Assembly (NCBI RefSeq): GCF_000025725.1
Contig: NC_013943.1
Span: 2,046,001-2,110,000 of the forward strand
Reading direction: 5' to 3'
DNA: 64,000 nt
Source of the DNA: Denitrovibrio acetiphilus DSM 12809
Lineage (GTDB): Bacteria; Chrysiogenota; Deferribacteres; Deferribacterales; Geovibrionaceae
In this document: piece by piece, positions 1 to 64,000 of the stretch
Position numbering within the stretch: position 1 is the stretch's first letter
Layout of the letters: the number at the start of each line of letters is the position of its first letter
Translations under genes and position numbers: made by a program
Notes under the pieces: generated by a model
Told to the model about the DNA's origin: nothing
Databases searched by the model: none
The model's input: only the letters and a program-made list of their open reading frames with translations

Positions 1-1
1 G

Positions 2-775
2 CTGAGAAATATATCTCTGAAAATGATCAAAAACAGAGATTTCCATCACAAAGAGGCAAAGATGCGAGCAATGGTATACACCAGAAAATTCTTTATGCTT
101 CTGGTCATTCTCACCGTAGCTTTCATATGGCTTTCCCATATAAAAGACTTCGCTCTGTCCATCACAGCCCTTGCGGTTGCGATAGTTCTTGCTACTAAAG
201 AGCTTATTTTATGCGTAACAGGCGGCATGATCAGAAACTATTCCCAGTCTTACCGCATAGGTGACCGGATACACATAGGTGACTACAGAGGCGATGTAGT
301 AAATATTGACCTGCTCTCCACAACTCTTCTTGAGATTGGTCCGGGGGTCAGCTCTCACCAATATACGGGACGAAGCATCAACATACCAAACGGCATCTTC
401 CTTTCCCACCCGCTTATCAACGAAACCTTTACAGAAAAATATATTCTGCATGTCTTCTCTGTCCCCATAAGTTCATGCGCAAAATGGCAGGAAGCTGAAA
501 AAGTACTCCTTGAAGCTGCAAATGAAACCGTGCAGGACTATATCGAGGAAGCAAGAAAACATATGGAAAAGCTGAGCAGCAGAACCGCCTTTGAAGCTCC
601 GAACGTTGACCCAAGAGTGACAATCATAATGGCGGACAAGGACACGCTCAATCTACTCGTTCGCGTTCCGGTGCCCTCACGCAGAAAAGGTAAGATTGAA
701 CAGGCGATTGTCAGGCTGTTTCTGGAGAAATATGACAAATTTGGCTATAACCCGATGATACCGGAAAATAGCTGA
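2..775 (+). CDS. MscS-family mechanosensitive channel, C-terminal part
   Basis: This is the C-terminal part of a small-conductance mechanosensitive channel of the inner membrane, which releases solutes on hypo-osmotic shock. The reading frame is open to the window edge, so the true start lies upstream; an internal ATG at 23 is not convincing as a start. Two hydrophobic segments (about residues 22-65 counted from that ATG) are followed by the typical MscS beta-domain signature, with YRIGDRIHIGDYRGDVV and an I-x-L-x-x-T pattern, and then an alpha/beta C-terminal domain. It ends 18 bp from a convergent LysE-type gene. Family assignment is good; paralogue identity is unknown. Confidence 0.8.
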   Translation: MRNISLKMIKNRDFHHKEAKMRAMVYTRKFFMLLVILTVAFIWLSHIKDFALSITALAVAIVLATKELILCVTGGMIRNYSQSYRIGDRIHIGDYRGDVVNIDLLSTTLLEIGPGVSSHQYTGRSINIPNGIFLSHPLINETFTEKYILHVFSVPISSCAKWQEAEKVLLEAANETVQDYIEEARKHMEKLSSRTAFEAPNVDPRVTIIMADKDTLNLLVRVPVPSRRKGKIEQAIVRLFLEKYDKFGYNPMIPENS

Positions 776-793
776 CAAAATCAGTACCAGCCT

Positions 794-1432
794 CTATTGC
801 TGAATCCGTTTGAGCCGAAGAATCCCCAGCCCCATAGTAATAAATATACCGCCGGTAATGCGGTGAAACCATACAATATTTTTCCGGTTATTTATAAACA
901 TTCCGGCAGATTTAGAAACATATCCATAGCTGCATAAGGATATGAAAGAAAAAAACATAAATATCACGGTCATAACAAAAAACTGAGGTAGAACTGAAAT
1001 TTTGAGGTTCAGAAACTGCGGGAAAAGAGCAGCGAAAAAAAGTATCGGTTTCGGGTTTGTAGACGCAAGGAAAAAGCCCTCTTTGAAATATGAAAAACTA
1101 CTTCTGGCTTTTTTCGCAGAAGCATCAAAATCTGCTGTTAGACCATGCTTGCCATTTCTCAACTGCTTAACGCCCAGATAGATCAGATAAGCAGCCCCAA
1201 CAAGCTTAGTTACTGCAAACAGTGCCGAAGAGGCGAGCAGCAGCGCACCAAGCCCTGAGATTGAAACAGCCGACAGCAGAAAAAGCCCAAGGATATTCCC
1301 AAGAGAAGACATTGCAACAATCTTCATATCTGCTGTCATGCCGTTTGTTATGGCAAGAAAAATTGCAGGACCGGGGCTTATTATATAAAAAAACGAAACC
1401 ACTGAATAAACTATTAATATCTGATAATCCAT
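794..1432 (-). CDS. LysE/RhtB-family amino acid exporter
   Basis: This is a 212-residue inner-membrane protein with about six hydrophobic segments and the LysE/RhtB N-terminal pattern (FFYIISPGPAIFLAITNGM). The SPGP motif in the first helix and the ALFPQFL stretch near residues 140-150 are typical. The family exports amino acids or related small metabolites using the proton gradient. The length is normal for the family. It stands alone, convergent with the MscS gene; the substrate cannot be told from sequence. Confidence 0.85.
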   Translation of the reverse strand: MDYQILIVYSVVSFFYIISPGPAIFLAITNGMTADMKIVAMSSLGNILGLFLLSAVSISGLGALLLASSALFAVTKLVGAAYLIYLGVKQLRNGKHGLTADFDASAKKARSSFSYFKEGFFLASTNPKPILFFAALFPQFLNLKISVLPQFFVMTVIFMFFSFISLCSYGYVSKSAGMFINNRKNIVWFHRITGGIFITMGLGILRLKRIQQ

Positions 1433-1510
1433 TGCATACCTCTGCTGTACAGGTCCTTAATAGGAGGAAACAGGTTAAGTATATAACGGTTATAACTGCA
1501 AATCAAATTA

Positions 1511-1539
1511 TTAAAAAAGGCACCCTGTAAGAGTGCCTT
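1511..1539 (-). terminator. Intrinsic terminator of the SNF transporter gene
   Basis: Stem AAGGCAC (1517-1523) pairs with GTGCCTT (1533-1539) around a 9-nt loop. Read on the minus strand it is followed by a run of six T residues. It sits about 30 bp past the stop of the minus-strand transporter gene. Confidence 0.75.
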
Positions 1540-1571
1540 AATGCTTATATTATCAATCCGTCAGGCGAATA

Positions 1572-2909
1572 TTACCCGAATAGCCCTATTTTGTTGAGGA
1601 AAACGATAAATATCGTTACAGGGGTAACAAAGCGGATCAGAAAAAACCAGACATTGAATACTTTGACAAGTTTGTCGGAGTCAACTATCTGCTGGCGCGC
1701 AATCTCTTTTTTCAAAGCATAACCCACATAAACAGAAGTAAGCATCCCACCTATAGGGAGCATATAGTTACTCGCTATGTTATCAAGCCCGTCAAGAATC
1801 GGCATACCGATGATTGTAAAATCACTAAGGACATTGTAAGAAAGTGCAACAGGTATACCTGCAATATAAACTGCAACACCCATAATCAGAGATGCTTTTG
1901 TACGTCCTATGCCTTTTTCATCAATAAGATACGCAACCACAACTTCAAAAATTGAGATCATAGAAGACAATGCTGCAAATGAAAGCAGAACAAAGAAAAG
2001 CAATGAAAGCTGATGTCCGAAAGGTATCACAGCAAAAACCTGCGGAAGGGTCTTGAAAATAAGCCCAGGTCCCGCAGCGGGTTCCAGCCCCACAGTAAAA
2101 ACTATAGGGAAAAGAGCAAGCCCTGCAACCAGCGCAACAACAGTATCAAGTATTGCCACTCTGGAAGCCATAGGAAAAATACTCTCCTTCTGATCCATGT
2201 ATGAGCCGTAAGTTACCATAATCCCCATGGCAAGCGACAATGTGAAAAATGAATGCCCGATAGCCTCAAGAACCCCATCCACAGAAAGACGGGAGAAGTC
2301 GGGATAAAACATAAAACGTATACCTTTGGCGGCTCCGTCGGTTGTCATGGCGTATACAAACATAATGACCAGTATGACAAACAGTGATGGCATGAGTATC
2401 TTATTCCAACGTTCAAGCCCCTTCTTAACACCGTTTAAAACAACCAGAACGGTAAGGATCATAAAAATAGTAAAGTACAATAGCTGAGTATACGCATCAC
2501 CGACAAGCTGCCCGAAAAGCCCTGTTATCTCTTCTGCCGGAAGATGGATATACGAGGCAGTTACAGACTTCAGCAGGTAGTCAAGAGTCCACCCCGCTAC
2601 AGTACCATAGTAAGATAAAATGATAAAACTTGCAGCAAAGTTCAGCCAGCCGAGGTTTGACCATAAAGGGTTCTTGCTTAGTGATTTAAATGAACCAACG
2701 ATATCTTTCTGAGTTTCACGCCCAATCAAAAGCTCTGCTATCAGAAGCGGCAGACCGCAGATAACAATTGCAATGAGATAAACTATAACAAAAGCACCAC
2801 CGCCGTTCATTCCGGTGATGTATGGGAATTTCCATATATTGCCAAGTCCCACTGCTGAACCAACGGCAGCCAGAAGAAAACCAAGCTGGCTGCTCCAGTG
2901 ATTTCTCAT
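1572..2909 (-). CDS. Sodium-dependent transporter, SNF/NSS family
   Basis: This is a 445-residue Na+-coupled symporter of the neurotransmitter:sodium symporter family (LeuT/TnaT type), which imports amino acids or similar solutes. The first helix carries the family signature (QLGFLLAAVGSAVGLGNIWKF), including the unwound Na+/substrate-binding region. About 11-12 hydrophobic segments follow, as usual for bacterial members. A minus-strand ribosome-binding site (AGGAG) lies just ahead of the ATG. The gene has its own terminator and appears monocistronic. Substrate is unknown. Confidence 0.88.
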   Translation of the reverse strand: MRNHWSSQLGFLLAAVGSAVGLGNIWKFPYITGMNGGGAFVIVYLIAIVICGLPLLIAELLIGRETQKDIVGSFKSLSKNPLWSNLGWLNFAASFIILSYYGTVAGWTLDYLLKSVTASYIHLPAEEITGLFGQLVGDAYTQLLYFTIFMILTVLVVLNGVKKGLERWNKILMPSLFVILVIMFVYAMTTDGAAKGIRFMFYPDFSRLSVDGVLEAIGHSFFTLSLAMGIMVTYGSYMDQKESIFPMASRVAILDTVVALVAGLALFPIVFTVGLEPAAGPGLIFKTLPQVFAVIPFGHQLSLLFFVLLSFAALSSMISIFEVVVAYLIDEKGIGRTKASLIMGVAVYIAGIPVALSYNVLSDFTIIGMPILDGLDNIASNYMLPIGGMLTSVYVGYALKKEIARQQIVDSDKLVKVFNVWFFLIRFVTPVTIFIVFLNKIGLFG

Positions 2910-3035
2910 AATAACACTCCTTTTAAAACTGTATCTTTAAAAAATAAGGGAACTATGAAAATACTAGATTCAGCGAAAATCTCAACAAACAATTAGAATT
3001 TAATTTAATTAAGAAAAGTTTTTTGGGTATATCAA

Positions 3036-3116
3036 CTGCTGTATACCCATTTCATCAGCGGTTTGTATACGAATCATATATGATTGGTAAATTGCCGCAG
3101 AAACAGGTATACACCA
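3036..3116. repeat. Nested inverted repeats upstream of the SNF transporter
   Basis: CTGCTGTATACC (3036-3047) is repeated inverted at 3105-3116 with one mismatch. Between them lies a perfect 14-bp palindrome, AATCATATATGATT (3072-3085), and a third GTATAC at 3065-3070. The block lies between the end of the nitroreductase gene and the transporter start. It could be an operator or a structured RNA; the function is not known. Confidence 0.4.
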
Positions 3117-3149
3117 GAATAATATTTTCACAACAGTCGGTGATCCTTT

Positions 3150-3671
3150 CTAAAAGGAGTTCATGAACACTGTCTCAGTTATTGCCAGCCGGCTGGAGTG
3201 CTTCGGGCTTGGCTTGCTTGATTCAGCCGGATATCCAACGGGGAAAAGAGCCACAGGAACTATATTTGCAGGTATTTTAAAAGCGTTTCGAATCTTTTCA
3301 GGATCGAAATGCCCTACCCATGTACTCCCCAGCCCGAGATTTGTCACCTCCAGCATCATCTGTGTAGCTACAATAGAGGCATCTACCTCTCCCATATCTT
3401 TATTATCAAAAGACCGCTTCCAGCTCACTTCACTGTCATAACACACAAGCAGCGCCAGAGGTGCATTAAAATGATATGGAGTGCAGTCTCTGAACTTATC
3501 CAGACTTTCATCCGAGCTTATAACAAGTATGCGCTGGGGCTGATAATTAACAGCAGTTGGAGCCAGCCTGCCCGCTTCGAGAATAGAATCAATCTTCTCC
3601 TGCTCAACTTTTCTCTCACTGAATTTCCTGACAGAGTACCTATCTTTTGCCAATTCTAAAAAATCCATCAT
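3150..3671 (-). CDS. Nitroreductase-family FMN oxidoreductase
   Basis: This is a 173-residue flavoprotein of the nitroreductase superfamily, which reduces nitro compounds, quinones or related electrophiles with NAD(P)H through FMN. The N-terminal FMN-binding motif DRYSVRKF is present, followed by ILEAGRLAPTAVNYQPQR, and a central GLGSTWVGHF segment. The length matches the short cytosolic subfamily. It is divergently transcribed from an HxlR-type regulator 160 bp away, a common pairing in which the regulator controls the reductase in response to an electrophile. Physiological substrate is unknown. Confidence 0.85.
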   Translation of the reverse strand: MMDFLELAKDRYSVRKFSERKVEQEKIDSILEAGRLAPTAVNYQPQRILVISSDESLDKFRDCTPYHFNAPLALLVCYDSEVSWKRSFDNKDMGEVDASIVATQMMLEVTNLGLGSTWVGHFDPEKIRNAFKIPANIVPVALFPVGYPAESSKPSPKHSSRLAITETVFMNSF

Positions 3672-3830
3672 GCATCCTCCTTAATTCATACAGAGCTGCC
3701 GTCTGCAATAGCATGCAGAGCCATCAGACAACTCTTGTTTTTTATCTTCATTGTTATTATGCTTAAAATGGTTTAAAAAGATAGTATGCACTTTTATGTA
3801 ATATACTAACCAAAAAGAGAGTTAAGATCA

Positions 3831-4163
3831 ATGAAGACACTTTGCCGGACAAAAAAAGCACCTTTCGAATATACCGTATCTATAATAGGCGGTAAGTGGA
3901 AAACCAGAATTATTTATGAACTTGGGTGCGAGCTTATCCTGAGATATGGAGAACTTAAGAAAAATATCCCGTATATCACACATAAAATGCTCAGTGCCCA
4001 GCTTAAAGAGCTGGAAAAAGACGGAATCATCATTCGTAAAGAATATCCGCAGATCCCTCCTAAAGTGGAATATTCACTTTCAGACAAAGGACTTTCGCTT
4101 TTGCCCATCATTGACGAAATGTGCCGCTGGGGGAGAGAAAACGCAATGGCAAAGCAGCCATAA
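3831..4163 (+). CDS. HxlR-family transcriptional regulator
   Basis: This is a 110-residue winged-helix regulator. It has the HxlR core: a CPFEYT-like N-terminus with Cys5 (LCRTKKAPFEYTVSIIGGKWK), then the recognition helix region ITHKMLSAQLKELEKDGIIIRKEY and the wing (PPKVEYSLSDKGLSL). HxlR proteins often sense electrophiles or oxidants through the N-terminal cysteine. It is divergent from the nitroreductase gene, which is its likely target. That target assignment is inferred from position only. Confidence 0.88.
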   Translation: MKTLCRTKKAPFEYTVSIIGGKWKTRIIYELGCELILRYGELKKNIPYITHKMLSAQLKELEKDGIIIRKEYPQIPPKVEYSLSDKGLSLLPIIDEMCRWGRENAMAKQP

Positions 4164-4388
4164 ATAAGCTTCGGACGCTCTGTTTTTTTTGCAGTGAAAT
4201 AGCAAGTACCGATTTTCAGAGTGTTGCCGTAAACACCGTAACTCTACGGTTTATCAGGAAAATTTTACAAACAACTATTCGACTCCGGTTGACCTGAAAA
4301 CAAATTATATATATTATTCATATCACTAAGCCAAAAAGACTAAACCATCTGACCCAAAATGAATATATACGAGTATAAGGAAACATTA

Positions 4389-5270
4389 ATGAAATCATCA
4401 CTAATCAGCCATTTTCTGCTGCTCTTTGCAGGTATGCTTTATGCATCCGCTCTGAAATACTTCGTATTACCTTCTAAAGTTATACTCACCGGAACAGAAG
4501 GTATAGCAACTGGTTTATCATACTACTACGACAGCTACACCCTATTCATCGTGCTCTATGTGTGTTTTCAATTTTTTCTTATCTCATTTGCATTTATAAA
4601 AGTCGGAATGGTTTTTGCATATCGCACACTAATAGTGGTCGCAACGGTAATTACAGCGCTTGCCTTCCTGCCGGAATTGCAATTCGCACAACCTGAACCA
4701 CAAAACGAAAGAATAATACTCGTTATCTTCGGCGGTCTTCTTGCCGGCGTGGCAAAAGCTCTTGCGTTTAAAAACAGAGGTTCTTCAGGCGATGAAGATA
4801 TACTCGGGGCTTATTTTGCAATGAAATACCTTAAACCTGTGGGCTTTATCGCTATATTCGCAGCTATCTTTTCCACAGGATTCGGACTGTTGATGGAACT
4901 GCTTAAATACGGGAATTATGAATCAATTGTAAACACTCTCATGTATACATCCATATACATATTTGTCTCCACAGAGGTTTTGAATAACTTTTATAAAAAA
5001 TTCAAGCTCTCTATGCTCTCTGTAATGACCAAAAACCGTGAAGCAGTGGCGGATAAGATAAAAAGCCTGTCTGCCCACAGAACATACACTCTGCAACAAG
5101 GGACAGGAGGCTACTCGGGTGAAAGTTTCTGGATAATTAAAACGATAGTCACCCACGAGGAGCTGCCCCTTTTTATAAATTCAATAAAAGAGACTGACCC
5201 GTCTTCATTCTATTTCCATAACGATCTGGAAGGTGTCTCTCAGGGGTACTACATATCTCCCATAGGCTAA
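4389..5270 (+). CDS. YitT-family membrane protein (DUF161/DUF2179)
   Basis: This is an integral membrane protein with an N-terminal five-helix YitT domain followed by a C-terminal soluble DUF2179 domain (about the last 80 residues, containing GTGGYSGESFWIIKTIVTHEELPLFINSIKETD... in shortened form). The start at 4389 is chosen because AAGGA lies 8 nt upstream. An in-frame ATG at 4359 lacks a ribosome-binding site and would add ten hydrophilic residues. The function of the family is unsettled. The gene ends convergently with the MerR-type gene, overlapping it by 4 bp. Confidence 0.8.
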   Translation: MKSSLISHFLLLFAGMLYASALKYFVLPSKVILTGTEGIATGLSYYYDSYTLFIVLYVCFQFFLISFAFIKVGMVFAYRTLIVVATVITALAFLPELQFAQPEPQNERIILVIFGGLLAGVAKALAFKNRGSSGDEDILGAYFAMKYLKPVGFIAIFAAIFSTGFGLLMELLKYGNYESIVNTLMYTSIYIFVSTEVLNNFYKKFKLSMLSVMTKNREAVADKIKSLSAHRTYTLQQGTGGYSGESFWIIKTIVTHEELPLFINSIKETDPSSFYFHNDLEGVSQGYYISPIG

Positions 5271-5725
5271 GTGCGCTGCTTTTCACCGGAAACTGCCGTA
5301 CATTTATGGTTCAGGTTACAGCACAGTAGCCCGTTGTTCAGCTGCTTCATTATTGGACACAACGTTCCGTCCAGCCCGCCGTCACAGCGTTCTTTAAGCC
5401 CTTCAAGGCTGCTCTTCAGGCTTTCAAGGGATTTTATCTGTTCTTCCATCTCTTTGATATGGTTCTCCAGCAGTTCTGTCACCCATGTGCAGTCCTTATG
5501 AGGGTGCTCACGAAAAACAAGAAGCTCTTTTATTTCATTAAGCATCATACCATGCCTGCGGCAGTGCATAATAAATTCAAGACGTTCCTGGTCGTCCTTG
5601 CCGTAGACTCTGTAGTTCCCGTCTGTTCTGTCAGGAGTTTTAAGCAGCCCTTCTTTTTCATAGTACCTTATAGTAACGACTTTACACCCTGTCTTTTTTG
5701 AAAGTTCCCCTATTTTCATAACCAT
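5267..5725 (-). CDS. cadR: MerR-family metal-responsive regulator (CadR/PbrR-like)
   Basis: This is a 152-residue MerR regulator. The N-terminal winged helix (MKIGELSKKTGCKVVTIRYY) is followed by a dimerisation helix with a cysteine (HKDCTWV) and a C-terminal metal loop, CDGGLDGTLCPI. These three cysteines match the Cd/Pb ligands of CadR and PbrR. Extra cysteines and histidine follow in the tail (LLCCNLNHKC). The second ATG, at 5719, may be the true start. It is divergent from the P-type ATPase, whose promoter carries a MerR-type dyad, so it most likely activates that pump when metal is present. Confidence 0.85.
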   Translation of the reverse strand: MVMKIGELSKKTGCKVVTIRYYEKEGLLKTPDRTDGNYRVYGKDDQERLEFIMHCRRHGMMLNEIKELLVFREHPHKDCTWVTELLENHIKEMEEQIKSLESLKSSLEGLKERCDGGLDGTLCPIMKQLNNGLLCCNLNHKCTAVSGEKQRT

Positions 5726-5912
5726 TCCTTACGTTTTTTGCTACATAAACACTATAATAACTATAAGGTTCAAATTTGTCAAAACTCCAACCAGACAAAA
5801 GCGTATAAAAATAATCATTGTCCCGGCGATAGTTTTTCAAAAGTCTGCTAAACAATATTTTTCTATACCAATTTAACAAACAGCTCAAAAAATATTTTTC
5901 TCGTAAAACTCC

Positions 5913-5943
5913 TTGACTCTATAGTTACTATAGGTTCTATGTT
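5913..5943 (+). promoter_or_regulatory. MerR-type metal-responsive promoter of the P-type ATPase
   Basis: A -35 box TTGACT (5913-5918) and a -10-like TATGTT (5938-5943) are separated by 19 bp, the overlong spacer typical of MerR-controlled promoters. The spacer holds a dyad, CTATAG-TTA-CTATAG (5919-5924 and 5928-5933). This closely resembles known CadR/PbrR operators. It lies between the divergent regulator and pump genes. Confidence 0.75.
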
Positions 5944-6000
5944 GCCAGCATATAGAAAATATTAAAGATACTTTTTTCAAGAAAACCCAAGGAGCAAGAG

Positions 6001-8487
6001 ATGAATAACAGAAACTTTGCCGTAGCACCTTCGGAGACAAAAGAGCAGTGTTCATGCTGTTCAAGCTGTCATGAAGTGCCGGAACATATATATCAGGAAC
6101 AACCGGAAGAAATCTCATCGTCCAGAGCAGTCTATATCATTGCAAATATGTGCTGTCCTGTTGAAGAAGCACTCATACGCAAAAAACTGTCTGGTATCAC
6201 CGAAATAACCGAGATGAAATTTAATCTCATGAAACGTATGCTTACAATTGATCATGAACTCACTGATACAACCTGTATAGAAGAGGCACTACACTCCATC
6301 AACATGGCTCCTCAACCTGTTTCTCAGAGTAATGAATCAGTTTCTGTGTTCTCTGTGGCTGGGATGTGCTGCCCTGCTGAAGAAGGTCTTATTAAAACTA
6401 AACTTCTCCCCATGACCGGAGTTACAGGGCTGGAATTTAACCTTATGAAACGCACAATGAAAGTCCGGCACTCGCCTGCTGCTCTGCCCGAAATCTCAAA
6501 GGCTCTGCACTCTCTTAATATGGGCGCTGAGCTTATAAACGATAATAATGAAGAGACAAACGACCTCAAAGCTCCGGAAACCCAATGGGGAAAGATAGCC
6601 GCAGCAGGTATTTTGGCAGTATTTTCAGAGATATTTGAGTTAATGCACGACTGGGGAAGTACCCCTTTGGGGTTCGATATCAACAACTGGTCGCCTTGGG
6701 GCGTTAATGTAATCAGCTACCTGCCTATGATACTCGCAGTAATCGCTATCATTCTGGGCGGTTTCTCAACTTATAAAAAGGGGTGGATAGCTGTTAAAAA
6801 CATGAGGCTTAACATCAACGCCCTCATGTCTGTTGCTGTTACAGGAGCCGCTATCATTGGACAATATCCTGAAGCTGCTATGGTTATGGTTCTTTTCAAC
6901 CTGTCAGAAGTGATAGAGGCAAAGGCGCTGGACCGTGCAAGAAACGCAATAAAAAACCTGATGGCTCTCGCTCCGGAAACTATCACTGTACTTCAGGAAG
7001 ACGGTACATGGGCTGAAGTTGACATCCGAGAAGTTGCCATAGGGGCAAATGTCCGTGTTAAACCTGGAGAACGCATCGGGCTGGACGGCGTTATCACAGA
7101 CGGGCACTCAGCAGTAAATCAGGCACCGATAACAGGGGAAAGCATACCTGTTGAAAAATCTGCCGGAGACACGGTCTTTGCCGGAACGATAAACGAATCC
7201 GGTTCATTCAGATTTCAGGTAACAGCCGGAGCAACAGACTCTGCAATCGCGCGCATCATTCATGCTGTTGAAGAGGCGCAGGGCTCCAGAGCACCTATTC
7301 AGCGTTTTATAGATATTTTTGCTAAATATTATACACCGGCGGTTTTTATAGCAGCATTCCTCATAGCCGTCATACCGCCTATCCTCATGGGGCATGAATG
7401 GATCCCGTCTATATACACAGCACTCGTTATTCTGGTTATCGGATGCCCATGTGCACTTGTTATATCAACCCCTGTTACTATCGTAAGCGGACTTGCCGCT
7501 GCCACTAAGGCGGGTATCCTTATAAAAGGCGGAATATTTCTGGAACAGGGACGTAAGCTGGAGTGGCTTGCCCTTGACAAAACAGGCACTATCACAAACG
7601 GAAAGCCTAAACAAACTGACTTTGTCCTCACAGGGAGCCTTGACCGGACAAAAGCCGTAAGCATGGCAGCGAGTATTGCAGGCAGGTCAGATCACCCTGT
7701 TTCAAGAGCTATTGCAGACAATGCAAAGGAAAATAATATAACACTGACCGACGTGAGAGATTTCAAAGCAATCCCCGGTCGTGGAGTCAGCGGCATTATT
7801 AATGAACAAAAATGGTATCTGGGTAACAAAAACCTTATAAAAGAGATACTGAAATGCCCTCCGGAGCTGGAAGAAAAGATTATAACACTGGAAAAGCGGG
7901 GAAAAACCATCGTTGCATTTTTCAACAATGCAGAAGTTCAGGTTCTGTTCGCAGTTGAAGACACTGTAAAAAACACCAGCGCACAGGCAATAAGTATGCT
8001 TAAAAAGGCGGGTGTCAAAACTCTTATGCTCACCGGAGATAACGAACACGCTGCAAAAGCAATTGCAGAACAGGTAGGCGTTGACAGCTTCAGAAGCGGT
8101 CTTCTGCCTGAGGATAAGCTTAACGTCATAAAAGAACTCGGCAAATCAGGTAAAGTCGGCATGGTTGGCGACGGGATCAATGATGCCCCCGCTCTGGCGA
8201 AAGCTGACATAGGTTTTGCTATGGCTGCGGCAGGAACAGATACCGCCATCGAAACAGCCGATGTTGCACTGATGGATGACGACCTGAGGAAAATACCTCA
8301 CTTTATAAAACTATCCAAAGCAAGCTTTGGAATCCTAGTCCAGAATATAACTTTTGCACTGGGCATTAAGGCTGTCTTCTTCACTCTGACACTCATGGGG
8401 GCGGCAACTATGTGGATGGCTGTTCTCGCTGATGTGGGAGCCAGTATGCTTGTCATAGCCAACGGACTTCGGGCAATGCACAAATAA
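6001..8487 (+). CDS. cadA: Heavy-metal (Cd/Zn/Pb) P1B-type ATPase with two MCC-type metal domains
   Basis: This is an 828-residue ATP-driven efflux pump of the inner membrane. Two N-terminal heavy-metal-associated domains carry MCCPVEE (about residues 50-56) and MCCPAEE (about 122-128) in place of the usual GMxCxxC. A Cys-rich head (CSCCSSCH) precedes them. The actuator TGES is near residue 378, the intramembrane CPC motif at 482-484 (P1B-2 type), the phosphorylation site DKTGT at 526, and GDGINDAPAL near 723. All catalytic motifs are intact. Expression is probably controlled by the divergent CadR-like protein. Cd, Zn and Pb are the expected substrates. Confidence 0.92.
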   Translation: MNNRNFAVAPSETKEQCSCCSSCHEVPEHIYQEQPEEISSSRAVYIIANMCCPVEEALIRKKLSGITEITEMKFNLMKRMLTIDHELTDTTCIEEALHSINMAPQPVSQSNESVSVFSVAGMCCPAEEGLIKTKLLPMTGVTGLEFNLMKRTMKVRHSPAALPEISKALHSLNMGAELINDNNEETNDLKAPETQWGKIAAAGILAVFSEIFELMHDWGSTPLGFDINNWSPWGVNVISYLPMILAVIAIILGGFSTYKKGWIAVKNMRLNINALMSVAVTGAAIIGQYPEAAMVMVLFNLSEVIEAKALDRARNAIKNLMALAPETITVLQEDGTWAEVDIREVAIGANVRVKPGERIGLDGVITDGHSAVNQAPITGESIPVEKSAGDTVFAGTINESGSFRFQVTAGATDSAIARIIHAVEEAQGSRAPIQRFIDIFAKYYTPAVFIAAFLIAVIPPILMGHEWIPSIYTALVILVIGCPCALVISTPVTIVSGLAAATKAGILIKGGIFLEQGRKLEWLALDKTGTITNGKPKQTDFVLTGSLDRTKAVSMAASIAGRSDHPVSRAIADNAKENNITLTDVRDFKAIPGRGVSGIINEQKWYLGNKNLIKEILKCPPELEEKIITLEKRGKTIVAFFNNAEVQVLFAVEDTVKNTSAQAISMLKKAGVKTLMLTGDNEHAAKAIAEQVGVDSFRSGLLPEDKLNVIKELGKSGKVGMVGDGINDAPALAKADIGFAMAAAGTDTAIETADVALMDDDLRKIPHFIKLSKASFGILVQNITFALGIKAVFFTLTLMGAATMWMAVLADVGASMLVIANGLRAMHK

Positions 8488-8530
8488 CGACAGACGCTAT
8501 GAGCCGAAGACACAAAACTCCGGGCAAAAA

Positions 8531-9355
8531 TCATTCGATAGGGATCCAATATTCGTAATATAAATTACCTTTAGGGATATCAGGATCAAGAAAATACTCT
8601 TGGTCAATAAATAATTGGGTCCCAAACATATCACCATTAACGATATAATTATTCTGTTTTATGTAATCCATCATTAAGCGGGTTGATGCTAATCTGCTTT
8701 CTTTTGTAATAGTAAACGCCTGTATCGTGTACAAACATTTCCTTGGCTTTAAACGCTTAGATAGTCCTGCCTGTTCAAATTTCTGAACGTCGACCAAAGA
8801 TGCTTGTACACCATATCCATGATATCGGGACAGTGAGTCCTTTTGAATCAAATCTTCTTGTTTGACTAAAACACATAGCTTTACTTCCGGAAAGTTTTTC
8901 AACCACTTAGAAATTAATTCAGACAGCGCATAGTTTTGATATATATTTTTATTATGCTGATTTATCAAATAAATAAATTCCGGGTTTTCTGTAACGGTAA
9001 ATGTATTCAATTTGCTTGGAATTGATTCGATCTTCTTTCGGCAATTTGCCAAAGTTTGGCTGATACGCAATAACCTTTCAGATTCTTTAACCAGCTCAAG
9101 TTCTTTATCAGCCATTCGTTGACCAATATTGTTTATAGTCCCCTCAGTCATGATCTCAGTTATCTCTTTGACAGAAAAATCTGCCGACCTAAGAAAAGCA
9201 CATTTCGCAAGAAGCTTAAGATGCTGAACCGTATAATATCTATAATTATTCTCAGGGTCTCTTTCAGGGACAAGAATCCCTTCTTTCTCGTAATAGCGGA
9301 TGGCTTCAGTAGTGCAGTCGAAAAGTTTTGCAATATCGTTTATCTTCAATTTCAT
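8531..9355 (-). CDS. MerR-family regulator with C-terminal ligand-binding domain
   Basis: This is a 274-residue regulator. The N-terminal MerR winged helix (KINDIAKLFDCTTEAIRYYEK) is followed by a coiled-coil linker and a C-terminal domain like the GyrI/BmrR effector domain, ending in YYEYWIPIE. The C-terminal domain binds small organic molecules in characterised relatives. It has no conserved metal-binding cysteine cluster. It is divergent from the cytochrome/flavoprotein/porin operon, whose upstream region contains a MerR-type dyad, so it probably switches that respiratory module on when its substrate is present. Confidence 0.85.
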   Translation of the reverse strand: MKLKINDIAKLFDCTTEAIRYYEKEGILVPERDPENNYRYYTVQHLKLLAKCAFLRSADFSVKEITEIMTEGTINNIGQRMADKELELVKESERLLRISQTLANCRKKIESIPSKLNTFTVTENPEFIYLINQHNKNIYQNYALSELISKWLKNFPEVKLCVLVKQEDLIQKDSLSRYHGYGVQASLVDVQKFEQAGLSKRLKPRKCLYTIQAFTITKESRLASTRLMMDYIKQNNYIVNGDMFGTQLFIDQEYFLDPDIPKGNLYYEYWIPIE

Positions 9356-9404
9356 GCTTTTGATCCGTAATTAAAATAATATGCAAATTGCAGTAAAAAC
9401 ACCC

Positions 9405-9435
9405 TTGACTATAAAGCCACTTTATACCTTAGATT
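9405..9435 (+). promoter_or_regulatory. Candidate MerR-type promoter of the respiratory reductase operon
   Basis: TTGACT (9405-9410) is followed after 19 bp by TAGATT (9430-9435). The spacer contains the dyad ATAAAG-CCA-CTTTAT (9411-9416 and 9420-9425). The long spacer plus central dyad is the layout used by MerR activators. The transcript would have a leader of about 190 nt before the cytochrome gene. Confidence 0.65.
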
Positions 9436-9629
9436 TCTTTTTAAAGCTAGCTTTTCTATTAAATATGTACCTAAAGCAAAGAGCTGATGTGCTTTGACTG
9501 GGTACGCAGGAAATACGAAAAATACAATTGTTTAATTATTTTTTCGTGCCTTAAGAACCGTTTTGCAATTTAGTCAACTAATTTGCAAATCTGGAGAAAA
9601 CGGAATAATGCTTACAGGAGATGGATTTT

Positions 9630-10148
9630 ATGAGGCTAACAAAAGTTTTTATTGTAATGTCATCAGTAACGTTACTAGCTTTGCTATTAACTTCAGCTGC
9701 TATTGCAAGTCCAAAAAACAAGAATCTGGAAGATCCGGAATATTGCAAAACCTGCCACGTCATTGAACCATATTATAATTCACTTTATTCAGGTGACTTA
9801 CTTGCTCAAGCACATGGTGATGCTGGTCTTACTTGTGCAGATTGTCATGAGGAGTATATCGCAAATGGTGTATCAAAAAAGGATTCTTCCAGCAAACTAA
9901 GAAAACGTGATTTTGGCGACGACTTTTGTCTTAGATGTCACGACAAAGAAGAAGTTGACAAGGAAGTTGTCTTCCCATTTGGAAAAGGAAAAGTTCGACC
10001 ACATTCTCAACACGTTGGAGAGCTCAATTGCTCAACATGTCACAGCATGCATAGCAAATCCGACCTTTTATGCGCTAAATGTCATGTTCAGCCATGGATG
10101 AAAACTCTGCCAAAACGTTGGAGTGAACCAGTCAAAACCGAGCAGTAA
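9630..10148 (+). CDS. Periplasmic pentaheme cytochrome c, electron-donor subunit
   Basis: This is a secreted multiheme cytochrome of about 172 residues. A Sec signal peptide (MRLTKVFIVMSSVTLLALLLTS) precedes five CXXCH haem sites: CKTCH, CADCH, CLRCH, CSTCH and CAKCH. The start at 9630 is preferred because GGAG ends 9 nt upstream; the ATG at 9621 directly abuts that site. The next gene is a Tat-exported flavoprotein, so this cytochrome most likely hands quinol-derived electrons to it. The pair corresponds to the haem and flavin domains that are fused in Shewanella flavocytochrome c fumarate reductase, which has four haems rather than five. Confidence 0.88.
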   Translation: MRLTKVFIVMSSVTLLALLLTSAAIASPKNKNLEDPEYCKTCHVIEPYYNSLYSGDLLAQAHGDAGLTCADCHEEYIANGVSKKDSSSKLRKRDFGDDFCLRCHDKEEVDKEVVFPFGKGKVRPHSQHVGELNCSTCHSMHSKSDLLCAKCHVQPWMKTLPKRWSEPVKTEQ

Positions 10149-10166
10149 TATAATTGAGAGGTTAAA

Positions 10167-11798
10167 ATGGATCCTAAAGATAAAAAACTAACTGATGTGT
10201 CAAGAAGAGGTTTTTTAAAAACAAGTGCTGTAGCTGCCCTTGGTGCCGCTTCCGCTTGCGTGGTTGGCGGACTTCCATCTAAAGCAGATGCAAAACAGCA
10301 AGCTTCTGACTGTATCGACTTTGAAAAAGCTCCTGAACCTATTCCTGCATCTAAGATAAAAGAGACTGTTACAACTGATGTTGTGGTAGTTGGTGCTGGG
10401 ATTTCAGGAATTATGGCGTGTAAATCTGCTCAGGAGGCAGGAGCAAAAGTCATAGTGCTGCAAAAGGGGCCTGTTGTCATGTGCCATGGTAATACTTTTG
10501 GTGCTATAGATTCAAAACTACAGAAAGAAAAAAACATACATATTAACAAAATGAAAGCCATCAACGAGTTTAATTACCAAAGTTTGAACAAGCCTAAATT
10601 TGAATTACTAAAATTATGGGCTGATCACAGTGGTGAGACACTTGACTGGGCTAATGATATCACAAAAAGAACAGCAAACTCTTCTGCTTTTTTTATGCAT
10701 TGGGCAGGTTCGCCATCTGGTGAAAGCGGTGGTAAATATTGGTTCAATTCTTTCTCTACAGGACACAAATGGAAAGGCGGAATGATGGAAGCCATCAATA
10801 TAATTGCTGAAGCTGCAATTAAAGAGGGTGTTGAGTTCCGTTTTTATACACCTGGTGTTCAACTTGTTAGAAATAAAAAAGGGCGAGTGACCGGTGTTAT
10901 TGCTAAACATGAAAAAACCGGTGAATATAAACAATTTAACGCCAAAAAAGGAGTAATCCTTTGTACTGGGGACTATAGCAACAACCCTGATATGCTTGCG
11001 AAATATTGTCCCAGTGCCGTAGGCCTAGGCAACTACTATACACCCAGAACCAATACGGGGGATGGTCACCTTATGGGAATGTGGGCTGGTGCTGCCATGG
11101 AGCAAGGACCACATACTAAGATGGCACATGTACACTCCACACTTGACTTCGCAGATGGAGATGCGCCCGGTCGTGGTCTGCCTTGGCTCGCAGTTCAAAA
11201 AGAAGGTAAACGTCTTTGTAATGAGGATATTCCTTTTTACCTTATGGGGAACCAGACCCTTAATGCTCAAAATCCGGATGGCTATTACTATAATATTCTC
11301 GACGCTGACTGGGAAGAAAACATTAAACAATTTCCTCCAAGAGTTACAAGTCCGATCAACCGTCAGTTGTTTGAAGACGCTCTTAAAAAAGGCCGCATCG
11401 TTAAAGCTGACACTTTAGAAGAACTTGCACACAAATTGAATCTCCCTGCAGGTCCTCTTAAAAAGACAATTGAAAGATACAACGAGCTTGTAGACAAAGG
11501 CGTTGATGAAGATTTTGGTAAAATTGCTATAGATTTATCTTACATCAAAAAAGCACCTTTTTACGGTATACCAAGACAATGCTGTGTTTCAGTAGTCCTC
11601 GGTGGGCTCAACATAAATACTGAAATGCAAGTTCTTGATAAAGAAGCAAAAGTCATAGACGGGCTTTATGCCGCAGGTAATACTTCTGGTGGTTTCTTTG
11701 GTGGAGCGAATGATTATCCATTCCCTATCATAGCCATTAGCGTGGGTCGCGCTGCAACTTTTGGACGTCTTGCAGGCAAACATGCTGCTAAGTCCTAG
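10167..11798 (+). CDS. Tat-exported FAD respiratory reductase (fumarate-reductase-like, non-fumarate substrate)
   Basis: This is a 543-residue periplasmic flavoprotein of the flavocytochrome c/fumarate reductase family. A twin-arginine signal (SRRGFLK, residues 12-18) and an AxA-like cleavage region precede the FAD-binding motif VVVVGAGISGIMA (about 72-84). The GKRLCNE segment keeps the Arg that is the proton donor in this family. The two C-terminal substrate-anchoring motifs differ: the usual HHTMGG is CCVSVVLGG, and GANRLGG is GGANDYPFP. This argues against fumarate and for another unsaturated acceptor, such as an enoate or aromatic acrylate. It is encoded between its cytochrome donor and a porin. 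Confidence 0.85.
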   Translation: MDPKDKKLTDVSRRGFLKTSAVAALGAASACVVGGLPSKADAKQQASDCIDFEKAPEPIPASKIKETVTTDVVVVGAGISGIMACKSAQEAGAKVIVLQKGPVVMCHGNTFGAIDSKLQKEKNIHINKMKAINEFNYQSLNKPKFELLKLWADHSGETLDWANDITKRTANSSAFFMHWAGSPSGESGGKYWFNSFSTGHKWKGGMMEAINIIAEAAIKEGVEFRFYTPGVQLVRNKKGRVTGVIAKHEKTGEYKQFNAKKGVILCTGDYSNNPDMLAKYCPSAVGLGNYYTPRTNTGDGHLMGMWAGAAMEQGPHTKMAHVHSTLDFADGDAPGRGLPWLAVQKEGKRLCNEDIPFYLMGNQTLNAQNPDGYYYNILDADWEENIKQFPPRVTSPINRQLFEDALKKGRIVKADTLEELAHKLNLPAGPLKKTIERYNELVDKGVDEDFGKIAIDLSYIKKAPFYGIPRQCCVSVVLGGLNINTEMQVLDKEAKVIDGLYAAGNTSGGFFGGANDYPFPIIAISVGRAATFGRLAGKHAAKS

Positions 11799-11840
11799 AT
11801 TTATGTTGATAAAATTAACTTATATAAACGGAGATTTAAA

Positions 11841-13085
11841 ATGAGAACACTCAAGATACACAAAGTATTAGCAATATTAATAATTTTTCTCTTTAGCATG
11901 TATGCTGATGCTGCTACAACATTAAAGGAAGCATTTACAGAAGGAACACTGAAAGGGGAACTGAGTACTCTCTTTTTCAGCAGAGACTACGACGGAAAAA
12001 CACAAGACAAAGAAGACTTCGCTGGAGGTACAGCACTATATTTTCATACAGCACCATTACACGGTCTTAGTGCCGGTCTTGCTTATGTTTCAGGTAACGA
12101 TCTTGGAAGTGATGATAACAAAGCAGTATATGGCGGTTTGCTCGCAGATAATAATGGTAAACACGATAGTTTTTCACGTCTTCAAGAGTATTACATCCAA
12201 GCGGATTATTTTAACACTAATGTAAAGCTTGGTGCACATGAGATTTTTACTCCATTTGCACACATCGACCCTATTCGTCTTCAGAAAAGAACTTTCAAAG
12301 GACTTTCTGTTGTCAACAAAAGTATTCCTAACCTTACACTCGACTTACACTATCTCACTGGCTATGTTGATTATTCTGATTCGAATTTCAAAAATGTGGC
12401 AGAAATACGTGAAGTGAGAGACCTTGATGATGACAAAAGACTCCTTATTCTGGGTGCCCGATATCATTTACCAACAGAGGCTGTCAACTCTACTCTTCAA
12501 GCTTGGTACTACGACCTAGAAGATGTGTATAACCAAACATATTTGAAAGCATCTGTTGAAAAGAAAGTAGGCGATTACACTTTCCATATAATGCCATCAG
12601 CTCTTTACCAGAAAGCTTCTGGAGATGAGATTGCCGGTGATGTCAAAACTGAACAGTATGGTTTTAATACTGGCGTAAGAGCCTATGGAGCATTGCTCAG
12701 AGCATTCTTTGCCAGCACAGGCGAAAATGATCTTATTGCTAACTACGGTGACGAAAAAGCGTTCATTATGCAAGCGAACAACTCCCGTAGAGCAGATGAA
12801 GATGCGTATGGTATTAAGCTTGATTATGATTTTGGCTATGTAGGTATAAAGGGTCTTACTACTTATGCCACATATGGGATCTTCGACACACCAGAGTCAG
12901 GAACAAATGCTTCTTCTGATGCCACAGAAATCGATTTCAGCATTAAATACAAGTTTCATGGATTTCTTGAAGGTGTCACTGCCAGAGCAAGATATGCAAT
13001 AGTTGATATGAAAGATTCTGATGACTATAACGACTTCAGATTTTATCTGACATTTAAATTTGGAGGACCCAAACCAAAAAAATAA
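11841..13085 (+). CDS. Outer-membrane porin, probable substrate channel of the reductase
   Basis: This is a 414-residue protein with a signal peptide (cleaved near AYADA) and long alternating hydrophobic/aromatic beta-strand patterns to the C-terminus, where FRFYLTFKFGG resembles a terminal barrel strand. It resembles the Opr/MOMP-type porins of Campylobacterota and relatives. It is 42 bp downstream of the reductase gene and ends in a strong terminator, so the three genes form one operon. The porin probably admits the substrate of the reductase; that role is inferred from position. Confidence 0.7.
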   Translation: MRTLKIHKVLAILIIFLFSMYADAATTLKEAFTEGTLKGELSTLFFSRDYDGKTQDKEDFAGGTALYFHTAPLHGLSAGLAYVSGNDLGSDDNKAVYGGLLADNNGKHDSFSRLQEYYIQADYFNTNVKLGAHEIFTPFAHIDPIRLQKRTFKGLSVVNKSIPNLTLDLHYLTGYVDYSDSNFKNVAEIREVRDLDDDKRLLILGARYHLPTEAVNSTLQAWYYDLEDVYNQTYLKASVEKKVGDYTFHIMPSALYQKASGDEIAGDVKTEQYGFNTGVRAYGALLRAFFASTGENDLIANYGDEKAFIMQANNSRRADEDAYGIKLDYDFGYVGIKGLTTYATYGIFDTPESGTNASSDATEIDFSIKYKFHGFLEGVTARARYAIVDMKDSDDYNDFRFYLTFKFGGPKPKK

Positions 13086-13104
13086 CTGAAAATTAAACCA
13101 GATA

Positions 13105-13147
13105 GTTGAATGCTTGCTTACAAGGCAGGCATTCAACTTATTTCAAA
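13105..13147 (+). terminator. Terminator of the respiratory reductase operon
   Basis: A 13-bp stem runs from GTTGAATGCTTGC (13105-13117) to GCAGGCATTCAAC (13125-13137), with one G-T wobble, followed by TTATTTC. It lies 20 bp past the porin stop. Confidence 0.75.
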
Positions 13148-13635
13148 ACAATTTAATACGTTAAATGTTTTGTAAAATATTATATATAGTCCTGACTATG
13201 TGTAGTATTTGTATTTTTCCTCCTGTTTGTGGGGAGCCCCCAACAACTCCCCACTTTATAAAAACCACAATTAAATTCTATGTAAGAATCACATTGCACC
13301 CTTTATCCAAGTTGAATATCTCAATTGAGTCTTAATAAATAAATCGTTCCCCCCCAAAAGACACATACAAATGATAAATCCATGAGTATTTAAAAGCTTT
13401 AAGACGAGTATAGCCCTGCTGTGTTAATTAGTAATAATTAATCAGACGCATAAACCATCAAGCTGTCGGAACATACGTTTTCTCTTCGTTCTGTTATAAA
13501 AAACTACGTCACAGCTTTTGATATTTTTTATCTATAGATAATTTAAACAAAATAAGTGCTGGTAAAAAAGCATTATGAGGACTAGAATATAATTATGTTG
13601 TCCTGAAGGACAGTAAAAAATATTAGGAGGATTCA
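13138..13635. other. 498-bp AT-rich intergenic region before the encapsulin locus
   Basis: No convincing gene was seen. It holds a GC-rich hairpin, GTGGGGAG (13229-13236) with CTCCCCAC (13247-13254), followed by TTTATA, which may be a second terminator. It also holds the control region of the encapsulin operon: a 14-bp palindrome, TTATCTATAGATAA (13528-13541); a perfect -10 box, TATAAT (13588-13593), without a clear -35; and a second palindrome, TGTCCTGAAGGACA (13599-13612). Confidence 0.6.
13528..13612 (+). promoter_or_regulatory. Promoter/operator region of the encapsulin operon
   Basis: TATAAT at 13588-13593 has no good -35 at 17 bp. A perfect 14-bp palindrome (13528-13541) lies centred about 65 bp upstream of the expected start of transcription, where activators often bind. 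A second palindrome (13599-13612) sits at the start of transcription, a repressor-type position or an RNA hairpin. AGGAGG at 13624-13629 is the ribosome-binding site. Confidence 0.5.
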
Positions 13636-13995
13636 ATGCCTGATTTTGGAAACCCTTTCAGTGGATTAAAAAGTGACAGAAAGCTCACGGACAAAGAGCT
13701 TATCAGAGCAATCAGATTCATGGTTGCAGCAGAGTACGAAGCCATCCAGCTCTACCAGCAGCTAGCTGAATCGACTGATAATAAGCTTGCTCAGCAGGTG
13801 CTTATTGACATCGCAGATGAAGAAAAAGTCCACGCAGGAGAATTTCTCCGGCTTTTAAAAGAACTTGATCCGGAAGAAGAAAAATTTTATCAGCAAGGCT
13901 ATGCAGAAGTAGAAGAGGAATTTCTCTCTGGTGCTACTTCAGAAGATGCTGACAATTCAGGAGACTTAAGCATAGGCAGTCTCAAAAAGAAGTAA
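13636..13995 (+). CDS. Encapsulated ferritin-like protein (EncFtn), encapsulin cargo
   Basis: This is a 119-residue iron-oxidising ferritin-like protein. The helix pair carries the expected Glu/His ligands (AAEYEAIQLYQQL and DIADEEKVHAGEFL). The C-terminal tail GDLSIGSLKKK matches the short targeting peptide that docks cargo inside encapsulin shells, joined by an acidic flexible linker. It is 15 bp upstream of the encapsulin gene. The pair oxidises Fe(II) and stores it as mineral inside the protein compartment. Its length and layout match characterised EncFtn proteins. Confidence 0.93.
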   Translation: MPDFGNPFSGLKSDRKLTDKELIRAIRFMVAAEYEAIQLYQQLAESTDNKLAQQVLIDIADEEKVHAGEFLRLLKELDPEEEKFYQQGYAEVEEEFLSGATSEDADNSGDLSIGSLKKK

Positions 13996-14010
13996 ACCAA
14001 GGAGGTTTAT

Positions 14011-14811
14011 ATGAACTTACTCAGAAAAGATTTCGCTCCTATAGGCTCCGCCGCATGGGACGAAATTAATACTATAGCAAAAGAAACACTTAAGGCTAAC
14101 CTCTCAGCAAGGAGATTTGCTGACGTTGAAGGTCCATACGGTATCAATTTTGCCGCTGTTAACCTCGGCAGACTCAAAATCTCAGATAACAAATCGCCAA
14201 AAGATGTTGTTTACGGCGTCAATACCGTACTCCCCCTTGTTGAAGCCAGAATCAATTTTTCTCTTGATATATGGGAGCTGGATAATATAGACAGAGGCGC
14301 TAAAGACATAGCACTCGATGACCTCGCCGAAGCAGCTAGAAAAATGGCAGACTTTGAAGAAAACGCTGTTTATAACGGCTTCAAAGACAGTGGAATAGTC
14401 GGACTTAATCAGGTTGCAGCCAAAAACAGAATTAACATGACACTTGACAAAGACAATCTCGTTGACGCCATAAGTGAGGCACAGGGGCGCATGAGGAAAG
14501 AAGGCATCGCATCTGGTGCAAACCTTGTTGTAAATCCCGCTCTCTGGCAATTTCTCGCACACGTTGTTCCAGGCGGGACACTGGGCGACACTGTCAGACG
14601 TCAGATCAAAGGCGATATTATTTACTCAGAGACTGTTGATGGTGCTTTGCTGGTTGCCGACAGAGAGGGCGACGTAGAGCTCACTACAGGGCAGGATTTT
14701 GCTATAGGCTACCACAGCCACGATGCATCGAAAGTTAACCTTTTCCTTACAGAATCTTTTACATTCAGAGTTATCACTCCTGAAGCTGTTATCGGCTTCA
14801 GCCTGAAATAA
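14011..14811 (+). CDS. Encapsulin shell protein (family 1, linocin M18-like)
   Basis: This is a 266-residue HK97-fold shell protein. The N-terminus MNLLRKDFAPIGSAAWDEI and the following LSARRFADVEGPYG are typical of family 1 encapsulins, which self-assemble into a 60-subunit nanocompartment. The final strand (ESFTFRVITPEAVIGFSLK) is also typical. AGGAGG lies 7 nt before the ATG. It is co-transcribed with the EncFtn cargo gene and closed by a shared terminator. Confidence 0.94.
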   Translation: MNLLRKDFAPIGSAAWDEINTIAKETLKANLSARRFADVEGPYGINFAAVNLGRLKISDNKSPKDVVYGVNTVLPLVEARINFSLDIWELDNIDRGAKDIALDDLAEAARKMADFEENAVYNGFKDSGIVGLNQVAAKNRINMTLDKDNLVDAISEAQGRMRKEGIASGANLVVNPALWQFLAHVVPGGTLGDTVRRQIKGDIIYSETVDGALLVADREGDVELTTGQDFAIGYHSHDASKVNLFLTESFTFRVITPEAVIGFSLK

Positions 14812-14822
14812 ATAACCCTAAT

Positions 14823-14857
14823 AAAAAAAGCCGACAGTTTTGCTGCCGGCTTTTTTG
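14823..14857. terminator. Bidirectional terminator between encapsulin and asparaginase
   Basis: Stem GCCGACAG (14830-14837) with CTGCCGGC (14843-14850) is flanked by seven A on the left and six T on the right. It can terminate both the encapsulin operon and the convergent asparaginase gene. Confidence 0.85.
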
Positions 14858-14861
14858 TTAT

Positions 14862-15920
14862 CTAGTACTCGTCAAAATATCTTTGAATTACTTCCGGATC
14901 ACTCGTTTTAGTAAGAGCCACCATCAGTAGAATTCTTGATTTTGCTGGGTTTAATGAGTTGGCATAAAGACCAACGCGACCGGATTTCTTAGGAGTAATT
15001 ATTCCGTTGTTCACCCTGGAAGACTGAACAAATACAACTCCCGCTTTCTGTGCATCTTTGCCTGCCAGCTTTGTTGCGTCAGACAGAGAACCGTTACCTG
15101 ATCCGGCAGAGACTATACCTTTAGCACCGGCTTTTACAGCAGCGTCATAAAATACCCCATCGTCACTCTGATGAGAATAAATAATATCAACTCTTGGAAG
15201 TTCCTTTATTTTACTGATATCGAACTCAGAATTAAACGTATGTTTCTTGGTTATCTGATTCCAAAAATAAATTTTACCGCCAGCAATAGCTCCAAGATAA
15301 CCTTGTTCGTGAGACTTGAATGTATCAGTCATAGTAGTGTTTGTTTTACTAACAAAACGCGCAGAACCAATCCGGTCATTCATAAGGATGTAAGCCCCCC
15401 TCCCTTTTGCTTCTTTGGATGAAGCAAGGAGAACAGCATTGTACAGGTTCATCGGTCCGTCAGCACTGATAGCAGTTGCAGGACGCATAGCCCCGACCAC
15501 AACCACTGGTTTATCGCTTTTCACAACGAGATTAAGGAAATATGCTGTCTCTTCCAGAGTATCTGTTCCGTGAGTTATTACGACTCCGTCAACGTCTTTG
15601 GATGAAAGCAGTTCATTAACCCGTTTGCCAAGCTGAAGCAGAATTTCATTAGTCATATTCGGGCTTGCAGTATTACAAACCTGCTCTCCGCTAACCTCTG
15701 CAAGCTCCTTTATCTCAGGAACCGCATTGATCAGAGTCTCCACACCAATAGTTCCTGCTTTATAACCGGTTGTATTAGTTTGTGAAGCCGCAGACCCTGC
15801 AATAGTTCCACCTGTCGCGAGAATAACAACTTTCGGCAAATCTGCTGAATAAGCATTTGCTGCTGTGAAGCATAATAAAATAACCAAAGACAACAGTTTC
15901 ATTAAACAATTTCTTCTCAT
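14862..15920 (-). CDS. Type II (periplasmic) L-asparaginase
   Basis: This is an asparaginase of about 352 residues that hydrolyses asparagine to aspartate and ammonia in the periplasm. A signal peptide (LMKLLSLVILLCFTAANAYSA) precedes the first catalytic motif, ILATGGTIAGSAAS, and the second, HGTDTLEETAYFL, which hold the two catalytic Thr residues. The start at 15920 is chosen because GGAGG lies 8 nt upstream; a longer frame reaches 15944. Length and motifs are intact. It is divergent from thrS. Confidence 0.9.
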   Translation of the reverse strand: MRRNCLMKLLSLVILLCFTAANAYSADLPKVVILATGGTIAGSAASQTNTTGYKAGTIGVETLINAVPEIKELAEVSGEQVCNTASPNMTNEILLQLGKRVNELLSSKDVDGVVITHGTDTLEETAYFLNLVVKSDKPVVVVGAMRPATAISADGPMNLYNAVLLASSKEAKGRGAYILMNDRIGSARFVSKTNTTMTDTFKSHEQGYLGAIAGGKIYFWNQITKKHTFNSEFDISKIKELPRVDIIYSHQSDDGVFYDAAVKAGAKGIVSAGSGNGSLSDATKLAGKDAQKAGVVFVQSSRVNNGIITPKKSGRVGLYANSLNPAKSRILLMVALTKTSDPEVIQRYFDEY

Positions 15921-16127
15921 CTCAACAACCTCCATATATTTCAAAAATTTATTAGAATATATTATTTATATAAATAATACCTTGATATGTCAATTTTTTA
16001 TTACAGAAATCAGAAAACAGCAATATTGCCACACACACAAAACTGATCATTAGGCAGTCATTCCAAAATCAACAAGCACCACTCACTTTATTCAACTCAC
16101 CCCACCCTTATAAAGAGAGGAGCCCGC

Positions 16128-16156
16128 TTGACAAATAGAGAGAAAATCAGTATATT
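16128..16156 (+). promoter_or_regulatory. Sigma-70 promoter of the thrS operon
   Basis: TTGACA (16128-16133) and TATATT (16151-16156) are separated by 17 bp. Transcription should start near 16163, giving a leader of about 75 nt before thrS. Confidence 0.8.
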
Positions 16157-16173
16157 TTTATGCTAATAACAAA

Positions 16174-16200
16174 GCCGAAGCCAGACTTCGGCATTTTTTT
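16174..16200 (+). terminator. Terminator-like hairpin in the thrS leader
   Basis: GCCGAAG (16174-16180) pairs with CTTCGGC (16186-16192) around CCAGA and is followed by A and seven T. It begins only about a dozen bases after the predicted start of transcription and no gene on the plus strand precedes it. It is either an attenuator or a structural leader element. Confidence 0.6.
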
Positions 16201-16201
16201 A

Positions 16202-16224
16202 CTCAGCTGTTTGTAGAAGCTGAG
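16202..16224 (+). promoter_or_regulatory. tRNA-Thr anticodon-arm mimic, candidate ThrRS operator
   Basis: CTCAGCT (16202-16208) pairs with AGCTGAG (16218-16224). The loop is GUUUGUAGA; if the G and A flank it as a non-canonical pair, a 7-nt loop UUUGUAG remains, with UGU at the anticodon positions after U33. The hairpin ends 3 nt before the thrS ribosome-binding site. In E. coli a similar mimic lets threonyl-tRNA synthetase repress its own mRNA. Confidence 0.55.
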
Positions 16225-16239
16225 AATGGAGAAAAATAA

Positions 16240-18153
16240 ATGAATGTATTGCTTCCAGATGGCGCCAAACTGGAAATTCAAGATGGCGCAACAGCATACG
16301 ATGTGGCAAAACAAATAAGCGTCGGTCTCGCTAAAAAAGCTATTGCAGCAGAGATTAACGGAACATCAAAAGATATTTACGCTGAGCTCAGCGATGGCGA
16401 TACAGTTAAACTTATAACGGAAAAAGACCCGGAGGCTCTGGACATCATCAGACACTCCACAGCTCACCTTATGGCGCACGCTGTAAAAAGGCTTTTTGAT
16501 GATGTAAAAGTTACTATTGGTCCGATCATAAAAGATGGCTTTTATTATGACTTTGACATGGGCGACAGAAAATTTACTCCGGATGATCTCAAAGCCATAG
16601 AAAAGATGATGGCAAAAATAGCAGCAGAGGCTATCCCTGTTAAACGCAGAGACGTCAAATCTTCTGATGCACTTAAAGAATTTGCCGATGAGAAGTATAA
16701 AGTCGAGCTCATCACAGACATAGGTGACGAGCATGTATCTCTTTATGATCAGGGAGACTTTACAGACCTTTGCCGCGGGCCTCACGTGGACAACACAAAG
16801 CGACTGAAACATTTTAAACTGCTCTCTGTAGCCGGTGCATACTGGCGAGGGAACGAAAATAATAAAATGCTTCAGCGCATATACGGCACAAGCTGGCAAA
16901 CAAAAGAAGACCTTGATGCTTACCTGAACATGCTGGAAGAAGCTGAGAAACGTGACCACCGGAAAATAGGCAAACAGCTCAAGCTTTTCACATTCAGCGA
17001 AGAGGCAGGCGCAGGCTTCCCGATATATCTTCCGAACGGCGGGGCACTGCGTAACGTACTGGAAACATACGAAAAACAGGAACACATTAAACGCGGATAC
17101 GACATAGTTTACGGACCATCAATCCTCAAGCAGGATCTCTGGAAAAAATCAGGACACTATGACAACTATCGCGAAAATATGTATTTCACAAAAATAGACG
17201 ATGTAGACTATGGCGTAAAACCGATGAACTGCCTTGCACACATGATGGTGTTCAACTCCGACATACGCAGTTATCGTGACCTGCCGCAAAGATATTTTGA
17301 ACTCGGCACAGTGCACAGACACGAAAAATCAGGTGTTCTGCACGGTCTGCTCCGTGTGCGTGCGTTCACACAGGACGATGCACACCTTTTCTGCACTCCG
17401 GAACAGCTCAACGATGAAATAATAGGCATAATCGATTTTGTTGATGAGGTTATGGGCAAGTTCGGCTTTGAATACGAAATAGAGGTTTCCACCAAACCTG
17501 AAAAATACATAGGGTCTGATGACAACTGGGAAAAAGCAACCAATGCACTCTTCGAGGCACTTAAAACCAAAGGGCTTGAGTATGAGATAAACGAAGGCGA
17601 CGGTGCTTTTTACGGTCCAAAAATCGACATCAAACTGAAAGACGCAATCGGACGCTACTGGCAATGTGCCACAATTCAGGCTGACTTTAATCTGCCTGAA
17701 AAGTTTGACCTTAACTACATAGGCGAGGATGGACAAAAGCACAGACCTGTCATGCTGCACAGAGTTATACTCGGCTCAGTTGACAGATTTATCGGAGTTC
17801 TGACGGAACATTTTGCGGGGGCTTTCCCTGTCTGGGTAGCACCAAAACAGGTTCGTGTCATTAACATCACTGATGGTCAGCTGGACTATTGTAAAGCTCT
17901 GGTACAAAAGCTTAAAGCTGAAGGCTTCCGAGTGGATTCCGACCTGCGCAACGAAAAAGTCGGATTTAAAATCCGTGAAGCTCAGATGGAAAAAATACCT
18001 CATATGTTAATAATAGGACAAAACGAGGTGGACAAAGAGCTTGTTTCTGTTAGACTGCGTAACGGAGAAAATAAAAATGAGCTTGATTTTTCCACCTATC
18101 TTGGTGTATTAACAGAGCTTGATAAAAATAAATCTCTTAAACTTTGGAGGTGA
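16240..18153 (+). CDS. thrS: Threonyl-tRNA synthetase
   Basis: This 637-residue class II synthetase charges tRNA-Thr. An N-terminal TGS domain (about 1-60) is followed by the editing domain with HSTAH (residues 72-76), the catalytic core with the zinc ligand in MNCLAHM, and a C-terminal anticodon-binding domain ([13 protein letters not shown]). Length is normal. It heads the conserved thrS-infC-rpmI-rplT cluster; its stop codon overlaps the infC ribosome-binding site. A hairpin resembling the tRNA-Thr anticodon arm just upstream suggests translational self-control. Confidence 0.97.
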
Positions 18154-18156
18154 CCT

Positions 18157-18711
18157 ATAAGAGGCGGTAAGTTTACACCTGCTCCGCAGGATAAGGAGCG
18201 GATTAACGAGAAGATACCTCACAGCGAGGTAAGGCTGATTTTGGATGATGGTACACAACACGGCGTATGCAGTATGACGGAAGCACGCGCACTCGCAGAC
18301 CAGGCAGGTCTGGATCTAGTGGAGATCGCCCCAACAGCGAAACCGCCGGTATGTAGGGTCATGGACTATAGCAAGTTCAAATTTGAGAAGAACAAAAAAG
18401 ACCGTGAAGCACGTAAAAAACAGCGTGCCAATCAGGTTGACACGAAGGAAGTTAAATTCAGACCCAAGATCGAAGAACATGATTACGAAGTTAAGATGAA
18501 GAATGTTAAAAAATTCCTCTCTGCCGGCGATAAGGTGAAGGTTGTCCTTCGCTATCGCGGACGCGAAATGATGTTCCAAGAGATGGGGCTGCAATTGCTC
18601 AATAGAATCAAAGACGATATCGAGGGTCTCGGTACCGTCGACAAAAAACCCGAGATGCAGGGTCGACAGCAGATTATGATGGTTTCACCTGTTAATACTG
18701 CTGGAAACTAA
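18157..18711 (+). CDS. infC: Translation initiation factor IF-3, AUA start
   Basis: IF-3 binds the 30S subunit and checks start-codon pairing. The conserved N-terminal region (RGGKFTPAPQDKERINEKIP, then HSEVRLILDDGTQHG) lies upstream of the first ATG, and the only codon at the expected position is ATA at 18157, with GGAGGTGA ending 3 nt before it. There is no ATG, GTG or TTG in that frame between the thrS stop and the conserved region that would keep the full domain. An AUA start fits the known habit of infC of using a poor start codon for self-control (AUU in E. coli). The protein is 184 residues. Confidence 0.9.
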   Translation: MRGGKFTPAPQDKERINEKIPHSEVRLILDDGTQHGVCSMTEARALADQAGLDLVEIAPTAKPPVCRVMDYSKFKFEKNKKDREARKKQRANQVDTKEVKFRPKIEEHDYEVKMKNVKKFLSAGDKVKVVLRYRGREMMFQEMGLQLLNRIKDDIEGLGTVDKKPEMQGRQQIMMVSPVNTAGN

Positions 18712-18727
18712 TTAAAGGAGTTTTCGA

Positions 18728-18925
18728 ATGCCGAAAATGAAAACCCATAAGGGTTCCGCTAAAAGGTTTAAAATTACCGGAAGCGGAAAAGTGAAAGCGA
18801 AGAAAAGCGGACTGAGGCACATCCTCACCTCCAAGTCCACTAAACGCAAGCGCGCTCTGCGCCACCCTAGCATCCTTCAAGGCAAAGACGCTCAGAACGT
18901 CAAAAAAATGATGCCTTATGCTTAA
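18728..18925 (+). CDS. rpmI: Ribosomal protein bL35
   Basis: This 65-residue, very basic protein of the large subunit begins [21 protein letters not shown], the family signature. AAAGGAG precedes the start. It lies 16 bp after infC and 16 bp before rplT in the conserved operon. Confidence 0.97.
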
Positions 18926-18941
18926 CAGAAGGAGATAGGAA

Positions 18942-19289
18942 ATGCCAAGAGCTAAAGGCGGGTTTAAAACCCGCAGAAGACGGAAAGAATGGCTGAAAAA
19001 AGCCAAAGGATTTAGAGGTCAGATCAACAACGTGTACAAAAAGACACGTGAACAGGTCGAAAGATCTCTGGAAACTGCCTATGTGGGCAGGAAACAGAAG
19101 AAACGTGACTACAGGAAACTGTGGATCATCCGTATCAACGCAGCAGCACGCCAGCATGGCATGAGCTACAGCGTTTTTATGGGCGCACTTAAGCAGAAAG
19201 GCATAGAAGTGGACAGAAAGATCCTCTCAGACATGGCTATCAATCACCCTGCTGAGTTCGAACAACTCTGCAAGCAGGTTAAGGCTTAA
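18942..19289 (+). CDS. rplT: Ribosomal protein bL20
   Basis: This is a 115-residue large-subunit protein needed for early 50S assembly. It contains the typical RAKGGFKTRRRRKEWLKKAKG start and the conserved LWIIRINAAARQHGMSYS. It is the last gene of the operon and is followed by a strong terminator. Confidence 0.97.
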   Translation: MPRAKGGFKTRRRRKEWLKKAKGFRGQINNVYKKTREQVERSLETAYVGRKQKKRDYRKLWIIRINAAARQHGMSYSVFMGALKQKGIEVDRKILSDMAINHPAEFEQLCKQVKA

Positions 19290-19295
19290 TAACAC

Positions 19296-19326
19296 AAAAG
19301 GCGATCCACACGGGTCGCCTTTTTTT
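19296..19326 (+). terminator. Terminator of the thrS-infC-rpmI-rplT operon
   Basis: AAAAGGCGATCC (19296-19307) pairs with GGGTCGCCTTTT around ACAC, followed by a run of T (to 19326). Confidence 0.85.
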
Positions 19327-19572
19327 ATGCGGTCGAAGACAAAACGCCACACATTTATGCGTGGATGAGTGAGCTGCCCACAGCTTTAGAACTTATAAGT
19401 CATTTCGAGGAATGTAATGACGAAGCAATCTCAGGATTATTGAGCCCAGAGACTGCTAAAGCCCTGCGGGCTTCGCAGTGACGTATTTTGCATATGCTCT
19501 AGCTGTGACAACGAAGTTGTAACTTAGTGTGTTAAGCACGTGCGAAGCAATAGAACCACGGGTTTACCCGGG
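19324..19572 (+). repeat. Dispersed non-coding repeat, copy A
   Basis: This copy of about 249 bp starts TTTATGCGGTCGAAGAC and ends near GAACCACGGG. Its full length matches copy B (28909-29163, inverted), and most of it matches copy C (46999-47180, inverted). The core reads like a degenerate inverted repeat: CATTTCGAGGAATG...GACGAAGCAATCTC facing GAGACTGC...TTCGCAGTGACG. It lies directly after the rplT terminator. The rest of this gap, 19573-19700, shows no gene. Confidence 0.8.
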
Positions 19573-19706
19573 GGGAATCTATTCATAAATGCAAACTTAT
19601 TAACTGGCTGATATCCAAATTCGTCATATTTTTACTGTGGCATTTCACATATAGCATTAAATCAAAATTGCTTACTTTAGCGTCCTTAGGTTTCCTGTTT
19701 TAAATA

Positions 19707-19732
19707 AAGGACAGCCAGCAAGGACTGCCCTT
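19707..19732 (-). terminator. Terminator of the EF-hand gene
   Basis: On the minus strand AAGGGCAGTCC pairs imperfectly with GGCTGTCCTT around a 5-nt loop, followed by TATTT. Confidence 0.55.
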
Positions 19733-19765
19733 CTAAACTTTGCCGGAGTCATATGCTGCCCCCGT

Positions 19766-20203
19766 CTATGCAGTAGCGTTCACTTGTGTACCTGACTCAC
19801 CTTTCACACTCATTTCACCATATGGTGAATACACTGCCTCAGTCTCTTCATCCACTTCGTCCTGTGCATCTTCCATTGCTTCTATAAGCGCGGCCTGTGT
19901 GTCGTCCTCGTCTGCCTCGTCAACTTGATCTGCTTCGTAAGCAGCCTGTTCCGAAGCGCTAATTTCACCATCGCCATCTTTGTCATACTGATCAAATTCA
20001 GACTTTGAAACTGTGTCACCTCCAATTGCATAAGACTGTGAAGTTTCAGCAGAAAGAGAAACAGAATCCATACTACCAGAACTCTTAACAGCAGAATCAG
20101 TCTCTTTTGTCGATTCAGAACTGTTACTTCCTTGCCCTTTTATAGTCAGTTCTGAAGATGTTTGAAGTTGTGAATAGGACATACCTATTGACGAAATACT
20201 CAT
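19766..20203 (-). CDS. EF-hand calcium-binding protein
   Basis: This is an acidic, low-complexity protein of about 145 residues. A canonical EF-hand loop, DKDGDGEISASE, is present in the middle, and a second Asp-rich stretch (EADEDD) follows without a clear loop. The N-terminus (MSISSIGMSYSQLQ) has no signal peptide, as seen in EF-hand proteins exported by other routes or kept in the cytoplasm. GGAGG lies 5 nt before the start at 20203; an upstream in-frame ATG at 20236 lacks one. The gene interrupts the usual rplT-pheS neighbourhood. Function is unknown. Confidence 0.75.
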   Translation of the reverse strand: MSISSIGMSYSQLQTSSELTIKGQGSNSSESTKETDSAVKSSGSMDSVSLSAETSQSYAIGGDTVSKSEFDQYDKDGDGEISASEQAAYEADQVDEADEDDTQAALIEAMEDAQDEVDEETEAVYSPYGEMSVKGESGTQVNATA

Positions 20204-20575
20204 ATCGACCTCCTTGTCAGCATTTTTTGCCTGCATGTATTATCGGAGTAATATCCTACAACTTAAGATGCTGGCAAATAAGGAGAATATGCAGAAAACA
20301 TGTATAAATTATGTATTTTTGAATTCACCAAAACTTCATTTATGATTTAAACAACTGGCATAACAGATTAAATATCAATAACTAAAAAAAGTAATTATGA
20401 AGAAATTCATTTTTTGCTGTTTATTAATGTAAATAACACTAAAAAAATATACAAAATCACCACAATTGATTTGCATTTTTTTCTAAAGTTCCTTTTAGCA
20501 AATTAACCATTGAATATAAAAGCCTATTCAAGTAAAACGTTATATTCAGGAAAATGACTAAAATCGGAGATAAAT
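20204..20575. other. 372-bp AT-rich intergenic region upstream of pheS
   Basis: No gene or known RNA was recognised. It must contain the divergent promoters of the EF-hand gene and of pheST; no T-box-like structure was seen. CGGAGA at about 20565 is the pheS ribosome-binding site. Confidence 0.5.
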
Positions 20576-21589
20576 GTGGAACTGGACATCAGCAGTATCA
20601 AGGGGTATGAGCAGGAAATTGAAAAAGCCGCCACCTCTGAAGAACTTTATCAGATCAAAGTAAAATATCTGGGGAAAAAAGGTCTGATCAGCGGACTGAA
20701 CAAACAGCTTAAAGACGTGCCGAACGAAGATAAAAAAGAATTCGGCATGAAGCTGGGAGAACTCAGAAACGGCTTTGAAGCTTTATTTAACAGTAAAGAA
20801 ACAGAAATCGCAAAATCTGAACTAGATGCTAAACTTGAAAAAGAGGCGCTGGACATAACTATGGAAGGATTCCCCCTTTCAGCAGGTTCCCAGCACCCGA
20901 TAATGTCTATATACTACGAAATTGCAGACATATTCGGCTCTATGGGCTTCGAAGTAGCCGTAGGACCGGAAGTTGAGCTTGACCGTTACAACTTTGAAAT
21001 GCTGAATATCCCGCAGGAACATCCGGCAAGAGATATGCAGGATACATTCTATATATCAGATGAAGTAGTTATGCGTACTCACACCTCCCCTGTTCAGGCG
21101 AGAGTAATGGAGAGTAAAGAGCCCCCGATAAAGATAATTGCTCCGGGCAAAGTATACAGATGTGATTACGATATTACTCACACTCCTATGTTTCATCAGG
21201 TCGAGGGGCTTCTGGTTGATAAAAATGTTACTTTTGCAGACCTGAAAGGAACGCTCACAACATTCATTCAGCGCATGTTCGGCTCCGGTGTACCCGTACG
21301 TTTCCGCCCTAGCTTTTTCCCCTTCACCGAGCCCAGTGCAGAGGTGGATATGGGATGTACTATCTGCGGTTCTAAAGGGTGCCGTGTATGCAAAGGGACA
21401 GGTTGGATAGAAATCCTAGGTTCCGGTATGTGTAACGACGAGCTTTACCGACACGCTGGATACGAACCCGGCATTTACTCCGGATTTGCCTTTGGTATGG
21501 GAATAGAACGTATCGCAATGCTGAAATACGGCATAGGCGACCTTCGCTCATTCTTTGAAAATAACCTCAAATTCTTAAGGCAGTTCTAA
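20576..21589 (+). CDS. pheS: Phenylalanyl-tRNA synthetase alpha subunit
   Basis: This 337-residue catalytic subunit of the alpha2-beta2 enzyme charges tRNA-Phe. It has an N-terminal coiled-coil tRNA-binding arm, then class II motifs, including HTSPVQARVM and the C-terminal GFAFGMGIERIAMLKYG. The start is GTG at 20576; the overlapping ATG two bases upstream reads another frame. The next gene is pheT, 12 bp downstream. Confidence 0.97.
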   Translation: MELDISSIKGYEQEIEKAATSEELYQIKVKYLGKKGLISGLNKQLKDVPNEDKKEFGMKLGELRNGFEALFNSKETEIAKSELDAKLEKEALDITMEGFPLSAGSQHPIMSIYYEIADIFGSMGFEVAVGPEVELDRYNFEMLNIPQEHPARDMQDTFYISDEVVMRTHTSPVQARVMESKEPPIKIIAPGKVYRCDYDITHTPMFHQVEGLLVDKNVTFADLKGTLTTFIQRMFGSGVPVRFRPSFFPFTEPSAEVDMGCTICGSKGCRVCKGTGWIEILGSGMCNDELYRHAGYEPGIYSGFAFGMGIERIAMLKYGIGDLRSFFENNLKFLRQF

Positions 21590-21601
21590 GGGGGTATGTA
21601 A

Positions 21602-23971
21602 ATGAAAGTAAGTTTAAACTGGTTAAATAAATTTGTAGAAGTAGCCGACCTTGACCCTAATGATATAGCTGAGAAGCTCACCATGTGCGGTCTGGAAGTT
21701 GATGCTGTTGAACACCTCGCCCCCCTCGACAATGTGGTTGTTGCGAAGGTCAAATCATGTGTAAAGCATCCGGATGCCGACAAGCTTTCTCTCTGCGAAG
21801 TCTTCGACGGAACAGAAACTTATCAGGTTGTATGCGGTGCACCAAATGTTGCAGAAGGTCAGACAATAGTATTTGCAAAGATAGGCGCTGTCCTGCCGGG
21901 TAATTTCAAAATCAAAAAAGCCAAAATCAGAGGAACAGAATCTTCGGGTATGATATGTGCAGAAGATGAGATCGGACTTTCAGAAAATCATGACGGAATA
22001 ATGGTTCTGGATGACTCTCTCGAACCGGGAATGCCCGTAAACGAGCTTTTCGGACTGCCGGATACTGTACTGGAAATAGGTATCACACCTAACCGCGCAG
22101 ATTGCCTGAGCATCATAGGCTATGCCCATGAGATTGCAGCCCTCTATAACCGTAAACTCAAAAAAAATGAGTACAAACTAAACGAAACAGACGAGCCTGC
22201 CGGTAATTACGGCGGTGTTGAAATAAAAAATAAAAAAGCGTGCCCTACTTATCTGGGGCGTGTCATCAAAGATGTAACTATCAAACCATCTCCGCTCTGG
22301 ATGCAGAACAGACTGCGTGCCGTGGGGGTACGTCCCATCAGCAACGTTGTAGACATTACAAACTATGTGCTGTTCGAGTACGGCCAGCCTCTGCACACTT
22401 TCGACCTGAAAGAGATAGATGGCAGGATCATCATCCGTAACGCTGAAAATGGTGAAAAATTGATTACGCTTGATGAGAAAGAACGTGTATTCAACGAAAA
22501 CATGCTCCTTATCACAGACGAAAAAAAATCTCTTGCGATAGCTGGTGTTATGGGTGGAGAACACTCAGGGATCAGCAAAGACACAAAAGATGTCTTTCTT
22601 GAGTGTGCATACTTCGAGCCGAAACAGACACGCATGACAGCAAGAAAACTCGGCATGCAGACAGATGCTTCATATCGCTACGAAAGGGGCATTGACCCGG
22701 TTAACACAAAAGAGATGTGCGAATACGCAGCATATCTTATTCAGGAGCTATGCGGAGGGAAAGTATGCAAAGGCGTTCTGGGTGAGGTTAACGACCCCGA
22801 GCCAATAACATTCACTGTAAATGCAGACTGGATTAACAGCTACCTGGGGACAGACGTCTCCCTTGACCAGATGGTGCAGATACTGGATGGTCTGAACATG
22901 AACCCTGTTGTAAATAGCCGTGACATAACAATCACATCACCTTCATACAGAGTGGACATAATAACAAGACAGGATATAGCGGAAGAGATAGCCAGAATGT
23001 ACGGATATAACAACATCCCTACGACTCTGCCTAAAATTGATGCCGACTCAATGCCTATGCAGCCATTACTTGCCACACGCAGGTTTCTGGCACAGAAGCT
23101 CAAAACCCTCGGTTTCAATGAAGCTATCAACTATTCATTTATGAAAGCTGATTTTCTTAAGCTGTTTGACAGTGAGGAGAAGTTTGTAAAACTCATAAAT
23201 CCTATATCTGAAGACATGAATACCATGCGTACACAGGTTTTCCCAGGCCTTCTGGCAACGATAAGATACAACCTGAACAACGGATTCAAACAAGCACGTT
23301 TCTTTGAGTTTGCATCAAGTTTCATCAAAACTGAAGACAAACTTCCTGAACAGAGAATGCTTCTGGCGGCTGCTTCAGCTGGAGACTTCTGGGACGTAAG
23401 CTGGGCCGCTCCAAAGGGAACAGAACCTTTCTTTATGATGAAGGGAGTTCTTGAAAATCTCCTCGCACAATACAAAATCAAGGCTGAATTTACAAAAAGC
23501 AGCAGGCATTTTCTGCACCCAGGTAAGTCGGCAGAAGTTATAGTTAACGGCAAAAGCATAGGCTTTATCGGAGAGCTTCACCCTTTAACAGCAGAAGCTG
23601 CCGAACTTCGCGAACGTGTGACATTCTTTGAAATTGACATGCAGGATTTTGTAGATAATGCTGAGTTTGTATTCAAATTTGAATCTTTCAGTAAGTTCCC
23701 TTCAGTATACAAAGACATATCTGTTATTGTCGACACAGACACACCAACAGAAAAGCTGACTGAGTGCATAAAAAATACCAGCAAACTTGCTGAAGACGTG
23801 TCACTTTACGACGTCTATACAGGAAAAGGTATTGAAGAAGGGAAAGCAAGCCGAACATTCCGTGTGCTCTTCACAGCCGGCGACAGAACCCTTACAGACG
23901 AGGAGACAAACGGTATCCTTCAGAAGATGATTGATAACCTTGTAAAAGACTATGGAGCACAACTCAGATAA
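21602..23971 (+). CDS. pheT: Phenylalanyl-tRNA synthetase beta subunit
   Basis: This 789-residue subunit has an N-terminal EMAP-II-like tRNA-binding domain (VVVAKVKSCVKHPDADKLSLCEV), a B3/B4 editing region, the B5 domain, and a C-terminal ferredoxin-fold anticodon-binding domain (SFSKFPSVYKDISVIVD). Length is typical. It forms the pheST operon and ends before a clear terminator. Confidence 0.97.
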   Translation: MKVSLNWLNKFVEVADLDPNDIAEKLTMCGLEVDAVEHLAPLDNVVVAKVKSCVKHPDADKLSLCEVFDGTETYQVVCGAPNVAEGQTIVFAKIGAVLPGNFKIKKAKIRGTESSGMICAEDEIGLSENHDGIMVLDDSLEPGMPVNELFGLPDTVLEIGITPNRADCLSIIGYAHEIAALYNRKLKKNEYKLNETDEPAGNYGGVEIKNKKACPTYLGRVIKDVTIKPSPLWMQNRLRAVGVRPISNVVDITNYVLFEYGQPLHTFDLKEIDGRIIIRNAENGEKLITLDEKERVFNENMLLITDEKKSLAIAGVMGGEHSGISKDTKDVFLECAYFEPKQTRMTARKLGMQTDASYRYERGIDPVNTKEMCEYAAYLIQELCGGKVCKGVLGEVNDPEPITFTVNADWINSYLGTDVSLDQMVQILDGLNMNPVVNSRDITITSPSYRVDIITRQDIAEEIARMYGYNNIPTTLPKIDADSMPMQPLLATRRFLAQKLKTLGFNEAINYSFMKADFLKLFDSEEKFVKLINPISEDMNTMRTQVFPGLLATIRYNLNNGFKQARFFEFASSFIKTEDKLPEQRMLLAAASAGDFWDVSWAAPKGTEPFFMMKGVLENLLAQYKIKAEFTKSSRHFLHPGKSAEVIVNGKSIGFIGELHPLTAEAAELRERVTFFEIDMQDFVDNAEFVFKFESFSKFPSVYKDISVIVDTDTPTEKLTECIKNTSKLAEDVSLYDVYTGKGIEEGKASRTFRVLFTAGDRTLTDEETNGILQKMIDNLVKDYGAQLR

Positions 23972-24017
23972 GCTCCGTCAATCCCTCTTCTGCTAACCCC
24001 GACATAATATCAAATAT

Positions 24018-24046
24018 AAAGTCCGTCTCTCAAAGGCGGACTTTTT
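24018..24046 (+). terminator. Terminator of pheST
   Basis: AAAGTCCG (24018-24025) pairs with CGGACTTT (24037-24044), followed by more T. Confidence 0.8.
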
Positions 24047-24053
24047 GATTATA

Positions 24054-24098
24054 GAATAGTCTACACTCGCTTCTGTCCTCTCTGAAGAATAGTCTCCA
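24054..24098 (+). promoter_or_regulatory. Paired upstream sites, candidate enhancer of the sigma-54 operon
   Basis: Two direct repeats, GAATAGTCTACA (24054-24065) and GAATAGTCTCCA (24087-24098), start 33 bp apart, about three helical turns. They lie 50-100 bp upstream of a sigma-54-type promoter, the usual position for binding an NtrC-type activator such as the one encoded in the same operon. Confidence 0.5.
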
Positions 24099-24149
24099 AA
24101 CTACCCACTAATGAAATTATGTATCCATATACATCAACAACTTACAAAC

Positions 24150-24165
24150 TGGCATTCACGTTGCT
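24150..24165 (+). promoter_or_regulatory. Sigma-54 promoter of the DUF2318/ABC/two-component operon
   Basis: TGGCAT (24150-24155), five bases, then TTGCT (24161-24165) gives the -24 GG and -12 GC elements with correct spacing. It lies 30 bp before the first gene. The last gene of the operon is a sigma-54-dependent activator, so self-activation is likely. Confidence 0.7.
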
Positions 24166-24195
24166 CATATAATAGAAAACATAACGGAGGAACAG

Positions 24196-24636
24196 ATGAG
24201 AACCGTTTCAAAATTTATTGTACTAATGCTTCTTTTAACATTTATGTCCGCCTGCGGCGATGCTAAGGGCAAATATACAATGGTAACCCCAGAGAATGGA
24301 AAAATAACTATCCCTGTCAGCAGTGTTAATGACGGAGAGGCACATTATTATTCTGTGGAATCCAACGGGAAAGAGATCAAATTCTTCCTGCTTGAAGCTT
24401 CTGACGGCGTTATCAGAGCTGCATTTGATGCATGCGACGTCTGCTACAGAGAAAAGAAAGGGTACAGCCAGAACGGAGAATACATGATCTGCAATAACTG
24501 CGGTCAGAAATTTCACTCCAGCCGTATCAACGTTGTAAAAGGCGGATGCAACCCGTCCCCCCTCCACAGAACAGCAGTTGGTGAGAATATAGAGATAAAC
24601 ATGACAGCAATAGCCACCGGAGCGATGTACTTCTAA
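24196..24636 (+). CDS. DUF2318 lipoprotein
   Basis: This is a 146-residue predicted lipoprotein; a hydrophobic N-terminus ends in MSACG, with the lipidated Cys at about residue 20. The mature part carries the DUF2318 cysteine pattern CDVC, CNNC and KGGCNP, which could bind metal or form redox disulfides. DUF2318 proteins sit beside FtsX-like ABC permeases in the P19/FetM iron-acquisition loci of Campylobacter. The iron permease and P19 are absent here, so a role in metal or redox handling is suggested but unproven. Confidence 0.82.
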   Translation: MRTVSKFIVLMLLLTFMSACGDAKGKYTMVTPENGKITIPVSSVNDGEAHYYSVESNGKEIKFFLLEASDGVIRAAFDACDVCYREKKGYSQNGEYMICNNCGQKFHSSRINVVKGGCNPSPLHRTAVGENIEINMTAIATGAMYF

Positions 24637-24646
24637 GGAAAATATC

Positions 24647-25810
24647 ATGAACATTTTCACTATCCCTGTTCGTAATCTGAAAAGAAAACTGATGAGAACA
24701 AGCATACTTGTTGCAGTCTTTACAGTAGGAATCCTCTCTGTTGTGATGCTCTATAACGTTTCTGAAACTATAGGACACTCACTTGAAAAGAAGATGACAG
24801 AGTTCGGAGCCAATATATTGATTTATCCCAAGACTGACTCACTCAACGTCAGCTATGGCGGATTTTCGCTGGGAAACCTCTCGTACGAAGTGGAATATCT
24901 ACCGGAAAAAGAGACCACAGAAGCAATACGAGGAATTGATTTAAACGGCAACATCAGCGCAGTCGCTCCCAAACTTATTGCGTTAACAAAGTTTAACGAC
25001 CAAAACATGGCTGTGACTGGTGTGCTATGGGGAGAGGAAAAACGTATTAAAAGCTATTGGGCTGTCGATGGGAAAATGCCTGAAAGCCCGGAAGAAGCGA
25101 TCATAGGTTATCGCGCAGCGGACCTCCTTGGTGTATCTATCAATACCCCCATTCAGATAGGCACCGGCACCGTAACTATAACAGGCATTCTTCAAAAAAC
25201 CGGAACAGAAGACGACAACCTCGTATTCGCTGATCTACACGCCATTCAGCAATACACTGGTAAACAGAATTTAATTAATTTTGTTGAGGTTGCTGCGCTC
25301 TGTTCCGGCTGCCCCATCGGCGACATAGTTTCTCAGATTCAGGCTAAACTGCCGGACACAGACATAAACGCACTGCAAAATGTTGTAAAACAACGCATGA
25401 CCACCATAAACTACGTAAAACGCATAGTCCTGCTGGTTAGCGGTGTGATACTCATTATCGCATGTTTTATGCTTTCTATGTTTATGCTTGCTTCTGTTAA
25501 CGAACGTAAAAAGGAGATAGGTATATTGCGTGCTGTGGGGTATTCCAGCAGTAAGATATTTATTATATTCGGTTTCGAAGCGCTTCTGATAGGTATTCTG
25601 TCTGGCGTTCTCGGATATCTGGGCGGCTATTTCAGCAGCATGGAGCTTCTGAAAAGAGTAGACATCGCAGGTTCGGCAGACATAACTTTCGATCCTCTGG
25701 TAATGCTTGTTTCAGTGCTTTTTGTAGGACTGCTTTCCGTTGCATCTTCGGCAGTTCCAGCCCTTAAAGCAACAAAGATTCAGCCTACAGAAGTATTCAG
25801 CCAGATATAA
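24647..25810 (+). CDS. MacB/FtsX-type ABC transporter permease
   Basis: This 387-residue membrane protein has one N-terminal helix, a periplasmic MacB-PCD-like domain (about 45-250) and three C-terminal helices (FtsX domain, with the conserved NERKKEIGILRAVGYSSSKIF). Such permeases usually work in mechanotransmission or export, not classical import. It lies 10 bp after the DUF2318 gene and 11 bp before its ATPase gene. The substrate is unknown. Confidence 0.87.
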   Translation: MNIFTIPVRNLKRKLMRTSILVAVFTVGILSVVMLYNVSETIGHSLEKKMTEFGANILIYPKTDSLNVSYGGFSLGNLSYEVEYLPEKETTEAIRGIDLNGNISAVAPKLIALTKFNDQNMAVTGVLWGEEKRIKSYWAVDGKMPESPEEAIIGYRAADLLGVSINTPIQIGTGTVTITGILQKTGTEDDNLVFADLHAIQQYTGKQNLINFVEVAALCSGCPIGDIVSQIQAKLPDTDINALQNVVKQRMTTINYVKRIVLLVSGVILIIACFMLSMFMLASVNERKKEIGILRAVGYSSSKIFIIFGFEALLIGILSGVLGYLGGYFSSMELLKRVDIAGSADITFDPLVMLVSVLFVGLLSVASSAVPALKATKIQPTEVFSQI

Positions 25811-25821
25811 GAGGTAATAAA

Positions 25822-26514
25822 ATGCTAACAGCAACAGATATAACAAAGTCCTTTACAGCAGATACAACCACCAACGTTTTAAAGGGTGTGACAATCGAAC
25901 TCCTTAGAGGAGACTTCACCTGTATCATAGGCAGGTCAGGTTCCGGAAAAAGCACACTTCTGAACATATTGTCCACTCTTTTACGTCCGGACTCGGGCAG
26001 CGTTGTCTATAACGGCAGAGACCTCGGCAAAGCAAAGGCAGGTGAGATCAACAGGATCAGACAGAATGATTTTTCTGTTATTTTTCAGTCATTCCACCTA
26101 TTACCCTACCTTACGGTACTGGAAAATGTGCTCCTGCCATATCTTTCCGGGGTTGCTCCCGTTAATAAAAAAGCGAAAGACAAAGCAATGCAGATCATCG
26201 AACGTGTCGGACTCGAAGGGAAAGAAAACAGACTGCCGGGGAAACTTTCCGGAGGAGAGCAGCAGAGAGTATCCATCGCAAGGGCGCTTGTAAAAGAACC
26301 CAAGATACTTTTTGCAGATGAACCCACAGGAAGCCTTGATATAAACACAGGTAAAAGTATTATAGAACTATTAAAAGAACTTAACTCTGACAACCTTTCT
26401 GTTGTGATGGTCACCCACGCACTGGAATACACAACCTACGCAGACAGAGTTATTGAAATGAAGGACGGGTACATCTGTGGACAGGAAGAATCAACAACCG
26501 CAGGAGCGGTATGA
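25822..26514 (+). CDS. ABC transporter ATP-binding protein (LolD/MacB type)
   Basis: This 230-residue ATPase has Walker A GRSGSGKST, Q-loop FQSFHLLPYLT, signature LSGGEQQRV, Walker B ILFADEPTG and the H-loop VTHA. It powers the FtsX-type permease encoded just upstream. The MacB/LolD-type SLDINTGKSI stretch after Walker B fits. Its end overlaps the histidine kinase start by 38 bp. Confidence 0.92.
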   Translation: MLTATDITKSFTADTTTNVLKGVTIELLRGDFTCIIGRSGSGKSTLLNILSTLLRPDSGSVVYNGRDLGKAKAGEINRIRQNDFSVIFQSFHLLPYLTVLENVLLPYLSGVAPVNKKAKDKAMQIIERVGLEGKENRLPGKLSGGEQQRVSIARALVKEPKILFADEPTGSLDINTGKSIIELLKELNSDNLSVVMVTHALEYTTYADRVIEMKDGYICGQEESTTAGAV

Positions 26515-27559
26515 TATACGGGAAAACGCATTCAGCATTTCGATTATAGTTATTGCTACAATTATAATATCCTACTTTCACTATGGTGTGCCTAAACACC
26601 ACACCATAGTGCACATTTCACACTATTATGCTTTTTACCTGATAGTTATCTATGCATCTTATAAATACGGACTGAGAGGCGGACTTATAGTGTCTGTTGT
26701 ACTGACCCTCATTTACAGTCCGGCAGCGTATATACACACCTTCAGACTGGATTTCCCACACTATATAATCCCTTCAATAGTCGAGGTTACAATGGTTTAC
26801 GCAGTCGCCACCATCGCAGGTATACTTAGCGGCAAACTGCGGAAAGAGAAACTTAAAGTCGAGCAGGTGTCCTGTGAAATGCTCGAGCTTGAACGAAAAG
26901 TTGCCCATGACAACAGGCTGAAGGCTATCGGACAGCTCTCCGCAGGAATAGCTCACGAAATAAGAAACCCTCTGGCTGCAATCAAATCCGGCATATCTCT
27001 GATAAAATCAGGCAAAGGGAATGATCAGGTAATTGATATCCTTTCAACAGAGATAAACCACCTTGACGACTTTATCAGGCGCTTTCTTCAATATGCCAGA
27101 TTCGGCTCAGAAGAAAAGGTGACTTTTGAGCTTGAACAACTTGTGTCCGAGCTTACAGAGCTGCTGAATCTCGCCTCGTCCAGACAAAAAGTAATTATCA
27201 ACTATAACATTCCGGACATAACGGGGGTCACCCTTACAGGCGATAAAAATGCTATAAAACAAGCTCTTGTGAACATCGCCATAAACGGCATTGAAGCGTG
27301 CGAAGGGGAAGCGGTACTGGAAATATCTTTGGAAATAAAAGATTCCGAGGTTATATTTAATATAACAGACAACGGGAAAGGTCTTGATGAAGAACTTACC
27401 GGTAAAATATTTGAACCATTCTTCACAACAAAAGATATGGGAACAGGTCTCGGGCTTGCGCTGGCGTCGAAAATAGCCCAGCAGCACGGCGGTTCTCTCA
27501 ATGTAAAAAATCAGGAAAGAGGATGCACATTTTCAATGCTCCTCAGCAGGGGGGAATGA
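26477..27559 (+). CDS. Membrane sensor histidine kinase (NtrB-like)
   Basis: This 360-residue kinase has about three or four N-terminal transmembrane helices (residues 18-115), a coiled linker, a HisKA domain with the phospho-acceptor His160 in SAGIAHEIRNPLAAIKSG, and a C-terminal ATPase domain with N, G1 (DNGKG) and G2 (GTGLGLALA) boxes. The only plausible start is GTG at 26477, which lies inside the upstream ATPase gene. It pairs with the response regulator directly downstream and probably senses a membrane or periplasmic signal linked to the transporter. Confidence 0.88.
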   Translation: MDRKNQQPQERYDIRENAFSISIIVIATIIISYFHYGVPKHHTIVHISHYYAFYLIVIYASYKYGLRGGLIVSVVLTLIYSPAAYIHTFRLDFPHYIIPSIVEVTMVYAVATIAGILSGKLRKEKLKVEQVSCEMLELERKVAHDNRLKAIGQLSAGIAHEIRNPLAAIKSGISLIKSGKGNDQVIDILSTEINHLDDFIRRFLQYARFGSEEKVTFELEQLVSELTELLNLASSRQKVIINYNIPDITGVTLTGDKNAIKQALVNIAINGIEACEGEAVLEISLEIKDSEVIFNITDNGKGLDEELTGKIFEPFFTTKDMGTGLGLALASKIAQQHGGSLNVKNQERGCTFSMLLSRGE

Positions 27560-28888
27560 GTGAGTATTCTGCTTATAGAAGATAACCTCTCTCTGTCTAC
27601 ACTTGTAAGCATGTATCTGACTTCTGAAAATATAGACAATGATACCGCTCCTAACGGTTACGAGGGATTGAAACTCCTCTCAGAGAAAGAATATGACGTA
27701 CTGATTACCGACATACGAATGCCGGGAATGTCCGGAAACGAAGTCATGGAAAAAGCAGCAAAGCTTTATCCAGATATGCCGGTGATAATAATCACAGCCC
27801 ACGGCAATATCCCTGACGCAGTGGCAGCAATACGCAAAGGGGCATACGATTATCTGACCAAGCCCTTTGAAAATGAAGAACTCCTCAACTCTATCAAAAA
27901 AGCGGTGGAAATCAGCAGAATGCGTCGTGAAAACACACGTATGAAGCAATATATGAAACAGTCTATCGCTCCAAAGATGGTTGGTAAAAGTGAAGCTTTC
28001 ATACAAATGCTTAATCTGGCAGACACTGTCGCACCAACAGATGCTCCTGTACTGGTGCTTGGGGAGAGCGGAACGGGCAAAGAGCTTATAGCAAGACAGG
28101 TTCACAGTAAAAGCAACCGTGCAGACAAACCATTCATCACAGTGAACTGTGCAGCGGTTCCTGAAGGTCTTTTTGAAAGTGAACTCTTCGGGCATAAAAA
28201 AGGCTCATTCACATCAGCAGACAGAGACTACAAAGGTAAAATCCTTGAAGCGGAAGGCGGAACACTCTTTCTGGATGAGATAGGGGAACTCCCCCAGTCT
28301 ATTCAGGTTAAACTGCTGCGCTTCCTTCAGGAGTCAGAAATTCAGCCGGTTGGGTCTGCAACCCCTATGAAGGTGGATGTAAGAGTTGTGGCAGCAACCA
28401 ACCGCAGCCTGAAACAGATGACTGAAAAAGGGGAATTCCGTGACGATCTCTTCTACAGGCTAAATGTCTTCCCTGTGGAAGTTCCTCCGCTTTCGAAAAG
28501 GAGAGAAGATATCAAAGACCTTGTTGAGCTCTTCTCAGCAAAATACGGAGCCAGGATAACCTTCTCGGAAAAAGCTATGGAAAAACTCATAAACTATTCA
28601 TGGACTGGAAATATAAGAGAACTCGAAAACACAATTTACAGACTTTGTATATTGCAGGGAAAGGGTGAGATCACAGAAGACAAACTACCGGCAGAATTTT
28701 GCAGCAATATGGAAACCTGTCTGGACATGCATATGCCTGACAAAGAGCTCAATCTGGAAGAACTTGAAAAAAATATTATAATCAAGGCTCTGCATAAGTT
28801 CGACGGCAACAAAAGCCGTGCAGCAAAATATCTATGTATCCCCCGTCATGTACTTCTTTATCGTCTGGAAAAATACGAAATCAACTAG
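27560..28888 (+). CDS. Sigma-54-dependent response regulator (NtrC family)
   Basis: This 442-residue activator has a receiver domain with phospho-acceptor Asp51 (LITDIRMPG), an AAA+ domain with Walker A GESGTGKE (about 167-174), and a Fis-type HTH at the C-terminus (KSRAAKYLCIPRHVLLYRL). The sigma-54 contact loop reads GSFTSA (215-220) instead of GAFTGA, a notable deviation. GTG follows directly on the kinase stop codon. The operon's own promoter is of sigma-54 type, so positive feedback is likely. Confidence 0.9.
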   Translation: MSILLIEDNLSLSTLVSMYLTSENIDNDTAPNGYEGLKLLSEKEYDVLITDIRMPGMSGNEVMEKAAKLYPDMPVIIITAHGNIPDAVAAIRKGAYDYLTKPFENEELLNSIKKAVEISRMRRENTRMKQYMKQSIAPKMVGKSEAFIQMLNLADTVAPTDAPVLVLGESGTGKELIARQVHSKSNRADKPFITVNCAAVPEGLFESELFGHKKGSFTSADRDYKGKILEAEGGTLFLDEIGELPQSIQVKLLRFLQESEIQPVGSATPMKVDVRVVAATNRSLKQMTEKGEFRDDLFYRLNVFPVEVPPLSKRREDIKDLVELFSAKYGARITFSEKAMEKLINYSWTGNIRELENTIYRLCILQGKGEITEDKLPAEFCSNMETCLDMHMPDKELNLEELEKNIIIKALHKFDGNKSRAAKYLCIPRHVLLYRLEKYEIN

Positions 28889-28908
28889 TAATTATAAACT
28901 TATAGATT

Positions 28909-29163
28909 TCCACGGATAACCCCGTGGTTCTATTGCTTCGCGCGTGCTTAACACACGAAGTTACAACTTCGTTGTCACAGTTAGAGCATATGCAAAATAC
29001 GTCACTGCGAACCCAGCTGGACTTCAGCAGTCTCTGGACTCGTTAGTTAATACTTGGATTGCTTCATCATTACATTCCCCGCAATGACTTATAGGCTCTA
29101 AAGCTGTGATTAGCTCATTCATCCACCCATAAATGCGTGATGTTCTGTCTTCGACCGCATAAA
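28909..29163 (-). repeat. Dispersed non-coding repeat, copy B
   Basis: This copy, about 255 bp, is inverted relative to copy A and matches it over its full length with scattered changes. It starts with a small hairpin (CCACGG-ATAA-CCCCGTGG, 28911-28926) and ends GACCGCATAAA. It fills the gap between the convergent ends of the response regulator and degP genes. Confidence 0.8.
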
Positions 29164-29166
29164 CGA

Positions 29167-29195
29167 GAAAACCCGTTCATATGAACGGGTTTTCT
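29167..29195. terminator. Terminator of the rpoE-degP operon
   Basis: A perfect palindrome, AAAACCCGTTCATATGAACGGGTTTT in shortened reading (AAAACCCGTTC paired with GAACGGGTTTT), lies just past degP and directly beside repeat copy B. It can act in both directions. Confidence 0.8.
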
Positions 29196-29234
29196 GCATA
29201 CAGTTACATTTAGGAGATTGTTTATTTCAAGCGT

Positions 29235-30596
29235 TTAGTCTTTGTCATAAGCAATAAAGTTAGTTTTGCCCGCTGTGTAAACCTGAAGTACCACAACATC
29301 GCCTTTCTTCACTGCTTTATACTTTTTGCTGAACTCTTCAGAGCTGTTCACCTGCTCGTGATTTACGGCTACGATGACCATCCCTCTGCGGAGTCCTGCT
29401 TCATAAGCATTTGAATCGCCTTCAACACCTGTAACTTTCACCCCGCCAGGGATGCCGAGTTGAGAAAGTTCATCCGATGTCAGGCTCTCTATAACGACAG
29501 GCAGGTCAACAGTTGGTTCAGTATTAACTTCTGCTGTTCCGTCTTTTCTTTCGCCAAGTTTGACTTTAATATTTTTCTCTTTTTTATCTCTGAGCACAGT
29601 CAGCGTAATTGACTCTCCGGGGCTCATACGTCCGATTTTGTTCACAAGCTCTTTGGAGTCTTCTATCTCGTCTCCATTGATCTTAAGCACAACATCACCA
29701 GCCATAACCCCTGCCACTTCCGCAGGATCGCCTTTAGTCACATCGGCAATGAGAGCACCTTTAGGCTCTTCAAGCCCGAAGCCTTTCGCCAGCTTTTCAT
29801 CAATAGGCTGAACCATAACGCCAAGCCACCCGCGCTTAACAGTTCCTGTCTTAAGCTTAGGCAGAAGCTCTTTAAGCATATTAACAGGCACAGCAAAACC
29901 AAGCCCCTGACCGGAAGGGATGATAGCTGTATTTATAGCCACCACTTCACCATCCATGTTGATTAGAGGACCGCCTGAGTTGCCCGGGTTAATAGATGCG
30001 TCTGTCTGGAGAAAGTTGTCATAAGGACCACTCCCCAGAACTCTCTTTTTTGCACTGATTATTCCGGCAGTGATCGTCCATTCAAGACCGAGCGGATTGC
30101 CTATCGCAACAACCCAGTCACCGATTTCCGCCTCGTCAGAATCACCCAGAGGTAGTGTATGTAACATAACCCCTTTAGGTTCTATCTTTATAAGTGCAAG
30201 GTCTGTGAGCGGGTCGCGCCCAATTACCTTCGCATCAAATTTATGTTCGTCATTAAGCTTAACGATAATTTCGTCAGCACCATCTACAACGTGATTATTT
30301 GTTATTATCAGTCCGCTTTTATCAATGATAAAACCTGAACCAAGTGCTTTTGATTTATACTCTCTTGGCTTCCCCTGCTGTTCGTTAGGGATGCCAGGAA
30401 AATTGTCTCCGAAAAATCTTCTGAACAGCTCATCAGGAGACTGTCCTCTTCTGGTAATAACCTTTGTCGTCGAGATGTTCACAACAGAATCTTTAGTATT
30501 TTTGTAGATCCCGGAAAAGCTTTCCGGACCACCGGCGAATGCCGTTGTGAGTGAGACACAGAAGATTACAAGTATCAGAGTGCTTATTTTTTTCAT
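29235..30596 (-). CDS. degP: Periplasmic serine protease Do/HtrA
   Basis: This 453-residue envelope protease/chaperone degrades misfolded proteins. A signal peptide (LILVIFCVSLTTAFA) is followed by a trypsin-like domain with the catalytic His (TNNHVVDGADE), Asp (TDLALIK) and Ser (NPGNSGGPL), and then two PDZ domains. The start overlaps the RseB-like stop (TAATG). It is the last gene of the rpoE operon, so it is an expected member of the envelope-stress response. Confidence 0.94.
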   Translation of the reverse strand: MKKISTLILVIFCVSLTTAFAGGPESFSGIYKNTKDSVVNISTTKVITRRGQSPDELFRRFFGDNFPGIPNEQQGKPREYKSKALGSGFIIDKSGLIITNNHVVDGADEIIVKLNDEHKFDAKVIGRDPLTDLALIKIEPKGVMLHTLPLGDSDEAEIGDWVVAIGNPLGLEWTITAGIISAKKRVLGSGPYDNFLQTDASINPGNSGGPLINMDGEVVAINTAIIPSGQGLGFAVPVNMLKELLPKLKTGTVKRGWLGVMVQPIDEKLAKGFGLEEPKGALIADVTKGDPAEVAGVMAGDVVLKINGDEIEDSKELVNKIGRMSPGESITLTVLRDKKEKNIKVKLGERKDGTAEVNTEPTVDLPVVIESLTSDELSQLGIPGGVKVTGVEGDSNAYEAGLRRGMVIVAVNHEQVNSSEEFSKKYKAVKKGDVVVLQVYTAGKTNFIAYDKD

Positions 30597-31348
30597 TATT
30601 TTTTCTCCTCCAGCTTAACAATGTTGTTGATCAAATCATCCATCTCTTCAAATGGAATAGTACCAACCACTGTAAAAAGCTCCTTTCCTACTTTCTTACG
30701 GTATATGTAGTTTCCGTATAAGATTCTTTTCTGTTCTGTTGGTTCAGTATTAATTTTTTTTCTAAAAATAGAGAACCTGTTTAGTCCGTCGCTGAAGCTA
30801 ATGTGTTTTGTGCCATCCTTAAGCTCTCTGTCGGCTGTAACGAAATAACCGTTAAAAGCATCATGGTGCACAGAGGCAGCGGCAATATGCACTGCATCAG
30901 AATCAGGGTCAGGATGAGAATCAGCGTCATCGACATGTTCTGTCGATTCTCTGTCCAGGCTGGTGAAAGAAAAAACGAGCTTGCCGTTAGTGTCATAAAC
31001 TTCTTTACGGATCACTACATCTTTTTTCTGATCAACCAGCAGAACATGTCTGAATCTGTCATGCTTCACAGGAGTAATGTCGTACTGAACTACATCCCTG
31101 TCGAAATATTTGATACCTCTGTTTTCAGTGACAGTGTAATAGTCACGGTTAAGACTGCCGGGATGAAAGACATACTGGCGCATCTTAGTGGCGAGGTATT
31201 GAAGTGTCTTTTTTCTTGTGCTTATTCTGTCTGTAAGAAACGTTGAATAATCATTCTCGTTAACAGCTATTTTGAAATAGACCTGCTCTGCTGCGTAGCC
31301 TGAATATGCAACTATCAACAGACACAAAAGCAGGGTCAGTTTTTTCAT
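30596..31348 (-). CDS. RseB/MucB-like periplasmic sigma-factor regulator
   Basis: This 250-residue exported protein (signal MKKLTLLLCLLIVAYSGYA) resembles the N-terminal LolA-like domain of MucB/RseB, with RHVLLVDQKKDVVIRKEVYDTNGKL and a C-terminal FTVVGTIPFEEMDDLI stretch. RseB binds the anti-sigma factor and protects it from cleavage until envelope stress. It lies between the anti-sigma and degP genes, with 1-4 bp overlaps on both sides. It carries an acidic His/Asp-rich stretch (DDADSHPDPDSD) not typical of RseB. Confidence 0.75.
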   Translation of the reverse strand: MKKLTLLLCLLIVAYSGYAAEQVYFKIAVNENDYSTFLTDRISTRKKTLQYLATKMRQYVFHPGSLNRDYYTVTENRGIKYFDRDVVQYDITPVKHDRFRHVLLVDQKKDVVIRKEVYDTNGKLVFSFTSLDRESTEHVDDADSHPDPDSDAVHIAAASVHHDAFNGYFVTADRELKDGTKHISFSDGLNRFSIFRKKINTEPTEQKRILYGNYIYRKKVGKELFTVVGTIPFEEMDDLINNIVKLEEKK

Positions 31349-31788
31349 TTCTCTATGTTCACCGCTTCGACTTCACCTTGGAAGTCGCTTACGCCGGAAC
31401 CGACATGCTCGATAACGTATTCCTCGAGTTTTTCATTTCCGGCAACTTTGTTATTATCGACATTAAGACTCATCATTGCAGCCATAGCTATCACACAGAC
31501 AGCGGCGGCAGCGGCAACAACCATAGACAGTCTCTTCACAGAGGACGGTTTTTTACTTTTAACTTCGCCGGCACCGTTTATTTTGCCCATGATGGATGCA
31601 GAAAGGTCGATATCTATCGTTTTAACATATGAGCTGCAAACCATGTCGCGCAGTTTAAGCTGGCTTGCAAGAGCAGCACGGCACTCACCGCATGTCTCCA
31701 TATGTTTTTCCAACGCCTGCGTCTGCACAGCACTGGACTCTTCATCGATATAAAGTGATATCAGCTCACGAAATTTTGTACAATCCAT
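31345..31788 (-). CDS. Anti-sigma factor with zinc-finger (zf-HC2) domain
   Basis: This 147-residue protein has an N-terminal cytoplasmic ZAS domain with H-x3-C-x2-C (HMETCGECR), then one transmembrane helix (about residues 72-92) and a short periplasmic tail. It should hold the ECF sigma factor inactive until stress. Its start overlaps the sigma gene end by 23 bp. Confidence 0.87.
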   Translation of the reverse strand: MDCTKFRELISLYIDEESSAVQTQALEKHMETCGECRAALASQLKLRDMVCSSYVKTIDIDLSASIMGKINGAGEVKSKKPSSVKRLSMVVAAAAAVCVIAMAAMMSLNVDNNKVAGNEKLEEYVIEHVGSGVSDFQGEVEAVNIEK

Positions 31789-32341
31789 CTACCAACCCCT
31801 GATTTATAAGTCTGTCTTTAATTATCTGCCTTGCATTGAAAAGTCTGCTTCTGACTGTGCCAATGGGGATGTTCATAAGATCAGCTATTTCGTCATAGCT
31901 CATATCTTCCATCTCTCTAAGCACTACAACCACTCTCAGCTTATCCGGCAAAGCTTCAACAAAGTGGCGCACGTATCTCTTCAATTCTTCTTTTACTACC
32001 AGCTCTTCTGGACTCTCTCCATCTGGAATCCGCTCAAAAAAGCTGGTTTCGTCATCTTCGTTCTCAACATCCATAACACGCTTTGCCCTTTCGAAATGGT
32101 TCAGGGCAAGGTTAAGGGCTATCCTCTTCAGCCATGGGTAGAACTGTTCTCTGTTTTTAAGGGTTTCAAGCTTATCAAACCCTTTCATATAAGCTTCCTG
32201 CGTGATATCCTCGGCGAGTTCTCTGTGTTTAACTACATTTAGTATTGTAGCAAACAGACGTGACTGATATTTGAGTATCAGCATCTCAAACTGCTGGGCA
32301 TCTCCGGAAAGTACTTTCTCTATTATCGCAGAATCTTTCAC
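31766..32341 (-). CDS. rpoE: ECF RNA polymerase sigma factor (RpoE-like)
   Basis: This is an extracytoplasmic-function sigma factor of about 191 residues. It has a region 2 (MLILKYQSRLFATI, then DITQEAYMKGFDKLETL) and region 4 (LREMEDMSYDEIADLMNIPIGTVRSRLFNAR). GTG at 32341 is chosen because GGAGG lies 4 nt upstream; an ATG at 32365 has none. It heads an operon with its anti-sigma factor, an RseB-like protein and DegP. Its own promoter matches the sigma-E consensus, indicating autoregulation. Confidence 0.92.
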   Translation of the reverse strand: MKDSAIIEKVLSGDAQQFEMLILKYQSRLFATILNVVKHRELAEDITQEAYMKGFDKLETLKNREQFYPWLKRIALNLALNHFERAKRVMDVENEDDETSFFERIPDGESPEELVVKEELKRYVRHFVEALPDKLRVVVVLREMEDMSYDEIADLMNIPIGTVRSRLFNARQIIKDRLINQGLVDGLYKIS

Positions 32342-32362
32342 GTTTCCTCCGCTCTTATGTAA

Positions 32363-32390
32363 CATAGATTATATAACCGCCTGAAAGTTC
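32363..32390 (-). promoter_or_regulatory. Sigma-E-type autoregulatory promoter of rpoE
   Basis: On the minus strand GAACTT (32390-32385) is followed after 16 bp by TCTATG (32368-32363). GAACTT-N16-TCTRA is the E. coli sigma-E consensus. It lies 22 bp upstream of the sigma gene start. Confidence 0.7.
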
Positions 32391-32444
32391 AATAAGCGTT
32401 CATCTTCTTTTATAAGAAATTTTCTATTTTGTATAGCACAAGCA

Positions 32445-32470
32445 GAAAAGGGAGACATATGCCCCCCTTT
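32445..32470 (-). terminator. Terminator-like hairpin after the trypsin-like protease gene
   Basis: An imperfect stem pairs AAAGGGGGG with CTCCCTTTT on the minus strand, 12 bp past the protease stop. The trailing T run is short. Confidence 0.45.
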
Positions 32471-32481
32471 CATAAAATATA

Positions 32482-33459
32482 TTAAACAATATTCGACTTA
32501 GCTTTTGTAAATCTTCTCCTCAGCATATATGCACCTGCAAACCCAAACATAAGCAAAAAGCTGAACGCTGAGCCTGTTCCGGCAGCAGAACAACCGCCGC
32601 CGCCACTCCCACCGCTATCAGTAACAGGGATATAACCATCATACTCGGTAAGGGTCAGTCCTGTTTTCTCCTCTATCCAGTTGAAGTAGTTTGCAACTTT
32701 TGTATAAACACCTGGTTGCCCTGCTTCCGCACATCCAAGTCCATAACTTACTACCCCTATGAGAGTTTCTGTCCCATCACTGTTCTGAACAAAAAGAGGA
32801 CCGCCACTGTCACCCTGACACGAGTCGTACCCTCCGTCTTCATATCCGGCACAAATCATATTATCGGTATACGGTGTTGTCAGGTTTGAATATGTTGAGG
32901 CACATTCTGACTGAGCAACAACAGGTATATTTACTTTCAGAAGCACATCAGAGCTGGAGCTAAAGTTAGGATTGGTGTTTCCCCACCCCGCTGTTGTGGC
33001 AACTGTACCCGTCTCAAAAGCTGGCACAAGGGTCGAAGAAACGTAATTTATAGGTAAATCTGCCACAGGCTGCGACAGGTACAAAAGAGCAATGTCATTA
33101 TCCATATTATCACCAAAAAGATCATAGTCTTCATGGGCTATGATCTGCTGCACAGGCGCAAGCTGACCTACGTCAAGCGGGTCATCTACGAGTGTGCCGT
33201 GAAGCACAGCATCAGGAGTATAGTCTTCAAGGCAGTGAGCTGCGGTGAGCACCCATCTGTCACTTATAAGTGTGCCTCCGCAAAATGAGTAATAGTTCCC
33301 CCCCTGTTGTAAAAAGAGTTCAACCATAAATGGAAACTCCCCCTCCTGAGCAGCGGTACCGTTTATAATTCGCACAGATATAGAATCAGCAGCAAAGCTG
33401 GTAATGCTACAAATAAATACCAGTATTGTTAATGTAAAAACATGGAATTTCTTAGACAT
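32482..33459 (-). CDS. Secreted trypsin-like serine protease with C-terminal sorting tail
   Basis: This S1-family protease is about 325 residues long. A signal peptide (VFTLTILVFICSITSFAA) precedes a zymogen-like RIINGTAA start and the catalytic triad: His in LTAAHC, Asp in NDIALLYLS, Ser in CQGDSGGPL. The C-terminus has a Gly-rich linker with one Cys (SGGGGCSAAG), a hydrophobic helix and basic RRR, the three-part layout of protein-sorting (GlyGly/Cys-CTERM) tails. The start at 33459 has GGAG upstream; an ATG at 33492 does not. Eukaryote-like trypsins are uncommon in this lineage as far as I know. Confidence 0.88.
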   Translation of the reverse strand: MSKKFHVFTLTILVFICSITSFAADSISVRIINGTAAQEGEFPFMVELFLQQGGNYYSFCGGTLISDRWVLTAAHCLEDYTPDAVLHGTLVDDPLDVGQLAPVQQIIAHEDYDLFGDNMDNDIALLYLSQPVADLPINYVSSTLVPAFETGTVATTAGWGNTNPNFSSSSDVLLKVNIPVVAQSECASTYSNLTTPYTDNMICAGYEDGGYDSCQGDSGGPLFVQNSDGTETLIGVVSYGLGCAEAGQPGVYTKVANYFNWIEEKTGLTLTEYDGYIPVTDSGGSGGGGCSAAGTGSAFSFLLMFGFAGAYMLRRRFTKAKSNIV

Positions 33460-33556
33460 AATGACTGTCTCCTGATTGGTTTTAGATAACATATAATATC
33501 ATACGTCTTTTTTATATGTTATATTTTTATTTATATAAAACAAGTATGGTGAAAAA

Positions 33557-33970
33557 ATGAAGAAAATTATAATTCTTTTAACAATATGCTCACTGGTAAC
33601 AGTAAACTGCGCTTATAGTGGCAAAGATATGCAATATTCGATAATACACACCAACAAAGAATTTAATAAAGCCCTGTCGTCTGCCACTGTTATAAACTCG
33701 TGGGGACAGTATCAGGCTTTTCTGATGAAACGTGCTGTAAAGTTAAAAGATCCGCTGGCAGGAGTTGATTTTGACAAGAACTCTGTCCTCCTTATATATA
33801 CAGGAGCAGAATGCCCCGGCTGTGGCATGGAACTGATAAGTGTAAAAGAACGCTTCGGCTACATTGAAGCAACAGGGAAAATCACCCCTCCGGATGCCGG
33901 TGATCCTCCTATGTATTTCCTTAAGATTAAAAAGACCGACAAACAGGCTAAGTTTGTAAGAGCTGATTAA
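33557..33970 (+). CDS. Small exported protein, PrcB-C-like
   Basis: This 137-residue protein has a signal peptide (KKIIILLTICSLVTVNCAYS). The motif around FDKNSVLLIYTGAECPGCGMELISV resembles the PrcB C-terminal family (protease complex regulatory proteins), with a CPGC pair. The Cys near residue 18 does not form a standard lipobox. It is divergent from the trypsin-like gene. Function is unknown; the PrcB link is tentative. Confidence 0.6.
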   Translation: MKKIIILLTICSLVTVNCAYSGKDMQYSIIHTNKEFNKALSSATVINSWGQYQAFLMKRAVKLKDPLAGVDFDKNSVLLIYTGAECPGCGMELISVKERFGYIEATGKITPPDAGDPPMYFLKIKKTDKQAKFVRAD

Positions 33971-34007
33971 CAGGGGAGCCAGCAGACAGCAAAACTCCCC
34001 GAAAGTC

Positions 34008-34151
34008 CTAATTTCTTTGAAGATCCCTGCGTACAGCCCGCCTTATAAAAGCAGATACGCTGATACCTTCATCAGTTGCGATCTTGATCACCATATCTCT
34101 TTCCCTTTCGGAAAGACACGTCTGTAGTGTGTTTTCACGTTTGCCGTCCAT
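34008..34151 (-). CDS. 47-residue ribbon-helix-helix-like protein
   Basis: This small gene encodes 47 residues starting MDGKRENTLQTCLSEREREM-like sequence (actually RERDMVIKIATDEG) and ending IRRAVRRDLQRN. The pattern of a short strand followed by two helices (LSERERDMVIKIATDEG, VSAFIRRAVRRDL) fits the ribbon-helix-helix fold of small DNA-binding proteins. GGAGG lies 5 nt before the ATG. It stands alone; no toxin partner is adjacent. Target is unknown. Confidence 0.65.
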   Translation of the reverse strand: MDGKRENTLQTCLSERERDMVIKIATDEGISVSAFIRRAVRRDLQRN

Positions 34152-34260
34152 ATTATCCTCCGTTTATGTTACGAAAAGATTATAATTTATCTCAGGATGT
34201 GATATGTTTAGCAGTGAGCAGTTTTGATAAACTAATTAGGTCGAAACTGAATCAACAGTA

Positions 34261-34289
34261 TTGACAGAAAGCAAAAAGGCTGATATAAA
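34261..34289 (+). promoter_or_regulatory. Promoter of the tRNA-Ser/SRP RNA unit
   Basis: TTGACA (34261-34266) and TATAAA (34284-34289) are separated by 17 bp, close to the sigma-70 consensus, and lie 15 bp before the tRNA. Confidence 0.75.
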
Positions 34290-34303
34290 CTTGATTCCTT
34301 TCT

Positions 34304-34392
34304 GGAGAGGTGTCCGAGTCAGGTTTAAGGAGCACGCCTGGAAAGTGTGTGTACGTTTACGCGTACCGAGGGTTCGAATCCCTCCTTCTCCG
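34304..34392 (+). tRNA. tRNA-Ser (anticodon GGA)
   Basis: This is an 89-nt class II tRNA with a long variable arm. The acceptor stem GGAGAGG pairs with CTTCTCC (one G-U), the T-loop contains GGTTCGAATCC, and the anticodon stem-loop is CACGCCTGGAAAGTGTG with GGA. The CCA end is not encoded. Confidence 0.95.
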
Positions 34393-34423
34393 CTTTTTGT
34401 TGTTTTGACAAAAACATTAACGA

Positions 34424-34531
34424 ATGGCCCGATGGGGCCTCTGCATCTGACATCCAGCGAACCCCGCCAGGTCCGGAAGGAAGCAACGGTAGTTGGATTG
34501 CCAGAGTGCCGGAGTCACCCTGTCGGGTCCT
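34424..34531 (+). ncRNA. ffs: Bacterial signal recognition particle RNA (4.5S)
   Basis: This is an RNA of about 108 nt with the conserved SRP domain IV tip: CAGGTCCGGAAGGAAGCA with the GGAA tetraloop. The ends GGCCCGA (34426-34432) and TCGGGTCC (34523-34530) pair to form the long rod, followed by TTTT. It binds Ffh for membrane-protein targeting. It lies 32 bp after tRNA-Ser and probably shares its promoter. Confidence 0.93.
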
Positions 34532-34555
34532 TTTAAACATCTGAGGTACTTCAAT

Positions 34556-36457
34556 ATGATCTCCAGCTTGAGAAATAAAAAGAAACTCATTACATTTTCC
34601 CTATGGTTCGTAATCGCAGCTTTTGTCGGCACAATCTTTTTTGTATGGGGCGTTGGTGACAAAGTTCAAAGCCAGCTCTACGCTGCAAAGGTTGACGGCG
34701 TAACAATCACAGACCAGGAATTCAGAGACAAAGTCGAAAACACAAGAAACCAGTTCAGGCAGTTATTCGGTAATAATATAGACGAGATACTCAAAGGGGA
34801 CACCCTTGAGAAAACAGTGATGGAAACACTCATCACGGAAACCCTCCTCAGAAATGAGGCTAACAGACTCAATATCCCTGCTTCTGACGCAGAAGTTGCT
34901 GCTAACATTCAGTCGGTTCAGGCATTTCAGACTGACGGGCAGTTTGATCAACAGCTTTATGTCCAGCTACTTTCAAGAAACAGACTGACACCTCAAATTT
35001 TTGAGAGTAGCATCAGAAGAGATATAACCCTCAAAAAAATAGAGGATCTCATAAGACAAAGTGTTGCTGTCAGCGATCAGGAAGTTGAGCAGGAATTTAT
35101 ATATCAAAATACCGTAGCGACTATACGATACCTTGAGCTTGGAGCTGACAATTTTATCGGAAATGTCGAAATAACAGACAACGCCCTCACCGCCTTCTTT
35201 GACGAGCACAAAGAACAATACAGAGTGCCGGAAAAAGCAGACTTCAAATACGTAACTTTTGACCCTGAAACATACAAAGGCGAATTCATAACATCTGACA
35301 AAGAGATAGAGAATTACTTCATACAAAATAAAGCTAGCTTCAACGAGCCGGAGAGAGTCAGGGCTGCACACATCCTCTTCCGTGTGGAAAACTGGGATGA
35401 TGAAAAAGCTGCTACAGAGATATATCAGAAAGCTAAAAAAGTTAGAAAAGAAATTGTGGATGGCGCTGATTTTGCAAAGATGGCAGAAAAATACTCCGAA
35501 GACTCAACAGCCCAGAATGGCGGGGAACTCGGCTTCTTTACAAGAGGTCAGATGGTTCCTGAGTTTGAAAATGCTGCATTTACTACAAATCCAGGCGAAG
35601 TATCCGATGTGGTTAAAACCCAGTTCGGCTTTCATATTATCAACGTCGAAGAATACATCCCTTCAACAGACCCTACTCTTGATGAAGTAAAGGATGAAAT
35701 CGCTGCGCTTATAAAAGATCAGAAATCCGCATCTTCATTCAGAACACACGTATATGACACTTACAAAGCAATTCTTGATAAATCAAATATCACAGCATAC
35801 AACGAACAGGCTGAGACACCTCTCCCCGTTCGAGAGATCAAAGGACTCACAGCAGCAGGTAATGTTGAACCTCTCAACGGCATGCCAGCGGTAGCAAAAA
35901 GACTTCTTGCTCTTACAAAATCTGAGATTTCTCAGGTTCTCGAAGTCGGCGAGCCAAAAATGATATTTGAAATGACCGAAAAATATGACTCATATATTCC
36001 AGAATTAGAGGATATAAAAGAGCAGGTTACTGCGGACTTTGTTAAAGTGAAAAGCCTTGAGCTTGCCAAAGCTAAAGCGGTAGAAGCTTCAGAGCTGGAC
36101 ACTATGGATGATGCAGCAAATACTCTTAAAGAGTCATATACCACAACACCAAAGTTTAAAAGAACCGACCCTATCAACGGTCTTGGTATGAACGCCAGGC
36201 TTATGGGTGATATATTTAAAGCTGAACCGGGCGATTTTATCAAAGATGTCTACACTGTAGGTTCTAACGTTTATATCGTTCAGGTCAAGGACATCATCAA
36301 ACCTGACATCGCCACTATGGACGACCAGACAAAAGAGCAGATCAAAAGCTCTCTATTCGGTGTTAAGTCAAATCAGGCAGTTCAAAGTTATGTTGAAAAC
36401 CTGAAGGCGAATGCCAAAATTGAGATTAACCCCAGATATTCTCAGTTTTATAACTAA
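34556..36457 (+). CDS. ppiD: Peptidyl-prolyl isomerase PpiD/SurA-like
   Basis: This 633-residue periplasmic folding factor is anchored by an N-terminal helix (FSLWFVIAAFVGTIFFVWGVG). A SurA-N-like chaperone region follows, then one parvulin PPIC domain (AAHILFRVEN, ... GGELGFFTRGQMVPEFE, ... TQFGFHIINVEE). The start at 34556 fits the anchor helix and has GAGG 9 nt upstream; a longer frame would read into the SRP RNA gene. A transposon is inserted directly after its stop codon, separating it from its original terminator at 46785. Confidence 0.92.
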   Translation: MISSLRNKKKLITFSLWFVIAAFVGTIFFVWGVGDKVQSQLYAAKVDGVTITDQEFRDKVENTRNQFRQLFGNNIDEILKGDTLEKTVMETLITETLLRNEANRLNIPASDAEVAANIQSVQAFQTDGQFDQQLYVQLLSRNRLTPQIFESSIRRDITLKKIEDLIRQSVAVSDQEVEQEFIYQNTVATIRYLELGADNFIGNVEITDNALTAFFDEHKEQYRVPEKADFKYVTFDPETYKGEFITSDKEIENYFIQNKASFNEPERVRAAHILFRVENWDDEKAATEIYQKAKKVRKEIVDGADFAKMAEKYSEDSTAQNGGELGFFTRGQMVPEFENAAFTTNPGEVSDVVKTQFGFHIINVEEYIPSTDPTLDEVKDEIAALIKDQKSASSFRTHVYDTYKAILDKSNITAYNEQAETPLPVREIKGLTAAGNVEPLNGMPAVAKRLLALTKSEISQVLEVGEPKMIFEMTEKYDSYIPELEDIKEQVTADFVKVKSLELAKAKAVEASELDTMDDAANTLKESYTTTPKFKRTDPINGLGMNARLMGDIFKAEPGDFIKDVYTVGSNVYIVQVKDIIKPDIATMDDQTKEQIKSSLFGVKSNQAVQSYVENLKANAKIEINPRYSQFYN

Positions 36458-36465
36458 CAATAATA
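36458..36465 (+). repeat. Target-site duplication, left copy
   Basis: CAATAATA directly precedes the left end of the transposon and is repeated exactly at 46763-46770. Eight bases is the size produced by ISL3-family transposition. Confidence 0.9.
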
Positions 36466-36491
36466 GGCTATTTGCATTTGAGGGTTGAATT
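36466..36491 (+). repeat. Left terminal inverted repeat of the ISL3 transposon
   Basis: It starts GGCTATTTGCATTTGAGG and ends GGTTGAATT. It matches the right repeat inverted at 25 of 26 positions; the difference is the third-to-fourth base region (GGCT here, GGTT there). The GGxT start is usual for ISL3 ends. Confidence 0.93.
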
Positions 36492-36536
36492 GAATTATTA
36501 CAAGCAAATAATATAGATAATTCTTCTGTGCATATT

Positions 36537-36547
36537 GGGGTTGATTT
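36537..36547 (+). repeat. Left subterminal copy of the TIR inner motif
   Basis: GGGGTTGATTT echoes the inner TIR motif GAGGGTTGAATT in the same orientation, 56 bp further in. It may be an extra transposase-binding site; similar echoes occur near the right end. Confidence 0.4.
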
Positions 36548-36557
36548 TGTTCCACAT

Positions 36558-36581
36558 ATTGTATAGTCTGTACTATGCAAT
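36558..36581. promoter_or_regulatory. Candidate operator before hsdM
   Basis: ATTGTATAGT (36558-36567) is repeated inverted as ACTATGCAAT (36572-36581), with one mismatch and a 4-bp centre, 17 bp before the hsdM start. This is a plausible repressor site controlling the whole transposon operon. Confidence 0.45.
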
Positions 36582-36598
36582 CTAGGGTGGAGTGAAAA

Positions 36599-38518
36599 AT
36601 GGATCAACAAACATTTGCGAATAAAATATGGTCAGTAGCTGACCTTCTGTTAGGCGATTTCAAACAAGCTGAATACGGACGAATTATTCTGCCGTTTATG
36701 GTGCTCAGAAGACTTGAATGTGTTCTTGAGCCCACTAGGGAATCTGTGCTGGAACAATATGAAGCAGTTAAAGATCAGGGACTTGACCTCGACTTGATTC
36801 TCCCAGGAATAGCTGGGTGTACATTCTATACTACCTCAAAATTTACTCTCTCTACTTTGGGAGCAACAAATACCAAGCAAAACCTCGAAGACTATATAAG
36901 TAAGTTCTCCTCAAATGTCCGTCAGGTATTTGAACAGTTTTCATTCAGCAGCTGGATTGGTAAACTTGAAGAAGCAAATCTCTTGTATCTTGTATCAAAC
37001 GAATTTAAAGATTTAGAGCTTCATCCGTCAGTTGTTTCCAACTATGAGATGGGCTTAGTTTTTGAACACCTGATTCGCAAGTTTGCTGAAGCGTCAAATG
37101 ACACTGCCGGAGAGTTTTACACTCCAAGAGATGTTGTGCGTCTGGCTACAACACTTGTTTTCTCTACAGATCAGGAAGCATTAAGCGGTGAAGGCATTGT
37201 GCGTACAATTTATGACTGTGCTGCCGGAACAGGAGGCTTTCTTTCGTCCGGTATTGAGCTCGTGGGAGAGTGGAACACTAACGCTACTATCATTCCCTAT
37301 GCTCAGGAGCTTAACCCTGAGACTCATGCTATCTGTGTAGCCGACAAACTTATCCAAGGCTATGACACCCGCAATATAAAGTTTGGGAACACTCTTTCAA
37401 ATGACCTTCTGTCGGGAGAAACTTTCAACTATTGTCTTGCGAATCCGCCTTTCGGTGTGGACTGGAAGAAGGTTCAGAAGCCTGTTAACGATGAGCACAG
37501 AGTAAAAGGCTATGCCGGAAGGTTCGGCCCAGGACTTCCGAGAGTAAGTGACGGCTCTATGCTGTTCCTGCTTCACCTGCTTTCCAAACGTAAGCCACCA
37601 GAGGAAGGCGGGACACGAATAGGGATAGTCCTTTCTGGCTCCCCTTTGTTTAATGGCGGAGCAGGTTCTGGAGAGTCGGAGATCCGCAGGTGGATACTTG
37701 AGAATGACTGGCTTGAAGCTCTTGTTGCTCTGCCGACTGATATGTTCTACAACACAGGTATCAGCACATATATATGGGTACTTTCTACAAATAAAGAAGA
37801 GCATAGAAAGGGGCTGGTACAGTTAATTGACGCAAGTAAGATATCCACTCCTATGCGTAAAAATCTTGGCAGTAAGCGCAAATGGCTGAATGATGAACAG
37901 ATCACTGAGACAGCGAGAATTCATGATGCTTTTGAAGAAAGTGATGTCAGCAAGATATTTGAGACTGAACAGTTTGGTTACAGACGCATTACAGTCGAAA
38001 GACCTCTCCAGCTTAAATTCTCCGTAACACCTGAGAATATTGAGTCATGGGCAAACAGTAAGAACGCTGAATATGTTGATGAGTTATCCAAAGTTTCCGG
38101 TGAATATCTGGATATTGACAGCTTCCTTAAAGCTGCCGGAATAAAGAAGCCGAGTGCCGCATTAATCAAAAATATCTGCAAGTTTTTTGGGAAACATTAC
38201 CCTGATGCAAAGGTGATATGTGACGCAAAAGGCAACCCTTTACCTGATCCTGACCTGCGTGATTACGAAAACGTGCCACTGGGCGAAGATATTGATGAAT
38301 ATTTTGAAAGAGAAGTTATACCTCATGTGCCGGACGCATGGATAGATACCGCTAAAAAAGATCATAAAGATGGTTTAGTGGGCATTGTTGGGTACGAAAT
38401 AAACTTTAACCGATATTTCTATGAGTATGTACCGCCAAGATCGCTGGAAGATATAGATGCTGACCTTGAAGCTGTTGAAAACGCCATCGCAGAGCTCCTG
38501 AAAAAGGTGACAAGATGA
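36599..38518 (+). CDS. hsdM: Type I restriction-modification DNA methyltransferase subunit
   Basis: This 639-residue N6-adenine methyltransferase modifies the host DNA at the site chosen by HsdS. The N-terminal HsdM bundle (QQTFANKIWSVADLLLGDFK) is followed by SAM motif I (DCAAGTGGF), the catalytic NPPF (in CLANPPFGVDW) and target helices. Its stop overlaps the next start (ATGA). It is the first gene of the transposon operon, preceded by GGTGGAG. Confidence 0.95.
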   Translation: MDQQTFANKIWSVADLLLGDFKQAEYGRIILPFMVLRRLECVLEPTRESVLEQYEAVKDQGLDLDLILPGIAGCTFYTTSKFTLSTLGATNTKQNLEDYISKFSSNVRQVFEQFSFSSWIGKLEEANLLYLVSNEFKDLELHPSVVSNYEMGLVFEHLIRKFAEASNDTAGEFYTPRDVVRLATTLVFSTDQEALSGEGIVRTIYDCAAGTGGFLSSGIELVGEWNTNATIIPYAQELNPETHAICVADKLIQGYDTRNIKFGNTLSNDLLSGETFNYCLANPPFGVDWKKVQKPVNDEHRVKGYAGRFGPGLPRVSDGSMLFLLHLLSKRKPPEEGGTRIGIVLSGSPLFNGGAGSGESEIRRWILENDWLEALVALPTDMFYNTGISTYIWVLSTNKEEHRKGLVQLIDASKISTPMRKNLGSKRKWLNDEQITETARIHDAFEESDVSKIFETEQFGYRRITVERPLQLKFSVTPENIESWANSKNAEYVDELSKVSGEYLDIDSFLKAAGIKKPSAALIKNICKFFGKHYPDAKVICDAKGNPLPDPDLRDYENVPLGEDIDEYFEREVIPHVPDAWIDTAKKDHKDGLVGIVGYEINFNRYFYEYVPPRSLEDIDADLEAVENAIAELLKKVTR

Positions 38519-39531
38519 ACAGCAAAGGCGAAATAATCATTTACGAAACAGATGACGGGAAGCTTCAGCTTGATGTGCTGATGGAAGATGAGACACTTTG
38601 GCTTACTCAAAGTGACATGGCAAACCTCTTTCAGTGCTCAAAGGATAATATCTCTCTACACTTGAAAAACATCTATGAAGAAGGAGAGCTTGAACCACAA
38701 GCAACTACCGAGGATTTCTCGGTAGTTCGTCAGGAAGGTGACAGGCAAGTTAAAAGGACTGTAACTCATTACAACCTCGATGTGATTATATCTGTCGGAT
38801 ACCGTGTAAAGAGCATGATAGCCACACGTTTCCGCATATGGGCAACCAAGCAGCTTAAAGAATATATCGTCAAAGGCTTTGTGATGAATGACGAGAGGCT
38901 TAAGAATCCCGGAGGATGGGATTACTTTGATGAGCTCCTTGAGCGCATCCGTGAGATACGGGCCTCAGAAAAAAGGTTTTATCAGAAGGTTCGTGACCTC
39001 TTTGCACTCAGTATTGATTATAAAGACAGCCAGCAAGCGAGCCAGACTTTCTTTGCAGAAGTGCAGAATAAGCTTCTTTATGCTGTTACAGGCTATACGG
39101 CAGCGGAGTTAATCGTTAAACGCTCTGACTCAAACATGCCGAATATGAACCTTACATCATGGGAAGGCAGCCGAGTCCGCAAGAGTGACGTGATAACAGC
39201 TAAAAACTACCTTACATCCGATGAAATAGACTCTCTTAACAGGCTTGTGGTGATATTTCTGGAGCAGGCAGAACTGAGAGTAAAAGACAGAAAACAGCTT
39301 ACCCTTGATTACTGGCGGAGCAACGTGGACAGGATGCTTGAATTTAATGAGAAGCCTATTTTACAGGGTGCGGGTTCTATCAGCAAAGAGCAGATGAAAC
39401 GTATAGCTCATGAGCGTTTTGAGGATTTTGATAAGAAGCGGAAAATAGCTGAAGCTCAGGAAGAAGATGCAAAAGACCTTCAGGAGCTTGAAACCCTCCA
39501 GAAAGGCTTAGAGCAGGGAAAAAAGAAATGA
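38515..39531 (+). CDS. RhuM-family protein
   Basis: This 338-residue protein matches the RhuM family, first named from a Salmonella pathogenicity island. The N-terminal region (LWLTQSDMANLFQCSKDNISLHLKNI) looks like a DNA-binding helix-turn-helix, followed by the family core VKRTVTHYNLDVIISVGYRVKS. The C-terminus is a charged coiled coil. The gene overlaps hsdM and hsdS by 4 bp each. RhuM genes are often found within type I operons; their role is unclear. Confidence 0.85.
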   Translation: MNSKGEIIIYETDDGKLQLDVLMEDETLWLTQSDMANLFQCSKDNISLHLKNIYEEGELEPQATTEDFSVVRQEGDRQVKRTVTHYNLDVIISVGYRVKSMIATRFRIWATKQLKEYIVKGFVMNDERLKNPGGWDYFDELLERIREIRASEKRFYQKVRDLFALSIDYKDSQQASQTFFAEVQNKLLYAVTGYTAAELIVKRSDSNMPNMNLTSWEGSRVRKSDVITAKNYLTSDEIDSLNRLVVIFLEQAELRVKDRKQLTLDYWRSNVDRMLEFNEKPILQGAGSISKEQMKRIAHERFEDFDKKRKIAEAQEEDAKDLQELETLQKGLEQGKKK

Positions 39532-40853
39532 GCTATAAAGCATATCCGTCATATAAAGACAGTGGTATTGAGTGGCTTGGAGAAATTCCTGAGCATTGGG
39601 CAATAGAAAGGTTTAAGTTTCAGCTGAGAGCTGGTTTTGAGGGTTTAAAAATTGGTCCTTTTGGCAGTCAAATAAAAGCAGAATTGCTTAGTGATGAAGG
39701 AATAAAAGTATATGGACAAGAAAATATAATTAAAAACAACTTTGACCTTGGTCATCGTTTCGTATCTGAAGAATTATTTTGTGAGTTAGAAGTATATGAA
39801 ACTCTACCTGGTGATATTTTAGTGACTATGATGGGGACTGCTGGCAGATGTCAGGTCACTCCAGAAAAGATCAATCAAGGGATTATAGATTCTCACCTTA
39901 TTAGGCTTCGTGTTAACAAGTGTTTGTTAAGCCGGTTTTGTAAGTATCTTATAAATGACTCTGCATATATTGAACATCAGATAAGGTTAATGGGCAAGGG
40001 CTCTATAATGCATGGGTTGAATTCGACGATCATTAAGAATCTTATTTTTATACTTCCCCCATTGAAAGAGCAAAGTATTATTTTGAAATATCTAGATAAA
40101 AAAACTGCTCAGATAGATGAACTGATTGATAAAAAGAAGAAACTGATAGAAAAGCTAGATGAAAAGCGTACTGCTCTCATTACTCATGCTGTCACAAAAG
40201 GCATGAACCCAGATGTGAAGATGAAAGACTCAGGCGTTGAGTGGCTGGGAGAAGTACCTGAACATTGGGACATAGTGAAAGCAAAATATCTATTCACAAT
40301 AGAAAAGCGTATTGCTGGGTTTTTAGGTCACGATGTCCTGTCTATCACGCAAACAGGTATAAAAGTTAAGGATATTGAATCCGGAGAAGGACAGCTTTCT
40401 ATGGACTACACAAAGTACCAAATAGTTAAAGTTGGCGACTTTGCTATGAACCATATGGACTTACTTACAGGATATGTTGATATATCGCAATTTGATGGAG
40501 TAACGAGTCCTGATTACAGAGTATTCAGATTGTCAGCTCAAAACTGTAATCCACAATACTATCTTTACCATATGCAAAGAGGATATAAGGAAAAAATCTT
40601 CTTTAATTATGGGCATGGAAGTGCACAGTTGGGACGCTGGCGTTTACCTACAGATGAGTTTAAGGAATTGTCCTTCCCTGTTCCTCCATATGAAGAGCAA
40701 CAAGCCATTGCTGAATACATAAGCAGTGAGACAATCCTAATAGACTCTCTAATTTCCAAAACTGAAGAAAGCATAAGCCTGCTGAAAGAAAAACGATCCG
40801 CACTGATAACCGCTGCGGTTACCGGTAAAATAGATGTCAGGGAGGAAGCCTAA
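39528..40853 (+). CDS. hsdS: Type I restriction-modification specificity subunit
   Basis: This 441-residue subunit has two target-recognition domains, each introduced by the same conserved element (KDSGIEWLGEIPEHW near residue 10 and KDSGVEWLGEVPEHW near 230), and each followed by a long helix ending EKRTALITHAV or EKRSALITAAV. The two recognition domains differ from each other, as expected for a bipartite target. It ends in TAATG overlap with hsdR. Confidence 0.94.
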   Translation: MSYKAYPSYKDSGIEWLGEIPEHWAIERFKFQLRAGFEGLKIGPFGSQIKAELLSDEGIKVYGQENIIKNNFDLGHRFVSEELFCELEVYETLPGDILVTMMGTAGRCQVTPEKINQGIIDSHLIRLRVNKCLLSRFCKYLINDSAYIEHQIRLMGKGSIMHGLNSTIIKNLIFILPPLKEQSIILKYLDKKTAQIDELIDKKKKLIEKLDEKRTALITHAVTKGMNPDVKMKDSGVEWLGEVPEHWDIVKAKYLFTIEKRIAGFLGHDVLSITQTGIKVKDIESGEGQLSMDYTKYQIVKVGDFAMNHMDLLTGYVDISQFDGVTSPDYRVFRLSAQNCNPQYYLYHMQRGYKEKIFFNYGHGSAQLGRWRLPTDEFKELSFPVPPYEEQQAIAEYISSETILIDSLISKTEESISLLKEKRSALITAAVTGKIDVREEA

Positions 40854-43800
40854 TGTCTACCGCTCACAGAGAAATACACTTTGAAGACTACATAGTAGAC
40901 CAACTGACCTCATCTGGCTGGGAAGTTGGCAAGCATACAGAATATGATCGTGGCAGGGCTCTATATTACCCTGATGTCCTTGCATGGATACAGGATAGCC
41001 AGCCTGAAACATGGGAAAAGCTTATCCGGATTCACGGCAGTGATACTGAACCTGCTGTGCTTGACAGGCTCGTGAAGTCTCTGGAGTCTAAAACAGGTGG
41101 GACAATAAATGTCCTTAGAAGAGGTTTTGGAATGGCAGGAGGCGGCACTATCCAGATGAGCCAGACCATGCCGGAAGACGACAGAAACGAAACTTCAGTA
41201 AAACGATATAATCAGAACCGCCTCCGCATTGTGAGACAGGTCAGATATTCCCTTGATAACGAAAACGCTATAGATCTTGTGGCTTTTATAAACGGTATCC
41301 CTGTGGCTACTTTTGAGCTTAAGACTGATTTTACCCAGTCTGTTGAGGCTGCAAAGGCACAGTACAAACAGGACAGGAAGCCAAAAAGCTCTTCATCAGG
41401 CAGACTGGAACCGCTTCTTGCCTTCAAAAGAGGAGCTATCGTTCACTTCGCAATGTCAGACTCTGAGGTATATATGGCGACCAAGCTTGACGGTGAGGCG
41501 ACATATTTCCTGCCGTTTAATCAGGGGAATGACGGAGCTGCAGGTAATCCGCCATCTGCCGAGAATAGCTACCCTGTCAGCTACATGTGGGAAAGGATAT
41601 TACAGAAAGACAACTGGCTTAGAATATTTCATAGATTTGTATTGATAGAGAAAAAGGAGTATGAGACCGCTTCCGGAGAGATACGCTTCAAAGAGACAAT
41701 GATATTTCCACGCTATCATCAGTGGGAATCTGTAACTAAAGTTATAGACGCAGTAAAGGTGGAAGAAGCCGGTCATCAGTATCTTATTCAGCATAGTGCC
41801 GGTTCGGGCAAGACAAATACTATCTCGTGGATATCCCACGAGCTTATAAGACTCAGGTATGCAAGCGGAGCATCATACTTCAACTCTGTTATCGTTGTTA
41901 CTGACAGAACGGTTCTCGATGCCCAACTACAGGAAGCCATCAGCCAGATTGAACACCAATACGGTGTTGTTCATGCTGTGGACAGAGAGGCATCAAGCCT
42001 TTCCAAAAGCCAACAGCTAGCAAATGCACTTATGACTGGCACACCTATCATTGTGGTAACAATACAAACTTTCCCATATGCTATGGAAGCAATTTTGACA
42101 GAGCAGAGCCTTCAGGATAAAAGATTCGCTGTCATTATGGATGAAGCCCATAACTCCCAGACAGGAAGCACAGCTCAGAAGCTGAGACAGGTACTGGCTC
42201 TGAATTCAAAGGCTGATATGGCTTCTATGACATCTGATGAGATACTTGAGATGATTCAGAAAGTGCGTGGTATGCCTAAGAATGTAAGCCACTTCGCTTT
42301 CACCGCAACTCCGAAACATTCCACGCTCTCATTATTCGGCAGACCTATGGATCCATCCAAGCCGCTTTCAAAAGATAATCCTCCGGTCCCATTCCATACA
42401 TATACTATGCAGCAGGCCATTGAGGAAGGATTTATACTCGATGTTCTGCAGAACTATACCCATTACGACACAGCATTCCGGATTGGCGAGAAATTCGTAA
42501 AGGATGAGACAAGAGTTGATGCTAAATATGCCAAGAGAGCTTTGGCAAGATGGGTGTCCCTGCACCCGACAAATGTATCTCAGAAGGTGGAGTTTATTGT
42601 TGAGCACTTTTATAGCAGTGTAGCTATGCTCCTGAACGGTCAGGCGAAGGCGATGGTTGTGACCAGCTCAAGGGCGGCAGCAGTGAAATATAAGCTAGCT
42701 TTTGATAAGTATGTTGAAAAAAAGGGGTATGTCGGCATACGCTCTCTAGTGGCCTTTTCCGGCCAGATACTTGGGAAAGATATCAATGATGACTTTAACC
42801 ACTTTCCTGACGACCAATCATTTACTGAAGATAATATGAATCCTGATACCAGGGGGCGTGATCTTCGTAAGGTTTTTGATACTCGTGAATATCAGGTAAT
42901 GCTTGTTGCAAATAAGTTTCAAACTGGTTTCGACCAGCCGAAGCTTGTTGCAATGTATCTGGATAAAAAGATATCCGGTGTGGAGGCAGTACAGACTCTT
43001 TCACGCCTGAACAGAACCTATGCGGGTAAAGACAAGACATATGTTATAGATTTTGCCAACAAGCCGGATGAGATAGTTGAGGCCTTTAAGACATATTACA
43101 AAAGTGCAGATGTGGCAAATGTGCAGGATCCTAATATCGTATATGATATGAAGGAGCGTCTTGACGGTATGCAGATGTTTGAAGCTGAAGAGGTTCGCCA
43201 GTTCGGTATTGCTATAACCTCAGCTAAAGTAACACATGAGAAGCTTTATTCACTTACACAACCGGCAACAGACCGTTTTAACGGGCGCATGAAGATGCTG
43301 AACAACGCAATTGAAGTTTCTGAAAAAGAATTTCTGCTGGCTAAGAGCAAGCAAGATGAGGCAGGAACAAAGAAAGCGGATGCCAGAAGGTCTGAGTATA
43401 CAAAAGCCCGTGACGAGCTCTTAATCTTCAGTGAGGGCTTAACCAAGTTTGTAAATATCTATGAGTATGTAGCTCAGTTGGTGGAGTTCGGAGATGCTTC
43501 TATAGAGTCTTTTGCTTCATACGCAAAATTGTTGAGCAAGAGACTCAAAGGTATAGCTCCAGAGCAGGTTGACCTGAACGGTCTACAGCTTACCCATTTC
43601 AAAATGACAGACACGGGCTCAGTTGATACACGACTTGATGCCGCAGACAAACCTCTGCTTGAACCCGCAAAAGGTACTGGTGGGCGTGATCCGAGAGACA
43701 GGGAAAGAGCATACCTTCAGGAGCTGATCAAAATGCTCAATGATGTATTCGGTAAGGATATCACCGATAAAGACAAGGTGGCCTTTGCGGTTCATGTCAG

Positions 43801-44053
43801 CGAGAAACTCAGAGACAATAAGAAAGTCATGGCTCAGGTTAAAAACAACAGCAGAGAACAGGCTATGAAAGCTGATCTGCCAGCCGAAGCCACAAAAGCT
43901 ATTGTGGGAGCTCTTGGCTCTCATCAGGCGATGGCAAAACGTCTTCTGAGTGATGAATTTACACGCAACACCTTCTTATCTGTTGTCTACGAACTTTTAA
44001 AGAGTGATGCTGTTGCCGGACTGATAACAGAAGCAAGGGATGAAGACCAATGA
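40853..44053 (+). CDS. hsdR: Type I restriction endonuclease subunit R
   Basis: This 1066-residue motor-nuclease translocates and cuts unmodified DNA. The N-terminal nuclease core has D...ELK (AIDLVAFINGIPVATFELKTD). The helicase motor has Walker A (HSAGSGKTNT), DEAH (IMDEAHNSQ), motif III (FAFTATPK), and motif VI-like QTLSRLNRT. Length is normal and all motifs are intact. Its TGA overlaps the start of the transposase gene (ATGA). Confidence 0.95.
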   Translation: MSTAHREIHFEDYIVDQLTSSGWEVGKHTEYDRGRALYYPDVLAWIQDSQPETWEKLIRIHGSDTEPAVLDRLVKSLESKTGGTINVLRRGFGMAGGGTIQMSQTMPEDDRNETSVKRYNQNRLRIVRQVRYSLDNENAIDLVAFINGIPVATFELKTDFTQSVEAAKAQYKQDRKPKSSSSGRLEPLLAFKRGAIVHFAMSDSEVYMATKLDGEATYFLPFNQGNDGAAGNPPSAENSYPVSYMWERILQKDNWLRIFHRFVLIEKKEYETASGEIRFKETMIFPRYHQWESVTKVIDAVKVEEAGHQYLIQHSAGSGKTNTISWISHELIRLRYASGASYFNSVIVVTDRTVLDAQLQEAISQIEHQYGVVHAVDREASSLSKSQQLANALMTGTPIIVVTIQTFPYAMEAILTEQSLQDKRFAVIMDEAHNSQTGSTAQKLRQVLALNSKADMASMTSDEILEMIQKVRGMPKNVSHFAFTATPKHSTLSLFGRPMDPSKPLSKDNPPVPFHTYTMQQAIEEGFILDVLQNYTHYDTAFRIGEKFVKDETRVDAKYAKRALARWVSLHPTNVSQKVEFIVEHFYSSVAMLLNGQAKAMVVTSSRAAAVKYKLAFDKYVEKKGYVGIRSLVAFSGQILGKDINDDFNHFPDDQSFTEDNMNPDTRGRDLRKVFDTREYQVMLVANKFQTGFDQPKLVAMYLDKKISGVEAVQTLSRLNRTYAGKDKTYVIDFANKPDEIVEAFKTYYKSADVANVQDPNIVYDMKERLDGMQMFEAEEVRQFGIAITSAKVTHEKLYSLTQPATDRFNGRMKMLNNAIEVSEKEFLLAKSKQDEAGTKKADARRSEYTKARDELLIFSEGLTKFVNIYEYVAQLVEFGDASIESFASYAKLLSKRLKGIAPEQVDLNGLQLTHFKMTDTGSVDTRLDAADKPLLEPAKGTGGRDPRDRERAYLQELIKMLNDVFGKDITDKDKVAFAVHVSEKLRDNKKVMAQVKNNSREQAMKADLPAEATKAIVGALGSHQAMAKRLLSDEFTRNTFLSVVYELLKSDAVAGLITEARDEDQ

Positions 44054-45360
44054 TTGATTTACTACAGTTAAAAGGTGTTAACCCCATAGGGCAGCGGATA
44101 GAAGATGATATTCTCCTTATACTTGCGGAGTCTAATGTTTCGGAGCCGGAGTCCTGTTCCGGATGCGGTTCAAAACCTGTATATAAACACGGTAAACGTA
44201 CACATGTTTATGCTGACACCCCTATGCATGGGATGCCTGTAAAAGTAGAGATAGAACGGCAGAGATACCGCTGTCAATCATGCGGAACCGTTATTGTACC
44301 CAATATACCATCTCTTGATGAAAAGCGAGTTGTAACAAAGCGGTTAATAGAATTCGTTCAGGCAAGGTGCTTTAACAACACCTTTACATTACTAGCAAAC
44401 GAAACCGGACTTGCAGTGAATACCATTAAAGCAATCGCCTTAGATTATACAGAAGATCTGGAAACTTCTGTATACAGGGAAACCCCAAGGCTGCTTGGTC
44501 TTGATGAAGTAATGATTTCGGGCGGTTACAGAGCTGTAATGGTTAACCTTGAGATGAATACTCTTTTCGATATCCATGACAACAGGAAGCTGGCAAGTAT
44601 GCGTCAGTATTTTGAGAAGCTGAAGGATAAAGACAATATTGAATGGGTTTGTGCGGATATGTGGGAACCATACAAGGTTCTCATTTCAGAGCAGATTCCA
44701 CAAGCAAAGCTTGTAATTGACAGATTTCATGTTGTAAGAATGGCTTCAAACGCTATGGAGCAAATCAGAAAAAAGCTTCAGAGCGAACTATCTCATTCAG
44801 AGCGGCTTAAGGTCAAAAAGAACATTCGCTGGTCACTGCTTAAAGGCAGTAAAAGCAAATCGGAATATGACCATGAGGTTGTTGAATATATCAGAGAAAA
44901 TTATCCGGAACTGGCTTTAGCTTATGATCTGAAGGAAACTTTTTTCAATATATATGAGTTCCCAGACAGAGCTTCCGGAGAGGCGGCATATAAAGAATGG
45001 AAAGATGCTATACCGCTGAAATTCAGCCCAGAGTTTAATACTGTCATCAAAATAGTGGATAGCCACTATGAGGACATTTTTAACTATTTTGACTGCCCTA
45101 TTACGAATGGCTACACAGAAGCCATGAACGGAGTTATGAAGGCGGCAAACCGCATGGGCAGAGGTTACAGTTATGAGGTTATTCGGGCGAAGCTGTTATT
45201 CTCTAAAATAGCCAGACAGTCAGGTAGTGTGATTGTTCAGCCATACAGCGACAGACCATCACATCTTAAAGAAGCATCTCCAAAAGAAAAATCTTTCAGG
45301 GACTATGGTGCGTCTATCCTAACTCTGGATACGATGTCAGAACGTGGGGAATTGGATTGA
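44050..45360 (+). CDS. tnpA: ISL3-family transposase
   Basis: This 436-residue DDE transposase begins with a zinc-finger pair (CSGCG...CQSCG), then a helix-turn-helix, then the catalytic Asp in LLGLDEV, the second Asp in VCADMWEPYK, and the Glu in TNGYTEAMNG. All three acidic residues are present and the frame is intact. The ATG overlaps the hsdR stop, so translation is likely coupled to the restriction operon. It is the only recombinase of the element and is the expected user of the 26-bp ends. Confidence 0.94.
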   Translation: MIDLLQLKGVNPIGQRIEDDILLILAESNVSEPESCSGCGSKPVYKHGKRTHVYADTPMHGMPVKVEIERQRYRCQSCGTVIVPNIPSLDEKRVVTKRLIEFVQARCFNNTFTLLANETGLAVNTIKAIALDYTEDLETSVYRETPRLLGLDEVMISGGYRAVMVNLEMNTLFDIHDNRKLASMRQYFEKLKDKDNIEWVCADMWEPYKVLISEQIPQAKLVIDRFHVVRMASNAMEQIRKKLQSELSHSERLKVKKNIRWSLLKGSKSKSEYDHEVVEYIRENYPELALAYDLKETFFNIYEFPDRASGEAAYKEWKDAIPLKFSPEFNTVIKIVDSHYEDIFNYFDCPITNGYTEAMNGVMKAANRMGRGYSYEVIRAKLLFSKIARQSGSVIVQPYSDRPSHLKEASPKEKSFRDYGASILTLDTMSERGELD

Positions 45361-45387
45361 GTATAAAATACCTTATTGGAGTAAATT

Positions 45388-46623
45388 ATGATGAACAGGT
45401 ATAGTATTCAAATATTTGCGGAAGTAGAGTTGCGAGATTATCTTGAACAAAAAAAAGCATCGATAGTTGATTCCATCGAAAAAGAAAGTGATGACTATCT
45501 GCTAAATGTCAATGAAGTCGATTATATTAAGTATAAAACGGAAGAAGCGAAGATCGAACCTTTAAAAATTCATGTTGATCAAATTTACGCTTCATCATCT
45601 GAACAAATGATTCCAGCAGAATATTTCCCTAATACTTTTTTCGTTCGACAGGGCGAAAAATATAAAAAAGATGTTATCAGATTCCATATGCCTTTCAGTG
45701 GTAATAGCTATTTGCTAAAATGCAAACCAAGTACGAGAATACTGTGGTCAACAGGTATTGAGATCAGTGGACAAGAGTTTACTTTTGAAATAATCAACTT
45801 TAGTAATGATGTTGCTAAAATTACAATTGATAAAGACTCAAAGATCCGTGATATTATGAAGCAACTTGTAAATGTTACAAAAGACATTGATCAATATAAC
45901 TCAGGTATCGAAACTCAAGTCAAAAATGCATTTGACTCCCGTAAAAAGAAAATCCTCAGTAAAAATAATATTCTAGCATCGCTTGGTGTGCCAATAAAAA
46001 AAGCTACAAATGTACCACAAACCTTTGCAGTACCCACACAGGGAATACGAAAGAAAATCCCTATCAGCAGACCTCAAGTTCACGAGGCCGGCTATACTCC
46101 TGAACCAAGCCTTGATTTAACCACTTACAATTCGATTCTCAAACTGATTCATGATGTCGGTAAGGAATTTGAAAGATTGCCCAGTCTATATTGCGACAAG
46201 GAAGAAGAGCATTTAAGAGATCATTTTTTAATGATGCTTGAGCCTAATTTTGAAGGGTCGGCTACAGGTGAGACTTTTAACAAGAAAGGCAAAACGGATA
46301 TCTTATTAAGACATGATGGAAAAAATGTTTTTATTGCTGAATGTAAATTCTGGAAAGGCTCAAAAGCGTTTCTGGACACAATATCACAACTCTTAGGGTA
46401 TCTAAGCTGGAGAGATTCAAAAGCAGCAGTGATTATGTTTGTACAGAACAAAGACTTTACATCTGTTTTAAACTCGGTAAAAGTTGCCGTTACCGAACAT
46501 CCTAATTTTATTGAATTAAAAGTGATGAAAGACGAAACATGGCTTAACTGCACCGTTCATTTAAATGGCGATAGAAACCGATTAGTTTATTTAGCAGTGA
46601 TGTTATATCATCTCCCTAAATAA
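45388..46623 (+). CDS. PD-(D/E)XK nuclease-like protein, transposon cargo
   Basis: I do not recognise the full-length family of this 411-residue protein. Near the C-terminus, GKTDILLRHDGKNVFIAECKFWKG gives the D...ExK core of PD-(D/E)XK nucleases in abbreviated form (TDIL, then AECK), and an upstream Glu-rich helix (EEEHLRDHFL) could complete the site. The N-terminal 200 residues form a charged domain of unknown fold. It lies 27 bp after the transposase gene on the same strand. A restriction or antiviral role is inferred from context. Confidence 0.65.
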   Translation: MMNRYSIQIFAEVELRDYLEQKKASIVDSIEKESDDYLLNVNEVDYIKYKTEEAKIEPLKIHVDQIYASSSEQMIPAEYFPNTFFVRQGEKYKKDVIRFHMPFSGNSYLLKCKPSTRILWSTGIEISGQEFTFEIINFSNDVAKITIDKDSKIRDIMKQLVNVTKDIDQYNSGIETQVKNAFDSRKKKILSKNNILASLGVPIKKATNVPQTFAVPTQGIRKKIPISRPQVHEAGYTPEPSLDLTTYNSILKLIHDVGKEFERLPSLYCDKEEEHLRDHFLMMLEPNFEGSATGETFNKKGKTDILLRHDGKNVFIAECKFWKGSKAFLDTISQLLGYLSWRDSKAAVIMFVQNKDFTSVLNSVKVAVTEHPNFIELKVMKDETWLNCTVHLNGDRNRLVYLAVMLYHLPK

Positions 46624-46637
46624 ATGACGGCTATAGA

Positions 46638-46691
46638 TTTCAACCTCATCTACTGTTTTGGGAAAAGACTGATAATGATTGAATTCAACCT
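46638..46691 (-). repeat. Right subterminal copies of the TIR inner motif
   Basis: ATTTCAACCTCA (46638-46649) and GAATTCAACCT (46681-46691) repeat, in the orientation of the right end, the inner TIR motif AATTCAACCCTCA (46737-46749). The second also continues as an echo of the sequence inside the left end. Confidence 0.4.
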
Positions 46692-46736
46692 AAAGAATAA
46701 ATGTAACTGTTTGCATTAAGGTTAGTGTTTTATATA

Positions 46737-46762
46737 AATTCAACCCTCAAATGCAAATAACC
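46737..46762 (-). repeat. Right terminal inverted repeat of the ISL3 transposon
   Basis: Read on the minus strand it begins GGTTATTTGCATTTGAGG and ends GGTTGAATT, matching the left repeat at 25 of 26 bases. Confidence 0.93.
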
Positions 46763-46770
46763 CAATAATA
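46763..46770 (+). repeat. Target-site duplication, right copy
   Basis: CAATAATA directly follows the right end and is identical to 36458-36465. Confidence 0.9.
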
Positions 46771-46784
46771 TCTAACAGAAATCT

Positions 46785-46814
46785 TAAGGGAGCCCAGACG
46801 GCTCCCTTTTTTTT
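46785..46814 (+). terminator. Original ppiD terminator, displaced by the transposon
   Basis: GGGAGCC (46788-46794) pairs with GGCTCCC (46800-46806), followed by eight T. Removing the transposon and one target copy places it about 25 bp after the ppiD stop, where it belongs. From here to 46998 no gene was seen. Confidence 0.8.
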
Positions 46815-46998
46815 ATTCAAAATACAGTTTAAAAGTTGTTACTGAGTTTTCAGCTTATTAAAGAAGAAAGTATGAGTTTCGTGGAAACAATAATACTTTC
46901 GCTTGAAACACCGAGATCCGGTAATTTTAATTTTTATAAGAGTAGTGTACATTCACGAATATTATACAGCTTCCGCTGACCGCCAGAAATGAATCTAA

Positions 46999-47180
46999 TA
47001 GAGCATATTTAAAATACGTCACTGCGAACAACGCAGTGCTGCGGCAGTCTCTGGACTCGTTAATTAATCATGAGATTGCTTCGTTATTACATTCCCCACA
47101 ATGACTTATAAGCTCTAAAGCTGCGATTAGCTCATTCATCCACTCATAAATGCGTGATGTTCTGTCTTCGACCGCATAAA
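46999..47180 (-). repeat. Dispersed non-coding repeat, copy C (shorter)
   Basis: This copy of about 182 bp is in the same orientation as copy B. It matches the TTTATGCGG end through TGCTCTA and lacks the final 60 bp or so present in copies A and B. It lies between the displaced ppiD terminator and the convergent end of the selenoprotein gene. Confidence 0.78.
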
Positions 47181-47186
47181 ATTATG

Positions 47187-47543
47187 CTATATCTCTGTGC
47201 AGTCCAACTTCTCCTTAACTTTTCCTATGATATCAGCAGACTCCATGAGCCCCCAGCACAAAGGTTTACCGTTAAGTGATATATAAGGGAAAGGAAGCCT
47301 TCCATCAACAATATTTGTTACATCGTCGATATACTCAAGCACTTCAGGAGAAGAGACATCAATATAGCTGAAATCAACATTCTCCTTCCCGTATTCCGCT
47401 GTGAGCATGGCATCCATTTTATATGACAGCTCTTCATAAGGATCATCTTTAACCCCGCAACCTGAGGGGAAATATGAGGGGCTTCAGCCGGAGACAAACT
47501 CCATGCTGCTGCCAAACATTCTGACAACAATTACATTTTCCAC
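47187..47543 (-). CDS. Probable selenoprotein (UGA-coded Sec20), thioredoxin-like
   Basis: A minus-strand frame starts at GTG 47543 with AGGAG 6 nt upstream, 12 bp after purF, and runs 118 codons to 47187 with a single in-frame TGA at 47486-47484 (residue 20). Around it the protein reads FGSSMEFVSG-U-SPSYFPSGCG; a Cys follows nine residues later. A hairpin with an AGGUU apical loop lies 15-31 nt after the UGA. Downstream the fold (FSYIDVSSPE, then LPFPYISLNGKPL with a cis-Pro-like FPYI) resembles small thioredoxin-like YuzD/glutaredoxin proteins. If UGA is stop, the product would be a 76-residue fragment from 47417 with no ribosome-binding site. A nonsense mutation is the alternative. Confidence 0.7.
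47453..47469 (-). promoter_or_regulatory. Candidate bacterial SECIS element
   Basis: On the minus strand CCCC (47469-47466) pairs with GGGG (47456-47453). Inside is a U-C mismatch, a C-G pair and the apical loop AGGUU. The GGU lies 22-24 nt after the UGA, against 19-21 in E. coli fdhF, whose loop is AGGUCU. A flanking UUU/AAA pairing with two bulged U can extend the stem. Confidence 0.55.
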
Positions 47544-47555
47544 ATTAAGCTCCTG

Positions 47556-48920
47556 TTAATCACCGTTGTGGTGCATGGTGGGGTACGCTCCGCTAAAGCA
47601 GGCATGACAATAGTCATAGCTCTGAACGCACTCCATCAGACCATCAATGCTCAGATAGTGCAGACTATCCGCTGTTATGTATTTTCTTGTTTCTTCTATT
47701 GTATGAGTAGATGCGATAAGTTCCTTTCTGGTAGGAGTGTCTATGCCGTAGAAGCATGGAAAAGCTGTGGGAGGGCTGCTTATGCGCATATGCACCTCTT
47801 TTGCTCCCGCCTCTCTCAGCATCTTCACTATCTTGCGGCTGGTTGTACCACGGACGATAGAATCATCCACAACAACAACTCGTTTTCCTTCTATCACCTC
47901 ACGCACAGGATTAAGCTTTATCTTTACTCCGAAGTGTCTGATAGACTGGCTAGGCTCAATAAATGTACGCCCGACATAATGATTTCTCATAAGCCCCATC
48001 TGAAAAGCCATCCCGCTCTTTTCAGAATACCCCAGAGTCGCAACGACACCGGAGTCAGGAACAGGGATAACAAGATCCGCCTCAACATCATCTTCTTCAG
48101 CAAGCTTTACACCAAGGCGTTTGCGCACTTCATAAACACTGTTGCCGAAAATAAATGAGTCAGGTCTTGCGAAATAGATATGTTCAAAAACGCACGGTCT
48201 CGGAGCTGTTTTCTCAAACGGAAATATTGACTTAAGACCGTCATCGTCAATAATAACCATCTCGCCCGGCTCTATCTCCCGCACCATTGTAGCTTCTATA
48301 AGGTCAAGCGCGCAGCTTTCAGAAGTAAGTATATAGCCGTTCTTCAGCTTCCCAAGGACAAGCGGACGCATCCCCATCGGGTCACGTACACCTATCAGCT
48401 TATCATTTGTCATAAGGAGAAGTGAAAAAGCACCCTTAAGCTGTGAAAGAGCCGTAACAATAGAATCGAGCAGATCTTCTTTTTTACTCTTGGCTATGAG
48501 GTGAACTACCACTTCAGTGTCGGAACTGGAATTGAAAATAGCCCCTTGCTTCACCAGCTCCTGTTTAATTTCGTCTGCATTTACTATATTACCGTTATGG
48601 GCAAGAGACATCACACCGGCGTTGATCGTTACTGTTATAGGTTGGGTGTTCTGGAGCTCAGAAAGTCCTGTTGTAGCATATCTATTGTGCCCTATCGCAA
48701 TATCCCCTGTGAGCCTGTCAAGCTTCTCCTGAGAGAAGATATCAGCCACAAGCCCCATCCCTTTTTCTGTTGCTATCTCATTGCGGTTGCTCACAGCAAT
48801 ACCTGCACCTTCCTGCCCTCTATGCTGAAGAGCATAAAGCGAAAGGTAAACGAGATTTGCAGCGTCTTCGTTGGCATAGACACCTGCCACACCGCATTCT
48901 TCGTGAAACTTATCAAACAT
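47556..48920 (-). CDS. purF: Amidophosphoribosyltransferase
   Basis: This 454-residue enzyme makes phosphoribosylamine from PRPP and glutamine, the first step of purine synthesis. The Ntn-type glutaminase Cys is expected at residue 9 after a short propeptide ([15 protein letters not shown]). The PRPP-binding motif [13 protein letters not shown] is present. It overlaps purL by 8 bp and is followed by the selenoprotein gene. Confidence 0.96.
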
Positions 48921-51147
48921 TCATTTTATCCCCGATGCTGTTTTTCCAGATAGTCTCAGCATCTTTAACCGGAAGGCTAATAACTTTTTCCCTGCCGGAT
49001 GAAATCTCTATCCTGTCACTTGTCGTACGCCCTATTCTGCTTATGGGCAAGCTGTATTTCCCAGCGAGTTTTTCAACTGCTCTGGCGTTTACATTGGACA
49101 CTTCCAGCAGAACGCGTCCATGATTTTCACCAAACAGAAGTTTATCATTACGGAGACTGCTTTCGAGTTTGATATCCACACCAAGGTTTTCACCTCCGAA
49201 TGTCATTTCGCAAACAGCCACAGCAAGTCCGCCGTCGGATATGTCGTGTGCTGAACTAACCAGTCTGTTGTCAGCAGCTTCGCACATAAAATCTATAATA
49301 GCCTTCTCACGATCAAGATCAACAGCCGGAGCATCCCCCGCCTCTCTCCCGTGAACGAAAGCAAGATATTCAGAACCGCCTATATGTCCGTCATTCTCCC
49401 CAAGGAGATAAATAGTGTTGCCCGAGTCTTTAAAGTATGAGCCTATGCGTTTGGTAACATCATCTATGACACCAACCATAACAATTGTCGGTGTCGGCTG
49501 GATAGGTACACCTTCTGTTTCGTTATAAAGCGATACGTTACCGCTCACAACCGGAGTTTCTAAAACTTTTGCAGCCTCACATATCCCCTCAACTGCAGTT
49601 ACGAACTGCCACATAATCCCCTCTTTCTCAGGGTTTCCGAAGTTCAGGCAATTTGTAAAGGCTTTCGGTCTCGCACCGCTCACAGCGACGTTTCTCGCTG
49701 ACTCAGCAATAGCTGCCTTCCCCCCTTCAAAAGGGTTCAGATAGCAGTATCTGCTGTTGCAGTCACTGGACATGGCAACGCCCACTTCTGATTCGTTCAG
49801 GCGTATAAGTGCCGCATCACTGCCAGGGAGCTGTACTGTTCCCACACGTACCATATGGTCGTACTGTTCCCAAACCCACCGTTTTGAAGCGATGGTAGGG
49901 TTGGCAAGCATTTTTAAAAGCACTTCCTGAAGGTCTTCCGGTTCGTCAACATCGACAGTTTTCTGAAGCTCGTCCTGTGACGCAGGTCTTGAATAAGGTC
50001 TTTCATATTTCGGAGCTTCGTTTGCCAGCGGAGCAGCCTCCAGAGCGGCAACTTCTTCTCCGTTCCATGTGAGGCGAACATATCCGTCATCAGTAACTTC
50101 ACCGATAACAGAAGCGTCAAGATCCCACTTTTCGAATATATCTTTAACTTTGTCCTCATAGCCCTTTTTAGCAACCATGAGCATACGTTCCTGAGACTCT
50201 GAAAGCATGATCTCATAAGGGGTCATACTGTTTTCACGTACAGGCACTCTGTCAAGGTCAAGCCTGACGCCTGAGCCTGAATTGGATGCCATCTCAAAAG
50301 CAGAGCTTGTAAGCCCGGCAGCGCCCATATCCTGAATACCGACAATATAATCGGTTTTCATAAGCTCCAGACAAGCCTCAAGGAGCAGTTTTTCTTTAAA
50401 AGGATCACCAATCTGAACATTCGGGCGTTTAGCCTCGCTGTTTTCGTCGAACTCAGCAGAAGCCATTGTGGCGCCATGTATGCCGTCACGTCCTGTTTTA
50501 GCACCAACATATATTACAGGATTACCCTTACCTTCTGCCTTGGCTAGAAATATTTTATCTTTCTGCACAACACCGAGAGCAAAAGCATTGACCAGCGGGT
50601 TACCGTTGTAACAATCATTAAAATAGACTTCCCCGCCTACAGTGGGCACACCGAAGCAGTTGCCGTAGTGGGATATCCCCTCCACAACTCCTTCGAATAT
50701 GTATCTGTTTTTAGGGTTATCAAGTCCACCGAAACGGAGTGAGTTCATAGCAGCAACAGGTCTTGCACCCATGGTAAAGACATCCCGAAGGATACCTCCG
50801 ACACCGGTTGCAGCCCCCTGAAAGGGCTCTATAAATGAAGGGTGGTTGTGTGATTCCACTTTAAAGCAGACACAAAGCCCCTCGTCGTTTACTGATATAA
50901 CACCTGCATTTTCCCCCGGCCCCTGAACCACCCAGGGCGCTTCCGTAGGAAACTTTGCAAGATGAACACGGCTTGATTTATAGGAGCAGTGTTCGGAATA
51001 CATAGATGAAATAATACCAAGCTCTATATAGTTCGGGGTTCTGCCGAGGAGATTTTCAACGCTCTCAAACTCTGCCTGAGAAAGTCCCATCTCTTTTGCG
51101 ACCGTAAAGGTCACTTTCGGGTAGCCGAAGCTTTCGTATACGCTCAT
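48913..51147 (-). CDS. purL: Phosphoribosylformylglycinamidine synthase subunit PurL
   Basis: This 744-residue synthetase subunit works with PurQ and PurS to make FGAM. Conserved features include [34 protein letters not shown] and [10 protein letters not shown]. Length fits the small PurL type that needs PurS and PurQ. It overlaps purQ by 4 bp. Confidence 0.97.
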
Positions 51148-51842
51148 GCGGCACCCCCTATCGCTTTCATAATTGACTCAAAAAGAAAATATCCGTCTCT
51201 GGTTTCCATAACACCCTCTGTACAGCGTTCCGGATGAGGCATCATGCCGAGCACATTCCCGGCTTCGTTCACAATACCTGCGATATTATTAAGGGAGCCG
51301 TTAGGGTTGGTCGAGTCTATACATTCGCCGTTTTCGTCACAATACCTGAAGACAACCTGATTATTCTCTTCAAGCTTCGCAAGACCTTCCGGATCGATGT
51401 AGTAATTCCCGTCCATATGTGCGACAGGTATCCCCACAACCTCGCCGGCTGCGTACATTCTTGTAAAAGGTGTATCGGAGTTCTCAACACGAAGGTTCAG
51501 GTATTTACAGATAAACTTCAGGTCGCGGTTACGCATAAGCGCCCCCGGCAAAAGACCTGTCTCTGTCAGTACCTGAAAACCGTTACAAATCCCGAGAACC
51601 TTCCCACCTTTATTCGCGAAATCAACAATTTCACTCACAATGGGAGAAAACTTAGCTATAGCTCCGCTGCGAAGATAATCTCCATAGGAGAAACCGCCAG
51701 GAAGAACCACAAGATCGACCCCCTGAAGATCGGTATCCTTATGCCACAGGAAAACAGTATCAACGCCCATAACGTGCTTCAGCACATGATAACAGTCGTG
51801 GTCACAGTTTGAACCTGGAAAAACAACAACACCTGCTTTCAT
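51144..51842 (-). CDS. purQ: Phosphoribosylformylglycinamidine synthase subunit PurQ
   Basis: This glutaminase subunit has about 232 residues: [18 protein letters not shown] at the N-terminus, the nucleophile Cys in GICNGFQVL, and the catalytic His/Glu in [10 protein letters not shown]. The start at 51842 gives the usual N-terminus; a frame start at 51857 would overlap purS. Confidence 0.96.
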
Positions 51843-51846
51843 ATTA

Positions 51847-52080
51847 TTAATCCACAAACTCTATTGAATATTCTTCAATAATAGGGTTGGAAAGAAGATC
51901 CGCAGAAATTTTCTCCAGCTCTTTCTCACAGGATTTATCCTTAACTTCTATCTCAAAAAACTTGCCCACACGAACCTCTGTGGCGAAATCATAACCCATA
52001 CGCCCAATTGAACCAAGGATCGTTTGCCCCTGAGGATCAAGGACACCTTCTTTAAGTTTGACAAAGACTTTAACCTTCAT
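51847..52080 (-). CDS. purS: Phosphoribosylformylglycinamidine synthase subunit PurS
   Basis: This is a 77-residue subunit that bridges PurL and PurQ. The sequence [21 protein letters not shown] is typical. ATG at 52080 has AAAGGTG 6 nt upstream. It is the first gene of the purSQLF operon. Confidence 0.93.
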
Positions 52081-52140
52081 ATAAAGCACCTTTTATTTTC
52101 TGAATTAATTTTCAGGATTTACTAATTTGAAAGAAGTTTT

Positions 52141-52169
52141 TTTATACCAGAATTAGGAGTGGATGTCAT
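52141..52169 (-). promoter_or_regulatory. Promoter of the pur operon
   Basis: On the minus strand ATGACA (52169-52164), 17 bp, then TATAAA (52146-52141) with an extended TGG in front. It would start transcripts about 50 bp before purS. No purine riboswitch was seen in the leader. A GGGGG/CCCCC hairpin at 52200-52225 lies upstream of the promoter. Confidence 0.6.
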
Positions 52170-52327
52170 TGGAAAAAACCTTTAAAATTAAATTCTGATG
52201 GGGGTTTGGTTTAAGTAATTCCCCCTTGCATCTTAAGTGGTATTGATGTAAAAATTTAAGATTGAAATTATTGTGATTTAATTTATCATTTAGTAATTTA
52301 TATTATTTATTTAATTAATGAGTGTTT

Positions 52328-52696
52328 ATGAAAATTTTGATCGCAGACGACTCTGCAATAGCAAGAAAATTTCTGATTAAAAGCCTCCCGCAGGATATCG
52401 ATCTTGAGGTGAGAGAATGTGTCAACGGCAAAGAGTGCGTGGACATATACCCTGAGTTCAAACCTGACCTGCTTTTTCTCGACCTGACAATGCCTGTGAT
52501 GGACGGCATAGAAGCGCTTGAAATAATCAGAAAGGCAGACCCTGACGCTATCGTTTATGTCCTCACTGCCGATATCCAGAAAACAACTCACAAAAAGGTG
52601 ATAGAGCTGGGGGCTTATAAATTTATAAAAAAACCACCTCAGAAAGAAACCATAGGGGACGCTGTCAGAGAACTGGCTGAGTTTCTTAGCAGATAA
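52328..52696 (+). CDS. CheY-like response regulator
   Basis: This single receiver domain of about 122 residues has the acidic pair (IADDSA), the phospho-acceptor Asp in LLFLDLTMP and the conserved Lys in KFIKKP. ATG at 52328 gives the normal start; a GTG six bases earlier is in frame. It has no output domain. With the CheC-like gene 10 bp later it probably forms a phosphorelay/chemotaxis-like module. Confidence 0.88.
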   Translation: MKILIADDSAIARKFLIKSLPQDIDLEVRECVNGKECVDIYPEFKPDLLFLDLTMPVMDGIEALEIIRKADPDAIVYVLTADIQKTTHKKVIELGAYKFIKKPPQKETIGDAVRELAEFLSR

Positions 52697-52706
52697 AAGG
52701 CGTTAC

Positions 52707-53345
52707 ATGTCAGACACCACACAGTTTTTCACCGAAGATGAAATTGACGCTCTTCAGGAGCTTATGAACATTGCTTTCGGGCAGGCAGCAGCAGAGCTGG
52801 CAGAGATAATAGACATATCTGTAAAGCTCAGCTTCCCTAAGCTCGAGACAGTGAAAGTCTGCGACTTGCCATGTAAAATCGCAGATGACACCAACAACAT
52901 GAGCAGATTCAACATCATAGAGCAGGTCTTCAGAGGAAAAGCCGGAGGTATAGCCTACCTGCTATTCCCAGCCGGCAGTGAAAAGGACTTCATCTCCATG
53001 TTTCACATGGACGGAGAAGAGAACGTAAATGACATCGTTATGGATGTCGAACGTGAAGTGCTTTCTGAAGTCGGAAACATACTAATCGGCGCCTGCGTCA
53101 GCAAAATATTTGATCTGCTTCAGACTTCCGTTGTTTACGCACCACCTGTCACTATGATTGGTCACAGTTTTGAGGAGCAGTTTTTCAAAGGACGTTTTTC
53201 TGATAATGATTTTGCAATCATGCTGAAAACGAACTTCTGCCTCAGCGAAAAAAAGATCGAGGGATTTCTCTTCCTCGTCAACAGTCACAGTTCTGTTGAA
53301 CCCCTTAAACAGGCACTTGCTAACCTTTTTGAGAGCTATGAATGA
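52707..53345 (+). CDS. CheC-like phosphatase
   Basis: This 212-residue protein has the two CheC active-site helices: ALQELMNIAFGQAA and LSEVGNILIGAC, each with the conserved E/D-x3-N pattern. CheC proteins remove the phosphate from CheY-type regulators. The adjacent receiver protein is the likely substrate. Its stop overlaps the next start (ATGA). Confidence 0.85.
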   Translation: MSDTTQFFTEDEIDALQELMNIAFGQAAAELAEIIDISVKLSFPKLETVKVCDLPCKIADDTNNMSRFNIIEQVFRGKAGGIAYLLFPAGSEKDFISMFHMDGEENVNDIVMDVEREVLSEVGNILIGACVSKIFDLLQTSVVYAPPVTMIGHSFEEQFFKGRFSDNDFAIMLKTNFCLSEKKIEGFLFLVNSHSSVEPLKQALANLFESYE

Positions 53346-54244
53346 TCAACTACGGTCATGTCATTGAGTCCATAAATATAGGCATAGTGCTTCTGGACAA
53401 AGACCTCAACATAACAGACTGGAACAACTGGATGGCACTGCACAGCGGTAAGGATGCCGACGATGTCAAAGGCAGAAATATCTATGATGTTTATCCGGAG
53501 CTTAATAGAAACTGCTTCATAAGAGGCTGTAAAACAGTTTTCACTTTTTCGAATCTTGTCTTCCTCTCTTCCAAACTGCACCAGTACCTCTTCCCTTTCA
53601 AGCTTCACGGGAGCTATTCCACTCTTTTTGAATTTATGCAGCAGAACTGCTACCTTATTCCTATCAAAGATGAAAAAGGTGTTATCGAAGGTCTGATGAT
53701 TAACATTCATGATGTAACGGAAAATGCCGTACTCGAAAGACACCTTAAAGAACTCAGCTATATTGACGGACTCACAGGTGCATACAACAGAAGAACTTTT
53801 GAACACAGGCTGGCAGAAGAGTTTAACAGACATAAGAGGGATGAGAAGCCTCTGGGCATTATCATGTTTGATCTCGACTTCTTTAAAAATATAAACGACA
53901 AATACGGACATCAGTTCGGAGACGTAGTCCTCCAGCAAACGGCAAAACTATGCAAAGAAAAACTCAGGACAGAAGATTTTCTTGCCAGATACGGCGGTGA
54001 AGAGTTTGTATGTCTCCTTATCAACCAGAATGTCGACCAGACGTACCTTGTGGCAGAACGCCTACGTGAAAGTCTGGAAAAAGCTGTCATAAGCAACGGA
54101 GATGTAAGCGTCAGCATCACTATAAGCATAGGAATATCTGATTCCAAATATGCATCAACTCCTGAGGAACTTATACAGTGCGCCGACAAGGCTCTCTACG
54201 AAGCTAAAAATAACGGCAGAAACACTGTAGTAAAAGTTATCTAG
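53342..54244 (+). CDS. PAS-GGDEF diguanylate cyclase
   Basis: This 300-residue enzyme has an N-terminal PAS domain (VIESINIGIVLLDKDLNITDWN) and a C-terminal GGDEF domain with YGGEEF in the active site, so it should make c-di-GMP. An I-site-like RxxD was not clear. It is translationally coupled to the CheC-like gene, linking a CheY/CheC module to c-di-GMP output. Confidence 0.9.
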   Translation: MINYGHVIESINIGIVLLDKDLNITDWNNWMALHSGKDADDVKGRNIYDVYPELNRNCFIRGCKTVFTFSNLVFLSSKLHQYLFPFKLHGSYSTLFEFMQQNCYLIPIKDEKGVIEGLMINIHDVTENAVLERHLKELSYIDGLTGAYNRRTFEHRLAEEFNRHKRDEKPLGIIMFDLDFFKNINDKYGHQFGDVVLQQTAKLCKEKLRTEDFLARYGGEEFVCLLINQNVDQTYLVAERLRESLEKAVISNGDVSVSITISIGISDSKYASTPEELIQCADKALYEAKNNGRNTVVKVI

Positions 54245-54254
54245 TCCACATCAC

Positions 54255-54935
54255 TTAATTTACTTTAAAAATGCCCGCAGTAATAAGAGGAAGCGGACTC
54301 GGACACAATGACTCTATCTCCGGCAAAGCACTTTCAGCACAATACCCCTTAAAGAAATATCCCTGCTCTCTCCCCTTCTCTGTGATTATCTGAATATGCG
54401 TATGGTGGTTCCAGCCTCCGTTTTCGTGCAGATCGCCTATCTCAGCTATCATGTCTCCGGCTTTAAGTGCCGCCCCTTCGGCAGGGAGAGTTTTAACACT
54501 CATATGCCCATACATAGAATAAAAAGGTTCTGAAGTACCAATAGCATGCCTAAGTATAGCATATCCTCCGTAATTCCCCTCCCCTTTCTCATAACCTGAT
54601 TCATACACAACACCATCCAGAGGAGCATAAACAGGTGTTCCTGCCGGAGCACATATATCAATTCCCAGATGATAATACCGCCTATCCACTGCCATCTGCT
54701 GATACTGAGATAATATAGACTCCCTGTTTTCCATATACATGCCTACTGCCCATGAGCTGCCCGATGCTTTTATAAAGTTATCGAAGCAGTCATTTATCCC
54801 TTCCGAATCGCCAGACATTTCAAGAAGCTCTTTAACCATAGACTCGTCCAGGATAATCATAAGCGGGTCACCACTTAAACGGACAACAGGGTGTACATTT
54901 ACATGCTTGTTCAAAAGAAAATACGGATATATCAT
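54255..54935 (-). CDS. M23-family metallopeptidase-like protein, no signal peptide
   Basis: This 226-residue protein has the LytM/M23 zinc motifs HLGID and HTHIQI, with APAGTPVYAPLDGVV between them, and YGHMS. Peptidases of this family cut peptidoglycan cross-links, but no signal peptide or membrane helix is visible at the N-terminus (MIYPYFLLNKHVNVHPVVRL). It may act elsewhere or be exported by another route. It is convergent with the diguanylate cyclase gene. Confidence 0.8.
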   Translation of the reverse strand: MIYPYFLLNKHVNVHPVVRLSGDPLMIILDESMVKELLEMSGDSEGINDCFDNFIKASGSSWAVGMYMENRESILSQYQQMAVDRRYYHLGIDICAPAGTPVYAPLDGVVYESGYEKGEGNYGGYAILRHAIGTSEPFYSMYGHMSVKTLPAEGAALKAGDMIAEIGDLHENGGWNHHTHIQIITEKGREQGYFFKGYCAESALPEIESLCPSPLPLITAGIFKVN

Positions 54936-55011
54936 TTATACCTCATCAGTTTCAAAGTGTACTTATTCAGTAATATATACATCAATATGCTATAAAGATA
55001 AATAATATATC

Positions 55012-55040
55012 TTGACAAAAAAGCATCAAGTAAGTAATTA
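55012..55040 (+). promoter_or_regulatory. Promoter of tRNA-Arg
   Basis: TTGACA (55012-55017), 17 bp, then TAATTA (55035-55040), ten bases before the tRNA. Confidence 0.65.
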
Positions 55041-55050
55041 TTTTTCTCCA

Positions 55051-55124
55051 GCCCTCGTAGCTCAGGAGGATAGAGCACTTGATTCCTAATCAAGGTGTCG
55101 CATGTTCGAGTCATGCCGAGGGCG
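55051..55124 (+). tRNA. tRNA-Arg (anticodon CCT)
   Basis: This is a 74-nt tRNA. Acceptor GCCCTCG pairs with CGAGGGC, the anticodon arm is CTTGATTCCTAATCAAG, and the T-loop contains TTCGAGTC. Discriminator G is present; CCA is not encoded. Confidence 0.95.
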
Positions 55125-55322
55125 TTTCTTATCTTTCAATAACTTATAAGATATTCAATAGCTTACGTCTTTATCTTTTAATCGTTTAAACTGTTTAGGA
55201 TTGCTCTGTATTGTAAAATTTTGAGTGTAGCTACACCCAGACGAAAGCACCAAAAAGGGAGATATTGAGACCGGAATACTTCTAATACATTCAGCCCGAA
55301 CTATCAGTATCAGTGATTTTAT

Positions 55323-55357
55323 AAAAAAACAGCCCCTCACATCTAAATGCAAGGGGC
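55323..55357 (-). terminator. Terminator of the kor operon
   Basis: On the minus strand GCCCCT (55357-55352) pairs with AGGGGC (55337-55332) around a 14-nt loop, followed by TG and a run of seven T. Confidence 0.7.
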
Positions 55358-55367
55358 AGATATAATG

Positions 55368-56189
55368 TTAAACGTATTCCTGTATAAGGTTTGTCACGTC
55401 TTTGGCTGTTATCCCCTTTGTGATCTCAGGGTGCTGCTCGTTATAAGCCGGTCTGTCGTACTGGCTGAACACGCCCAAGTGGTAGTGATCAGTGTCCTGA
55501 GCCAGCTCTATAGCTTTGTCGTGAGACGGTATCTCATCCATTTTTACAACTCTGTCATTATAATAGTCATACTTATATTCACCGCCGAAAGTTACGCATG
55601 GCTGAAGAACGTCTATCAATGCGAAACCGTTGTGTCTGATTCCGCCTTCGATAAGTTCTGCAAGCTGATCAGATTCGCCGGAATAACCTCTGGCAACATA
55701 TGTTGCGCCTGCTGCCATGGCAAGTATAAGTGGATTAAGCTGTGAGTCCACAACACCAAACGGTGTGGATTTTGAAACTGTCCCCTCCGGTGATGTCGGG
55801 GCAGCCTGACCAGTTGTAAGACCATATACTTTATTGTGATGAACTACATATGTGACGTCAATGTTTCTTCTGATAGCGTGTATAAGGTGCCCTATACCCA
55901 TCCCGTAACCGTCGCCGTCACCTCCGTTCACAAGAACTGTCATATCTGGGTTCGCCAGCTTGATACCAGTGGCAACAGGCAGAGCCCTACCGTGCAGTGC
56001 GTGAAATCCATAACTGCGTACATGGTTTATCATCTTACCGGAACACCCGATACCAGACACGAGAGCGAGTTTATGGGGTTCCATATCAACAGATGCAAGG
56101 GCTTTTTTGATACTGTTCCAGATTGCGAAGTTACCGCACCCTGGACACCATACAGGTATCTTCCCTGTGTTGTAATCAAGTGGTTTCAT
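55368..56189 (-). CDS. korB: 2-oxoacid:ferredoxin oxidoreductase beta subunit
   Basis: This 273-residue subunit binds thiamine diphosphate (GGDGDGYGMGIGHLIHA) and carries the CPGCGN motif at the N-terminus. With the alpha subunit it interconverts 2-oxoglutarate (or another 2-oxoacid) and succinyl-CoA using ferredoxin. It shares one base with the alpha gene. The KorB-like sequence suggests 2-oxoglutarate, but substrate is not certain. Confidence 0.92.
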   Translation of the reverse strand: MKPLDYNTGKIPVWCPGCGNFAIWNSIKKALASVDMEPHKLALVSGIGCSGKMINHVRSYGFHALHGRALPVATGIKLANPDMTVLVNGGDGDGYGMGIGHLIHAIRRNIDVTYVVHHNKVYGLTTGQAAPTSPEGTVSKSTPFGVVDSQLNPLILAMAAGATYVARGYSGESDQLAELIEGGIRHNGFALIDVLQPCVTFGGEYKYDYYNDRVVKMDEIPSHDKAIELAQDTDHYHLGVFSQYDRPAYNEQHPEITKGITAKDVTNLIQEYV

Positions 56190-57877
56190 TAAAGCACCTC
56201 CTTAACATATTCGAGGACTTCCTCGGTGAAGAAGGGGCGTCCGTCGTATTTCAGAAATTCTTTTTCGATGAGAATTCCGGTTTTCTTAGCTATCAGAGCC
56301 TTAAGCTGGGCGGTTTTATTATTCTCAAAAGCTACTAAATTCTTACCTTTTAATAGTTCTGCAACTTTGTCCCAGTTAAGGGGATTTACAGCAGGAAAGT
56401 GAATAAAATTGAATCTGTCTTCGCTTTTAATAGCTTCCAGCAGAATCTGCTTCATCGAACCGAAACATACAAAAGTAAGTTTTGCATCTTCTTTACCAAC
56501 GAGAAAAGGATGCGGCATTTCATCCGCAACGAAAGGTTCTTTTTTATACCTTCTGTCAGTTTGCTGTATACGCATTTCCGATGTGTCAGACACAAACCCT
56601 TTTTCATCGTGTTCGTTGCTGCTTGCTATAAAAAGTCCGCCGGGAGTGCCGGGTATGCTTCTTGTCCCGACCCCGTTCTCTGTTTCTTCATATCTAGGAA
56701 AATGTGCATATGGCTCGTCATCATTACCTTCAAATAGCGCACCTCTGTTGAGTTCGCCGTATGTAGGATTCATCTCGTTTGTCATAAACACAGATTCTGA
56801 GATAAATTTATCAAGAAGAATAATTGCAGGTATGTGATATTTTTCTGCTAAGTTAAAGGCGTCAAAGGTCTGTTCGTATGCTTCCCGAAGATCACCCGGA
56901 GTATAAACCGCACGGAGGAACTCCCCCTGAGATGCGTTAAGGGCATAGTGCAGATCCCCCTGCTCAGTCCACGTAGGCATACCTGTCGCAGGACCTGGTC
57001 TTTGTGAAAGAGCAACCACAACGGGTGTTTCGGTGATCGCCGCAAGCCCGAAACCTTCGTTCATCAATGCAAAACCGCCGCCGGATGTACCTGTCATGGC
57101 TCTGGCTCCGGCGTGTGCCGCACCTACAGCCATGTTTATGCCGGATATTTCGTCTTCTGTGTGTTTTACGACTATCCCGTAGTTGCGAGCCTGTTTCGCC
57201 AGAAAATGCAATATAGTGCTTGCGGGGGTCATAGGGTAAGTGCTGTAAAAGCTTACTCCGGCACGTATAGCGCCTATACTGACAGCTTCGTTGCCGGACA
57301 TTACCGCACATTTGCTGCACACATCAGCAGAAGAAACTTCCACACCTTCAATTTTCTTATCGCAGGCGTCAAAGCCGGCAAGGGCAGCTTTGACGTTGGG
57401 CTCTGCAATTTTAGCCGGATAGCTTCCCCTGACAACCTCCTCAAGTATATCCTTCGGCAAACCGAGCGCCGCTATAGATGCACCGAGTGCTGCGGTATTT
57501 TTCATAATCTCTTTACCATTGATGTCATCCACAAGTTTTTTCAGTGGGACATCAACCTTGTTCCCTTTTGCGCCGTCAGCTTTTTTAAGGTTTTCGAAAT
57601 CGCCTATCACAACAGTGTCATCATCAAAATGTTCTTTTTCAAAACAGACATCGGCGAGGGCAAGGTATATGTCTATACGTTTCCTCGGAGCATAAACAGG
57701 GTCTTTGGAGAAAACCATCTGATAGCTGTTGTAACCGCCTCTGATTAGTGACGGATATTCAAGGTATCCGTGTACATAGTAACCGCATTTTTTCAGAATA
57801 TTTGCAAAAACGGGCCCTATGGAGCTAATTCCAAATCCAGCCGGACCACCGACTTTCCAAGCGTATGTTTTGTTCAT
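56189..57877 (-). CDS. korA: 2-oxoacid:ferredoxin oxidoreductase alpha subunit (gamma-alpha fusion)
   Basis: This 562-residue subunit has the gamma domain first (AWKVGGPAGFGISSIGPVFANIL) and then the alpha part (MSGNEAVSIGAIRAGVSFYSTYPMTPASTIL, in short GNEAVSIGAI). This fused arrangement is usual for the kor type. It lies between korB and the AMMECR1 gene and probably feeds the TCA cycle, in the oxidative or reductive direction, together with the nearby sdh genes. Confidence 0.92.
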   Translation of the reverse strand: MNKTYAWKVGGPAGFGISSIGPVFANILKKCGYYVHGYLEYPSLIRGGYNSYQMVFSKDPVYAPRKRIDIYLALADVCFEKEHFDDDTVVIGDFENLKKADGAKGNKVDVPLKKLVDDINGKEIMKNTAALGASIAALGLPKDILEEVVRGSYPAKIAEPNVKAALAGFDACDKKIEGVEVSSADVCSKCAVMSGNEAVSIGAIRAGVSFYSTYPMTPASTILHFLAKQARNYGIVVKHTEDEISGINMAVGAAHAGARAMTGTSGGGFALMNEGFGLAAITETPVVVALSQRPGPATGMPTWTEQGDLHYALNASQGEFLRAVYTPGDLREAYEQTFDAFNLAEKYHIPAIILLDKFISESVFMTNEMNPTYGELNRGALFEGNDDEPYAHFPRYEETENGVGTRSIPGTPGGLFIASSNEHDEKGFVSDTSEMRIQQTDRRYKKEPFVADEMPHPFLVGKEDAKLTFVCFGSMKQILLEAIKSEDRFNFIHFPAVNPLNWDKVAELLKGKNLVAFENNKTAQLKALIAKKTGILIEKEFLKYDGRPFFTEEVLEYVKEVL

Positions 57878-57889
57878 AGACCATCCTCT

Positions 57890-58444
57890 TTAGATCAGGT
57901 TGTTTTCATTAAATACAAGAGCCTCGAAACTAAGTATCTCTGTGTCGGCTTCCTTCCATGCATCTTCCGGCAATCCTGCCTTGACACATGTCTGATTAAG
58001 AAATGTTTCTCTGTCCCAGCCATTTTCAACAGCCACCTGCGGAAGGAGCACTCCTCTACTGAGACCCTTGAGTATATAGATTCCGTCCCTGCCAACTGTT
58101 ATTTCTTCAGCAGAGGCCTTAACCATAGGTGAAAGAATAGAAATTTCTATATTGCATATGCAGAGCTCATCAACTGACAGAGGACCGAATCTCGGATCTG
58201 CAAATGCAGCCTTACAAGCCATCTCTGATACATTTTTAACAATATTGAGGTCGCTTCTGAAATTCCCTATACAGCCCCTCAGCCGTCCTCTTATATTAAG
58301 ACTAACAAAGCACCCGCTCTCAAAGTTCAGCTCTTTCGGTATCTCTTCAGGCTCATAGGCAGCACCCTGCTGATAAGACCGGATGCTCTCTCTTGCAGTT
58401 TTTAAAAGTAGAGCTCTTGCCTCTCTGCCAATTTCAAATTTCAT
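57890..58444 (-). CDS. AmmeMemoRadiSam system protein A (AMMECR1 domain)
   Basis: This 184-residue protein has the AMMECR1 core (FVSLNIRGRLRGCIGNF) and LPQVAVENGWDRETFLNQTC. The family occurs with a Memo-like protein and a radical-SAM enzyme in many anaerobes; those partners are not in this window. It is 12 bp upstream of korA and likely co-transcribed. Function is unknown. Confidence 0.88.
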   Translation of the reverse strand: MKFEIGREARALLLKTARESIRSYQQGAAYEPEEIPKELNFESGCFVSLNIRGRLRGCIGNFRSDLNIVKNVSEMACKAAFADPRFGPLSVDELCICNIEISILSPMVKASAEEITVGRDGIYILKGLSRGVLLPQVAVENGWDRETFLNQTCVKAGLPEDAWKEADTEILSFEALVFNENNLI

Positions 58445-58884
58445 TAATCACCCGGAAATAATATAAGTGCATACAAACAATTAAACCGTTTCGATTTGTG
58501 TTTGTCAACATTGATAGCTGCGAATCTCTGCCATGTGTACCAATGGTGGATATGAATACAGCACCATGATAGTTCTAAAAAGTGTAGAATATTTCCTGAG
58601 TGTAAATTTTTCTTAAGTATCAGTGAATATTGTGAGCACAGGTAAACAAAAAGAGACCACCTTCAGCTCCTACCCATAACAAGCGAGTTGGCTTTTTATA
58701 ACAGAGTTTAATAATATATAATTTATAGACAGTGTCAGGAAATCGTTTGTTTTATTGGGAAAAAATGAAATATATGCTGTATATTGTATACAATCTGGTT
58801 GACATGCCACACTCATTATGATAGTAAAAATAATTGAGATTTTAACAGTGTTTGTATCTTAAAAACTTTTTTCAGGAGTGTAAG
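58445..58884. other. 440-bp intergenic region upstream of sdhC
   Basis: This divergent promoter region has no gene. A perfect 12-bp palindrome, ATTGTATACAAT (58783-58794), lies 5 bp before TTGACA (58799-58804), which is followed after 17 bp by TAGTAA. The palindrome is a candidate operator for sdh. Confidence 0.5.
58783..58827 (+). promoter_or_regulatory. Candidate sdh promoter and operator
   Basis: TTGACA (58799-58804) and TAGTAA (58822-58827) are 17 bp apart. The 12-bp palindrome at 58783-58794 abuts the -35 box, an activator-type position. Confidence 0.5.
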
Positions 58885-59241
58885 ATGCCAAGGAAAGACC
58901 TTGTAACCTACCCAAAGAAAACTGGGTACCGCAAACACCCCGGAATGGTAGCATGGCTTCTTCACCGTATCACAGGTGTGATTATCGGATCTTATCTGAT
59001 TATGCACATACTTGGTGTATCCGGTGTTGTTGCTCCGTTCCAGAGTGTTGTTTCGCTTTCGTTTGTGAAAGCTCTTCTTCTTGCCAGCTTCTCTTATCAT
59101 GCGTTTAACGGTGTAAGAATCCTTCTAATGGAATTCGGCGCTGCTGCAGAGAGAGAAACGTTTAAGAAGTATTTTATGGCCGTAGTTTTTCTCACACTAG
59201 TAATAACCATCATCGGTATAATACCGATCTTTACAGCGTAA
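58885..59241 (+). CDS. sdhC: Succinate dehydrogenase/fumarate reductase cytochrome b subunit
   Basis: This 118-residue membrane anchor has three helices and a conserved WLLHRITGVIIGSYLIMHI with the haem-ligand His pattern. ATG at 58885 has AGGAG 6 nt upstream; a frame from 58852 lacks one. It is the first gene of sdhCDAB. Confidence 0.9.
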   Translation: MPRKDLVTYPKKTGYRKHPGMVAWLLHRITGVIIGSYLIMHILGVSGVVAPFQSVVSLSFVKALLLASFSYHAFNGVRILLMEFGAAAERETFKKYFMAVVFLTLVITIIGIIPIFTA

Positions 59242-59253
59242 GGGGGAACTGGA

Positions 59254-59562
59254 ATGAATAACTACAAATATATGGGTGCCAGTGATTCTGGTACAGTCGG
59301 ATGGCTTATGCAAAGGGTTTCAGGTGCTATCCTGATTCTCGTTGTGTTCGTACACTTTTTCTCCATGATCAAAGGCGGAAGCGCTGGTATGATGCAGATC
59401 ATCACAGGTCCTGCCGCTGCTTTTGGTGTATTTCACACATTTAACGGCTTTAAAATGATAACCGACGACTATGTCCCCAGTGAAGGCTGGAGAGGCGTGA
59501 TATACGGCGCTTACTGGATATGCGCTATCACACTCGTGATTCTCGCCGTTAAGGTAATGTAA
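59254..59562 (+). CDS. sdhD: Succinate dehydrogenase membrane anchor subunit
   Basis: This 102-residue protein has three hydrophobic segments and WLMQRVSGAILILVVFVHFF, with His in the second segment (VFHTFNGFKMI) as in SdhD-type anchors. It lies 12 bp after sdhC and 13 bp before sdhA. With SdhC it binds quinone. Confidence 0.85.
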   Translation: MNNYKYMGASDSGTVGWLMQRVSGAILILVVFVHFFSMIKGGSAGMMQIITGPAAAFGVFHTFNGFKMITDDYVPSEGWRGVIYGAYWICAITLVILAVKVM

Positions 59563-59575
59563 GGAGTTATAAGGT

Positions 59576-61345
59576 ATGTCAGTAAAAATTGAATATCATA
59601 AGTTTGATGTTGTTGTTGTTGGTGCGGGCGGTGCCGGTCTTAATGCGGCACAGGTTGCTTCTCAGCACTGCAAAACAGCTGTTGTGTCTGAGGTTTACCC
59701 TACCAGATCACACACCATTTCTGCACAGGGCGGTATCTCTGCTGCACTTGGTAATCTGGAAGAAGACCACTGGCACTGGCACATGTTTGATACAGTGAAA
59801 GGTTCCGACTATCTTGCGGATCAGGATGCTTGCGAGTATATGACAAAACAAGCTCCGGAGATGATCATCGCTCTTGAACACATTGGTCTCCCTTTCTCCA
59901 GAACTCCCGATGGCAAAATTGCCCAGAGACCTTTCGGCGGTCACACTGCGGAGTTCGGTAAAAGAGCTGTAAAAAGAGCCTGCTATGCTGCTGACCGTAC
60001 TGGTCATGCTATGCTTCAGACTCTGTACGAAAAATCTGTTGATCAGGGTACACACTTTTACAGTGAATTTTATGCTCTTGAGCTTCTTGTTAACGAAGGT
60101 CAGGTTAACGGTGTACTCTGTTACGATATCCAGAACGGCGAACTCCACATATTTAACGCAAAAGCTATAGTTTTTGCCACTGGTGGTAACTGCCGTATCT
60201 TCCAGACAAATTCCAATGCCCACATCAATACAGGTGACGGTCTCGCTCTCGCTATGAGAAAAGGGATGAGCTGGTCTGATGCTGAGTTCTTTCAGTTCCA
60301 CCCGACAGGCATTTACGGTGCAGGTAACCTCATTACCGAGGGTGTACGTGGCGAGGGCGGTATACTACTGAATGCTCAGGGCGAACGTTTCATGGAGAGA
60401 TATGCTCCTACCATCAAAGACCTCGCACCTAGGGATATTGTTTCCCGTTCGATGATGCTTGAGGTTCTTCAGGGGCGCGGCGTAGGCCCTAACAAAGATC
60501 ACGTTCTTCTTAAAATCGATCACATCGGTGCTGAAAACATCATGGAGAAACTTCCTGGTATCCACGAACTCTCCCTTGTTTTTGCCGGTGTTGACTGTAC
60601 GAAAGAGCCGATTCCTGTTACTCCGACAGCTCACTACCAGAATGGTGGTATCGCAACCGGATACCTTACACAGGTTATCAAAGGCAACATGGATGGTGAA
60701 GAATATGTACCCGGTCTTTTTGCTGCGGGTGAGTGTGCTTCCGCTTCTGTCCACGGTGCTAACAGGCTTGGTACTAACTCACTCCTTGACCTTGTTGTAT
60801 TTGGTCGTACTGCCGGTGAGCAGGCTGCTAAATATGCAGCAGAAAATACTCTTGTTCCTCTCGCTGAGGATGCAGGCAGTGAAGGTCTGGCAACACTCAA
60901 TAAGTTCGCGAATGCTGATGGTAAACACACATTCGGCGAAATTTGGGGCGAGCTTACAGACGTTATGCAGAAGAAGATGTCCGTGTTCAGAACAGAAGAA
61001 CTCATGACAGAATGTTATGCGGAACTCCTTGAGATAGAGGCTAAAATGGATGACTATAAAGTCAATGATAAGTCTTCCGTTTATAACCTCGACCTTATTG
61101 AGGCGCTTGAGCTTAACAACATGATTCTTGTTGCAAAATCCTGTACACAGGCAGCTCTCCTCAGAAAAGAGTCTCGTGGCGGTCACTTCCGTGATGACTA
61201 TCCGGACAGAGACGATGCGAACTTCCTCAAGCACACAGAAGTGTATCTTGAAGAAGACCTCAAGACACCTAGGGTAGAGTACAGAAAGGTTCGTCAGCAA
61301 CCTCTTACTGTTGAATCTTTCCCTCCAAAACCTAGAGTCTATTAA
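59576..61345 (+). CDS. sdhA: Succinate dehydrogenase/fumarate reductase flavoprotein subunit
   Basis: This 589-residue FAD subunit has the Rossmann motif VVVVGAGGAGLNAA, the covalent FAD His in SHTISAQGG, the substrate-binding HPTGI, and the proton-shuttle Arg region (NAQGERFMERYAP), then HGANRLGTNS. All catalytic motifs are intact, in contrast to the periplasmic reductase at 10.2 kb. It oxidises succinate in the TCA cycle or works in reverse. Confidence 0.96.
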   Translation: MSVKIEYHKFDVVVVGAGGAGLNAAQVASQHCKTAVVSEVYPTRSHTISAQGGISAALGNLEEDHWHWHMFDTVKGSDYLADQDACEYMTKQAPEMIIALEHIGLPFSRTPDGKIAQRPFGGHTAEFGKRAVKRACYAADRTGHAMLQTLYEKSVDQGTHFYSEFYALELLVNEGQVNGVLCYDIQNGELHIFNAKAIVFATGGNCRIFQTNSNAHINTGDGLALAMRKGMSWSDAEFFQFHPTGIYGAGNLITEGVRGEGGILLNAQGERFMERYAPTIKDLAPRDIVSRSMMLEVLQGRGVGPNKDHVLLKIDHIGAENIMEKLPGIHELSLVFAGVDCTKEPIPVTPTAHYQNGGIATGYLTQVIKGNMDGEEYVPGLFAAGECASASVHGANRLGTNSLLDLVVFGRTAGEQAAKYAAENTLVPLAEDAGSEGLATLNKFANADGKHTFGEIWGELTDVMQKKMSVFRTEELMTECYAELLEIEAKMDDYKVNDKSSVYNLDLIEALELNNMILVAKSCTQAALLRKESRGGHFRDDYPDRDDANFLKHTEVYLEEDLKTPRVEYRKVRQQPLTVESFPPKPRVY

Positions 61346-61362
61346 GGGGAGGATGTACTAAT

Positions 61363-62070
61363 ATGAAAACAGTTACTTTTGAAATATTCAGGTATGACCC
61401 TGACAAAGATAAAGAAGCATATTATCAGACATATCAGGTCGAAATCAGAAGACCCGGTTACCTGATGCTTGATGCTCTGAACCAGATTAAATGGGAACAG
61501 GATCCAACTTTGACATACCGCCGTTCTTGCCGTGAAGGTGTTTGCGGTTCTGACGGTATAAACGTTAACGGTGTTAACATGCTCTCATGTATGACAAAAG
61601 TTGAAGATCTCGGTGCAGATCACATTATAATTCAGCCACTGCCTGGTATGAACGTAATGAGAGACCTGGTTACTGACGTTGATGATTTCTTTAACAAATT
61701 CATCACTGTTAAGCCTTATCTTATCAGAAAATCTCCTAACCCTGATAAAGAGATCTACCAGTCTCCGGAAGACCGTAAAAAACTTGATGGTCTTTATGAG
61801 TGTATCCTTTGCGGATGCTGCTCTTCTTCCTGTCCTTCCTACTGGGCTGACAAGAAGTATCTCGGACCTAATGCATTCCTCAGAGCGTGGAGATACATAG
61901 TAGACTCCAGAGATGAGGGAGCAGAAGAGCGCCTGCCGATGCTTAACGACAAGCACGGTGTTTGGAGATGCCATACTATCTACAACTGTGTGGAAGCATG
62001 TCCGAAAGAACTCAACCCGACAGAAGCTATTATGAATATCAGAAAGCTTCTCCTCGATAACCAAGTTTAA
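61363..62070 (+). CDS. sdhB: Succinate dehydrogenase/fumarate reductase iron-sulfur subunit
   Basis: This 235-residue subunit has the 2Fe-2S motif (CREGVCGSDG plus a later Cys), the 4Fe-4S motif (CILCGCCSSSCP) and the 3Fe-4S motif (CHTIYNCVEACP). It passes electrons between SdhA and the membrane quinone site. It is the last gene of the operon, followed by a terminator. Confidence 0.96.
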   Translation: MKTVTFEIFRYDPDKDKEAYYQTYQVEIRRPGYLMLDALNQIKWEQDPTLTYRRSCREGVCGSDGINVNGVNMLSCMTKVEDLGADHIIIQPLPGMNVMRDLVTDVDDFFNKFITVKPYLIRKSPNPDKEIYQSPEDRKKLDGLYECILCGCCSSSCPSYWADKKYLGPNAFLRAWRYIVDSRDEGAEERLPMLNDKHGVWRCHTIYNCVEACPKELNPTEAIMNIRKLLLDNQV

Positions 62071-62099
62071 TAGTTTAGGATATCGACACTTTTATATAG

Positions 62100-62128
62100 A
62101 AGGGGAGCCATCTGGTTCCCCTTTTTTT
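62100..62128 (+). terminator. Terminator of sdhCDAB
   Basis: GGGGAGCC (62102-62109) pairs with GGTTCCCC (62114-62121), followed by seven T. The rest of the gap to 62456 shows no gene or clear signal. Confidence 0.8.
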
Positions 62129-62456
62129 GCGAGATAATACTGTGTTTAACTCACAACCATAACTGCATAAACAAAAAATCAGCCCTCCACCCTGAAACAA
62201 CCCACCCCTTTCAATAGTTATTTCTGATATTATAAAAGATAGGGCAAAAATGCAGATAATTTATTAAATCTTTTCCAGGTATGTAATAGTTCTGCTGATA
62301 TCTGGAGCCAATTTTCCCCAGATTTATATCGACCTGTGCCTGTTCTAAGCCAGCAGATAAACTTGCATTTTTCATAAGCAGACCTATCTTGTCTGTAAGC
62401 AGGCTGCTTTATTACGAATAAGTTAAGCCCTGATAGTTGAGGCTCTGGAGAACTAA

Positions 62457-63587
62457 ATGTTTTTTTTCATTGCATCCCTGATAATGCTTTTTATGGCTGT
62501 TTTTAGCGCAAGGATTCTTTTTAACAAAAAAAGATATCTAATCTATGGACTGCTGATGTTTGTGGCTATGTATCTCGCTGTCGCAGCGCGAATACTCATT
62601 GCTAAGTCAGGTTTTAACCATTTACTGACAACGCTTTCATGGATTGGCTATTTTACTGTGGGGGTAGTCAGCATTCTTTTTTGTGCTTCGGTCATACAAG
62701 TTGCGGTGAATATTTTTGGATATGTAGTTTCAAAATCATCCTCAAGGTTTTCACCTGCGAGAAGGCATTTTTTGTCAAAAACTATGGGGTCTGCCATGAG
62801 CCTTGCTGTCGTACCTGTCAGCGGATACGGCTTTTACAGAGCTGTGGGGGATCCTGTAATTAAAACAATCGAAATAAAAAAGAACGGGCTGAATGCAGCC
62901 ATAGATGGTTTCAAAATTGTACAGCTTACAGACATACATGTTGGACCGACCATAGGCGCTGGAAAGGTCAGAAGGATTGTCGAAATGACAAATACTCTTA
63001 GTCCGGATATTGTTGTCATCACAGGAGATCTTGTGGATGGGGCTGCCAAGTATATTGCTGATTACATTACCCCTCTGAACAACCTACAATCGAAATACGG
63101 CACATACTTTGTGACAGGAAACCACGAATATTACTCAGGGGCATCTGCATGGCTTAGAAAAATACGAGAACTAGGCATAAAAGTATTAGACAACAGTAAT
63201 GAGATCATTCCACACAATGGCGCCAATCTTCTTTTAGCCGGGATACCCGATATCCACGCCGACCGGTTTGGCTATGAACGCTACGATCCCGCAAAGGCCA
63301 AGCAGACAGAATCTCCTTATGACTTCTCTGTCATCCTTTCTCATAGACCTGAAATAGCGAGAGAGGTTGCGGAGCACGGATACGACCTTCAGCTTTCCGG
63401 TCATACTCACGGCGGACAGTATTTTCCATGGACATATGTTATCTATCTATTTCATGAATTCGTCAAAGGTCTTTATGAGATTAATAATATGAGCCTTTAT
63501 GTCAGCAAAGGTACTGCGTACTGGGGGCCGCCTCTAAGGATAGGGGCTGAACCAGAAATCACAGAGATAGTTCTCAGGCATTCATGA
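62457..63587 (+). CDS. Membrane-anchored metallophosphoesterase (YaeI-like)
   Basis: This 376-residue protein has about three or four N-terminal helices, an RRHFLSKT stretch, and then a calcineurin-like phosphoesterase domain with LTDIHVGPTI, GDLVDG, GNHEYYSG and SGHTHGGQ. The family includes UDP-2,3-diacylglucosamine hydrolases and YaeI. GGAG lies 6 nt before the ATG. Substrate is unknown. Confidence 0.87.
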   Translation: MFFFIASLIMLFMAVFSARILFNKKRYLIYGLLMFVAMYLAVAARILIAKSGFNHLLTTLSWIGYFTVGVVSILFCASVIQVAVNIFGYVVSKSSSRFSPARRHFLSKTMGSAMSLAVVPVSGYGFYRAVGDPVIKTIEIKKNGLNAAIDGFKIVQLTDIHVGPTIGAGKVRRIVEMTNTLSPDIVVITGDLVDGAAKYIADYITPLNNLQSKYGTYFVTGNHEYYSGASAWLRKIRELGIKVLDNSNEIIPHNGANLLLAGIPDIHADRFGYERYDPAKAKQTESPYDFSVILSHRPEIAREVAEHGYDLQLSGHTHGGQYFPWTYVIYLFHEFVKGLYEINNMSLYVSKGTAYWGPPLRIGAEPEITEIVLRHS

Positions 63588-63651
63588 ACCTATGCTCTGA
63601 AAGTGTGTCGAAATTAATATCATGTAGTGGTATAACTATTAGGAGGCTATT

Positions 63652-63882
63652 ATGAAACTTAGACTTGTCACAATTTTTATGCTGGCAGCTTCAATAATGC
63701 TCGCCGGGTGCCAGAGTAAATCTGAAGAAGCTGGTGAAAAAGCCGGTAAAGCAGCAAAAAAGATCGAGGATTCTGTTAAAGACGGATATGAAAAAGGGAA
63801 GGATACAGTAAAAGAAGGTATCGAAAATACCAAGGACGCTGCTAAAGATTTTAAAGAAGGTTTTGAAGAAGGAAGTAAATAA
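63652..63882 (+). CDS. Small Lys/Glu-rich lipoprotein
   Basis: This 76-residue protein has a lipobox (MLAGC, Cys at about 20) and a mature part of repeating charged heptad/11-mer units (KAGKAAKKIEDSVKDGY, KGKDTVKEGIENTKDAAKDF), predicted as one amphipathic helix. This resembles LEA-like or entericidin-type stress proteins. AGGAGG lies just upstream. Function is unknown. Confidence 0.75.
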   Translation: MKLRLVTIFMLAASIMLAGCQSKSEEAGEKAGKAAKKIEDSVKDGYEKGKDTVKEGIENTKDAAKDFKEGFEEGSK

Positions 63883-64000
63883 CAAAATCTGAGATAAATA
63901 AGCTAATTACTATAATTGGCTGAGAAAAATGGTTCGCTTCTTACACCTTGCTGCCATTATTTTTCTGTGCAGAGTGCTCATTAGTGTTTTAATCTAAAAC

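What the first reader, a model, noticed from the sequence alone, without database searches (positions are those of the whole stretch)
47187..47543. Probable undescribed selenoprotein downstream of purF
A single in-frame UGA sits at codon 20 of a frame with a good ribosome-binding site and GTG start. The frame on both sides reads as one thioredoxin-like protein, and a hairpin with an AGGUU loop lies at the correct distance after the UGA. The short fragment starting at 47417 that automatic annotation would call has no ribosome-binding site and loses the redox segment. Sec followed by Cys nine residues later suggests a redox site.
Basis: partly seen in the sequence, partly recalled or inferred. 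Interest (0 to 1): 0.72.

Follow-up and report, generated by a model that had tools for sequence, protein, structure and literature searches.

The report
New selenoprotein behind purF
A small thioredoxin-like protein encoded right after the purine-synthesis gene purF almost certainly contains selenocysteine, read from a UGA codon that gene finders take for a stop; relatives in two bacterial phyla keep the same UGA, and the protein is missing from the current catalogue of selenoproteins.

Summary
Confirmed and extended. The gene is on the minus strand (47543..47187: GTG start, UGA codon 20, TAG stop). Twenty homologues from 19 Deferribacterota genomes keep the UGA (20/20), with purifying selection on both sides. 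A 6-bp hairpin with an AGGUU/AGGCU loop follows; its variable pairs co-vary, as expected of a bacterial SECIS element. The genome carries selA, selB, selC and a UGA-containing selD. Across 51 genomes of the phylum the gene tracks tRNA-Sec (18 of 19 with the gene, 5 of 32 without; Fisher p = 2e-8). More distant relatives, again with UGA, occur in Chloroflexota (Herpetosiphon- and Dehalogenimonas-like genomes with tRNA-Sec). Fold and profile searches place the family next to DUF1462 (YuzD-like, PDB 1xg8) and, more weakly, ArsD. It matches no dedicated NCBIfam model and is absent from a 2026 inventory of 119 prokaryotic selenoprotein families. In all 20 Deferribacterota loci the gene sits 2-15 nt downstream of purF in a purSQLF cluster; Dehalogenimonas-like copies follow the arsenite exporter gene acr3. 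Selenocysteine coding is well supported but unproven at protein level; a selenol redox role is inferred; the substrate (PurF, metalloids or other) is open.

The parts
47187..47543 (-). Selenoprotein gene (118 aa, GTG start, UGA at codon 20, TAG stop), DUF1462-like thioredoxin fold
47484..47486 (-). In-frame UGA, read as selenocysteine (Sec20)
   Evidence: TGA in 20/20 Deferribacterota homologues
47453..47469 (-). SECIS hairpin: 6-bp stem, loop AGGUU (47463-47459); first stem base 17 nt 3' of the U of the UGA
   Evidence: covariation and codon restriction
47550..47554 (-). Ribosome-binding site AGGAG, 6 nt before the GTG
   Evidence: relatives have G-rich sites in the same place
47556..48920 (-). 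purF (amidophosphoribosyltransferase); N-terminal Cys9 behind an 8-residue leader, further Cys 243/389/438/441 as in [4Fe-4S]-type PurF; stop 12 nt before the selenoprotein start
48913..51147 (-). purL, part of the conserved purSQLF cluster
   Evidence: conserved neighbour in all 20 loci
51144..51857 (-). purQ
51847..52089 (-). purS

Best explanation
The gene encodes a 118-residue thioredoxin-fold selenoprotein, a Sec-containing relative of DUF1462 (YuzD-like) proteins, probably translated from the purSQLF message. SelB with Sec-tRNA-Sec binds the hairpin just after the UGA and inserts Sec at position 20, in the loop between beta-1 and alpha-1 where thioredoxins carry their active-site cysteines. 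The invariant Cys29, or in the wider family a nearby Cys, would be the resolving residue, and Pro86 would be the cis-proline. It most likely works as a selenol/thiol oxidoreductase. UGA = Sec rests on strong comparative evidence; the redox activity is inferred; the substrate is unknown. Most likely is protection or repair of its operon partner PurF, which carries a catalytic N-terminal Cys and a predicted [4Fe-4S] cluster (about 35%); handling of metalloid or selenium species is next.
For: TGA conserved in 20/20 homologues from 7 genera (50-73% identical). pN/pS 0.20 before and 0.30-0.37 after the UGA. SECIS covariation: codon 25 third base with codon 31 first base pairs in 19/19 sequences (C-G 8, U-A 8, U-G 2, G-U 1); codon 27 first base G always with Cys29 codon TGC (8/8), A always with TGT (5/5); codon 30 is GGG in 19 of 20. 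selA, selB, selC and a UGA-containing selD in the genome. Gene and tRNA-Sec co-occur, p = 2e-8. UGA relatives with tRNA-Sec in Chloroflexota. Fold: 1xg8 first, ArsD second; sequence profile to 1xg8 E = 6e-6. Sec20, Pro22 and Pro86 invariant (with one alignment caveat for L145). purF neighbourhood in all 20 loci with 2-15 nt spacing.
Against: No protein-level data. One stem pair (columns 25-33) is mismatched in 6 of 18 distinct sequences, the window's own included, and single-sequence folding is not significant. The active-site loop is modelled with low confidence (block means 58 and 42 for residues 11-30). One MAG with the gene (G026) and two Chloroflexota genomes (G443, G503) lack a tRNA-Sec above the cut-off, possibly through incomplete assembly. 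The PurF link is guilt by association; Chloroflexota copies do not sit by purF.
Confidence: 0.93

Rival explanations
1. Decayed gene or sequencing error: the UGA is a real stop and only the 76-aa fragment from 47417 (or nothing) is made.
For: Mechanical ORF calling gives only the fragment.
Against: The same stop is kept in 20 homologues 50-73% identical, with purifying selection on both sides; the upstream part and start site are conserved; the hairpin co-varies.
Confidence: 0.02
2. UGA is read as another amino acid (Trp or near-cognate suppression), not Sec.
For: Readthrough alone would also explain an open frame.
Against: 10 of 32 long ORFs (250 aa or more) in the window end in TGA, so UGA is a normal stop here. 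The gene tracks tRNA-Sec, a SECIS hairpin is present, and the site is the redox position of a thioredoxin fold.
Confidence: 0.03
3. Functional rival: an ArsD-like metalloid-binding or metalloid-reducing selenoprotein (arsenic, antimony or selenium species) rather than a PurF-serving redox protein.
For: Seven of eight Dehalogenimonas-like copies lie directly downstream of the arsenite exporter acr3, in clusters with ArsR, ArsP-like permease, ArsE-like thioredoxin or ArsD/ArsA. ArsD is the second PDB fold hit and a weak Pfam hit for two members. hhalign aligns the Sec position with the VCGP Cys of ArsD (probability only 23%).
Against: Deferribacterota copies sit by purF, not by ars genes. They lack the second Cys close to Sec.
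Confidence: 0.25
4. Functional rival: a general thiol peroxidase or thioredoxin-like reductant that merely rides on a constitutive purine operon.
For: Thioredoxin fold; many thioredoxins and SelW among the first-model fold hits.
Against: The purF position is kept in 19 genomes although the downstream genes change.
Confidence: 0.3

Closest known systems
DUF1462 / YuzD-like family (Pfam PF07315; S. aureus structure 1xg8)
   Same: Thioredoxin-fold core; several members exceed the Pfam cut-off (L019 26.1, L156 29.1, L147 42.9 bits; cut-off 25); 1xg8 is the top profile hit and the top fold hit with the deeper alignment.
   Different: Carries Sec in the active-site loop; the window's own protein scores 17.6 bits, below the cut-off. 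No literature on DUF1462 as a selenoprotein was found.
ArsD arsenic metallochaperone (PF06953, NF033727; PDB 3mwh)
   Same: Thioredoxin-like fold, Cys/Sec before Gly/Ser-Pro; Dehalogenimonas-like copies lie in ars clusters.
   Different: All family hits are below the curated cut-offs; the three-Cys site is absent from the Deferribacterota proteins.
Known thioredoxin-like selenoproteins (Trx UxxC, SelW CxxU, SaoT UxxC, Sec.1 CxU, Sec.2 UxC, HUIPC, VPGUxxT; inventory in PMC13188914)
   Same: Sec at the redox position of a thioredoxin-like fold.
   Different: No sequence match to the NCBIfam selenoprotein models; motifs differ: (F/C)xxGUxP, or CUGP in Dehalogenimonas-like members.

Membership tests
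Bacterial selenoprotein | In-frame UGA conserved at one position in homologues | tested here: met
   20/20 Deferribacterota, plus two paralogues and the convincing Chloroflexota relatives
Bacterial selenoprotein | SECIS hairpin just downstream of the UGA with a G-containing apical loop | tested here: met
   covarying hairpin with AGGUU/AGGCU loop; separate hairpins in Chloroflexota subfamilies
Bacterial selenoprotein | selA, selB, selC, selD in the genome | tested here: met
Bacterial selenoprotein | Cys homologues at the Sec position | tested here: inconclusive
   none found in the 385 + 301 genomes searched; DUF1462 of Bacilli is the candidate Cys family but the column is not resolved
Bacterial selenoprotein | Selenium in the protein | not testable with these tools
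   needs 75Se labelling or mass spectrometry
DUF1462 (PF07315) | Pfam gathering score 25 bits | tested here: inconclusive
   window protein 17.6 bits (not met); relatives L019, L156, L147 above it
DUF1462 (PF07315) | Fold of 1xg8 | tested here: met
   Foldseek top hit E = 1.8e-4, probability 1.00, but TM only 0.50-0.54; hmmsearch E = 6.2e-6
ArsD | Curated cut-off of PF06953 / NF033727 | tested here: not met
   best 20.0 bits against 27 in Pfam; NCBIfam best E = 0.0047 in one of 32 members
Any NCBIfam selenoprotein model | Match to the model | tested here: not met

The most novel reading that the evidence does not exclude
A Sec-dependent maintenance protein for PurF: selenium supply is wired into de novo purine synthesis by a dedicated selenoprotein that keeps the catalytic Cys and/or Fe-S cluster of PurF reduced or free of metalloid, while sister subfamilies do the same kind of job in arsenic resistance.
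Probability: 0.25. Interest if true: 0.82.

Novelty: new variant of a known kind. Interest (0 to 1): 0.66.

Why it matters
It adds a selenoprotein family spanning two phyla to the known set. Gene finders that take UGA as a stop would truncate it, as the mechanical ORF list here does (76 aa instead of 118). It gives the functionally unknown DUF1462 family a redox-site hypothesis, and it links selenium to a core biosynthetic operon and, in other lineages, to arsenic resistance; both links can be tested directly.

Tried and rejected
Single-sequence folding of the SECIS region is uninformative. A plasmid search with the protein found nothing. Weak HMM hits outside Deferribacterota at E 0.005-0.5 look like chance; the five that I read confirm this. 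The G478 hit (L153, E = 0.016) has no UGA at the site and was judged chance. L134 is a CxxC thioredoxin-like frame, not a clear family member. An Rfam scan of L135 gave no SECIS model match.

Full report
Observation. The gene lies on the minus strand of the window, in the frame 47543..47187: a GTG start, a single TGA at codon 20 (47486-47484) and a TAG stop. AGGAG precedes the GTG by 6 nt, and the GTG aligns with the ATG starts of relatives. ORF calling with the standard code yields only a 76-aa fragment starting at 47417.

Is it more than chance? A search of 51 Deferribacterota genomes found 20 homologues in 19 genomes and 7 genera, each with a TGA at the same place; the fourteen relatives used in alignment A1 are 51-73% identical to the window protein. 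Mean pN/pS is 0.20 before the TGA and 0.30-0.37 after it, so both halves are under selection as one protein.

SECIS. Counting from the T of the TGA, bases 18-23 pair with 29-34 around the loop AGGUU/AGGCU. The stem runs through codons 25-31, and the codons obey it: the third base of codon 25 pairs with the first base of codon 31 in every sequence (C-G 8, U-A 8, U-G 2, G-U 1), and the first base of codon 27 goes with the third base of the Cys29 codon (GCA with TGC 8/8, ACA with TGT 5/5; TCA is mismatched). Codon 27 always ends in CA although it encodes Ser, Thr or Ala, and codon 30 is GGG in 19 of 20. Cells paired and the covariation score exceed all 500 shuffles, and all slid registers are far worse; RNAalifold finds the same helix unprompted. 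Related sequences are not independent events, so these counts overstate the number of changes. Folding the window sequence alone is not significant, and its own stem has one U-C mismatch.

Machinery. The window's genome (3,222,077 bases, one contig) has tRNA-Sec (66.8 bits, cut-off 47), SelA, SelB and SelD, itself with an in-frame TGA. The genus is probably Denitrovibrio: the same-genus genome G018 has a 74,252-base contig of the same length as the record 'Denitrovibrio sp. BM701'; that the genome is D. acetiphilus DSM 12809 rests on my memory of its size. Among 51 genomes, 18 of 19 with the gene have a tRNA-Sec well above cut-off against 5 of 32 without (my reading, in which weaker matches near the cut-off are other long-arm tRNAs; Fisher p = 2e-8). 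UGA is otherwise an ordinary stop here: 10 of 32 long ORFs in the window end with it.

Wider family. Two Deferribacterota genomes carry a second, about 30% identical paralogue with UGA in a CxxGUMP motif. A profile search of 301 genomes of another phylum found further UGA relatives: six genomes of one genus plus one cousin with CxYGUGPRMPS (one chromosome of 6,346,587 bases, from memory Herpetosiphon aurantiacus); eight small genomes with (S)CUGP or C(T/G)(S/G)GUSP (one of 1,686,510 bases, from memory Dehalogenimonas lykanthroporepellens); two paralogues in G463; one in G503. tRNA-Sec is present in 6/6 of the first genus, 8/8 of the second and in G463, but not above cut-off in G443 and G503. 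Most subfamilies have their own hairpin after the UGA; in the Dehalogenimonas-like genomes CAATCGTC-GGA-GACGATTG is invariant in 8/8. In L145 the Sec and Cys seem to have swapped places (UGSSCGP against CxxGUGP); MAFFT aligned its Cys, not its Sec, with Sec20, so 'invariant C20' holds with that exception.

What protein is it? AlphaFold models (pLDDT 72.9 and 79.4) give beta-alpha-beta-alpha-beta-beta-alpha, with Sec in the poorly modelled loop before the first helix. With the deeper alignment the first PDB fold hit is 1xg8 (DUF1462) and the second ArsD; TM-scores are only about 0.5, so this is fold-level similarity. The sequence profile hits 1xg8 at E = 6e-6. Members L019, L156 and L147 exceed the Pfam DUF1462 cut-off, the window protein does not. 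DUF1462 and ArsD were both assigned to the thioredoxin-like clan in PMC3091736.

Context. In all 20 Deferribacterota loci the gene follows purS-purQ-purL-purF on the same strand (G017, not fetched as a long context, is identical to G015 in the 3.3-kb locus ends compared), 2-15 nt after the purF stop at the best candidate start, while the genes further downstream differ. The window's PurF has Cys9 behind a short leader and four Cys (243, 389, 438, 441) placed as in the [4Fe-4S] enzyme of Bacillus (sequence; ligand assignment from general knowledge). In the Dehalogenimonas-like genomes seven of eight copies directly follow acr3, in clusters with ArsR, ArsP-like permeases and an ArsE-like thioredoxin, or with ArsD and ArsA. 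The second Deferribacterota paralogue lies by a cytochrome b5-domain gene and a methyltransferase gene in both genomes.

Novelty. NCBIfam release 20 (June 2026) has no dedicated model for the family: one of 32 members touches ArsD at E = 0.0047 and two touch a thioredoxin model. The 2026 inventory PMC13188914 lists 119 families and subfamilies, none with DUF1462 or a matching motif. Searches of open-access full texts for DUF1462, YuzD, and selenoprotein with Denitrovibrio or purF gave no description; two Dehalogenimonas genome papers name only SelD and formate dehydrogenase as Sec proteins. Paywalled work and unreleased annotations cannot be excluded.

Mechanism. Supported by sequence comparison: UGA recoding through a SECIS at a thioredoxin-type active site. 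Inferred: a selenol-based redox reaction, with Cys29 resolving in the purF-linked subfamily and a Cys one to five residues before Sec in most others. Speculative: the substrate. I favour PurF maintenance for the Deferribacterota proteins (about 35%) and a metalloid role for the acr3-linked proteins; one chemistry, such as clearing thiol-reactive metalloids or oxidants from vicinal or Fe-S cysteines, could join the two.

Noticed in passing
L080 (G023:C2:132625-132975) and L084 (G019:C5:152559-152879): Second, divergent UGA-containing paralogue (CxxGUMP motif), in both genomes beside a cytochrome b5-domain gene and a methyltransferase gene.
   Followed up: partly
L146, L148-L152, L154, L155; contexts L160-L165: UGA-containing relatives, seven of eight directly after acr3, in ars clusters of Dehalogenimonas-like genomes: a candidate arsenic-linked selenoprotein.
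   Followed up: partly
L145 (G463:C145): Sec and Cys appear swapped within the motif (UGSSCGP against CxxGUGP), suggesting the two form a redox pair.
   Followed up: no
window 44050-45360 (+): Looks like a transposase (zinc-ribbon, ISL3-like by eye) directly after a type I restriction HsdR-like ORF (40853-44053).
   Followed up: no
G025:C7 and G025:C16 (L012, L028): One MAG holds two copies of the whole purSQLF-selenoprotein block, probably two strains binned together.
   Followed up: no
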